Below, piece after piece: positions 1 through 38,476 of a stretch of DNA of 38,476 nucleotides; within the stretch, counting starts at the first letter, position 1; each line of letters begins with the position of its first letter. Source of the DNA: Bdellovibrionales bacterium (lineage in GTDB: Bacteria; Bdellovibrionota; UBA1018; CAIMNF01); NCBI GenBank assembly GCA_947372355.1, contig CANBTI010000019.1, forward strand, positions 1-38,476. Reading direction: 5' to 3'. Both the position numbers and the translations under genes were made by a program. The notes beneath the pieces are model-generated. The model did no database searches, was not told the DNA's origin, and saw only the letters and a program-made list of their open reading frames with translations.

Positions 1-1
1 A

Positions 2-451
2 ATCACAGTGGATAAAACCGCCTATCACACTGAAACAAAAACCTTGAATAAAACAATTTGGTTTTTTCACCGTGTGATTGATTTACTCGATCAACAGAAA
101 AAATCTCCTTCTGAAATTCAAACTGAGTTAGCAAAAGTTCCCGTACTTCTTATTCAAGAAGAGAAGACTCAGTATTTGAAGGCCAGCTTTTTTCGCGAGC
201 ATACCGATGCGATGCTGAGTGCTCTGCCCGAAATTTCGATCGTGATGTTCATTCGAAATATTCCGGCTGTGCCTACTTTGGTGAATCACATGGGGTTTGT
301 GATTAAAAAAGAGGGAAAACTCTACTTAAACCATGCGCCCCAAGCGAAACCCTGGATGGTTCAAGAGTTGCTACTAGAAGATTACTTCAAAGAGATGGAT
401 GCGCATCGTGCGCCGATTGAGGGATTATTATTTTTAAAAGTGGGGAAATGA
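2..451 (+). CDS. DUF1460 (NlpC/P60-like amidase) family protein, 5'-truncated by window edge
   Basis: The reading frame is open to the left edge, so the N-terminus lies outside the window. A GTG at position 8 is in frame but is probably internal. The visible 147 residues resemble the C-terminal half of DUF1460 proteins, which have an NlpC/P60-like cysteine peptidase fold and are thought to cut peptidoglycan or related amide bonds. Matching points are a segment about amide chain and helper helices (residues 1-70) and a late HMGFVI...LNHAP segment (about 94-111), where the family has its catalytic histidine and a 'hllHAS' strand. The catalytic cysteine would lie upstream and cannot be seen. The family call rests on motif spacing and recall only. 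The downstream gene is convergent. Confidence 0.6.
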   Translation: MTVDKTAYHTETKTLNKTIWFFHRVIDLLDQQKKSPSEIQTELAKVPVLLIQEEKTQYLKASFFREHTDAMLSALPEISIVMFIRNIPAVPTLVNHMGFVIKKEGKLYLNHAPQAKPWMVQELLLEDYFKEMDAHRAPIEGLLFLKVGK

Positions 452-550
452 GTAAACTATTCCTAAAAAGATAGTTAAACGGAAAGGCAAGGAGTTAGTG
501 ACCCACTTTGCTTAATAAGATTTTTCGATGCATCGAATGAGACGCATTTT

Positions 551-606
551 TTATTGTTCGACACAGTAAAGCCGGCAAGTGTGGTCCAATTGGTATCAAG
601 CCCTGT
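551..606 (-). pseudogene. Out-of-frame remnant of the DUF1554 C-terminus (LYCVEQ end)
   Basis: Just downstream of the TGA at 607-609, the same frame would encode TGLDTNWTT, the continuation of a DUF1554 WTG motif. In a different frame, positions 595-551 encode YQLDHTCRLYCVEQ and then TAA. C-x-x-YCVEQ-stop is the usual end of DUF1554 proteins as I recall the family. The two pieces lie about 30 codons closer than in intact family members, so the simplest reading is a W-to-stop change plus a frame-changing deletion that removed the CxxW segment. Confidence 0.5.
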
Positions 607-1278
607 TCAGCTTGTGATTGAAACCGTGCTGATACTATTAGTGAGAGGAAACGTAAAAATTCCATTGGCTGTTGTGGTTCCGATTTCGGTTCCATCTACG
701 CGAGTATATCTCTTGTTTGCGGCCAAAATCCACCCCACATGTTCAGATGGTCCCCCTCCACAGTTTGCCGTTGTGCAAGCGATTCGAGTGCTTCCATCCG
801 TTAGTAAGGCTTTATAAGTGCCGGTACCGGGGTAGTTTGCATCACCCATACAGAAAGTATCTGCTCCTGTTGCGCCACCAAAATTTCCATTATGACCACT
901 GGCTGACAAAAATATTTTTTTATCTGTAGGTGTGGTCACACAGGTTACTGCAACATCGCTTACATTCGCCGCTACGATGGAACCCGTTCCAGAGCTTACG
1001 GTGCAAATTTGCCCAGAAGGTTGAGTTGAAACAGTCACGGAATAATTGGAGCCTGTAGCGACGCTGGTTAAAAAAGTAAAAGTAGAATCTGAAGTGATCG
1101 TTAGGTCACCAGCAGTATTATTTTGTAAGACAACGGTACCTGTTAGACCGCTAACTGTGCCACCAATCGTAAACGTAGTTTCTCCAGTTGGCAAAGTATC
1201 ACCACAACCGGCAATCGTGAATAGAGTGAGTGTGCATATTGCTAAAAATACCTGAAAACCCTGCCTGTTATTTTTCAT
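607..1278 (-). CDS. DUF1554-type lipoprotein, truncated at its 3' end by an in-frame TGA
   Basis: 223 residues starting MKNNRQGF, with AAGGA about 10 bases upstream; a longer start at 1329 lacks support. A lipobox (TIAGC) ends the signal peptide. Residues ~30-110 form a beta-rich module of the type 'GTVSGLTGTVVLQNN ... VTVSTQPSGQIC', common in surface lipoproteins. Residues ~118-220 match DUF1554, a C-type-lectin-like surface domain known from Leptospira and delta-proteobacteria (KKIFLSASGHNGNFGGA, GADTFCMGDAN, TYKALLTDGS, YTRVDGTEIG). The domain normally continues with a WTG motif and ends in LYCVEQ. Here the frame stops at TGA exactly where the W of WTG is expected, and the following in-frame residues read TGLDTNWTT. 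The protein is therefore missing the end of its domain and may be a decaying gene. If the stop is read through, the frame ends at 475. Confidence 0.75.
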   Translation of the reverse strand: MKNNRQGFQVFLAICTLTLFTIAGCGDTLPTGETTFTIGGTVSGLTGTVVLQNNTAGDLTITSDSTFTFLTSVATGSNYSVTVSTQPSGQICTVSSGTGSIVAANVSDVAVTCVTTPTDKKIFLSASGHNGNFGGATGADTFCMGDANYPGTGTYKALLTDGSTRIACTTANCGGGPSEHVGWILAANKRYTRVDGTEIGTTTANGIFTFPLTNSISTVSITS

Positions 1279-1469
1279 CTCATTTTCCTTGATTTTAATT
1301 ATTATTGAGGTGCAATTGAGGTGAGTCAAGGAATGTCGATAAAATGTCGTTTTGATTTATGGACTTATATAAGAAACATATTTAAAAAGTTCAAAGATAA
1401 ATGCCCATTTGAAGGTGAGTCTGCTTCGGATTTTATTGATCGACAAATTAATCGTTCAGGTCATTCGTT

Positions 1470-1808
1470 TTAGTGAGCTAGATTGATGCGTTCCTTACAA
1501 AGTCGAGCCGCTTGATCTAAGTTGAAATTGCCTTGATAAGCTTTATTGGCACAATCAATCGGAGCATTCGACGTGGCTCCTGAGCAAAGTTTTATCGCTT
1601 GATCTAGATTAAAATTGCCTTGATAAGCTTTATTGGCACAATCAATCGGAGCATTCGACGTGGCTCCTGAACAAAGAAGTACCGCTTGATCTAGATTGAA
1701 ATTGCCTTGATAGGCTTTATTTGCACAATCAATTGGACTGTCAATTGCTGCAGCATAAGATACGGATGCAATCATCAATGATAAGCTCATCATCATAATT
1801 TTTTTCAT
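1470..1808 (-). CDS. Small exported protein made of three 29-residue cysteine repeats
   Basis: 112 residues from the ATG at 1808; a longer start at 1838 would add ten very basic residues ahead of the signal peptide. Residues 1-20 are a Sec signal peptide ending near SYAA. The mature part is three near-identical units beginning PIDCANKAYQGNFNLDQA and ending LCSGATSNA (residues 25-53, 54-82, 83-104), the last running into a short basic tail. Each unit has two cysteines 17 residues apart, which suits one disulfide per unit in the periplasm or outside the cell. Similar 'C-x-K/E-AY ... DQA-x-x-LC-x-GA' units occur in other Bdellovibrio-group exported proteins, as I recall. No function is known. 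There is no operon partner. Confidence 0.75.
   Translation of the reverse strand: MKKIMMMSLSLMIASVSYAAAIDSPIDCANKAYQGNFNLDQAVLLCSGATSNAPIDCANKAYQGNFNLDQAIKLCSGATSNAPIDCANKAYQGNFNLDQAARLCKERINLAH
1497..1736 (-). repeat. Three tandem copies of an 87-bp coding repeat
   Basis: The octamer CTTGATCT recurs on the plus strand at 1511, 1598 and 1685, exactly 87 bp apart. The intervening sequence is nearly identical between copies, with differences mainly at the two variable residues before LC. The unit is in frame (29 codons), so copy number can change without breaking the gene. Confidence 0.9.
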
Positions 1809-1872
1809 AGTTTTTTTTCTTTTCTTTATTCTCATCATTCAATTTTTAAATCAAATTTCGAAACTCTTTTTA

Positions 1873-2262
1873 TTATTTTGTACAAATGAAAGACTGTTCA
1901 GTAGAATAACCCATGTCACCTGAAAGAGAGATCGAATCGATTTTAAGAAGCCCCGCTTTTTCATCAGACGACTTGGTAAAACTCACTTCTGAACCAAAGT
2001 TTGATTTCTTTTGTGAATAAATACGACCATCTTGGGACCAAATATCTAGTTCATGAATTTTAGTTTTTATCTTCGATGGATTATATTGTGGTTCAGAATA
2101 TACATCTGCACCTCCGCCATCCTTAATGACAACAGAAAGAGGTCCGCTTCCTACAGCCTGCTCTGTTGCGCTCAAATCATAAAAGTCACATTGATAAGTA
2201 GTGTCAGCCATTGCTGCTTTTGAAGTTGCTAAAACCAATAATACAGCCGCAAATACTCTCAT
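1873..2262 (-). CDS. Small exported protein of unknown function
   Basis: 129 residues starting MRVFAAVLLV, with GGAG six bases upstream (CGGAGAATTT), which decides this start over the longer frame at 2376. The signal peptide ends near KAAMA, followed by DTTYQCDFYDL. Two cysteines (in YQCDF and near the end in SFICTK) could form a single disulfide joining the first and last strands. The rest is rich in beta-prone residues and looks like a small periplasmic domain. I do not recognise a family. The 3' neighbour on the same strand is the cysteine-repeat gene, 64 bp away. Confidence 0.7.
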   Translation of the reverse strand: MRVFAAVLLVLATSKAAMADTTYQCDFYDLSATEQAVGSGPLSVVIKDGGGADVYSEPQYNPSKIKTKIHELDIWSQDGRIYSQKKSNFGSEVSFTKSSDEKAGLLKIDSISLSGDMGYSTEQSFICTK

Positions 2263-2420
2263 AAATTCTCCGTTTTTAAATTCAACACTCTCATTAAAGA
2301 GTCGATAAGTTTTTGAGCACTCTATCATGAGTAGATTAATTTTTAAACAGAGATTATATATTAATTGAATGACCATTAAACTAAAATCATTGCAGGCGCA
2401 GAAGTGAATCTACAGCAGAC

Positions 2421-2954
2421 TCATGGTTTTAATTCAGCCAGTTTTTTTAAATTTTCCATTCCAGTACTGAATTCTGCGGTCATCATTTTCTCACAATCAA
2501 TAATGGTACTCATGAGTTTACCCATGAAACCGCCATCGCCATACATGCGCCAAGAAAATCTTGTACCAGTACCTTCAGGAGTAACTTTATATTCGATGAA
2601 ATTCTCTGCCTTAAATGGCTTGATCATTTTTAGCTTTAATTCGAGAACTTGATTAGGCACTACACGGATCATTTCTAAACTTCCCGAACCCACTTCACTA
2701 TTACCATCAAAACTCATGACTGCACCCACTTGCCCATCCACACCTTGCAGAGTGCGTTTCATACTAGGATCTTTAAGATCATAAGGGTTCCATTTTTTGC
2801 AGGCTTCAAAAGTACTGAACAGCGAAAAAACTTTTTCTGGGGTAGCGTTCATGAAAGCGTTGCGCTCATAATTAAATTTTCCATCTTTAGTGGATACAAA
2901 TCCTAAAAATGCCAATAATGCTATGAATAAACCGATTAAAATTTTTTTAAACAT
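2421..2954 (-). CDS. SRPBCC (polyketide cyclase/START-like) family protein, membrane-anchored
   Basis: 177 residues with a clear AAGGAGA Shine-Dalgarno before the ATG. Residues 3-20 form one hydrophobic segment (ILIGLFIALLAFLGFV), acting as an anchor or uncleaved signal. The remainder fits the SRPBCC fold: an N-terminal strand then 'ATPEKVFSLFSTFEACKKWNPYD' (the helix entry and W-N/P signature), central strands around GSGSLEMIRVVPNQVLELKLKM, then GTRFSWRMYG and a long C-terminal helix (TAEFSTGMENLKKLAEL). These proteins bind hydrophobic ligands; the substrate cannot be told. It appears to be a single gene. Confidence 0.8.
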   Translation of the reverse strand: MFKKILIGLFIALLAFLGFVSTKDGKFNYERNAFMNATPEKVFSLFSTFEACKKWNPYDLKDPSMKRTLQGVDGQVGAVMSFDGNSEVGSGSLEMIRVVPNQVLELKLKMIKPFKAENFIEYKVTPEGTGTRFSWRMYGDGGFMGKLMSTIIDCEKMMTAEFSTGMENLKKLAELKP

Positions 2955-3172
2955 GAAGATTCTCCTTAATTTTCAATCATTACTTTTTTAAAAGATTTTA
3001 TCCAGTTATTTTCAATTTCAAAAGACAAGGAATCAGTTGTGGATGTTCGAGGCTTTTCTTCATCAATGTTAGCACTTTGGAGCTTTGAGTCACGAGAGCG
3101 CTCGATGTTTTAGGGCGCATTGAGAACCATTCAAATATCATTGGAGTGACTCTTGCAGATTAATTTTCAAGT

Positions 3173-4054
3173 ATGAAAAACCTGCTGATCATCGTCCTAT
3201 CTTTTACCTTGGTAATTCTTCTCTATCGCAACCAAAAAGTACTCAATCGGAATATAAACTGTACTGGTGTAACTACGATTCAGGCGCAAATGGCAAGGGA
3301 GACTCCGCAACCAATACAGTCCCCAATGCCTCAGCTCAGTATTACGCCCAAACCATCTCCATTTTCTGTGAATGCTTTACTCCGCACGCAGCTTAATCTC
3401 GAAAAATTAAACCTGGAATCTCTCCAAACAGACATTGTCGATTTGAAGCAACAGATCAAAAATGCAGCTCCTAAAGTGATTGATGAGGAGATCAAAAATA
3501 CCATGAGTGAAATTTCTACTCTCCAGTCACAATATAATTATTATCATACGGCTCAAGCGGCTGCGAATCAAACTGCCTCTCAACAACTTCATTACATCGA
3601 AACACTCAATAGACAAATGCAAACGTATTTGTCTTCTCAGCTCGAGGCTGCCGATCGGGAGCTTCAATCGGCTCTGCAAAATTTAATGTATGTAAGTTTG
3701 AATTCTAACTTCAACAGCTACGATAAGATAGCGGAAATGCAAATTAGAATCCAAACGCTGGAAACTCAGTTGAATTCACTTCAAGCCCAAAAAACTCAGA
3801 ATGCATCAGACACCTACGCACAAATCTCTCAAATTAAAAATCAAGGCTCTACCAACGAGAGCAATACGAATTACATTCAAAGTGCCTTACAGGCTCAGAT
3901 CCTTACCTTGCAAAATACAATTAATCGTTTGCAAGGTGAACGGGGGCAGTCTCAAACCATTCTCACTTCGCTCAACCGAGAGCTCGCTGATCGGATGCAG
4001 AGCCTAAAAGAAATCCAAATACGAATAGATCAACTGATCTCACAGATCCCATAA
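3173..4054 (+). CDS. N-terminally anchored coiled-coil protein
   Basis: 293 residues. Residues 3-20 form one transmembrane segment or signal anchor (LLIIVLSFTLVILLY). A proline-rich linker follows (about residues 42-63, PQPIQSPMPQ...), then about 220 residues of almost uninterrupted heptad-like sequence rich in Q, L, N and E, for example IRIQTLETQLNSLQAQK and ILTLQNTINRLQGE. I see no enzymatic motif. The likely form is a long coiled coil in the periplasm tethered to the inner membrane. There is no good Shine-Dalgarno; the start was chosen because it immediately precedes the membrane segment. It lies 20 bp upstream of the YitT gene on the same strand, so the two are probably co-transcribed. 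Confidence 0.75.
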   Translation: MKNLLIIVLSFTLVILLYRNQKVLNRNINCTGVTTIQAQMARETPQPIQSPMPQLSITPKPSPFSVNALLRTQLNLEKLNLESLQTDIVDLKQQIKNAAPKVIDEEIKNTMSEISTLQSQYNYYHTAQAAANQTASQQLHYIETLNRQMQTYLSSQLEAADRELQSALQNLMYVSLNSNFNSYDKIAEMQIRIQTLETQLNSLQAQKTQNASDTYAQISQIKNQGSTNESNTNYIQSALQAQILTLQNTINRLQGERGQSQTILTSLNRELADRMQSLKEIQIRIDQLISQIP

Positions 4055-4074
4055 TTAGTTTAAAGGTTGATGAT

Positions 4075-4953
4075 ATGGACAAAAAGATTAAAAACAAAAA
4101 CAACTCAAAGCCACTGCGTGATATTTTATTTGTTTCAATGGGCGTGGTTTCTGCTTCGATCGGTTTAAAAGGATTTTTGCTACCCAATGGTTTTTTTGAT
4201 GGTGGTGCTATGGGAATTTCTCTCTTGCTCAATTATTTTATCAAGATCGATCTTTCGATTTTCATTGTGATCATCAACATTCCCTTTGTTTTACTCGGTT
4301 TTAAACAAGTATCCCTGAAGTTTGCCATCAAAAGTGCTGTGGCTATTTTATTTTTAGCACTTGCGGTTCATGGGATTCAGGTTCCAGCGTTCACCCAAGA
4401 TAAACTTTTGATTTCTATTTTTGGTGGAGTGTTTTTAGGTATGGGTATTGGTCTTTCCATTCGTGGAGGCGCGGTGATTGATGGAACGGAAGTGCTAGCT
4501 GTTCAGGTGAGTAGAAAATCTAGCCTCAGTGTTGGAGATTTTATCGCGATTTTTAATTTTGCACTATTTATCTGTGTAGCTTTTTTAATCAATGAAGAAA
4601 CAGCAATGTATTCGATGCTCACTTATATTTCTGCGTCCAAAAGTGTTGATTTTATTATTACTGGAATTGAAGAATACATTGGGGTCACCATCGTTTCTCC
4701 TCACCATGAGATCATCAGGAAAATGCTAGTTTACGAATTGCAAAGAGGCGTGACGGTTTATAAAACAGAAGGTGGCTTTGGAAACGCAGGGGATCATGTA
4801 GAGGAGCGTAAAGCGCTCTTCTGCGCAGTGACTCGCTTAGAGGTAACTCGACTTTTAAGGGAAGTGGAAAAACTCGACCCCAATGCTTTTGTGATTCAGC
4901 AGTCAATTAAAGATACACGTGGTGGAATGATTAAAAGGAGACCATTGCATTGA
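4075..4953 (+). CDS. YitT family membrane protein
   Basis: 292 residues, within the family's usual 280-300. The N-terminal two thirds hold about five to six hydrophobic segments (from residue ~15 to ~195) and the family signature GGAMGISLLLNY near residue 45. The C-terminal ~90 residues form the soluble DUF2179 domain (TIVSPHHEIIRKMLVYELQRGVTVYKTEGGF ... TRLEVTRLLREVEKLDPNAFV). YitT proteins are widespread inner-membrane proteins of unsettled transport function. AAGG lies 8 bases before the ATG. The coiled-coil gene 20 bp upstream is probably in the same transcript. Confidence 0.9.
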   Translation: MDKKIKNKNNSKPLRDILFVSMGVVSASIGLKGFLLPNGFFDGGAMGISLLLNYFIKIDLSIFIVIINIPFVLLGFKQVSLKFAIKSAVAILFLALAVHGIQVPAFTQDKLLISIFGGVFLGMGIGLSIRGGAVIDGTEVLAVQVSRKSSLSVGDFIAIFNFALFICVAFLINEETAMYSMLTYISASKSVDFIITGIEEYIGVTIVSPHHEIIRKMLVYELQRGVTVYKTEGGFGNAGDHVEERKALFCAVTRLEVTRLLREVEKLDPNAFVIQQSIKDTRGGMIKRRPLH

Positions 4954-5061
4954 TTTTTTAGGAACATGAATCTGAAATGAACCTGGGGTTTGCAATAGAT
5001 GAGAACTTCTTCAATTCCTTACGCAATCGGGTACATTGCGCGCGATCTCGCTGAATAAACC

Positions 5062-5952
5062 TCAAGGAATCTTAGCGGCACCTGTTATAAAATCCAAAAA
5101 AGCTCTCACTCTTTTTGCCAATAATCGGTTGCTAGTGATCACAGCATAGATGGTTCCAAAGGATTCGATTTTATGATTGGGTAGAAGTTGAACCAAGGAT
5201 CCATCTTCTAAGTATGGTTTTACGTCCCAAAGTGAGCGGATTCCAATTCCTGCACCTTGCAGAATCATGCTCGTAGTGAGTAATCCACTTTGTGCGCTGA
5301 TTTTTATGGAGCCGAAGAGATCTGATAACAGAATCCCACTCCGGATGAATTTGCATTCGCCGTATACATTCAATGTGAGTAGTGGATATTTTTTTAAATC
5401 CATTGGTTCTTTGATTTTCACTTTTGCTTTTTTTATAAAATCAGGACTCGCGCAAACCACCAGTTCGTTTTCAACTAATTTTTTGTAAACATAGTCGGCT
5501 CCATGAGGATCATCAGCCCTAATTGCTATATCAACTTGTGAATCGATTAAATCGATATATCGATCACTCGCTTCTAATTCAAAATGAACCTTTGGATGTA
5601 GCTCTTGAAATTGAATGATCTGTGTAGTTAAAATGCGGTGGGCATAGGCAGTCACACAAGAAATTCTGATTAAACCTTTCAGCTCTTGATGGGATTCAAA
5701 TTGATTTTCAATGTTTTCCATATCTTCCAAAAACGCTTTGACTCTTGGTAAGAGCGCCATTCCTTCTTGGGTTAGTCCAACGCTTCTGGTGGTTCGTTGA
5801 AACAAGCGCACCCCTAATTCATTTTCTAATCCTTGGATCTTTTTAGTGAGTAAGGGCGCACCAATCTTTAATGATCTGGATGCAGAAATGAAGCTTTTAT
5901 CTTTCGCTACCCGTAGAAAAGCTTCCCACATGGAGATATCGCGAATTTTCAT
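5062..5952 (-). CDS. LysR family transcriptional regulator
   Basis: 296 residues from the ATG at 5952, chosen because AAGGA lies six bases upstream; the frame extends to 5967 without such a site. Residues ~5-65 are the LysR winged helix (WEAFLRVAKDKSFISASRSL, LTKKIQGLENELGVRLFQRTTR), and residues ~90-290 are the periplasmic-binding-protein-like effector domain. The overall pattern is closest to the AaeR/CrgA-like LysR group; no effector can be inferred. It is divergent from the exported protein at 6051 with a 98-bp gap containing an inverted repeat, the usual layout for a LysR regulator controlling its neighbour and itself. Confidence 0.92.
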   Translation of the reverse strand: MKIRDISMWEAFLRVAKDKSFISASRSLKIGAPLLTKKIQGLENELGVRLFQRTTRSVGLTQEGMALLPRVKAFLEDMENIENQFESHQELKGLIRISCVTAYAHRILTTQIIQFQELHPKVHFELEASDRYIDLIDSQVDIAIRADDPHGADYVYKKLVENELVVCASPDFIKKAKVKIKEPMDLKKYPLLTLNVYGECKFIRSGILLSDLFGSIKISAQSGLLTTSMILQGAGIGIRSLWDVKPYLEDGSLVQLLPNHKIESFGTIYAVITSNRLLAKRVRAFLDFITGAAKIP

Positions 5953-5966
5953 TGTTTCCTTATACA

Positions 5967-5997
5967 CAATAATGAATTGAAAAACTAGCTATTATTG
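5967..5997. promoter_or_regulatory. Candidate LysR operator: 7-bp inverted repeat between divergent genes
   Basis: CAATAAT at 5967-5973 pairs with ATTATTG at 5991-5997 across a 17-base spacer, and the match extends to nine of ten bases outward. It lies in the short gap between lysR and the divergent gene. The size and location fit a LysR binding region (T-N11-A type), but this is inference only. Confidence 0.4.
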
Positions 5998-6050
5998 TTT
6001 CTTCATTTCACTGCTATTCCTCATTTCAGAAAGAAAAAGAGGATATAAAA

Positions 6051-6812
6051 ATGAAAAACCTAATGATTACGATATTGATGATTTCCGGAACTAGTTTTGC
6101 TCAAACACAAACCACCAAAAGCATAGCTGCATCTCAGGTAACTTTACTGGCTAAAGCTGCTGTTTACGCTGAAGTGGAATCCTTTAATGAAGCGATTGCA
6201 AATGATGGAGTAGTGGAGGGCTACCATTCTCGACTCACACAGTTTTTAGTGAATAGTGGCAAAACGAATATTGATCCAGAGTTTATGGTGAGTAAATGCA
6301 CTCTCAGTGAAGAAAATATTGGGGCTGTTTTGAGTCAAACACTTTCCAGCGAAGACGATGCACTTGCATTCCGGAAGAATGGTTTAGCTGCAGTGAAATC
6401 TACCTATAATGGTAAAGTTTGGAGATTATTGTCGGCGATCTGTGATCGTGCAAGAGTTCGTTTTATGGATCGTTTGAGCTTGGCCACCGAGAATGGAGTA
6501 GCACTAGCCTTCAGTGATCAAGTGATCGTAGAAACTGCACAAATTTTATTTTACCCTACTGATTTTGGAAGAGCTTCCTTCCGTAAGGCGATTGCTCAAG
6601 GATTTAATTCATTACTTTCAGGTGCGATGGTGATTGGTGCGGGGAGTGGATTGATGGGAATCCCAGTGGGCGGAATGATTCTAGCGGTAGTGACAGTGGT
6701 CAATGGAACAAGAGGCATTGTTTCACAAATTCACACTCATAATCCATTTGGAACAAAACTAGGAAATGAAGACTTCGCTCACATCCATGAAATTAAAATA
6801 GATTTGAATTAA
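6051..6812 (+). CDS. Exported protein of unknown function with glycine-rich hydrophobic C-terminal segment
   Basis: 253 residues after a good site (GAGGATATAAAA then ATG). The signal peptide covers residues 1-17 (cleavage near SFA|QTQ). The mature N-terminal half is helical (SQVTLLAKAAVYAEVESFNEAI, LAFRKNGLAAVKSTYNGKVWRLLSAI). Residues ~185-222 are a small-residue-rich hydrophobic stretch (LLSGAMVIGAGSGLMG, PVGGMILAVVTVVNG), long enough for a membrane hairpin. The C-terminus is histidine-rich (QIHTHNPFG, FAHIHEIKI). Two cysteines lie in the mature part. No family is recognised. It is divergent from the LysR gene and is its most likely target; an intrinsic terminator follows. Confidence 0.75.
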   Translation: MKNLMITILMISGTSFAQTQTTKSIAASQVTLLAKAAVYAEVESFNEAIANDGVVEGYHSRLTQFLVNSGKTNIDPEFMVSKCTLSEENIGAVLSQTLSSEDDALAFRKNGLAAVKSTYNGKVWRLLSAICDRARVRFMDRLSLATENGVALAFSDQVIVETAQILFYPTDFGRASFRKAIAQGFNSLLSGAMVIGAGSGLMGIPVGGMILAVVTVVNGTRGIVSQIHTHNPFGTKLGNEDFAHIHEIKIDLN

Positions 6813-6865
6813 TGATAGAAACAACTCCACTTTAATTTAAAAATATAGAGTTATTTAAAGTAAGT

Positions 6866-6895
6866 GCTCTCGAAGAAATTCGGGAGCCTTTTTTT
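6866..6895 (+). terminator. Intrinsic terminator after the exported protein gene
   Basis: A 9-bp stem (GCTCTCGAA/TTCGGGAGC, one T-G pair) with a GAAA tetraloop is followed by a run of seven Ts. Confidence 0.85.
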
Positions 6896-6978
6896 ATTTG
6901 GTGGAGTCGGTGTGAGTACCTTAATCATCTCCTAAAATGAGTTTTTTCATCAAAACACTGATCTAAGTCATACTTTAT

Positions 6979-7010
6979 CCTTCTAATGAGACTATAATGT
7001 AGTTAGAAGG
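6979..7010 (+). promoter_or_regulatory. 8-bp inverted repeat flanking a TATAAT box upstream of the HAD-like gene
   Basis: CCTTCTAA (6979-6986) and TTAGAAGG (7003-7010) are perfect complements 16 bases apart. The consensus -10 hexamer TATAAT (6993-6998) lies between them, and the right arm merges with the Shine-Dalgarno region of the gene at 7019. It could be an operator covering the promoter, or a hairpin masking the ribosome site in a longer transcript. Confidence 0.45.
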
Positions 7011-7018
7011 GTGGGATT

Positions 7019-7594
7019 ATGAAAAAAATGTTGTTGAGTGTATTTGGAATTTTATTTGCGACGATGGCTCATGCCAAAGCGCCAGTGATGTATTTTGATC
7101 TTGGAGATACCATCGTTGATACGAAAGATATGAAGCATATTCATTATTACCAAGGTGCTTTGAATTATTTACTAGAACTAAAAAGTAAAGGGTACCAGTT
7201 GGGGATCATCACCAACATTCCCGAAACCTTTGGAAGTGATTACAATGCCAAGTTGCTCACGTTAAAAAAATTCATAGGAGACAATTGGGATGATAGCATC
7301 ACGTTTAATTGGGATATATTCGACGATATTATCTTACCTTTGAAGAATACTGAATTGAAGCCTAGTCCTGTTATGTTCGAAAAAGCCGTTGAGCATGGTA
7401 ATAATTGTCCTGTGAGCTATATTTCGGAAAGTCCAAAAGAGATCACAGCGGCTAGCAATACCGGACTTGCCACTCACTTATTTGTGATGAACGATCCGGA
7501 TATGTATGTACCCTTGAACAACATCAAAACTTATTTGAAGGATAATTTCAAAAAATCTTATGATGAGGATTGTTTTAAGGGCGTTTCATACTAG
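7019..7594 (+). CDS. Exported HAD-superfamily hydrolase-like protein with altered motifs
   Basis: 191 residues with a signal peptide ending at AHA|K (residues 1-19), so the enzyme acts outside the cytoplasm. Motif I is YFDLGDTIVDT: the nucleophile Asp27 is present, but the +2 acid/base Asp is Gly29, with an Asp at +3. A motif II-like GIITNIPETF follows near residue 64. Motif III is probably the lysine in ELKPSPVMFEKAVE. At the motif IV position the sequence is YISESPKEITAASNTG, with Glu where the paired Asp residues usually are. The fold is convincing; catalytic competence is uncertain. The spacing is right for a cap-less or small-cap HAD protein. It stands alone, with the phospholipase D gene 37 bp downstream on the same strand. 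Confidence 0.75.
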   Translation: MKKMLLSVFGILFATMAHAKAPVMYFDLGDTIVDTKDMKHIHYYQGALNYLLELKSKGYQLGIITNIPETFGSDYNAKLLTLKKFIGDNWDDSITFNWDIFDDIILPLKNTELKPSPVMFEKAVEHGNNCPVSYISESPKEITAASNTGLATHLFVMNDPDMYVPLNNIKTYLKDNFKKSYDEDCFKGVSY

Positions 7595-7631
7595 TTCTTC
7601 AGAAGTTCCTTGGTTTTACCGATAGAAACAT

Positions 7632-9356
7632 GTGAGAAGGCTTATATTAAAACGAATTTTCGTCATGTTTTTGTCGATGGTTTGTCTGTCGATTCAATGT
7701 GTCGCCATAGAGAATCCGTGTCCGATTTTCCTTCAGCAATTTCTCACCCAACTTACACCCCAACAACAAAACAAGATTTTTGAAACTCTTAAAAAAGATC
7801 CTGAACTATTAAAAGAAGCGAATGAGTTTTTTGAGCTTTTGCCAAAAATTCAATCGGGTCAAATTTCAGTAAGAGATCCACATCTTCTCGATCTTGTTGA
7901 AAACGTTGGAGCTAAATTAGTCAATACAGGAAAGCTCAGTGAGATATTAAAACAAGTTGCCGTTGAAGTGAAAAAAATGGGAAAACTTCCGGCAAACCTT
8001 TCACCTCAAAAACTAGATGAATTGATCACCATGGCGAGTAACGCTTTTGATGCGGAACTTTCTGCAAGAGGATTAACTCAGCTTTCCGCTGGTGTAAAAT
8101 ATGAGGCCTGGAGTAGTTTAGCAGCACGTCTGACTACAGAGACTCAAAATGCAGTTGCAGCGATTTTGCGCAAGCATCCTGGACAGAGTGGTTTTGAAAT
8201 TCCAGAGTTTGTGAAAACATTCGAAAAACAAACTCATACTTCTTTTACCAAAAATAATGAAATTGAACTCCTGGTGAATGGCTCAGCATCTTTTCCAATG
8301 CGTGCACAACTCATTGAAAATGAAAAAGAGAGTATCAACATCATGAGTTGGGCATTTTACGACGATATCACGGGAAATACATTTGCTGATCAATTGATCA
8401 AGAAAGCAAAAGAAGGAGTTCCTGTTCGAGTCATGGTTGATGGACAAGTTGCCCTTCAACCAGAGCATTTACAGGTTCTGAAAAGAATGGAAGATAACGG
8501 CTGCCAAGTGATTCGCTGGAGAAGCACGGATCCCTTACGTCGTTTTGATGGCCAACATCGCAAGATCATGATCTTTGGGGATCAGGAGATGGTTGGCGGA
8601 GGAATGAATTTTGGTGATGTTTACAGTCACATGGGGCCAGAAAGCACGCCAAAGTGGCGCGATACTGATATTCATGTAAAAGGTCCGGCGGCCTTTGATG
8701 CACAAAAACTTTTTACCGATTTATGGAATGAGCAAATTGCTAAACGCGGAGTGATTGATGGTAAAACACTCAATCCGATTGAATTAAAAACTCCAATTTT
8801 CAAAAATTCAGGCAATTCGAAGATGACTTTAGTGAATCATCAGCCCGGTAGGGATGAGAATATTTATCGAGCTAATCTTATTGCGATCGAAGGCGCGAGC
8901 AAAACCATCAATATCCAAAATGCTTATGTAATTTTAGATCCAGCCACGTATAAAGCGCTCCTTCGAGCAAAAAAACGGGGAGTGCGGGTAAGGGTGATGA
9001 CCAACTCCTTAGAAAGTGTGGATGAACCCATCGTGAGTTTCCCAATCATGGAGAGTGTGAACCGAATGGCGAAGCAGAGTTTTGAGGTTTATGTTAAAAA
9101 GGGCCCCACTCTTCATAGTAAAGCGATGACTGTAGATGGAATCTATTCTTGGATCGGAAGTCACAATTTTCATCCGCGCTCGTTCCGTTATGAAGGAGAA
9201 GTGACCATGAATGTGTTGGATTCAAAATTCACTAAAAAGGTAGACGACATGATTCAAGCTGATATTGATCAGGCCACTCAAATCAATAAACCAATTACTC
9301 TTCCTAAGAATATTCAGGCAAATGGGATTGGTTTTTACCTCTACGATCAGCTTTAA
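7632..9356 (+). CDS. Exported phospholipase D family protein with two HKD motifs and a novel N-terminal helical domain
   Basis: 574 residues from a GTG; the next in-frame ATG is at 7665 but would remove the basic start of the signal peptide (MRRLILKRIF). After the signal (to ~25), residues 30-200 form a helical region with no recognised family. Residues ~210-555 hold the PLD superfamily module. The first HKD motif is HRKIMIFGD (His309, Lys311), where the usual Asp position is Gly and an Asp is shifted by one, followed by GGGMNFGD. The second, HSKAMTVD (His495, Lys497, Asp502), is canonical and followed by GSHNF. The order and length resemble cardiolipin-synthase-like PLDs, but export points to attack on phospholipids outside the cytoplasm. 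It converges on the CAP gene with a 6-bp gap. Confidence 0.85.
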   Translation: MRRLILKRIFVMFLSMVCLSIQCVAIENPCPIFLQQFLTQLTPQQQNKIFETLKKDPELLKEANEFFELLPKIQSGQISVRDPHLLDLVENVGAKLVNTGKLSEILKQVAVEVKKMGKLPANLSPQKLDELITMASNAFDAELSARGLTQLSAGVKYEAWSSLAARLTTETQNAVAAILRKHPGQSGFEIPEFVKTFEKQTHTSFTKNNEIELLVNGSASFPMRAQLIENEKESINIMSWAFYDDITGNTFADQLIKKAKEGVPVRVMVDGQVALQPEHLQVLKRMEDNGCQVIRWRSTDPLRRFDGQHRKIMIFGDQEMVGGGMNFGDVYSHMGPESTPKWRDTDIHVKGPAAFDAQKLFTDLWNEQIAKRGVIDGKTLNPIELKTPIFKNSGNSKMTLVNHQPGRDENIYRANLIAIEGASKTINIQNAYVILDPATYKALLRAKKRGVRVRVMTNSLESVDEPIVSFPIMESVNRMAKQSFEVYVKKGPTLHSKAMTVDGIYSWIGSHNFHPRSFRYEGEVTMNVLDSKFTKKVDDMIQADIDQATQINKPITLPKNIQANGIGFYLYDQL

Positions 9357-9362
9357 TCAAAA

Positions 9363-9863
9363 CTAATCACTAAAGATCATCGTATAATATTTTTTTCCGC
9401 TTGAGTTAGCTCGAACGGAGTATCCCACTCGTTTGAATTTTGGTTTTTCTATGTTTGCCCGATGGCCGTCACTATTTAACCAAGCGGTTACCACCGATTG
9501 TGGGCTGAGGTAATTGTAAGCAACATTTTCACCTACATTGGTAGCACTTAATCTTGCTTGAATGGCATTTGCTCGATCGGTAAAATAATCGTGACTAGCT
9601 ACATTTTTTTTAATCATGTACGTTTCATGATCTAAACATTGATAAGAGATAAAATCGTTTGGAGTGACTGCGCCTAACCCCATGCTAACGCGATGTTGAT
9701 TAATGAGTCTCATTCCTTCCAATTCTTCTGCAGAATAGTTGTATGCAGGTGCCGGAGTAGGCATGGGAGTTGGAGTGGGGCGAGGTCGGCCGAAGGCATG
9801 AGCAGTGTTTGCTCCAATTATAATAGACACTAGTAACATTGCTGTGAATACAGAACTTTTCAT
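9363..9863 (-). CDS. Exported CAP/SCP-domain protein
   Basis: 166 residues from the ATG at 9863, which has GGGA eight bases upstream; an in-frame ATG at 9875 is an alternative. The signal peptide ends near THA. A short Pro/Thr/Met-rich linker (about residues 24-37) leads to a CAP domain: LINQHRVSMGLGAV (CAP1-like), the central HETYMIKKN...SHDYF, GENVAYNY, TAWLNSDGHRANI and the last strand KYYTMIFSD. Bacterial CAP (PR-1/YkwD-type) proteins are exported; most have no proven activity. The domain is of normal length, about 120 residues. A TGTCA-type palindrome lies about 78 bp upstream. Confidence 0.9.
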   Translation of the reverse strand: MKSSVFTAMLLVSIIIGANTAHAFGRPRPTPTPMPTPAPAYNYSAEELEGMRLINQHRVSMGLGAVTPNDFISYQCLDHETYMIKKNVASHDYFTDRANAIQARLSATNVGENVAYNYLSPQSVVTAWLNSDGHRANIEKPKFKRVGYSVRANSSGKKYYTMIFSD

Positions 9864-9940
9864 AATTTTTCCCATAGAGCTTTATTCTATTGGATGTATT
9901 TAATAAGTCAACTCGCGGTGCGTGATTGGAGTTTGGGCGG

Positions 9941-9956
9941 TGTCATAGAAATGGCA
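9941..9956. promoter_or_regulatory. TGTCA-N6-TGGCA palindrome upstream of the CAP gene
   Basis: TGTCATAGAAATGGCA lies in the gap between the minus-strand radD stop and the CAP gene. It differs at two spacer/arm positions from the perfect palindrome ahead of the PTS operon (36494-36509). The five-base arms six bases apart match the geometry of CRP/FNR-family sites. Confidence 0.35.
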
Positions 9957-9963
9957 TAAAACT

Positions 9964-11700
9964 CTACAATTCTTCTGCAAAAACCTTCTCCGTAATTTTC
10001 CAGTACTGATCTTGTTTTCTGGCAATCACAAAGGAGGGCAATCGAAAAAGTTTTTGATATCGAACCACATCTTCAGGCGTGGTGAACTCAATGGCGAGTT
10101 CCGGGCGTCTGAGATGAGAACGTAGAAAATTAATATTGAATTTTTTAATCGAAGAAGGATTGTTAAAAAAGTGTGCTTCACTTACATATTGAGCATCAAA
10201 ATCATAGTAACGAATTTCTAAGTATGGATTAGAGTTTTTATCTTTTCGTTCTTCAAATGTGATTCGATCAGGTGTCAGCACATGAGCATTTTTAGAAAGT
10301 TTTGCCTGTTTTAATTTTGCATCAGCATCCACCAATATGGCCGCACATTTTTCACATGCTTTAGCAGTTAAATCATTTTCAGCTCCACAACTATGGCAAA
10401 TTTTTAAGCGAAAGCGGTAACCACAGGGAGTGATCACCAGTGTTTTAGGATCTTGAGTTGCTCCTCTGCATTTTCTGCCATAATGCTCGTAAACTTCTCC
10501 ATCAGAGTTTGCGTATCCCCAAAAACTATTTTCAAAAGAACACTGAGGACAAGGAACTAAAACTGGAACAGTGTCTTTGACTGGCCTTTTATCGCTAATT
10601 TCTGGAGCATAGATATCGTGCCCCATTCCGGTATAATCTAAAATATAACAATCTTTTTTATCTGAAGATAAGCGAAGCCCGCGCCCCACAATTTGTTGAT
10701 ATAAACTATTGGATTCGGTTGGACGTAAAATGGCGATCACATCCACGTGAGGAGCGTCAAAACCAGTGGTGAGGACGGAAACATTGACGAGGTATTTGAA
10801 TTTTTTCTTTTTAAAATCTTCAATGATTTCATTTCGATCTGCCATGATGGTATCGCCTAAAACTAATCTGGAATCATCTGCAGGCAGATACGACATGATC
10901 TCTTCTGCATGTTTTACGGAACTACTAAAAATCATCACGCCTTTACGCTGATAGAGTTCGGTAATATCGATAATATTTTTAATGATGAGGGGCGTGAGTC
11001 GTTTTTGACTTTTTAAAATCTCTTCTACTTCTGCAACGGTGTACATGCGATTTTTCTCAGTAAGTTCAGAAAAGTCATAACAGGTTACTGGAATATCTAC
11101 CTTCACGGGAATGGTGAGGTATTTATTTTTAATCATATATGAAAGTGGTAACTCATAAACGCATTGCTTAAAAAATCTTGGCTTATCCGTTTTGATTTCA
11201 CCCGTTTGAGAATACTCATAGATCCAGCCTAATCCCAAGCGATATGGGGTGGCGGTTAGTCCTAAAATGCAAAGTTCTGGATTTCGATCTTGAAGTTTTT
11301 TAATCACTTCTTGATATTGAGTAGCACCTTCATCCGCCACGCGGTGGCACTCATCGATGATGAGCAAAGAAAAATCGTTGAAAAACTCATCGGGTGCTCG
11401 GGCAATGGATTGAACGCTTCCGAAGATCGCTTTTTGATCCCAATCTTTTTTCCCTAAACTTGCCGAAAAGATTCCCGCGGTTAGATCATAACTGATGTAT
11501 TTTTCGTAATTTTGTTCAACCAGTTCTTTCACATGAGCTAAAACTAAAACTCGACCCTTTGCAATTCTTGCCAGTTCTGCAATCACTAAACTTTTTCCAG
11601 CTCCAGTAGGAAGCACAACCATCGCAGGCACACGTTTTTTTTGAAAAAACTGAATGACGTTAGTGACCGCCTCCTGTTGATAATCCCGAAGTTTGTACAT
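9964..11700 (-). CDS. radD: RadD-like DEAD/DEAH-box helicase
   Basis: 578 residues, against about 586 for E. coli RadD (YejH), which it matches along its whole length as I recall that sequence. It has LRDYQQEAV at the N-terminus, Walker A PTGAGKS (31-37), [17 protein letters not shown] (116-119), [41 protein letters not shown] and [10 protein letters not shown]. It then has the RadD-specific zinc-binding region of paired cysteines (CPQC, CRG, CHSC...CEKC) and the C-terminal domain ending [18 protein letters not shown]. RadD is an SSB-interacting ATPase in double-strand-break repair and recombination. The start at MYKLRDY is chosen from homology; the frame extends to 11790 with a family-unlike 30-residue leader. 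No good Shine-Dalgarno is visible for either. Confidence 0.92.
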
Positions 11701-11869
11701 GTTGATATCATAAGGTTTTATGTTATTTTTGCACCCAAATAATCTGAAAACGAGTGAGTAATTTTCGTGATCATTTTGTTTGTTATACAATCATTGAAAA
11801 CTCACTGGAGTTGTATGGGTTGGTCCATAGTTTGCATACTGCCTTTATGGGTGTAGGGTAATTTAAAAA

Positions 11870-12352
11870 ATGAAATCAAAAAATTATACGTTTAGTTCAA
11901 TTGTTCCTTTAATGTTCATATGCATAATGACTGGGTGTTCACATGCGGAGAAAAGAGTTGAAGAAAAAATAGCAACTCAATCACCTGTAAAAAATTCAGC
12001 TGAATTAAGTCATGAGGCTCATTTTTTAATAGAATCTAATCCCATTTTTACTCATGAGCAAAAATTGAAGTTGTATGATCTTCAAAAACAGACTCAATTG
12101 AAGTTAAATATTCTTCGTGAAGAATCCATGAAGATCCGAATGCTTCTCATTGAAGAGATCACTGGTGAAGTGAATCATTCCAAAGAATTAGAAGTGATCA
12201 AGAGTAAGCTGAAGAATAACGAAGAACAAAGAGTTGAAACTTATTTTGCCGCTATTCGCAATGCAAATGAAATTTTGGGTCGCCAATCGGAACAAAAAAA
12301 ACGAGCCGAATTTATGAAGGATTTTGTAGGTTTTCGCGATCACCTTGATTAA
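11870..12352 (+). CDS. Lipoprotein with helical, possibly Spy/CpxP-like domain
   Basis: 160 residues. The N-terminal signal ends in a lipobox (MTGC, Cys at about residue 23). The rest is almost entirely helical and charged: an NPIFTHEQKLKLYDLQKQTQLKL segment resembles the 'L-T-x-x-Q' helix entry of periplasmic Spy/CpxP or heavy-metal-sensor-type chaperones. Two further helices follow (ESMKIRMLLIEEITG, ELEVIKSKLKNNEEQRVETYFAAIRNANEIL). The similarity is only to pattern and length, so the family is a guess. It is divergent from radD and convergent with the GT39 gene. Confidence 0.65.
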   Translation: MKSKNYTFSSIVPLMFICIMTGCSHAEKRVEEKIATQSPVKNSAELSHEAHFLIESNPIFTHEQKLKLYDLQKQTQLKLNILREESMKIRMLLIEEITGEVNHSKELEVIKSKLKNNEEQRVETYFAAIRNANEILGRQSEQKKRAEFMKDFVGFRDHLD

Positions 12353-12361
12353 ATATTCTTT

Positions 12362-13813
12362 TTATCGAGAAATAAACGCATAAGGATCATTCACGATTAG
12401 TACCTTCATGTTCGGTGTGAGTGTGGTGGTTCTGATATTAATGAGGGCAATAGGGTTTAAATCTTCGCAGGGTGAATAAATGGCTCCAAAATGAAACTGG
12501 AATAAATAATTCCCCCTCCAATAATGAAGATCCGAACAATTTGAAATTTTTTGACCTACCCACGCATTCTTATATTCTTTAGAAGCCTTTTCCAGCAATT
12601 GTTCCAAGGGGCGAGGGTACATGAAGAGTGATGGAAAGGTAGCTGAGAAAAATAGAACAACGATTGCAATCACCATACAAAACCGAGTAAAGTAGGGGAT
12701 GAATTTTTCTTTTTTAGCGAATAAAACCCATATAGGAACTGCTGCTATTAAACTTGAACTCGCAAAATGAATATAAATGTACCAAAAACATTTGTTCAAG
12801 ATCAGGGTAAAACCACCAAATACTCCAAGGGTCACTAACCAGCCGAACAAAAACGCAGGCAAAATTTCAGTTCTTTTTTTATAGGTAAGCCAAGCCACTA
12901 CCGGCAAGCTCAACCACATGAAATAAATCCATGGATAATAATGTAATAAATTATTCTTATAGTAAAACCAGTCATTCACGGTGGCTCCGCGACTTTCAAT
13001 CAGGGAATATTTCATTTGAAAATTCCAGTATTGCAAAAAGAATGATTTTCCCGTGCGCGCAATACTCCAAGCATCTACAAGTACCAGTACGATGATTCCA
13101 ATGCTAAATGAAGCAAACCAATGAGCCCAAAACTTTTTTGCTGAAACCTTGAATGCCGTAAAGTGTGGAGCAAATAATACAGTACTGAAGTAAAAGGCAA
13201 TACAAGCCAAAGGTGCGAGAATGGATGGCGGGCCTTTAGATAAAAAAGCAGCTGCAAAGGCAAGGCCCGACCAGATGGTGTTCAAACCACCTTCTTTTTT
13301 AAAAAAACGAAGATGAAAAAAAAGTGAAAGCATGATGAAGAACATGAGAGCAGGTTCGAGTTGTGGCACGCGTCCTTCCTTGATGAAGGAGGGGGTGAGA
13401 GTGAGAACAAATCCTGCTAATAATCCGAATGAATGATCTAATAATTTACGGCCTATTAAATAGGTGAGTACTACAGTGAGAGTGGAAATGATGACAATTG
13501 GTAATAGGGCTGAAAGGGTGGAGACACCAAAAATCTTCATCCAAACCGCAAGTAGCCATGGGGTCATGTGAGGATTTGCAAAATAGAGCTCGTTACCCCA
13601 ATTGAGAACAACCCAATCTCTTAGTGGTTTTTCGGTTAGACCTTTTGCAACTAGAGCATAACAAGGAGCATCGATAGCGCGGATCACATCATTTTCGATT
13701 TGCCCCCATAAAACAACAATACTTAAAAAAAGCATGCTTAAAAAAGAACGTCCTTCAAGCGAATAGAAAGGCAATTGGAAAAGCTTGTTTTTGATTTCTT
13801 TGAAGATTGGCAC
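12362..13813 (-). CDS. GT39-like integral membrane glycosyltransferase (ArnT/PMT superfamily)
   Basis: 483 residues with ten or more hydrophobic segments. The first periplasmic loop holds the typical acidic site after TM1 (QIENDVIRAIDAPCYALVAKGL, with the D-x-x-x-Y/A pattern of family 39), then NPHMTPWLLAVWMKIFG. This is followed by repeated membrane spans and a short C-terminal soluble part. These enzymes use a polyprenyl-phosphate sugar to modify lipid A, proteins or other envelope targets; the acceptor cannot be told here. The start is a GTG without a clear Shine-Dalgarno; internal ATGs such as MLFLSIVV would lose the cytoplasmic N-terminus. The next upstream gene, at 13863, is on the same strand 49 bp away. 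Confidence 0.8.
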   Translation of the reverse strand: MPIFKEIKNKLFQLPFYSLEGRSFLSMLFLSIVVLWGQIENDVIRAIDAPCYALVAKGLTEKPLRDWVVLNWGNELYFANPHMTPWLLAVWMKIFGVSTLSALLPIVIISTLTVVLTYLIGRKLLDHSFGLLAGFVLTLTPSFIKEGRVPQLEPALMFFIMLSLFFHLRFFKKEGGLNTIWSGLAFAAAFLSKGPPSILAPLACIAFYFSTVLFAPHFTAFKVSAKKFWAHWFASFSIGIIVLVLVDAWSIARTGKSFFLQYWNFQMKYSLIESRGATVNDWFYYKNNLLHYYPWIYFMWLSLPVVAWLTYKKRTEILPAFLFGWLVTLGVFGGFTLILNKCFWYIYIHFASSSLIAAVPIWVLFAKKEKFIPYFTRFCMVIAIVVLFFSATFPSLFMYPRPLEQLLEKASKEYKNAWVGQKISNCSDLHYWRGNYLFQFHFGAIYSPCEDLNPIALINIRTTTLTPNMKVLIVNDPYAFISR

Positions 13814-13862
13814 TGAAGAGAGCGTAACAAAGAACTATATAACTTTAAATCTTGAACTCAAA

Positions 13863-14162
13863 TCATTCTTCATTTTCAGAAATGGGGGTGCAGCTTAAAA
13901 ATATACAGTTTTTAGAGTAGATTTCACATTGATGACGAGCTTTTGCCTCGGATTGATCATGGGATTCATCGATTGCTTGAAAAATACGGCCCGCTCCGTT
14001 TGAAATTTTACATTTCCAAACAGTTTCTGACTCCTTGGGGGGCTGTTCCTTTGGTTTCTTTTCTTCTGATGATTCAGTTATTTTCGTCATTGCTACTGGA
14101 GCGCTAGCACAGGAAGAAAGAGTGGTGATCAATAAGATCATTGGGATTGCTTTAGTAAACAT
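13863..14162 (-). CDS. Small lipoprotein
   Basis: 99 residues. The signal peptide MFTKAIPMILLITTLSSC ends in a lipobox cysteine at residue 18. A Lys/Glu/Pro-rich linker (about 33-46, EKKPKEQPPKE) separates it from a small C-terminal domain with four cysteines (WKCKIS, RHQCEIY, KNCIFLSC), suggesting two disulfides. The pattern KCKISNGAGRIFQAIDESHDQSEAKARHQC resembles small exported domains in Bdellovibrio-group lipoproteins. No function is known. It may be co-transcribed with the GT39 gene downstream. Confidence 0.7.
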   Translation of the reverse strand: MFTKAIPMILLITTLSSCASAPVAMTKITESSEEKKPKEQPPKESETVWKCKISNGAGRIFQAIDESHDQSEAKARHQCEIYSKNCIFLSCTPISENEE

Positions 14163-14229
14163 GTTGTTTTGAATCTATCACGATCTACAGCAAATATGGC
14201 ATCAACATTGCTCTCCAATAGGGGTGATC

Positions 14230-14838
14230 ATGGAACAGAGCAATAATGATAGGTGGTATGCGTTTATTTTTCTCCTCGCCTATCTTTTGGTTGAATATGT
14301 CTTATTTTCTCGTTTACAAGGCTTGTTTGGATACTCACCTTATCTTTTTAATGTGTTTTGGGTCAGTTTAGTATTAATGACTTTCAATAATTTTTTCTTA
14401 TTTAAAAAAGAAAAATTATTTCTGGGAGCTGTTTTGATTTTAGCGAGTGGCGGATTGGGTGTATTGGTGCAACTTGTTGCTGCATCAAAGGGAATGATGA
14501 TTCCATACGTATTAAATAGTTTAGGAAGTATTTTATTTTTATTTTTAATAGGTCCAGTGATAGAGGAGTTTGTATTTCGAGTTGCTCTTTGGAAAGTTTT
14601 TGAAGTATTTATAAAAAATAAATGGATGCTCATTTTCATCACCACTGCTTTTTATGCTTATTCCAATTTTAGACTCTTTCATTATTTTCCCTCTAATCTG
14701 AGAGAGTTTTTCTATTTTCAGTATCAGTATATGTTTATTTCAGGGCTGCTTTTCGGTTATGTTCGTACTTCTAATGGATTCGTACCTGCGATTTTTGCTC
14801 ATTTCATGTTCAATTTAGGGTTTTGGCTGAATCGGTAA
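14230..14838 (+). CDS. CPBP family intramembrane metalloprotease
   Basis: 202 residues from the ATG at 14230, preceded by AGGGG at good spacing; a GTG two codons upstream is less likely. About six hydrophobic segments. The family motifs are present in order: the EExxxR motif in GPVIEEFVFRVALW (about residues 112-125), the second motif with a histidine in SNFRLFHYF, and the last motif AIFAHFMFN with a conserved His and Asn. CPBP (Abi/Rce1-type) proteins cleave membrane substrates or process peptides. It lacks a neighbour that suggests a substrate and is divergent from the small lipoprotein. Confidence 0.85.
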   Translation: MEQSNNDRWYAFIFLLAYLLVEYVLFSRLQGLFGYSPYLFNVFWVSLVLMTFNNFFLFKKEKLFLGAVLILASGGLGVLVQLVAASKGMMIPYVLNSLGSILFLFLIGPVIEEFVFRVALWKVFEVFIKNKWMLIFITTAFYAYSNFRLFHYFPSNLREFFYFQYQYMFISGLLFGYVRTSNGFVPAIFAHFMFNLGFWLNR

Positions 14839-14881
14839 CATAGTACTGGAAAAATTTTGATTAAATACTCATGCTTAACTG

Positions 14882-15568
14882 ATGAAACCAACTCTCATTT
14901 TTCTCCATGGTGGCCCAGGCTTTAAGGATTACCTGAAACCATTCTTTTCCGGATTAACAGATAAGTTCAACTGTGTGTTCTTTGATCAACTCCAAGGCCC
15001 AGAGGTGAGAATTGAGAATTTATTGTCTCAATTAGACGAAATCGTTACCAAGATTCCAGGTGAAAAGATCCTTTTAGGGCATTCTTGGGGCGGGATCCTG
15101 GCCATTGAATATACCGCCCTCTTGCCAGAGAGTGTTTCGGGCTTAGTGCTCATCGGAACCGGATTGAACTCTCAACATTGGAATGATGAATACCAAAATG
15201 AATTAAAAAGGCAGGGGATGGAAGATGCCTCTCTTGAGAAAATATTTTTAACTCCTGATGAACTGAAAGTAGGGATTCCATTCTTAGTGGGCGTGGATCG
15301 AACTTTTAGTGAGCCTACATTTAATAGCTTAAAAATAGGATATTTAGATCATTTTGATGTAACTCCTCGGCTTGCAAAACTGGAGATGCCGATCTTGAAT
15401 ATTTATGGGGAACTTGATTTACGTTTCCCAGCGGCCATTGCAAAAACCTTCAAAAATTATAATAAAAATATTGTGGATTTTGAAATCCCTGGTGCCGGAC
15501 ATTTTCCGTTTTTACTCGATCATCCCAGATTCCAAATTTATAAAATTCTTGAAGATTCGTTCTTTTAA
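14882..15568 (+). CDS. Alpha/beta hydrolase (proline-iminopeptidase-like)
   Basis: 228 residues, cytoplasmic. Oxyanion-hole loop HGGPG at residues 9-13. The nucleophile elbow is GHSWGG with Ser68. The catalytic Asp is likely in YGELDLRFP (about residue 180), and the His in GAGHFPF (about residue 208). The HGGPG sequence is typical of the proline iminopeptidase/S33 branch, but the protein is about 80 residues shorter than true iminopeptidases, with a small lid. Substrate unknown. It starts 43 bp after the CPBP gene on the same strand. Confidence 0.88.
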   Translation: MKPTLIFLHGGPGFKDYLKPFFSGLTDKFNCVFFDQLQGPEVRIENLLSQLDEIVTKIPGEKILLGHSWGGILAIEYTALLPESVSGLVLIGTGLNSQHWNDEYQNELKRQGMEDASLEKIFLTPDELKVGIPFLVGVDRTFSEPTFNSLKIGYLDHFDVTPRLAKLEMPILNIYGELDLRFPAAIAKTFKNYNKNIVDFEIPGAGHFPFLLDHPRFQIYKILEDSFF

Positions 15569-15572
15569 ACGC

Positions 15573-15600
15573 TTGACACCAGTTTAATACCTTATATGCT
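15573..15600 (+). promoter_or_regulatory. Sigma-70-type promoter for the lysine-rich small protein gene
   Basis: Consensus -35 TTGACA (15573-15578), a 16-bp spacer and -10 TATGCT (15595-15600). This is the best promoter match in the window and would give a transcript starting near 15607, about 44 bases ahead of the ATG at 15651. Confidence 0.65.
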
Positions 15601-15650
15601 TGAGCTATATGGCAACGAAATTATTCATTGCCTAAACTGAGGAAAACATC

Positions 15651-15737
15651 ATGGCTAAGAAAAAAACTGCTAAAAAAACTGCTGCTAAAAAATCACCTGC
15701 TAAGAAAAAAACAGCAAAAAAGAAATCTAAAGTTTAA
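15651..15737 (+). CDS. 28-residue lysine-rich, histone H1-tail-like protein
   Basis: The sequence begins MAKKKTAKKTAAKK and ends KKKSKV: 14 of 28 residues are lysine, the rest almost only Ala, Thr, Ser and Pro. This is the composition of the histone H1 C-terminal tail and of bacterial H1-like nucleoid proteins (Hc1, AlgP repeats), but with no folded domain attached. The gene looks real: GAGGAAAA precedes the ATG at good spacing, a near-consensus promoter lies 50 bp upstream, and a strong terminator follows, giving a transcript of about 190 bases. It probably binds DNA or RNA non-specifically. It could also be a remnant tail or a dual-function small RNA. Confidence 0.75.
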   Translation: MAKKKTAKKTAAKKSPAKKKTAKKKSKV

Positions 15738-15770
15738 TTTTAACTTTTAGATTATAGATTTATTAAAAAA

Positions 15771-15800
15771 GCTCAGATCAATGACGATCTGAGCTTTTTT
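15771..15800. terminator. Bidirectional intrinsic terminator
   Basis: A perfect 9-bp stem (GCTCAGATC/GATCTGAGC) with a 6-base loop is followed by six Ts on the plus strand and preceded by six As, so it can end both the small lysine-rich gene and the convergent symporter gene, whose stop codon overlaps it. Confidence 0.88.
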
Positions 15801-17214
15801 AGTTTGAGGTGGTCCTATTGCTTAAGGCAAGCATCACAAATATAACTGCATTGATTGCGATGAGTTCTACTCCAATTTTATAACCATTAAAAAGGCTAAC
15901 ACTATTCCAATCCAAGAAAGCGCTGATCGCAATGGATGAAAGTGCCAAATACGGTATTCTTTGATGCTTTAAATTGATTTTGGTAAAGATACCCAATCCA
16001 TAAAGCCCGATGAGAGGTCCATAGGTATAGCCAGAGCAACGGAGTACAACATCGATGAGTGATTTTGCTTTTAATTGATAAATTGCAATGATCACAACCA
16101 ATATTAAAACCGCCGCCAAAGCATGAATCACCCGAACCGGAAGACGGTTTCGAAGTCTTTGGGGAAGAAGATCGATTTCGATTGAGGATGCTATCGCGGG
16201 CAATATCGTTCCTGCGCTACTAAACGTGGCAGCGGAGAGTCCGATGATAAAAATAATGGCAGCCGTTGATCCGAGATGATTAAAAATTAAACTAGATAGC
16301 ATTTGATCAGGTGCCGGTATCGGGGCACCTTTTTGTACCAGAGCTTGATGCGCAAGCGCACCCATTCCCATAAAAAAGAAATTAACAAAGACCATGGTAA
16401 ATGCAAGGGTGAGCATGTTTTTTTGTGCGTCTTTTAAGTTTTTACAACTTAAATTTAGCTGCATGATGTTTTGATCTAGCCCATTCATGGAGGCCGTGAT
16501 TAACATTCCTCCAAATATTTGTTTTAAGAAAAAATTGGGTGCCTGAGGATCAGTAACAAAAAGCTGGGGTGCTAATATAGTTTGGATTGGATCATTGACT
16601 TCATTCCAAAAGAAGATAGCCAAGATAAAAATGGCAGTGAGCAAAATTACTGATTGGTAGGCTTCGGTCCATACCAGGGCTTTGATTCCACCCTTATAGG
16701 TATAAAGAACAATGAGGGCCATGGCGATTACAAATGAAAAAATGGGGGGAACTCCTGCAGGCCCCAATAAAAACTGATGGAGTACCATCACTGAAATATA
16801 CAGCCGCGCAGCTGAACCAAAAGTTCGAGAAGCAATAAATAAAAGTGAGCCGGTTTTCTGGGCATGGGATCCAAAACGTTCACCGAGATAAGCGTAAATT
16901 GAAATCAGATTTAACCGATAATAGAGAGGCAATAAAACACTAGTAATTATCAAATAACCTAAAAAATATCCAAAAACTACCTGCATATAAGAATAGTTTT
17001 GAGTAGCAACCGAACCGGGTACGGAAATGTAGGTAACTCCAGAAACGGAATCACTGATCATCCCTAGTGTGATCAGCCACCAAGTAGAACTTCGACTTCC
17101 GATATAATAATCCTCAAGAGTTGCTTTCCTAGATCGGTAAAATGAAAGGCAAAGAAGAGTGAGAAAATAAAGGCTTAAAGCGATGAAGCCGGTGAGCGGT
17201 GAAAATGAGTTCAT
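15799..17214 (-). CDS. Sodium:solute symporter (SSS family)
   Basis: 471 residues with about 13 membrane segments, the normal SSS size. Family features are the N-terminal 'FIALSLYFLTLLCLSFYRSRKATLEDYYIGSRS' entry with the W-x-x-x-x-G-M-x-x-x-x-x-x-G pattern after it, ISGVTY-like SVSGVTYISVPG in TM2, the cytoplasmic YKGGIKALVWTEAYQ signature and GLSAATFSSAGT in TM8, which includes the sodium-site serines. The substrate cannot be assigned; nothing nearby is catabolic for a typical SSS substrate. It is divergent from the ATP-grasp gene with a 46-bp gap. Confidence 0.9.
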   Translation of the reverse strand: MNSFSPLTGFIALSLYFLTLLCLSFYRSRKATLEDYYIGSRSSTWWLITLGMISDSVSGVTYISVPGSVATQNYSYMQVVFGYFLGYLIITSVLLPLYYRLNLISIYAYLGERFGSHAQKTGSLLFIASRTFGSAARLYISVMVLHQFLLGPAGVPPIFSFVIAMALIVLYTYKGGIKALVWTEAYQSVILLTAIFILAIFFWNEVNDPIQTILAPQLFVTDPQAPNFFLKQIFGGMLITASMNGLDQNIMQLNLSCKNLKDAQKNMLTLAFTMVFVNFFFMGMGALAHQALVQKGAPIPAPDQMLSSLIFNHLGSTAAIIFIIGLSAATFSSAGTILPAIASSIEIDLLPQRLRNRLPVRVIHALAAVLILVVIIAIYQLKAKSLIDVVLRCSGYTYGPLIGLYGLGIFTKINLKHQRIPYLALSSIAISAFLDWNSVSLFNGYKIGVELIAINAVIFVMLALSNRTTSN

Positions 17215-17260
17215 AGTATTGAGACTAAGAATAACTCATGTTAGAGTGAATTAAAATAAT

Positions 17261-18169
17261 ATGCGAAAAATAGCCCTCGTTACTTACGACGATCATTTGA
17301 ATGAAACTTCTTTGAATCAATACTATAGACAAGAAGAGATTGAACTTTGTAATTATTTAAATCAGGAGTTTAAAAAATCTGAAGTGATATTTAAGCTTGA
17401 ATCCTGGACTGATGCAAAAATTGATTGGAAACAATACAAAACTTTAATCCTAAAAGCTCCATGGGATTATATCGATCGATTTTCCGAGTTTACGAATTGG
17501 ATCAATTCGATTTCGGCGATGGGTATACCTATTTTAAACTCTGCAAAAACGATCATGTGGAACAGTGATAAGCATTATTTGCGAGAAATCGCCGATGCAG
17601 GTTTACCCGTAATCCCAACTGTGTTTTTAGATAGTGGCTTTAATCATTTGATTAATTTAGCATCATATTTTGAAAAGTTTGGTTCATCAGAATTAATTCT
17701 AAAGCCTTGTGTGAGTGGAGGTTCAAAGCACACTTATCGAATTTCTAGAGAAAGCTCAAAGAATTTAAATGTTCCCGAGCTTGCAGAGCCGATGATGATA
17801 CAACCATTCATGCCCGAAATCATTTCTGAGGGGGAGTGGAGTTTTCTGTTTTTCGGTGGAAAATATAGCCATGCTCTTGTAAAAAAAACAAAACCTGGAG
17901 ACTTCAGAGTTCAAAATGCTTTTGGTGGAACTAATCATGAAGCAAAACCCTCTAATGAATTAGTTGATCAGGCAAACAAGTATATTGAACTTTTTGCAAA
18001 AGATTGTCTTTATGCTCGAGTCGATGGTGTACTAGTTCAAAATCAATTGATGCTCATGGAGCTTGAGTTGATTGAGCCTTTTTTATTCTTAGATTTGCAT
18101 GAATTGAGCAAACAAAACTATCTGGATGCATTGCTGTGTAAACTCCCAACCCTTTTGTCAGCAATTTGA
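17261..18169 (+). CDS. ATP-grasp domain protein (RimK/glutathione-synthetase-like)
   Basis: 302 residues, cytoplasmic. The N-terminal pre-ATP-grasp domain (1-95) begins IALVTYDDHL. The ATP-grasp domain includes the lysine strand LILKPCVSGGSKHTYRI (residues ~145-161), the hinge region MMIQPFMPEII, SEGEWSFLFFGGKYSHALVKK, and the metal/phosphate end YARVDGVLV...LMELELIEPFLF, with Asp, Glu and Glu in place. This matches the 'prokaryotic glutathione synthetase/DcsG-like' group of short ATP-grasp ligases, which join a carboxylate to an amine. No partner biosynthetic gene is nearby, so the substrate is unknown. Confidence 0.85.
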   Translation: MRKIALVTYDDHLNETSLNQYYRQEEIELCNYLNQEFKKSEVIFKLESWTDAKIDWKQYKTLILKAPWDYIDRFSEFTNWINSISAMGIPILNSAKTIMWNSDKHYLREIADAGLPVIPTVFLDSGFNHLINLASYFEKFGSSELILKPCVSGGSKHTYRISRESSKNLNVPELAEPMMIQPFMPEIISEGEWSFLFFGGKYSHALVKKTKPGDFRVQNAFGGTNHEAKPSNELVDQANKYIELFAKDCLYARVDGVLVQNQLMLMELELIEPFLFLDLHELSKQNYLDALLCKLPTLLSAI

Positions 18170-18198
18170 CAACTTGTTCATATAAAATCCCACTTTAT

Positions 18199-18227
18199 TT
18201 GCTATTTTATCGATAATTCTTTATTCT
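18199..18227 (+). promoter_or_regulatory. Putative sigma-70 promoter for the beta-barrel gene
   Basis: TTGCTA (18199-18204), a 17-bp spacer and TATTCT (18222-18227) lie 36 bp ahead of the start codon in an AT-rich gap. This is a moderate match to consensus. Confidence 0.4.
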
Positions 18228-18262
18228 ATAGATGTTATTAAAAATCTTAATGGAAGGATCGT

Positions 18263-18763
18263 ATGAAAAAACATTTATTAATCTTGGTTGCATTCATGCT
18301 AGCGAGTTCAAATGCATTTGCTATGGGACATTTTTCACTTGTGGGTGGAATCGATTATAATTTAAATTCAACAACTGTGAATACTGGATTTGGGGCTGCT
18401 ACAGCAAAGGGTGGTCTTGGTTTTGGTGGTGGTGCTTTAATAGGCCTAGGAGTATTTGAAATTGGTGCATTGTATTTATCTAAACCAACTACCGTTTCTT
18501 TTGCCGGTATTGATACTACTACTAGCACTGCGGGAATTGAAATTCCGGTGATGTACCGTTTCGGCGGCTTAACTTCTTTCGGTATTGGTGGTTTTTATGA
18601 TCTTGCCACTTCATCAGGTGGAACATCTAATTATGGTATTACTGCTGGTCCTCGCTTAGGAATGGCAAGCGGATTATTTTTTGATCTTCGCTTTGATTAC
18701 GGTTTAAAAACTGGAAACTCTAAAGATCTACTTGCACTCGTAGGTTATTCTTTCGGTAAATAA
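18263..18763 (+). CDS. Small outer-membrane beta-barrel protein
   Basis: 166 residues after AAGGA and ATG at good spacing. The signal peptide ends at AFA|M (residue ~20). The mature chain alternates hydrophobic and small or polar residues with many Gly, Thr and Ser (FSLVGGIDYNLNSTTV, GGLGFGGGALIGLGVFEIGALYL, FDLRFDYGLKT), and ends in an aromatic-containing strand ALVGYSFGK. It is the right size for an eight-stranded OmpX/OmpW-like barrel. No enzymatic motif. It has its own promoter-like sequence and terminator, so it is expressed as a single gene. Confidence 0.85.
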   Translation: MKKHLLILVAFMLASSNAFAMGHFSLVGGIDYNLNSTTVNTGFGAATAKGGLGFGGGALIGLGVFEIGALYLSKPTTVSFAGIDTTTSTAGIEIPVMYRFGGLTSFGIGGFYDLATSSGGTSNYGITAGPRLGMASGLFFDLRFDYGLKTGNSKDLLALVGYSFGK

Positions 18764-18781
18764 TTGATGATTTAAAAAATT

Positions 18782-18818
18782 AAAGCCGACTCGGGAATTT
18801 CTTGGGTCGGCTTTTTTT
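18782..18818 (+). terminator. Intrinsic terminator after the beta-barrel gene
   Basis: A stem GCCGACTC/GGGTCGGC (one T-G pair), extended by flanking A-T pairs, is followed by seven Ts. Confidence 0.85.
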
Positions 18819-18852
18819 ATTCCTGAACATCAGGATGAAATGACTAAAAACT

Positions 18853-19197
18853 ATGGATCAATTTTCCTTCTACAAATATTTAGGTCGAACACTTGCCTTT
18901 TTTGATCGTGCTACAGCTCAGGTGAGTTCAGCACCAAAACTAAATCCTCTTTTGGTTCTATATCAGATGGAGGTTTCTCCCTTTTGTAAACGTGTGGTTA
19001 GGCGCTTGTCTTCTGCTAAGCGCGGAATGGAAATTCGTGACGTTCTTGAGTCTGAAACTTTTTACCAAGAGCTCATCTTGGGGGGAAAGGTAGATCAAGT
19101 ACCATGTCTGAGGATTCGTGCCCACGATAACTCAAAACCTTCAGAAGATCGTTGGCTATATGAATCGAAAGAGATTATTAAGTTTTTAAATTTATAG
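18853..19197 (+). CDS. Glutaredoxin/GST-N-like thiol protein
   Basis: 114 residues. After a 30-residue N-terminal helical part comes a thioredoxin-fold start, LVLYQMEVSPFCKRVVRRLS. The active-site cysteine sits in SPFCKR, a monothiol or GST-type site rather than CxxC. The cis-proline follows in KVDQVPCLRI, and the chain ends with YESKEIIKFLNL, as in GST-N/glutaredoxin-like proteins. It probably handles glutathione-linked or thiol chemistry in the cytoplasm. Its last 20 bases overlap the convergent channel gene. Confidence 0.8.
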   Translation: MDQFSFYKYLGRTLAFFDRATAQVSSAPKLNPLLVLYQMEVSPFCKRVVRRLSSAKRGMEIRDVLESETFYQELILGGKVDQVPCLRIRAHDNSKPSEDRWLYESKEIIKFLNL

Positions 19198-19759
19198 CTT
19201 TTTCCATTCGACGATCAGGTACAAACCAGATCACAGCTACAAGTATGTATAATGAGCAGGATACCAGTGGTAACCAAAATGCTAAAATTACAGCAATAAA
19301 ATAAAATACGAGTGAAATTTTTCCTTTTACATCATTCCCGAAAGCTAAGGCTATGGCTGAATCTTTTCCATGATCAGAGATAATGACGAGAGTTAAAATA
19401 AAATAGGCAATTGCTGTCATAAATAAAATTACGCCATATAGAGCAACTGGAATGGGTGCAAAATGGTTTTCCCCAGCCCAAGCAGTCACAAATGGGGTGA
19501 TCGACATCCAAAATAATAAGTGTAAATTAGCCCACATGATTGGGCCCGTTACTTTTTGAACTGCATGGAAAAGATGATGGTGATTGTTCCAATAAATACC
19601 AACATAAATAAAACTCAAAATATAACTAAAAAAAACCGGTATCATTGAACTTAAATCTGAAAACTCAGCCCCATGTGGAACTTTTAACTCTAATACCATG
19701 ATGGTAATAATAATCGCAATCACACCATCACTGAATGCTTCCAATCGATTTTTAGTCAT
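19178..19759 (-). CDS. TMEM175-like (DUF1211) membrane protein, putative potassium channel
   Basis: 193 residues with six membrane segments. The hallmark RLEAFSDGVIAIIITIMVLELKVP opens the protein (residues ~4-28), carrying the F-S-D motif that lines the pore in prokaryotic TMEM175 channels. Other family points are YWNNHHHLFHAV, and LHLLFWMSITPFVTAW in the second half of the first repeat. Bacterial members have been characterised as potassium-leak channels. The start is right at the FSD segment, as in the family. The 3' end overlaps the glutaredoxin-like gene by 20 bp. Confidence 0.92.
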   Translation of the reverse strand: MTKNRLEAFSDGVIAIIITIMVLELKVPHGAEFSDLSSMIPVFFSYILSFIYVGIYWNNHHHLFHAVQKVTGPIMWANLHLLFWMSITPFVTAWAGENHFAPIPVALYGVILFMTAIAYFILTLVIISDHGKDSAIALAFGNDVKGKISLVFYFIAVILAFWLPLVSCSLYILVAVIWFVPDRRMEKAINLKT

Positions 19760-19837
19760 TCAATGATTCTAACTTTTTGAGATTGAGATTCAAGATATTT
19801 GTTTCGTTTAACAGGGTTCATCTATTAGAGTGTAATC

Positions 19838-20251
19838 ATGAAGAAAGCTCCTTATGAATTTGTACTGAATGCTTTAAAATCTATAGAAATTCAAATTAAG
19901 CCAATGTTTGGGGCATTCGCTGTTTTGAATGGAGATACCATTTTAATGATTCTCAGAAGAAAAGGCCCCGCCGATTTGGATACGGGAGTTTGGTTTGGTG
20001 TGCCTGACGAATATGTTTTAGATATTAAAACTGAATTTCCGATTTTAAAAGATATTGTTCAATTTGGAACTGTTCCAACCCCTTGGCAAGTGGTAAGAGA
20101 ATCTGAGCCTTCTTTTAAAGAGTTCGTACTCAATTTTTGTAATTTGATTTTAAAAAAAGACAAAAGAATTGGCCGAATTCTCAAAGCAAAAACACCCGGA
20201 AAGAAGAAATTGGTGATCCCAAAAAAGATCAAAGTTAAAGATAATCAATAA
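19838..20251 (+). CDS. TfoX N-terminal-domain-like protein
   Basis: 137 residues, cytoplasmic. The region IKPMFGAFAVLNGDTILMILRRK resembles the TfoX N-terminal domain opening (R-x-M-F-G-x-x-x-L), and later VWFGVPDE and PWQVVRESEPSFKEFV fit the same small alpha/beta fold, though the whole is somewhat longer. The C-terminus is strongly basic (KAKTPGKKKLVIPKKIKVK), which could bind nucleic acid. TfoX itself regulates competence, but most short homologues are uncharacterised. The family assignment is tentative. The 3' end overlaps the M15 peptidase gene by 7 bp. Confidence 0.6.
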   Translation: MKKAPYEFVLNALKSIEIQIKPMFGAFAVLNGDTILMILRRKGPADLDTGVWFGVPDEYVLDIKTEFPILKDIVQFGTVPTPWQVVRESEPSFKEFVLNFCNLILKKDKRIGRILKAKTPGKKKLVIPKKIKVKDNQ

Positions 20252-21108
20252 CCCACAAATTCCCAATGCCAAGGTTCATAAAAATAATTTTTAAATCCAA
20301 ATTCTTCTCCATGCTTGAGAAGCCAAAGGTAAGCTTTGCTTTTGGTTTGTTTCAGTCGGTTTGCATCTTCTGAATTAACGGGATCTCCCCCCACGTAAAG
20401 ATCCAGCGCTCTTCCTGTAAAATGCACTGAATTCTTGCTAGCTAGCGATACGCCTGCTTTACTGCTTAAGTTTGATTTCTGAAGCATTTTTAATCTCGCT
20501 AATGTTCGATTCGAGGCTACGATTTTAAGATCTGATTCGTTGAGACCATCTTGTTTTGCCGCGGTAATCATAGCCTGGTAAGCTAGGTATGTTTTTTCCC
20601 CGATTTTAGAAAGTGATGGTTCACGTTTTGAATCATAGAGATCTTTGCGTGAAATAGAAACAGATTCCGTTTCTTTGAAAGCAGATTTTATTTTTCTCGA
20701 AGATTGCCAAATATCTTTGAAGTGCAAAAAAGTATCTACATCTAGAATTCCATTTTGGTTTTTACATCCATTTTTTATTTGCCAATTCTTTAAAGCATTA
20801 GCAAATTCAGCGGAGTTATAGTTTGCATCATTCCCAATGGTTTTTTGTATTAATGGAATGTAGATTTCAAATCCCTTTTCCTTGCTTTTGGCGAACATCC
20901 AAACAGTGTTTTTAACAGAGTCTTCATTTTTTAATGAAGCTTCAGAATTAGTCACTGAATTCTCTAAATCTTTCACTAAGGATTTAATAGGGGAGATGCT
21001 AATTTCATTCTGGCAAGAAACGGAATGTTTCTGATTGCTTGCTGCATAGGTATCGATGCCCTTTAACATTAGATACAACAAGAGGATGTTTTTAGTGGTT
21101 CTTACCAT
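20245..21108 (-). CDS. Exported M15-family (VanY-like) D-Ala-D-Ala carboxypeptidase
   Basis: 287 residues with a signal sequence (NILLLYLMLKGIDTYA). Residues ~45-120 hold a peptidoglycan-binding-like helical part (IYIPLIQKTIGND...FANALKNWQIKNGC...LDVDTFLHF), resembling a PG_binding_1 repeat. The catalytic domain has the zinc-site signature SVHFTGRALDL (S-x-H-x-x-G-x-A-x-D) near residue 232 and EPWHWEFVG at the C-terminus, with the last zinc His. This is the LAS/VanY peptidase pattern; the enzyme would trim stem peptides of peptidoglycan in the periplasm. It is convergent with the TfoX-like gene. Confidence 0.88.
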   Translation of the reverse strand: MVRTTKNILLLYLMLKGIDTYAASNQKHSVSCQNEISISPIKSLVKDLENSVTNSEASLKNEDSVKNTVWMFAKSKEKGFEIYIPLIQKTIGNDANYNSAEFANALKNWQIKNGCKNQNGILDVDTFLHFKDIWQSSRKIKSAFKETESVSISRKDLYDSKREPSLSKIGEKTYLAYQAMITAAKQDGLNESDLKIVASNRTLARLKMLQKSNLSSKAGVSLASKNSVHFTGRALDLYVGGDPVNSEDANRLKQTKSKAYLWLLKHGEEFGFKNYFYEPWHWEFVGY

Positions 21109-21156
21109 TCATTACTGATCGGCTTTTATTGGTTAAAAGTTTTGCTTTTAATTGCG

Positions 21157-21600
21157 TCAATTATTTCTCACCATTTCAATATGTGGAATATCATCTTCTA
21201 AATATTCTTCGCCCACGATTTTAAACCCAAAATCCTGATAAAATTTTGTGAGATAGAGTTGTGCAGAGATTCTAATCGAAGCATCACCGTAAAGGATTTT
21301 AATGTTCTTAAGTGCAGTATGCATCAGTTCTTTTCCGATTCCAAATTTTCTCACTTCTATTGAAGTGACCACACGCCCGATAGATACTTCGTCGTATTTT
21401 AAACCGGGGGGAAGCACTCGAAGATATGCAACCAACTTTTGATCTCGGTATCCGAGTAAATGATGGGAGGGTTGATCGCGATAATCCAAATCCTCGTATC
21501 GGCACTGTTGGTCAAGGATGAAGATATTTTGTCTCAAATACATGACTTCATAAAGTTCATCTACCGTAAGTTCTTTAAATTTTTTCCATTTCCATTCCAT
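21157..21600 (-). CDS. elaA: ElaA-like GNAT acetyltransferase
   Basis: 147 residues from the ATG at 21600; a GTG one codon earlier is also in frame. The N-terminus (WKKFKELTVDELYEVMYLRQNIFILDQQC, YEDLDYRDQPSHHLLGY) is the diagnostic ElaA opening. The acetyl-CoA site follows as SIGRVVTSIEVRKFGIGKELM, with the R-x-x-x-x-x-R-G/K-x-G/I-x-G arrangement. The end is FYQDFGFKIVGEEYLEDDIPHIEM, again typical. ElaA substrates are unknown. It is divergent from dps with a 101-bp gap. Confidence 0.9.
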   Translation of the reverse strand: MEWKWKKFKELTVDELYEVMYLRQNIFILDQQCRYEDLDYRDQPSHHLLGYRDQKLVAYLRVLPPGLKYDEVSIGRVVTSIEVRKFGIGKELMHTALKNIKILYGDASIRISAQLYLTKFYQDFGFKIVGEEYLEDDIPHIEMVRNN

Positions 21601-21669
21601 CACTTGAATCTAACAGAGTGCATCCCTGTTGAAAATCGTCTTTTTATGCCTTTGGCCTATTCCTTGCTA

Positions 21670-21691
21670 TTTAAACATCAAACTGTTTAAA
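21670..21691. promoter_or_regulatory. 8-bp palindrome just upstream of dps
   Basis: TTTAAACA (21670-21677) and TGTTTAAA (21684-21691) are perfect complements separated by six bases. The right arm abuts the AAAGGAG ribosome site. It is a likely operator for a dimeric regulator; OxyR, PerR and Fur are usual controllers of dps, but the sequence is not a clear match to any of them. Confidence 0.4.
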
Positions 21692-21701
21692 GGAGCGAAA
21701 A

Positions 21702-22325
21702 ATGAATTCCAAAAATAAAGTGATGAAGACGAGCACTAGTTCAAGAGCGTTGTTGGCAACTCCGTTCATTAATCAAAAATCAAAAGAAATTCAAGGTTTT
21801 GGTATTCGTTTCAAAGTGCCCCTTGGAATCAAGGATAAGGTTTGTGAGGAGAGTATTTCAAATCTAAATCAAATTCTTGCTGATACCATGACCCTGAGAG
21901 ATCTTTATAAAAAATGTCATTGGCAAACTTCCGGCTCTACATTCTATCAACTTCATCTTCTTTTTGATAAGCATTACACCGAACAGTCAGAAATTGTGGA
22001 TCTACTTGCTGAACGGATTCAGCTTTTGGGTGGAATTGGAATCGCCATGGCCGTGGATGTTGCGCAGTGGAGTAGAATAGAAAACCCACCTACGGGCAGA
22101 GAAGAAGTTCCAGTTCAGATTTCAAGATTACTCAATGCGCATCAAGTGATTTTTGAATTTACACGTAAAGCGGCAAAGGCTGCTGCAATTGGTGGTGATG
22201 AGGGAACCAATGATCTTTTGGTTTCTGATGTGATTCGTACGAATGAACTTCAAACTTGGTTCATTTCAGAGCATCTTGTTTCCCTTTCACCGGTGGAAGC
22301 AAATACAGCCTCAAAAAGACATTAA
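21702..22325 (+). CDS. dps: Dps family ferritin-like protein
   Basis: 207 residues, longer than E. coli Dps (167) because of an extended N-terminal tail (residues 1-45) and a short tail after the last helix. The core has LRDLYKKCHWQTSGSTFYQLHLLFDKHYTEQ. All five ferroxidase ligands are present at the E. coli spacing: His73, His85, Asp89, Asp100 and Glu104. Dps shells store iron, detoxify peroxide and in some species bind DNA; the basic N-terminal tail could serve DNA binding. AAAGGAG lies at good spacing before the ATG. It is convergent with the C39-like gene (15-bp overlap). Confidence 0.9.
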   Translation: MNSKNKVMKTSTSSRALLATPFINQKSKEIQGFGIRFKVPLGIKDKVCEESISNLNQILADTMTLRDLYKKCHWQTSGSTFYQLHLLFDKHYTEQSEIVDLLAERIQLLGGIGIAMAVDVAQWSRIENPPTGREEVPVQISRLLNAHQVIFEFTRKAAKAAAIGGDEGTNDLLVSDVIRTNELQTWFISEHLVSLSPVEANTASKRH

Positions 22326-23144
22326 TTTTTCTAATTCCTTAATGTTATTCAAAATTTCAGGAGATTTTGGAAATAATTTTTCTGCTTTTTTGAAAACTTG
22401 TAGAGCTTTTCGGTAATGATGAAGTGAGGCTAAGGAATTTCCTAAGCCAAAGAGTGCTCCAATATTATCTGGCCATTTAACTAAAATGTTTTCATACGCG
22501 ATCACGGCTTCCTGATTTTTATTCACCCGTTCTAAACTACTCACTGCTGATAGCACTTCTGTTGCAGTTGAAGTTTCAGGAAGCATACTTGTTGGTAAAA
22601 TAATGAGTGCCCAATACTCAGCTTTTTGCCAGGTGCGCTCGAATTGAGAGAAGTCCATTTTTAAAGATTTTTCGAGTCCTGAATGCATAGTGATTTCATG
22701 ACTTCTAAAATCAAATCCATAGATCACGGCGTAATGCCAAATAGGGTTAGCGGATGATCCCAAATTTTGTAAAACCACAATTGGATGATCATGGTTCACT
22801 TCAATCAAAATATTTTTTAGTGTGTTAATGTTAATTCCAATTAAACCAATTCTTCGTACGGAACTAATGTAATCAATTTGCAATGTACCCTTTTTTTCTG
22901 GAGTGAACATCAGTGGCGCAAGTTCCTCGCTAGTAAAGCTTAGTCCGGCCCAATTGGCAATCATGGCTAGAGTTGCAGGTCCGCAATAATTTTCACTTTG
23001 TTTAATGAAAGGAACATTTGGAATTTCATGATATCGAGGTAGAAAATCTTGATTCTCAATGAGTGAATTTGTTTGGGGTGTGCTTGCGCAGCCTGTAAAT
23101 AGAACAAGACATAAAGATAAAATTGTTGATGGATAGATCTTCAA
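22311..23144 (-). CDS. Peptidase C39-like lipoprotein with C-terminal TPR repeats (PA2778-like)
   Basis: 277 residues from a TTG at 23144, chosen because it gives a clean lipoprotein signal, MKIYPSTILSLCLVLFTGC, with the lipobox Cys at residue 19. The in-frame ATG at 23237 would overlap the divergent gene and add a hydrophilic leader. The C39-like domain starts at IPNVPFIKQSENYCGPATLAMI (catalytic Cys about residue 54), and the catalytic His is in PIWHYAVIYGFD. Residues ~195-277 hold two or three TPR units (AVIAYENILVKWPDN, ALFGLGNSLASLHHYRKALQVFKKAEKLFPKSPEIL). PA2778-family proteins have this C39-TPR arrangement, with unknown substrates. Confidence 0.8.
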   Translation of the reverse strand: MKIYPSTILSLCLVLFTGCASTPQTNSLIENQDFLPRYHEIPNVPFIKQSENYCGPATLAMIANWAGLSFTSEELAPLMFTPEKKGTLQIDYISSVRRIGLIGININTLKNILIEVNHDHPIVVLQNLGSSANPIWHYAVIYGFDFRSHEITMHSGLEKSLKMDFSQFERTWQKAEYWALIILPTSMLPETSTATEVLSAVSSLERVNKNQEAVIAYENILVKWPDNIGALFGLGNSLASLHHYRKALQVFKKAEKLFPKSPEILNNIKELEKLMSF

Positions 23145-23200
23145 GGAATCAGCATATCTCAAAAAAAGTTTTTTTGTTGCATCATTGGTATAAAAAGTTC

Positions 23201-23229
23201 CTGACACGCATTCATTTATCCTATATCTT
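23201..23229 (+). promoter_or_regulatory. Candidate promoter giving a near-leaderless transcript for the GH15-like gene
   Basis: CTGACA (23201-23206), a 17-bp spacer and TATCTT (23224-23229) are followed by the ATG only 6 bases later, at 23236. The start codon has no Shine-Dalgarno (TTTTAAGC precedes it), so the mRNA may be leaderless. Confidence 0.35.
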
Positions 23230-23235
23230 TTAAGC

Positions 23236-24654
23236 ATGAAATTCATTCCTATTTTATTGCTTCTATCTTCTTGTTCTACTTTGCCATATCCCAAAGTGAG
23301 TCATGACCCTAGTCGTTCTGAATTGAATCAGCTTCAAAGCTCTTTAAAAGAAACTCTTGAGCTTACCACTGATTCAAGAGGCTTGGTTCAAGCTGCAGAT
23401 CGAATGGACACCAAGGAGCAAGATCCAACCCATTATGATGCGGTTTGGGTGAGAGATAGTTTGTGGGTTTATCTTGGCTTAAGTGTGAGTGAAGATCCAA
23501 AAGAACGTGCAATTGCAAAAAAAATGCTTTTAGCACTCAGTGATTACTTTTCATCTTCTGATCAGATTAAAAGAATGGAAGCGGTGATTCGAAATCCTAA
23601 AATTATTGATTTTAAAAATGGTAAAATGAATACCATTCATATTCGATTTGATCGAAATTCCGCTACGTTTCAGGATGTTCAAGAAAACGGAAAACAGCAG
23701 ATTTGGAATCATAAACAAAACGATGCTCTAGGATTATTTTTAGATCTATTTTGTCGCGCAGTTTTAGATCAATCATTTACTTCGGCAGATTTAACTCCAT
23801 TACGCTTAAAAGCAATTCACTTATTACCAAAATATTTTAACGCAGTTCAATTTTATAAAATGGAAGATGCTGGAAGTTGGGAAGAGATAGAAAGAACAAA
23901 CACTTCATCCATTGCTTTAGTGGTTTCGGGATTAGAGCGCCTGCAAGAAGTGAGAAAAGTAATCCCAATCAAAGTGGATGACACTATTTTAAAAAGATTG
24001 ATTGAAAAAGGTTATTCCCGTATTCATCAGCAAATTGAATTAGGTGGTGAATCACCTGATTATCCTAAGAATGATCCTCGCTACAGAACAAGTGACGCAG
24101 CTTTATTAAATTTAATTTACCCTGCAAAATTAGCTGGATTAAATCTGGCTGATTACTCCAAGGTTGTGAATGCCATTGATCCCCTTATCGGAGAAATAGG
24201 CATTAAACGTTATATTGGGGATTCGTACCAATCAGGTAATTTTTGGAAAAATGAAGGTTCTACCGATGATACCAGTTCCTCTGAGAATTTCTCCAATCGT
24301 GGAAAAAAGTTCATCGAAGGAAGCGAGGCTCAGTGGTTTTTTGATTCTTGGTATTCACTCGCCATGGGAATATTAGTTCAAAAGTTTAATGATAAAAATC
24401 TGAAGATAAAACAAGTTCAGTTTTTAAACCGCGCACTAAAGCAGATTACGAAAGGTTCAAAATCGAATCCTGTTTTAGGGGCGGATGGGATACCCGTGAG
24501 AAGTGGAGCCCTTCCCGAAAGCTATAATACTCTTGTAAACCTAAAAACGGGCGTCAGAACTTTCGCGCCTAGCCCAATTACCCCATTAAATTGGGCTAAA
24601 GCCTCCATGAGGCTCGCTATTGATGAGATGAAGAATACTTCAAGTTCACATTAA
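23236..24654 (+). CDS. GH15-like lipoprotein (glucoamylase / phosphorylase-kinase-alpha-like)
   Basis: 472 residues. The signal MKFIPILLLLSSCSTLP gives a lipidated Cys at residue 13. The (alpha/alpha)6 GH15-like domain has the substrate-site motif YDAVWVRDSLWVYLGL (residues ~67-82), IWNHKQNDALGLFLD, the general-acid region EDAGSWEEIERTNTSSIAL (Glu216/217), and a late LPESYN...PLNWAKASMRLA segment, where the base glutamate and the closing helix are expected. The LPExYN...PL-W-x-A form is that of the phosphorylase-kinase-alpha-like branch. It probably cuts alpha-linked glucans at the cell surface. It differs clearly from the GH15 enzyme at 31252 and is not next to transport genes. Confidence 0.8.
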   Translation: MKFIPILLLLSSCSTLPYPKVSHDPSRSELNQLQSSLKETLELTTDSRGLVQAADRMDTKEQDPTHYDAVWVRDSLWVYLGLSVSEDPKERAIAKKMLLALSDYFSSSDQIKRMEAVIRNPKIIDFKNGKMNTIHIRFDRNSATFQDVQENGKQQIWNHKQNDALGLFLDLFCRAVLDQSFTSADLTPLRLKAIHLLPKYFNAVQFYKMEDAGSWEEIERTNTSSIALVVSGLERLQEVRKVIPIKVDDTILKRLIEKGYSRIHQQIELGGESPDYPKNDPRYRTSDAALLNLIYPAKLAGLNLADYSKVVNAIDPLIGEIGIKRYIGDSYQSGNFWKNEGSTDDTSSSENFSNRGKKFIEGSEAQWFFDSWYSLAMGILVQKFNDKNLKIKQVQFLNRALKQITKGSKSNPVLGADGIPVRSGALPESYNTLVNLKTGVRTFAPSPITPLNWAKASMRLAIDEMKNTSSSH

Positions 24655-24688
24655 GAAATCCTCAATCATTACCGAAAAGTAAGTGAAG

Positions 24689-25546
24689 ATGAGCGCTTTT
24701 TTTCGAACCATTTTATTAACTGTTTTTATTTTCATTGGTGAATCTGCGCATGCTGATTTTACCAAATGTTTACCTGAGAAATTAAAAAACAGCTCTACAT
24801 ATGAGATGGTACCCATGATCCCAGGTTATCGTTCCTCGGATCGAAATAATAATGTTCACTATTATTCAAAAGAAGAAGCTGAAAATGAGTTTCTTCTTGA
24901 ATTTCAAAATGGAAAAGCAGTGATTGATAGCGGACAGGGCTTACATCCATGGACAAGCGTGAGAAATATTTATGTGATGGATCAATCAGAAAAAATTTAT
25001 GTTTTAAGTGCTAATCCATTTTTACAACAAAACCATTCTTCTATTTTGGCTGGAGATGATGTTGCGGGCGCTGGTAATATCGTATTTAAAAATGGAAATC
25101 TTAGTTTTATTGATAATGGAAGCGGACACTATAAACCGGAGAAATGGATTTTACGCCAAATCCTTGCAACCCTTTTAAAAAAAGGAGTGGATATCAGTGA
25201 GGCCTCCATTGGATTTGGTGGGAATAAAATGATTCAATCAAAAGTGAGCAGTTTTAATGCTCTTCAGTTTCTATTTCAAAGTTCTGAATCTCGGCGCTGC
25301 ATAGATCAGTTGATGAAAGATGCGACTCAGGTAACGGCGAAAGAGCTTAAGGAATATCGAGCACTCGATCAGAACCGATTTTCACAATTCGTGAATGATC
25401 TAAAGCGTAAGGGTAGATTAGATGAGTATTCAGTTGCAATTGATGCCATTACTAAAGAGGATGTTCGATTCGAATCCTACTTTAATCAACCACTGCCAAA
25501 ATCTTGTTTTGGATTAATGCTTTCAAATTTGTTTTCAAAATTTTAG
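24689..25546 (+). CDS. Exported protein of unknown function with an SGHYKP motif
   Basis: 285 residues from ATG 24689; a GTG two codons earlier is in frame. The signal peptide ends at AHA|D (residue ~22). Recognisable features are a beta-rich middle (NIYVMDQSEKIYVLSANPF, NIVFKNGNLSFIDNGSGHYKP) and a following helix WILRQILATLLKKGVDI, then a helical C-terminus. The block 'strand - D/N-N-x-SGHYKP - helix - L..L...GVDIS' is familiar from C-terminal parts of some exported toxin or effector-like proteins and of hypothetical ones; I cannot name a family with confidence. It starts 34 bp after the GH15-like gene and 17 bp before the M14 gene, so the three may be one transcript. Confidence 0.65.
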   Translation: MSAFFRTILLTVFIFIGESAHADFTKCLPEKLKNSSTYEMVPMIPGYRSSDRNNNVHYYSKEEAENEFLLEFQNGKAVIDSGQGLHPWTSVRNIYVMDQSEKIYVLSANPFLQQNHSSILAGDDVAGAGNIVFKNGNLSFIDNGSGHYKPEKWILRQILATLLKKGVDISEASIGFGGNKMIQSKVSSFNALQFLFQSSESRRCIDQLMKDATQVTAKELKEYRALDQNRFSQFVNDLKRKGRLDEYSVAIDAITKEDVRFESYFNQPLPKSCFGLMLSNLFSKF

Positions 25547-25563
25547 ATGGGTAAAATAATAAA

Positions 25564-26577
25564 ATGAGTGTGTTTCCGGAATACGATGAAATTAAAAAAC
25601 TAATTGATCTATGGATTCCTTTTGGAAAGGTTGAATCTCTTGCTGAGATTGTAGATCACCAAAGTAAATATTCATTGCATCGTTTTTCATTGGGGAGTGA
25701 TCACCCAGAGGCGCCCAGTTTAATCCTCACCGGTGGCGTACACGGGCTAGAACGCATTGGCAGCCAGGTGGCGCTTTCTTTTATGCAGCATCTTGTGGCT
25801 CGATTGCCATGGGATGAAAGCTTAAATGAGCAATTAAGTAAAATGAGAATTACTTTTGTACCGCTAGTGAATCCTGCTGGAATGCACCGATTCAAACGTT
25901 CTAACGGAAACGGCGTTGATCTCATGAGAAATTCTCCGGTGGTTGCAGAGAATCCAAATTGGGGAGTGGGTGGACAAAGTTACTCAAAGAACTTTCCTTG
26001 GTTTCGAGGCAATCCTGAAAAAACCTTGGAAGGAATGGAATCTGAATCTAAAGCGGTGGCTAAACTCGTGATCCAAGAAATTAAGCACTCAAAGTGCACA
26101 ATTGCACTTGATCTTCATTCAGGTTTTGGTGTTTCAGATCAGCTTTGGTTTCCTTATGCAAAAACAAAAGAAGTATTTTCTGAAATTCATCAAGTGCATG
26201 CTTTCAGTAAAATTTTAGATGCCGTGATGCCAAATCATGTTTATGTTTTTGAGCCTCAATCAAAGAACTACACTACTCATGGTGATTTATGGGATTATCT
26301 TTATGATCAAAAACCCAAAGAAAATACTTTTTTACCCTTAACTTTAGAAATGGGTTCTTGGAATTGGGTGAAAAAAAATCCTCTTCAGTTATTTAGTTTT
26401 TTGGGTGCCTTTAATCCCGTAAAGCCTCATCGTCAAAAGCGGGCAATGAGAAGGCATTTGCCATTATTTGATTTTCTCATGCATGCCACTACTTCTCATC
26501 AGCATTGGTCGCAAGCTGAAGTGGAGCAGAATAGAATTTCAGGGATTCAAAAATGGTATCGTTCAATCCAGAAGTGA
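25564..26577 (+). CDS. M14-family zinc carboxypeptidase
   Basis: 337 residues with no signal peptide, so probably cytoplasmic. The zinc ligands of the M14 fold are visible: TGGVHGLERIG (His-x-x-Glu, about residues 55-65), VPLVNPAGMHRFKRSNGNGVDLMRN (the family's N-P-x-G...R-x-N-x-x-G-x-D-L-N block), LDLHSGFG (second zinc His, about 184), and LTLEMGSWNW with the catalytic Glu (about 260). This subgroup resembles DUF2817/succinylglutamate-desuccinylase-like peptidases. It may process murein peptides or peptides after import. The 3' end meets the convergent oxidase gene with a 2-bp gap. Confidence 0.88.
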   Translation: MSVFPEYDEIKKLIDLWIPFGKVESLAEIVDHQSKYSLHRFSLGSDHPEAPSLILTGGVHGLERIGSQVALSFMQHLVARLPWDESLNEQLSKMRITFVPLVNPAGMHRFKRSNGNGVDLMRNSPVVAENPNWGVGGQSYSKNFPWFRGNPEKTLEGMESESKAVAKLVIQEIKHSKCTIALDLHSGFGVSDQLWFPYAKTKEVFSEIHQVHAFSKILDAVMPNHVYVFEPQSKNYTTHGDLWDYLYDQKPKENTFLPLTLEMGSWNWVKKNPLQLFSFLGAFNPVKPHRQKRAMRRHLPLFDFLMHATTSHQHWSQAEVEQNRISGIQKWYRSIQK

Positions 26578-26579
26578 AT

Positions 26580-28214
26580 TCAATTCACGACTTGAAATGG
26601 GCGCATCATATCCATATCTTCGTGTTCTAAAATATGACAATGATAAATGTAATACCCTGCATAGGGTAGGAACTTCATGATGATTCGAGTGAGGGTTCCT
26701 GGATAAACCTTAATGGTATCTTTCCATCCCATTTCATTTGGATCAGGTTGGACTGAACTTCCAATGAATGTAATTTTTCCACTGCGAGCAAATTCATCTT
26801 TATCAAATGCCGTTCGATCGAGAACTTGGAATTGAACCAGATGCATATGAAAAGGATGAGCATCGGGAAGGTTATCCACTAATTCCCAAACTTCGGTAGA
26901 ACCCAGCTTTGGCTTTTCCTCTATTGGATCATTCCAATGTTTACCGTTCAAAGTAAGCATGTTTGTGCCATCAATATTGGTTTGATCAAAAATAATTCTT
27001 CTCACCGCACTTGCATCCATAGGTTGCATCCGAGTGATCGGATTCATTTTTAATGGAATAGAACTGGTATCAGCGGAGCTTCTTGCTGTTCCAACTTTAA
27101 AGAGCATCACTTCAGGTAGGGCTATTTCACCGTCTCCTGCATCTCTGGAGTTGTTATGGAGTAAAAATGTACGTCCTGCGTATTTTGAGAAATCAATCAC
27201 GATATCGGCGCGTTCTCCGGGAGCAAGATTGAGGCGAGGTGATTTAAAATCATTGGGATCATTTAAGATCACAGTATTGGCAAGAAATCCTGAATCAGTA
27301 CCGATTTGATAAAATTCAGGACCAGGTGTTTCATCGCTATAATCAAGAAGTTGTACATTGTAGGTTCTAGCATTGGATGCATTCACCACACGAAAACGAT
27401 ATTTTCGTGGTTCAACATCTAAGTATGGCCAAAGTTTTCCATTCACTGAAATGGAGTTTCCGTAATGTTCAATGTTGATGTTGTCTGTATATTGTAATTT
27501 TCCCGCATCATTAAAAGCATGAGATTCAAGCACGAGTGGAATCTCAAATTTTCCGGATGGAAGATTTAAGCTTCTTTCGTATTGATCGCGGATGAAATAA
27601 GTTCCGAAGAGTCCGGCGGCTACGTTTCTTCCCGTCGTACCCATGGCGTGATCATGATACCAAAGCATGCGAGCACTTTGATGATTCGGATATTCTGCAA
27701 TTTGCTCATAACCTGGAGTGATCCATGCATCAGGCCATCCATCATTATTGTGTCCGCGATCCATGGGATTGGTTTCAGTGACCTCAGCTCCGTGTAGATG
27801 CGTAACCGTTCTTACATCGGGAGTAGTGGGAAGACACAAGCCCAACTTGTACATCAATTCTAATCCTTGGGTTGGCGCAGGAAAAATATGTTTAGATGGT
27901 AATTTGTTCTGCCAGTGAATGCGGAGAAGTTGATCTCTCTCTACTTCAATCATAGGACCAGGCAAACTTCCGTTATATCCCCAAACTGTTTGAACTGGAA
28001 TATCGGGATGGAAGCTCGTTTGAAATTGGCTCATGACAATTTTTAAATCAACCGGTTTTGAGCCTTGGGAGTGAATTGAAATGCGTTGCGGTATAGGAAG
28101 TGCCTCGGCAAATTGATTGGATTCATTTTGTAAATGAAAGGCATTCGCAGGAAACGTTGGTTTCGATATTGGCGAAAACATAGATATAAATGCAAATAGT
28201 GACTCCGCAATCAT
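26580..28214 (-). CDS. Multicopper oxidase (CotA/bilirubin-oxidase-like)
   Basis: 544 residues with an N-terminal signal (IAESLFAFISMF...). Three cupredoxin domains. All copper motifs are present: HLHGAEV, WYHDHAMGTTGRNVAAGLFG, HPFHMHLVQFQVL and YHCHILEHEDMDMMRPF, the last carrying the type 1 Cys and axial Met. The HPFHxH and the Asp/His-rich end are typical of the CotA/bilirubin oxidase group, which oxidises phenolics, bilirubin or metal ions with oxygen. It may protect against copper or oxidise metals or dyes. It is divergent from the EXORDIUM-like gene; no copper-handling gene is adjacent. Confidence 0.93.
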   Translation of the reverse strand: MIAESLFAFISMFSPISKPTFPANAFHLQNESNQFAEALPIPQRISIHSQGSKPVDLKIVMSQFQTSFHPDIPVQTVWGYNGSLPGPMIEVERDQLLRIHWQNKLPSKHIFPAPTQGLELMYKLGLCLPTTPDVRTVTHLHGAEVTETNPMDRGHNNDGWPDAWITPGYEQIAEYPNHQSARMLWYHDHAMGTTGRNVAAGLFGTYFIRDQYERSLNLPSGKFEIPLVLESHAFNDAGKLQYTDNINIEHYGNSISVNGKLWPYLDVEPRKYRFRVVNASNARTYNVQLLDYSDETPGPEFYQIGTDSGFLANTVILNDPNDFKSPRLNLAPGERADIVIDFSKYAGRTFLLHNNSRDAGDGEIALPEVMLFKVGTARSSADTSSIPLKMNPITRMQPMDASAVRRIIFDQTNIDGTNMLTLNGKHWNDPIEEKPKLGSTEVWELVDNLPDAHPFHMHLVQFQVLDRTAFDKDEFARSGKITFIGSSVQPDPNEMGWKDTIKVYPGTLTRIIMKFLPYAGYYIYHCHILEHEDMDMMRPFQVVN

Positions 28215-28277
28215 GTTCTTTAATTAACCCCGGATGGGGAGGGTGTCACTTTAAATAGCGCTGGTACCATTATTTTT

Positions 28278-28306
28278 TTGACGTTTTATTAAACTTTATT
28301 AATAAT
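28278..28306 (+). promoter_or_regulatory. Sigma-70-type promoter for the EXORDIUM-like gene
   Basis: TTGACG (28278-28283), a 17-bp spacer and AATAAT (28301-28306), 27 bp ahead of the start codon at 28333. An unusual GGGGGGA ribosome site lies between. Confidence 0.5.
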
Positions 28307-28332
28307 TTTAAAATCTCTTGGGGGGGATACGA

Positions 28333-29274
28333 ATGAAATCTATTTTAAAACAAGGTTTGTTTTTTGGTCTACTAACTATCATTTCTACCACTATGGCTTC
28401 TGCCAATCCATTAATGCTCACTAAAAGTGAAATGGCGCTGAAACAATTGAAAGCGGCTTCTTTAGAGAGCACTGCTCTTCAAGCAAGCACGATGGCAAGC
28501 GGCAAAGTGGTTTACTACGGCGGTCCAGTGATCGCTCATCCACAAGTTTTTTTGATTCTTTGGGGCGATAAGGTAATCGATGGAACTAAGAAAAGTATGC
28601 CAGATTTTTACTCTTCAGTATTGAACAGTAATTACATGGATTGGTTGAAAATCTACAATACTACAAACATTACAGCTCAAGATGGCAGAACAGGAACGAA
28701 TCAAGAAATTGGTCGTGGATCTTTCATGCAAACAGTTCAAATCAAACCATCCATTTTAACTGGAACTGTGGATGATGAGCAAATTCGCACGGAATTAGAA
28801 AAAAATATTGATGCTGGAATTCTTCCAAAGCCAACTGCGGATACATTATTCATGATCCATTTCCCTGCAGATCTTAAAATTACTTTTTCTGCTGATGGAG
28901 TTGTGGCAACTTCTTGCCAACAATTTTGCGCTTACCACAATGGTTTTGAATCTAAGAAAAACGGAAACATCTATTATGGTGTAATGCCAAATCTTGATTC
29001 AATTGCTTGTTCTTTCGGTTGTGGAAGTGGTGGATCACTTGCTCGTCAAACAGTGTGTGCATCCCATGAATTGATTGAAGCGGTAACAGATGCATTTCCA
29101 ACTCCAGGTTCAAAACCAGTATTTCCACAAGCTTGGAATACTACGGATGGAAGCGAAGTGGGCGATCTTTGCCAATCAACTTCTGGAACGCTGAAAGGAA
29201 AAGGCGGCTCTTATAAAGTTCAGCAAGAGTGGGATAACAGCAAAGGTGCTTGTACCACTGGAAACTATCAGTAA
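28333..29274 (+). CDS. Exported EXORDIUM-like protein with HELIE motif
   Basis: 313 residues from the ATG at 28333, which follows GGGGGGA; the upstream in-frame start adds only five residues. The signal peptide ends at ASA|N. The mature protein has YYGGPVIAHPQVFLILWGDKV (residues ~57-77), a form seen in plant EXORDIUM/phosphate-induced proteins and their bacterial relatives, then paired cysteines (SCQQFC, ACSFGCGSGG) and CASHELIEAVTDAFPTP (residues ~247-263), which holds an H-E-L-x-E-x-x-T-D motif resembling a metal site. The C-terminus GKGGSYKVQQEWDNSKGAC fits the same family. Its biochemical role is unproven. It has its own promoter and terminator. Confidence 0.7.
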   Translation: MKSILKQGLFFGLLTIISTTMASANPLMLTKSEMALKQLKAASLESTALQASTMASGKVVYYGGPVIAHPQVFLILWGDKVIDGTKKSMPDFYSSVLNSNYMDWLKIYNTTNITAQDGRTGTNQEIGRGSFMQTVQIKPSILTGTVDDEQIRTELEKNIDAGILPKPTADTLFMIHFPADLKITFSADGVVATSCQQFCAYHNGFESKKNGNIYYGVMPNLDSIACSFGCGSGGSLARQTVCASHELIEAVTDAFPTPGSKPVFPQAWNTTDGSEVGDLCQSTSGTLKGKGGSYKVQQEWDNSKGACTTGNYQ

Positions 29275-29300
29275 TTACTGAGGTTTTTCTAAAAGATATT

Positions 29301-29338
29301 AATGTCCGATCTCTGATTCAGGGGTCGGACATTTTTTT
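29301..29338 (+). terminator. Intrinsic terminator after the EXORDIUM-like gene
   Basis: A 9-bp perfect stem (AATGTCCGA/TCGGACATT) with a 15-base loop is followed by seven Ts. Confidence 0.88.
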
Positions 29339-29390
29339 GATTCGTACACATTACTTATTTAAATTATAGTAAAACTCCCTCAGAAGTGAT

Positions 29391-29996
29391 ATGTTGTGGC
29401 CGATTCTGATGAAAATAATTTATCTCGGCACTCTCATTTTTATTTCTACTCTAGGCCAATCTTTGGCCATGACCCCCGTTTGTGCGCCGGCAATTTCACT
29501 CACTGATTTTAAAAACACAGTAGATGAAACTAGAATGGAATATTTTCCCGAATTTGAATCCGATAGTTTGACCGTAACCACCTTTCATTCCAGCGCTTAC
29601 TTTTTGCAAGCCCAGCCAAGTTTAAGTAGTTTGCTTCATCAAAGAGCGGATAGAACTTATGAAGTACAATTGAATCTTCGTTTGTTAGATTGTCCACCCG
29701 AGAGACAGGCCTTGAAAGCGATCTTAGTGCATGAGCTAGAGCATGTAAGAGATTATCGTTCAATGAGTAGTGCTAAAATCATTTCACTCGGAATGAAAGT
29801 GAGCTTGAGTTTTGATTTTAAGGTTCACTACGAGAGGGCTACAGATCAAAAAGTTCTCAATAAAGGGTTGTTTGAAGGGCTAGCCTTGTATCGTGAATGG
29901 GTATATCAGTGGCTATCACCCAAGGAATTAATAAAAAAACGCGCGATCTATATGACCCCAGAAGAGATCAGACGTTTAATAAAGGATCAAAGCTAG
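29391..29996 (+). CDS. Exported HExxH metallopeptidase-like protein
   Basis: 201 residues; the signal peptide (PILMKIIYLGTLIFISTLGQSLA) ends before MTPVCAPA. The sequence LKAILVHELEHVRDYRS (about residues 107-123) contains HELEH, a zinc HExxH motif in a helix preceded by two hydrophobic residues, the usual environment. A late GLFEGLALYREWVYQWL could supply the third ligand, the Glu at about residue 168. Two cysteines outside the motif may form a disulfide. It is not assignable to a named peptidase family from motifs alone. An in-frame ATG at 29409 would give a shorter signal. It is convergent with the Ig-repeat lipoprotein (4-bp overlap). Confidence 0.7.
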   Translation: MLWPILMKIIYLGTLIFISTLGQSLAMTPVCAPAISLTDFKNTVDETRMEYFPEFESDSLTVTTFHSSAYFLQAQPSLSSLLHQRADRTYEVQLNLRLLDCPPERQALKAILVHELEHVRDYRSMSSAKIISLGMKVSLSFDFKVHYERATDQKVLNKGLFEGLALYREWVYQWLSPKELIKKRAIYMTPEEIRRLIKDQS

Positions 29997-31168
29997 ATTC
30001 TGGGAGTAGTGATTGCAGGTAGAATTCTTCTTGTATTAAAGGTATCTCCTGATGTGACGTACCCCTCAGGAATAGTAATTGAAGTATTGGTTAAATTAAT
30101 CTCCTGGTATTCTATTTCATCCAGTGCTCGGAACGCAGTATGGAAAGTATCAAAAGTGGAGATCATGTTTACGCATGTTACACCGGTTAATATTTTTTCC
30201 ACACCTAAGGCCCAGTCTGTATAGCCACAGTAATTTAAACCAACGTAATAAGGATGATTGAAAACATATTTCACTTCTTTTTGTTTCAGCGTGAGAATGA
30301 TGGTGTTGGGATCACCCACCGTTTTATATTCAGCTTTTGCAATTTCGTAGGTGCGAGTGTGTTTGTAGTAATTAGTTGCACAAGTACTACTTGCAGAAAG
30401 TTCTTGTGAAAAGATAAAACTATTATTAATCGTGATCGCAGTTATTTTTGAATAATAACCCGGATAAAGCGATGAAGGTACGCATCCATAATGAGTTCCC
30501 TGCATGAGAGCTTGAATGGCTGCAGTCACCACACCAACGACAAGCGTAACATTTGCGGAACTAGATGTTCCGGCAGCATTGGTGGCGGTAATAGAATAAA
30601 TAGTAGAATCCAAAGAACCAGTCGGTGTTCCAGAAATTACACAGGTAGTAGGGTTGATCGTTGCCCAAGCCGGAAGTGCCGGACTCACCGTGCAATTGGT
30701 AATCGCAGCGCCGTTATTAGTCAGTGTGGTGGGAGTTACAGTCATGAGTGTTCCGTAAACTCCACTCGTTCCTGTGGCTCCTGCGAAACTCAATGAAGGT
30801 ACAGTAGGAGCAACAGTGAGAGTAACGCTTGCTTCCGTGGATTGGCCGGCTGAGTTTGTAGGTACGATAGTAAAAGTAGTGGCAGGAAGCACTGTGGTTG
30901 GTGTTCCGCTAATTGCACAAGTAGTAGGATTAATGGTGGCCCATGCAGGAAGTGGTGGGCTAACTGTACAATTGGTGATGGTAGATCCTCCTCCTGAAGC
31001 TAAAGTAGAAGGCATCACTATCATTGCGTTATTGATCACACCCGATGTGCCGCTTGCACCACTGAAACTAAGCGATACCTCATCAGAATCCACTCCACGA
31101 ATGGCAAAACAGCCTTCGAGAATAAAGCTTATAAAAGTGATTAAAATAATCCCAAATAGTTTCTTCAA
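29993..31168 (-). CDS. Lipoprotein with two putative Ig-like (He_PIG) domains
   Basis: 391 residues from a TTG start. The signal ends in the lipobox LEGC (Cys about residue 20). Two units of roughly 90 residues follow, each with the He_PIG signature: 'TNCTVSPPLPAWATINPTTC', 'ISGTPT', then a 'TIVPTNSAGQS' strand (residues ~34-118 and ~124-208). The C-terminal 180 residues (from AIQALMQGTHYGC onward) are beta-rich with several Cys and Tyr and have no recognised family. He_PIG modules are common in surface and adhesive proteins. Its ribosome site sits in a 10-bp hairpin. The DNA of the two Ig units is also similar, so the duplication is probably recent. Confidence 0.8.
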   Translation of the reverse strand: MKKLFGIILITFISFILEGCFAIRGVDSDEVSLSFSGASGTSGVINNAMIVMPSTLASGGGSTITNCTVSPPLPAWATINPTTCAISGTPTTVLPATTFTIVPTNSAGQSTEASVTLTVAPTVPSLSFAGATGTSGVYGTLMTVTPTTLTNNGAAITNCTVSPALPAWATINPTTCVISGTPTGSLDSTIYSITATNAAGTSSSANVTLVVGVVTAAIQALMQGTHYGCVPSSLYPGYYSKITAITINNSFIFSQELSASSTCATNYYKHTRTYEIAKAEYKTVGDPNTIILTLKQKEVKYVFNHPYYVGLNYCGYTDWALGVEKILTGVTCVNMISTFDTFHTAFRALDEIEYQEINLTNTSITIPEGYVTSGDTFNTRRILPAITTPRI

Positions 31169-31198
31169 AATTCCCCCACTTATGATTATGGGGGAATT
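31169..31198 (-). promoter_or_regulatory. Perfect 10-bp inverted repeat covering the ribosome site of the Ig-repeat lipoprotein
   Basis: On the minus strand AATTCCCCCA and TGGGGGAATT form a perfect stem with a 10-base loop. The right arm contains GGGGG, the only Shine-Dalgarno-like sequence, four bases ahead of the TTG start. A hairpin in the mRNA would bury it. An alternative reading is an intrinsic terminator (short T run TTTT after the stem) for the upstream PTS-glucoamylase operon. Confidence 0.55.
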
Positions 31199-31251
31199 AA
31201 TAAAGAATGTGAAGTGTGTCAGCGTTGACTAGAAAATTAAATGAAACTAAT

Positions 31252-32538
31252 TTAATTTTTAAAGCAAGCACGGTACGCGGTGATATATGAAGTGTAACTC
31301 CAGGTAAGATCGCGAGCCCCTTGTTCATAACCATTATTGCGGTTGAACTGCTCAGAGAATGATCCATCCGCATTGACGTGTGTGATAGCGCGATTAAACT
31401 GGGCGATCGCAGTATCCCCTAATTGTTTAAAGCTATGTGCATTCATTTTATTGGATTTCACTAAATCGCAGGAAAACTCTGCAAGTGCCATTGTGGATAA
31501 AAACCACGGATTGCCAGCACTAAAATCAAAACCACTGTAAACATCATCGGGGTAGCGGCCCAATGCAGTTCCAAGAGCAGCGCCTGCTTTATTCACGCGC
31601 ATTTGATTGATCGGATAAATGTTGTTGAATGTTTCAATCATGCGATTCACAGTCGTGATCATGGCTTGAATCGGCACATAAAATTGGCCATCAAAAGTTT
31701 GAATTGCAGCGAGTAAAACGGCGATATCAAGATCGCTTTTTTTGTGAGGTAATCCTGGGCTTTTGTTGAGAGCGTATTTAATGATGCCTGTGGATGAATC
31801 CACAAAAGCACTTAGATAGTGATCTATGTTTTTAGATTGCTCGAGATAGAACTTTGATGCCTCAGGATCATTCATCGTTTGAGCAAGAGCTGCGCCCTTG
31901 AGCAATGCAACCTTCTGAACAGTGAGGGTGTAGAAGTGCATCGCACGTTCTTCTTCCCAAAGATCAAAGCTGGTTTCATTCCAGTGATGAGCCACATATT
32001 CCAAATCGCGTTTGATTAAAGTATTAGCAGGAATTTCAGCGCGATAAAGCTTTGCTTTCACTTCATCAAATCGAGCTTGTTTAATCATGTTATTGGCAAT
32101 GCTGATGGCAGTGATAGAGCGAAGGGCAGGACCATCGTTTTGAGGACGTCCCCAAGGTTCAAGATTTGCCTTTCCGCTCACGTAGAATTTAGGTTCCCCT
32201 AAACCCACTAGCGTTTGAGTTTGCTGACGGCTCATTTCAAAATCAATCCAGCGTGAAATTTTTGCTTGAAGCTTTTTTTGAAGAGTTGGATTGGTAGTTG
32301 GATCTTCAGCGAGTTGAACCACCATCTTCATGGTGAGAGAAGTATCGCGTACCCAATCATAATAATAATCAGGAGCAGACTGAGAAGGAGAGGCTACGGT
32401 AGCTCCATTATCGAGCATGTTTGCAAGTGCACCCTGAATAGATCGATCATATTGAGTTCGAAACTGAGTGCTGATCTGTGCGTTGGCACTCAAGGTAAAC
32501 ATTAGTCCTAAATTAATCCAAAAAAGTGTACGTACCAT
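31252..32538 (-). CDS. Secreted GH15 glucoamylase
   Basis: 428 residues with a signal peptide (cut near SANA|QIS). The GH15 catalytic domain has all main landmarks: YYYDWVRDTSLTM (substrate Asp/Arg, residues ~58-70), GRPQNDGPALRS (residues 130-141), the general-acid motif DLWEEERAMHFYT with Glu195, and DGSFSEQFNRNNGY with the base Glu396, followed by the closing ARDLTWSYTSYITAY. There is no carbohydrate-binding module. It releases glucose from the non-reducing ends of starch or glycogen. The start ATG follows the ptsI stop by two bases, with the ribosome site inside ptsI. It is therefore the last gene of the PTS operon. Confidence 0.93.
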   Translation of the reverse strand: MVRTLFWINLGLMFTLSANAQISTQFRTQYDRSIQGALANMLDNGATVASPSQSAPDYYYDWVRDTSLTMKMVVQLAEDPTTNPTLQKKLQAKISRWIDFEMSRQQTQTLVGLGEPKFYVSGKANLEPWGRPQNDGPALRSITAISIANNMIKQARFDEVKAKLYRAEIPANTLIKRDLEYVAHHWNETSFDLWEEERAMHFYTLTVQKVALLKGAALAQTMNDPEASKFYLEQSKNIDHYLSAFVDSSTGIIKYALNKSPGLPHKKSDLDIAVLLAAIQTFDGQFYVPIQAMITTVNRMIETFNNIYPINQMRVNKAGAALGTALGRYPDDVYSGFDFSAGNPWFLSTMALAEFSCDLVKSNKMNAHSFKQLGDTAIAQFNRAITHVNADGSFSEQFNRNNGYEQGARDLTWSYTSYITAYRACFKN

Positions 32539-32540
32539 TT

Positions 32541-34283
32541 CTATTTTTCCCCCATTAAAAATGTTTTTAACTTACTTTTTACTTCTGTTTCATCCTTGGC
32601 AGAAAGAACCTCGGTTAAAAGTTTCTGACAAAGTTTAAAATCAAATTTTGAAATCAGCGAGCGACGGCTCATCACTTCACACGAAACCATGCTCAGCTTT
32701 TTAAATCCCATTGCAATCCAAAGTGGAATGAAATCTTCTACGCCTCCGAGTTCGCCGCAAATGCTGGTGTCTAATCCTGCTTTTTTTGCTTCACTCGCCA
32801 ACAGATTCATCATTCTGATGAATCCTAAATTATAAGGAGAATAAAGATATTGAAGTTCAGGATTCATGCGATCCACAGCCATTGAATACTGCATGAGATC
32901 GTTTGTGCCAACACTCACGAAAGAAACAATTCCTTTGAGTTCATTGAGTTCAAATACAAGGGATGGGATTTCTACCATCACGCCTAGTTTGTAAGGTTTT
33001 GCTGGATATTCTTTGAGTAATTTTAATTCTTCGTGGCACTCTTGAATGATACCCGCTGCTTGCTTTGCTTCGCTGGCTCTACTGATCATGGGAATCATGA
33101 TCGAAAGATTACCCAAAGTGTTTGCTAGTAACATTGCCTTAATCTGAGTTTTAAACAATTCAAGATCTTTTAAGCAATAGCGGAACGCTCTCACGCCAAG
33201 AAATGGATTTTCTTCTTTTGCAATTTGAATGTAAGGGATTGGTTTATCACCCCCAATATCAATCGTACGAATGATCACTTCTTTGGGCGCAAGGGTAGTG
33301 AGAACTTCTTGATAGATCTTTTTTTGTTCCTCAAGAGTAGGGGCTTGATCACGTTCCATGAAGAGAAATTCAGTGCGAAAAAGCCCAATCCCTTCTACAT
33401 CATCTTGAGTGGCAGTGATTGCATCTGCAGAATTGCCAATGTTGCCAAAGAGTTGAATGGAGTGATCATCAGCAGTGCGGGTTTTTTTACCTCGAAATGC
33501 TTCTGTTTTTTTCTTCTCGCCTAGATGGAGGTTGGATTTATTTTCAAAATAATCTTTTAGTTTTGAATCTTGGATTAAATAAATGGAACCTGTTTCACCA
33601 TCAATGCCAATTTCTTCAGGCGATAAAAAAACTTTGGTGGCATTGGCTACGCCCACAATCGCAGGGATTCCCATTGTACGAGCGATGATTGCAGTGTGAG
33701 ATGTTTCTCCACCTTTTTCGATGATCATTCCTAATACATTTTTTCGATCCATCGTGATGGTTTGAGAAGGAGTTAAATCTTTTGCCACTAAGATAACGGG
33801 AGTGGGAATGTTTTGAAGATTATTTCCTTCACTTGGATCTAAGGCTTCAATTAATTGATTTTTTAAATCTCTTAAATCTAAAACGCGTTCACGCATGTAT
33901 TCAGATTCAGAAGACTTAAAAATTTCAATCTGAGTTTTAAATGAATTTTCAACAGCCATTTCGGCGGAAGTATTTTCTTCCTTGATGATTTGAAGAATCG
34001 GATTTACGAGTTCTTCATCTTGAATCATCATGGAATGTGCTTCAAAAATTTCGGCTTCGTGTTCGCCCACTTCTGTTCTTGTTTTAGAAATTAAGATTTC
34101 TATGTTTTTTAGTACTAGGGATTGAGCTGTTTTGAATCGATTGGATTCAATCTCAAGGCCTTGACCTATCTCTGCAATGAGATGTTTATTGTTTCTAAAC
34201 ACCCATGGTTTTCCCACAGCAAAACCTCGGGAAACCCCTTTACCTTGCGCTAGTGGTAGATGAGATAGCTCGTTAGGAATCAT
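32541..34283 (-). CDS. ptsI: PTS Enzyme I (phosphoenolpyruvate-protein phosphotransferase)
   Basis: 580 residues, standard Enzyme I size. The phospho-accepting His196 is in GGETSHTAIIARTMGIPAIVG. The PEP-binding domain follows with LFRTEFLFMERDQAPTLEEQ, IRTIDIGGDKPIPYI and ENPFLGVRAFRYCLKD, plus the catalytic Cys loop TSICGELGG. Enzyme I takes phosphate from PEP and passes it to HPr. The start overlaps the ptsH stop by 4 bp (ATGA), a sign of translational coupling. Confidence 0.96.
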   Translation of the reverse strand: MIPNELSHLPLAQGKGVSRGFAVGKPWVFRNNKHLIAEIGQGLEIESNRFKTAQSLVLKNIEILISKTRTEVGEHEAEIFEAHSMMIQDEELVNPILQIIKEENTSAEMAVENSFKTQIEIFKSSESEYMRERVLDLRDLKNQLIEALDPSEGNNLQNIPTPVILVAKDLTPSQTITMDRKNVLGMIIEKGGETSHTAIIARTMGIPAIVGVANATKVFLSPEEIGIDGETGSIYLIQDSKLKDYFENKSNLHLGEKKKTEAFRGKKTRTADDHSIQLFGNIGNSADAITATQDDVEGIGLFRTEFLFMERDQAPTLEEQKKIYQEVLTTLAPKEVIIRTIDIGGDKPIPYIQIAKEENPFLGVRAFRYCLKDLELFKTQIKAMLLANTLGNLSIMIPMISRASEAKQAAGIIQECHEELKLLKEYPAKPYKLGVMVEIPSLVFELNELKGIVSFVSVGTNDLMQYSMAVDRMNPELQYLYSPYNLGFIRMMNLLASEAKKAGLDTSICGELGGVEDFIPLWIAMGFKKLSMVSCEVMSRRSLISKFDFKLCQKLLTEVLSAKDETEVKSKLKTFLMGEK

Positions 34284-34543
34284 GCTTGTTTGAATTCGCT
34301 TTCCACTAAATCAGAAATAGATTTGCTAGCTTGTTCAGCATCAACACCATCAATGATGAGTTTAAATTCTTGATCTTTTTTTAATCCAAGACCCATCAGC
34401 GCCATGATTGATTTTGCGCTTTTGATTTGTCCGTTCACTTCAATTTGAATTGAAGATTGGAACTCAGCAGCTTTTTTAGCTAAAATTCCTGCCGGACGAG
34501 CGTGTAAACCTTCATTGTTTTTAATTTTTAAGAATACTTCCAT
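34280..34543 (-). CDS. ptsH: PTS phosphocarrier protein HPr
   Basis: 87 residues. The phospho-His14 is in EGLHARPAG, as in all HPr. A serine at residue 45 in AKSIMALMGLGL matches Ser46 of HPr, the regulatory site of HPr kinase in many bacteria. HPr carries phosphate from Enzyme I to Enzyme II. Its start lies 16 bp inside the end of the IICBA gene and its stop overlaps ptsI. All three genes are thus translated from one message. Confidence 0.95.
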   Translation of the reverse strand: MEVFLKIKNNEGLHARPAGILAKKAAEFQSSIQIEVNGQIKSAKSIMALMGLGLKKDQEFKLIIDGVDAEQASKSISDLVESEFKQA

Positions 34544-36474
34544 AATGCATCTCCTGATTTAAGCTGTTTGCCCGGTTGAGCAATCATTTGAATGTTTTTA
34601 AATTGATCTGGATTAGTGATCACCATTGGCGTGATGAGTGATTTAGCACTTTGTTCAATCAGTTTAAGATCAAATTCAATGAGTTTTTGACCTTGAACCA
34701 CTTGGTCACCATTTTTTACCCATGCCTTGAATCCTTTTCCATTCATTTTAACCGTATCGATCCCTATGTGAATGAGGAGCTCAACACCATCTTTAGAAAT
34801 CAATCCAACAGCATGGTTAGTGTGGAAAATGGTAGCCACTTCTCCATCAAATGGAGCAACAACAATTCCTTCGCTAGGAATGATTCCAATGGTTTTACCC
34901 ATGATTTCTCCAGCAAATGTTTCATCGGGAATTTCGTTCAAAGAAACTACTTTTCCTGCAATCGGTGAAGTAATTTTTTTGCTTTGATCGTTTTTAATTA
35001 CATTTTGAATTTCAGTCTTTAAGAAATCTGATTCGACTCCAAAAACAATTTGAACATTCCCACCACCCGCTTTCATCACACCCGATGAACCCAAACGTTT
35101 TAAAGCAGGTTGATCGATCAACTGATCGTTTTTAACGATCAAGCGAAGACGGGTGATGCAAGCTTGCATGTCTATAATATTTTCACTGCCTCCAATGGCA
35201 ACGAGTACACCAGTGGCTTTCTCGGTTAAGTTTTTATTGGATGAAGTTGCTGGTGCGATTTCCGAATCATTTTCAAGATTCATATCCTCATCTTCTCGGC
35301 CTGGAGTTTTAAAATTGAAAAATCCAATAGCCCAATAAAATGTGAAGAAATAAGTGAGAGCAATGACTGGCCCTACGATGAAGAACAAATAAGAGATATT
35401 TTTTTGATTAAAAAACCCTAGCGCTAAATCGATCACACCGGATGAGAAAGTGTATCCCAAATGAATATCAAAATAACTGGTTAAATATCCTGATAAAAAG
35501 GTGATCGCTGCGTGAGCAATGTAGAGAGGGGGAGCTACGAAGGTATAAGCAAATTCGATAGGCTCGGTAATCCCAGTGATGATGGAAGTGAGGGATGCCG
35601 ATAGCATTACCCCTGCAATGAGTTTACGATTTTTTGCTTTTGCTCTTAAGGTCATTGCTAAAGCTGCAGCAGGTAGACCAAATATCATGATTGGAAACTC
35701 AGAAGCCATGAATCTACCCGCAGTTGGATCTCCTGCGAAGTAACGTGTGGAATCCCCATGAACCACTGATCCTGTTTGAGTTACAAATGATCCGAATTCA
35801 TATAAAAAGCTTGGGTAAAATACATGGTGTAATCCCACTGGGATGAGCAAACGTTTTACCGATGCGTAAATACTCGGGCCATAAGCAGAGGCCATCACGG
35901 ATTCACCGAATGCATGAATGCCTTCTTGAATGGGAGGCCAAATGATAACAAATAACAATGCGAGAAATACGGATGAAAAAACAGAGATGATTGGTATCAA
36001 GCGCTTGCCTGAAAAGAATCCCAATACTGGATGAAGTTTTAGAGTGTGGTAACGGTTGTAAAGCCAAGCCACTAAGAATCCCACACAAATACCACCGAAA
36101 ACTCCGGTGTTGATTGCACTCGGTAAATGGAGAATGTCTCCCACTGTTTTTAATACAGTGGCGAATGCAAAGTAACCAGTTACTGCTCCTAAACCAGCGA
36201 TGCCGGCAGTGTTCGTGAAGCCAAGTGCTACACCGACAGCAAAAATAAGAGAGAGCTGTTCAAACACGCTGAGTCCGCTGGTGTAGAGAACTTTTCCGAG
36301 TTGATAAGAAAATGATTTTTCGTTGTGAGTGAAATCAGTAAACATACGCCCAAGCGCTACCATCAATCCTGCAGCTGGAAGAACAGCTACGGGAAGAGTG
36401 AGTGCTTGACCGAGTCGTTGAAGAGTGGCGAACGCGCTGCTCGTAAGGCGTTTAAAAGGGCTGGTAGTTTGCAT
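34528..36474 (-). CDS. PTS glucose/N-acetylglucosamine-family transporter, IICBA fusion
   Basis: 648 residues. Domain order is IIC (residues ~15-395, about ten membrane spans), IIB (~415-480) with the phospho-Cys in MQACITRLRL, and IIA (~495-645) with the phospho-His in LIHIGIDTVKMNGKGF. The order and length match NagE and PtsG of the glucose family, and the two cannot be separated without alignment. The neighbouring glucoamylase favours glucose as substrate. It imports and phosphorylates the sugar. It is the first gene of the four-gene operon, with a TGTCA-N6-TGACA palindrome 20 bp upstream of the ATG. Confidence 0.92.
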   Translation of the reverse strand: MQTTSPFKRLTSSAFATLQRLGQALTLPVAVLPAAGLMVALGRMFTDFTHNEKSFSYQLGKVLYTSGLSVFEQLSLIFAVGVALGFTNTAGIAGLGAVTGYFAFATVLKTVGDILHLPSAINTGVFGGICVGFLVAWLYNRYHTLKLHPVLGFFSGKRLIPIISVFSSVFLALLFVIIWPPIQEGIHAFGESVMASAYGPSIYASVKRLLIPVGLHHVFYPSFLYEFGSFVTQTGSVVHGDSTRYFAGDPTAGRFMASEFPIMIFGLPAAALAMTLRAKAKNRKLIAGVMLSASLTSIITGITEPIEFAYTFVAPPLYIAHAAITFLSGYLTSYFDIHLGYTFSSGVIDLALGFFNQKNISYLFFIVGPVIALTYFFTFYWAIGFFNFKTPGREDEDMNLENDSEIAPATSSNKNLTEKATGVLVAIGGSENIIDMQACITRLRLIVKNDQLIDQPALKRLGSSGVMKAGGGNVQIVFGVESDFLKTEIQNVIKNDQSKKITSPIAGKVVSLNEIPDETFAGEIMGKTIGIIPSEGIVVAPFDGEVATIFHTNHAVGLISKDGVELLIHIGIDTVKMNGKGFKAWVKNGDQVVQGQKLIEFDLKLIEQSAKSLITPMVITNPDQFKNIQMIAQPGKQLKSGDALWKYS

Positions 36475-36493
36475 TCAGCTAAGCTACTTGGAG

Positions 36494-36509
36494 TGTCATA
36501 AAAATGACA
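36494..36509. promoter_or_regulatory. TGTCA-N6-TGACA palindrome ahead of the PTS operon
   Basis: TGTCATAAAAATGACA is a perfect palindrome with 6-bp arms around AAAA; the outer five bases on each side are six bases apart, the geometry of CRP/FNR-family sites (TGTGA-N6-TCACA in CRP). It ends 20 bp upstream of the IICBA start codon. A near copy lies at 9941-9956. Confidence 0.5.
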
Positions 36510-36545
36510 GAAAAAATTGAGCATGCGCGGCGCGCAATCGACTCT

Positions 36546-37187
36546 TTAAAGTGATTTTGTCCACTGATCGTAGAGATGGCTAAAATAATTTCTAAAAAAA
36601 GCGTCTTCATCAAAGAAAGTGCTGATCAAAGGAGACAATATTCCCGCTGGTCCTAGGGTAGCTTTTTTGATTTGATCGATCTCATCTGAGTTGCCGTCGA
36701 TTCGAAAATCCATCTTCATTCCTGTGCTGCCTGCTTTACAAAGTGGATCTTGCGTTTGAATCAATAGATTGATCGTGAGATCGCTCAATCCAAAGTGTTG
36801 TTTATCTTTTTGGAGGGTACATTTTTGCGTGAACGAGTTGCGAGCAGACCAGTTCACTTTGCAATCGAGTAAAAATCTTGGATAGAGTTTGGCATTATCA
36901 ATGAGCGCTGGCTGCAAAACAAGCCAGACTAAATTTTCACTCATCGCTTCAGTTGAGGTGATGGGTTTGGCTTGAGATTTGATCATCTGAATAAGATCAA
37001 CTTCGGTACCCGCTAAACTCACAGAGTATTTGGAGCCATTCATTGTTGAATATTCACTATATCGAGTGAGGAGTTGATGTACTTTTTCAATTCCTGAATC
37101 CACGCAATGATGTTCGTGAATTTCGGTAGCATAGGAGTTGAGTGAAACGAGAAGGGTGAGTAAGGTTAGTTTTTTAGTTGTTCTCAT
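36546..37187 (-). CDS. Exported protein of unknown function
   Basis: 213 residues preceded by TTAGGAGA at good spacing. The signal peptide ends near NSYA|TEIHEHHC. The mature part has paired cysteines (FLLDCKVNW, QKCTLQKD, DPLCKAGS) and a mixed alpha/beta composition. It ends in a helix containing DAFFRNYFSHLYDQWTK. I recognise no family. It starts 9 bp after the small lipoprotein gene upstream, so the pair is co-transcribed. Confidence 0.7.
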   Translation of the reverse strand: MRTTKKLTLLTLLVSLNSYATEIHEHHCVDSGIEKVHQLLTRYSEYSTMNGSKYSVSLAGTEVDLIQMIKSQAKPITSTEAMSENLVWLVLQPALIDNAKLYPRFLLDCKVNWSARNSFTQKCTLQKDKQHFGLSDLTINLLIQTQDPLCKAGSTGMKMDFRIDGNSDEIDQIKKATLGPAGILSPLISTFFDEDAFFRNYFSHLYDQWTKSL

Positions 37188-37196
37188 GGGTATCTC

Positions 37197-37502
37197 CTAA
37201 GGGGATGGGGCAATGACAGAGTCGATGTCATCGGTTTTTTCAGTAGTTTTTTTCGCAAACGTTGATTGCATCACTTTCACTAGATCTACGCTGAGATCTT
37301 TTAGTGCAACTATGGCATCTGCAATTCGTTCTGATTGATGGGTAGCAATCGCCAGAGATTCACGGCTACTTTTAAGTTCTTCTAGCATTTGTTTTGAGGT
37401 TTGATCCATCGATCCAAGATGTTCGGTGGATTGATTGATTTGTCCACAGGCTGGTAGCATGCAGAAGAGGAGTAGGGTGGTAAAGAGTGGATTGAACTTC
37501 AT
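37197..37502 (-). CDS. Small lipoprotein with a coiled coil
   Basis: 101 residues. The signal MKFNPLFTTLLLFCMLPAC ends in a lipobox cysteine at residue 19. The rest is one long helix with heptad-like spacing (SMDQTSKQMLEELKSSRESLAIATHQSERIADAIVALKDLSVDLVKVM), and a disordered acidic tail. It may act as a periplasmic tether or oligomeriser. It is first in a two-gene operon with the exported protein at 36546. There is no clear Shine-Dalgarno; the start lies very close to the -10-like boxes upstream. Confidence 0.75.
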   Translation of the reverse strand: MKFNPLFTTLLLFCMLPACGQINQSTEHLGSMDQTSKQMLEELKSSRESLAIATHQSERIADAIVALKDLSVDLVKVMQSTFAKKTTEKTDDIDSVIAPSP

Positions 37503-37509
37503 GGGCGCA

Positions 37510-37528
37510 TTATATAACTATTATATAA
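37510..37528 (-). promoter_or_regulatory. Paired TTATATAA palindromes at the small-lipoprotein promoter
   Basis: Two copies of the self-complementary TTATATAA (37510-37517 and 37521-37528) are three bases apart. On the minus strand they contain TATAAT-like -10 boxes only 10-25 bases from the start codon, so the transcript would have a very short leader. Confidence 0.35.
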
Positions 37529-37596
37529 TAAAGCAATGAAATAGTTCAACGCTCCTTAAACTAAATTAAATCAAAATAGTTAATGATTTTCATGAC

Positions 37597-37626
37597 TTGA
37601 GTTTTTACATATAAATATGATATAAA
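37597..37626 (+). promoter_or_regulatory. Putative promoter for the second phospholipase D gene
   Basis: TTGAGT (37597-37602), an 18-bp AT-rich spacer and TATAAA (37621-37626) end six bases before the ATG at 37633 (15 before the ATG at 37642). Confidence 0.35.
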
Positions 37627-37632
37627 TTCCGG

Positions 37633-38476
37633 ATGTTTAAAATGATCACTCTTTTAGCGTTTCTATTGCCTGTCTATTCCTATGCTGAGGATGCAAATAC
37701 GATTCAAGTGATGAATCATGGTGTGGCTGCATTTCAAAAAAGATTTGATATGATTGAGCGAGCTCAAAAAAGCATTGATGTGGAGTATTTCATCTACAAT
37801 ACCGATGAAGCTGGTAGATTATTCACTCAGGCTTTAATTAAAAAGAAATTGGAAAATCCTTCTATTCAAATTCGAATCATTGTTGATGCTTCGGCCACCG
37901 TATTGCAATTGAAAAATGAATTCAGTTCGATTGTTCAAAAGTATGGAATCGAAGTTCGTCACTACAATCCGATTTCACTCATTCGCCATTTTAAAAAGGC
38001 CCAATACCGAGATCATCGTAAATTAATCGTAGTGGATGGAAAAGAAGCCATTACCGGTAGCCGAAATATTGCGGATGAATATTTTGATATGCATCAAGAG
38101 TTCAATTTTAGAGATCGTGATATCTGGGTAGAAGGGCCAATTGTGGACACTATTCAGCAATCCTTTGATGATTACTGGAATAACGAACAAACGTTTAAGG
38201 CACCCCAAAAACGAATCACCGTAGAGGCGAAAGATTTCGTTACTGAAAATGCCCACGATGTGTTTTTACGTGGTGAAATTAAACGAGTGGGTGGAATGAT
38301 TCTCAGATTCCCTAACTCTACTGGAAAATGTGAATCGCTTTCTTATGTTACCGATATGCCTGGTTTTCCTCAATCTGATCGTAGAAAAGTGTTTCCAAGA
38401 ATTTTGGAAAGAATGAATGAGATGAAGGAAGGGGAAACGCTCTATGTTGAATCTCCTTATTTCATCGTGGAAGATA
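37633..38476 (+). CDS. Exported phospholipase D/cardiolipin synthase-like protein, cut by the window edge
   Basis: 281 residues are visible and the frame runs off the right edge. The signal peptide MFKMITLLAFLLPVYSYA ends near residue 18; an in-frame ATG at 37642, with GGA eight bases upstream, is an alternative start. The first PLD module is complete: KSIDVEYFIYNTDEAGR, then the canonical HKD motif HRKLIVVDG (His128, Lys130, Asp135) followed by GSRNIADEYF. The second HKD motif would lie beyond the window. It resembles YmdC/ClsC-like cardiolipin synthases, but with a signal peptide it acts outside the cytoplasm. It is divergent from the small lipoprotein gene. Confidence 0.9.
   Translation, partial: MFKMITLLAFLLPVYSYAEDANTIQVMNHGVAAFQKRFDMIERAQKSIDVEYFIYNTDEAGRLFTQALIKKKLENPSIQIRIIVDASATVLQLKNEFSSIVQKYGIEVRHYNPISLIRHFKKAQYRDHRKLIVVDGKEAITGSRNIADEYFDMHQEFNFRDRDIWVEGPIVDTIQQSFDDYWNNEQTFKAPQKRITVEAKDFVTENAHDVFLRGEIKRVGGMILRFPNSTGKCESLSYVTDMPGFPQSDRRKVFPRILERMNEMKEGETLYVESPYFIVED

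Follow-up and report, generated by a model that had tools for sequence, protein, structure and literature searches.

Do the permease, HPr and enzyme I of a PTS and the glucoamylase encoded beside them form one functional unit, and which sugar would such a unit handle? The question is raised by four genes in a 38,476-nucleotide stretch of a Bdellovibrionales genome (contig CANBTI010000019.1; referred to as the window), all of which are located on the minus strand in the order IICBA-HPr-ptsI-GH15, from position 36474 down to 31252 (Table 1). We consider it probable that they constitute a single coupled alpha-glucan operon, in which an exported GH15 enzyme would free glucose and a dedicated PTS would import and phosphorylate it.

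The genes are tightly packed. The reading frames of IICBA and HPr share 16 bp (34528-34543), those of HPr and ptsI share the 4 bp ATGA (34280-34283), and the ATG of GH15 is located two bases downstream of the ptsI stop. The original prediction had given both overlaps, the 2-bp gap and the ribosome site inside ptsI exactly to the base. Scans for promoters and terminators gave results close to chance level. A strong hairpin downstream of GH15 overlies the start region of the next ORF, which has Ig-like domains; it is possible that the hairpin marks the end of the operon as a terminator, or that it acts as a lid on the start of the next gene.

Table 1. Positions of the operon genes and associated sequence features in the window.
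Feature	Position	Strand	Details
PTS enzyme IICBA, glucose/GlcNAc family	34528..36474	-	648 aa; first gene of operon; Pfam EIIC/EIIB/EIIA
HPr phosphocarrier	34280..34543	-	87 aa; PF00381 86 bits; GLHARPA motif at residue 12
Enzyme I (ptsI)	32541..34283	-	580 aa; TIGR01417 510.6 bits, cut-off 341.7
GH15 glucoamylase, compact fungal-like type	31252..32538	-	428 aa; PF00723 230 bits
RBS-like GGGGGA for GH15, within ptsI	32548..32553	-	sequence
RBS-like AGGAG for HPr, within IICBA	34551..34555	-	sequence
Strong hairpin, between GH15 and next same-strand ORF (31168-29993)	31161..31207	-	MFE -22.9 kcal/mol, z -5.2

The GH15 protein matches the whole catalytic domain of PF00723 (profile positions 15-426 of 427; 230.3 bits, cut-off 22). 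The catalytic acid E195 (in DLWEE) and base E396 (in SEQ) align with those of the fungal enzymes and are invariant in the genus. The closest solved structures, 27xj (E=4.5e-72), 6fhw and 1ayx, align over nearly the whole catalytic domain; the best solved relatives are a 438-residue glucan 1,4-alpha-glucosidase and fungal glucoamylases. The catalytic glutamates and the motifs WRD, GRPQNDGPALR and GRYPED are common to the window protein, the fungal-type enzymes (1ayx, 1agm, 2vn4 and 6fhw) and 27xj. Family membership and catalytic residues together suggest that the enzyme releases glucose from alpha-1,4-glucans. Its N-terminus, MVRTLFWINLGLMFTLSANA, is of the Sec type as judged by eye and from hydropathy, and the N-termini of the relatives are similar, suggesting export via the Sec pathway. 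The Pfam search of the protein revealed no starch-binding, carbohydrate-binding or surface domain, only the catalytic domain and the putative export signal. Elsewhere in the window, a predicted lipoprotein-like protein (23236-24654, plus strand) displayed a borderline GH15 match of 21.5 bits against the cut-off of 22, and a 60% identical partner is encoded near the IICBA operon in the genus member G003 (L057:1-783). This protein is possibly a diverged member of the hydrolase clan to which GH15 belongs.

All PTS domains scored far above their Pfam cut-offs, with 307, 88 and 86 bits for the domains of enzyme I, 86 for HPr, 216 for EIIC, 168 for EIIA and 42 for EIIB. The phosphorylation sites are intact: the IIB cysteine in CITRLR, the IIA histidine in LIHIGIDTV, GLHARPA in HPr, and GGETSHTAI and CGE in enzyme I. 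IICBA, with its EIIC, EIIB and EIIA domains and their phosphorylation residues, thus has the features of a glucose-family PTS permease, and the TIGR01417 match and the motifs of enzyme I and HPr likewise identify these two proteins. The original prediction of a complete PTS was right, and the operon also holds the only match to the enzyme I N-domain (PF05524) in its own genome, a 93%-complete assembly, and the only EIIC above the cut-off; one other EIIC match was partial (18.5 bits, cut-off 30.7). A scan of the proteins on the genome contigs returned two loci only. Judging from the 93%-complete assembly, the IICBA-HPr-EI of the operon makes up the entire PTS of the organism. A single enzyme I and a single EIIC point to a private import line for the product of GH15 rather than a general sugar-sensing network. 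No match to an HPr kinase gene was obtained in the genome, in a search that also missed Bacillus subtilis, one of its controls.

In the proposed mechanism, the Sec-exported enzyme would act on the non-reducing ends of maltodextrin, starch or glycogen to release glucose, which would enter through IICBA and be phosphorylated during import. The phosphate would be relayed from PEP to enzyme I, HPr, IIA and IIB, the protein components of which are all encoded in the operon.

The original prediction had called the linkage of GH15 and PTS genes unusual and had proposed a survey of their adjacency in other genomes. We used an alignment of the GH15 proteins of the genus as a query against 369 genomes of the phylum, 117 of which had a strong match, and scanned the regions around those matches that lie outside the genus (124 loci) for PTS genes. 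The adjacency is present in relatives and is recurrent in the phylum rather than unusual: GH15 adjoins PTS genes in 21 further genomes from 14 genera and at least three families, as compared to about 0.2 genomes expected by random placement, a comparison for which a P value would be meaningless because the genomes are related. Four arrangements were observed, with GH15 last as in the window (G182, G109, G110, G135), first (G217, G219, G221, G224, G245-G248, G251, G253, G366), divergent (G101, G103, G104, G084) or convergent (G137, G216). GH15 and the PTS genes were mostly less than 60 bp apart, with many gaps of 0 or -4. The largest gaps included in the count measured 654 bp in G247 and about 375 bp in G245; G303, in which the PTS is located about 1.9 kb from GH15, was left out of the count. 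On the GH15 tree, linkage has changed at least seven times, and five of these changes are forced by supported branches. Most GH15 loci in the phylum are not linked to a PTS. It is the repeated re-pairing in differing gene orders that argues most strongly for a shared function, and its recurrence across the phylum suggests that GH15 and the PTS work together.

Some of the loci surveyed had individual features. G251 contains two GH15 genes (L186, L213), each next to a different part of the PTS, with HPr-EI on one contig and IICBA on the other. In G366 (L135), the genes after GH15 encode a 239-aa IIB-IIA protein that lacks an EIIC part, and then HPr and enzyme I. The ptsI gene of G137 (L142:5637-7272) is seemingly split into two overlapping frames of 430 and 118 aa, which may reflect a frameshift, an assembly error or a decaying gene.

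Within the genus, PTS genes were identified in eight of the 12 genomes, the same eight for enzyme I and EIIC. The order IICBA-HPr-ptsI is found in all eight, and GH15 follows ptsI in each of the seven in which this can be read; in the eighth, G004, the contig ends inside ptsI. The 16-bp overlap of IICBA and HPr is kept in several relatives, and the junction of ptsI and GH15 is a 4-bp overlap in most. The description of the four genes as a self-contained, tightly coupled unit is thereby borne out, with a layout that is kept in the genus. Since these overlaps recur in relatives and the adjacency recurs throughout the phylum, we conclude that the layout is more than chance.

In most members, the unit is flanked by a conserved comF/oxidoreductase-like pair on one side and rarA-mltD-murJ on the other. 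At this site, G001, G006 and G009 have GH15 alone with no PTS, and G007 has neither. The operon of the window genome is located away from the rarA site, with rarA on another contig and with other neighbors (G000:C63, L092); it may have moved or been re-acquired, the site in its sister G007 being empty. In a tree of the neighboring genes, the three GH15-only genomes formed one clade and G007 was the sister of the window genome, which implies at least two changes in PTS content, most simply two losses. Because the deeper branches of this tree are weak, we infer rather than observe the history: the common ancestor of the genus probably had the operon, and at least two losses of the PTS part followed, one of which left GH15 in place. 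In the GH15 tree, the genus members with a PTS link (91/94) are set apart from those without one (100/98), as expected for vertical descent. That sister species have kept GH15 without the PTS indicates that the enzyme does not depend on the PTS importer of the operon, and the GH15-only species presumably use another importer together with a ROK kinase. Glucokinase was uninformative as a discriminator: PF02685 is all but missing, and almost every member, with or without the PTS, has one ROK kinase.

Clusters with a similar organization are known. A Bacillus-type ptsG-ptsH-ptsI cluster on a Priestia plasmid (NZ_CP069404) has the same gene order as the window and an IICBA that is about 42% identical, but differs in that no glycosidase gene was seen, an antiterminator gene is located upstream and position 202 is E. 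In the IICBA-HPr-EI-nagA cluster on a Deinococcus proteolyticus plasmid (NC_015169), the same three genes are followed by a fourth, sugar-specific gene that overlaps ptsI by 4 bp; this gene, however, encodes a GlcNAc-6-P deacetylase and not an exported glucoamylase, and position 202 is N. The Deinococcus cluster is the closest architectural analogue, with nagA in the slot of GH15. A private PTS combined with a single sugar-specific enzyme is thus a known arrangement; what is new here is a fungal-type glucoamylase, predicted to be exported, in the sugar-specific slot of a private PTS, a combination that has been rebuilt repeatedly. Among solved structures, E. coli PtsG (IICB-Glc; 8qsr, 9hnp) is the closest to the IICB part (E about 1e-103), but in E. 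coli IIA is a separate protein and the PTS is a general network, whereas IIA is fused in the window IICBA. Three members of the order, G024, G028 and G036 (L062, L063 and L064), have a self-contained PTS of the same family in two genes, an IIA-HPr-EI fusion and an IICB. These systems differ from that of the window in the fused enzyme I, the E. coli PtsG residue type and the lack of a link to GH15; a GlcNAc identity was rejected for them, as none of the E. coli PtsG glucose contacts is altered in their IIC. When plasmids were searched with GH15, the matches obtained were all distant, and the best of them (Pseudoalteromonas) had no PTS neighbor. The open literature that was searched, a part of the whole, contained nothing relevant on a GH15-PTS pairing or a Bacteriovorax glucoamylase.

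The sugar specificity was assessed by comparison with the cryo-EM structure of E. coli PtsG, in which glucose is surrounded by E202, R203, H211, H212, N215, K257, T297, E298 and F337, and E202 contacts the sugar hydroxyls (PMC11393339). Eight of 11 positions of the PtsG glucose site are kept in IICBA, the differences being E202K, N215Y and K257M. The protein scored below the cut-offs of the glucose-specific NCBIfam models (TIGR02002, 453.9 against 591.8; NF008301, 408.1 against 647) and of the GlcNAc-specific NagE model (TIGR01998, 438.6 against 553.2), and since neither specificity is reached we have not filed it as PtsG. The transporters linked to GH15 are of two types. The first is a clade of 23 members, including the window IICBA, on a long and fully supported branch, all with K-R-H-H-Y-M where PtsG has E-R-H-H-N-K; the sampling of this K-type clade is GH15-centered, as its transporters were drawn from the surroundings of GH15 genes. 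Borrelia BBB29 shares K-Y-M, yet falls outside the clade, and the paper on this protein gives no measured substrate. The second type, represented by G101, G103, G104, G216 and the looser case G303, resembles E. coli PtsG and keeps its glucose contacts in full; such transporters pair with GH15 in three genera, in two of which (g52, g91) GH15 immediately adjoins the PTS cluster. As either type can adjoin GH15, the simplest substrate for both to share is glucose, which is likely to be the imported sugar. The part of the original prediction that concerned glucose import is supported by the chemistry of GH15, the absence of nagA and the PtsG-type partners elsewhere, and is weakened by the three altered site residues and by scores below cut-off with both the glucose and the GlcNAc specificity models.

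NagA is needed for the usual route of GlcNAc utilization, and no nagA match above 31 bits (cut-off 226) was obtained in the genus. NagE has Asn at position 202, where the window IICBA has Lys. With no nagA in the genus and the NagE residues unmatched, import of GlcNAc was rejected as the main reading. The window genome also contains a NagB-like gene and a PIG-L deacetylase gene; in the genus, two such genes are found close together in a conserved neighborhood (L060:5470-7593, with matching places in L061 and L066). The pair is present in genus members both with and without the PTS and thus does not track it; it possibly provides an amino-sugar step without NagA, and the amino-sugar route is not fully closed.

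It is unlikely, in our view, that IICBA imports another product or companion sugar of GH15, such as maltose, another alpha-glucobiose or an amino sugar, with Lys at position 202 as the mark of a changed specificity. The residues shared by the entire K-type clade on its long branch agree with such a change, as does the observation that residue 202 tracks the sugar in the few comparators (E in PtsG, N in NagE and in the nagA-linked Deinococcus system) and that, in PtsG, it touches the hydroxyls of the sugar (PMC11393339). However, Y215 and M257 are also found in a Gram-positive PtsG-type protein from a ptsG-ptsH-ptsI cluster that is preceded by an antiterminator gene, the genus has no nagA, the predicted product of GH15 is glucose, and elsewhere the position beside GH15 is occupied by PtsG-type transporters in which all glucose contacts are kept. 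We are similarly doubtful about the suggestion that the K-type clade represents a new PTS specificity for a GH15-related sugar (an alpha-glucobiose or an unusual form of glucose), and hence a depolymerase-plus-permease module particular to the phylum.

Glucose import, which we prefer, leaves the site of hydrolysis to be considered. A location of GH15 in the periplasm, where its substrates would be small maltodextrins, endogenous glucans or trehalose instead of outside polymers or prey glycogen, is a possibility that we take seriously, if with less confidence than the operon reading itself. E. coli uses a similar logic, in that its periplasmic trehalase feeds the glucose PTS. The periplasm is the default address in a diderm for a protein that has a Sec-type N-terminus and no carbohydrate-binding or surface domain; against this, the close solved relatives are named glucoamylases, and as for trehalose, GH15 scored 20 bits with trehalase models that have cut-offs of 820-1000 and is not near them. 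That GH15 is only a hitchhiker beside a PTS operon is highly improbable: the enzyme does persist without the PTS in three genus members and most of its loci in the phylum are unlinked, but direct adjacency has been repeated in four arrangements across 14 further genera, far above the random expectation, and the overlap of the reading frames is conserved.

In Bdellovibrio bacteriovorus, PTS genes have been reported as incomplete or absent (PMC2405797). The relatives studied here keep a PTS that is reduced to one permease and is tied repeatedly, in varied gene orders, to a glucoamylase predicted to be exported. The natural variants of the operon, with GH15 first, last, divergent or convergent, or with the PTS lost, constitute a test set for the evolution of a depolymerase-importer pair, and the K-type clade provides transporters with an altered sugar site. 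For these mostly uncultured bacteria, the pairing amounts to a direct prediction about their diet.
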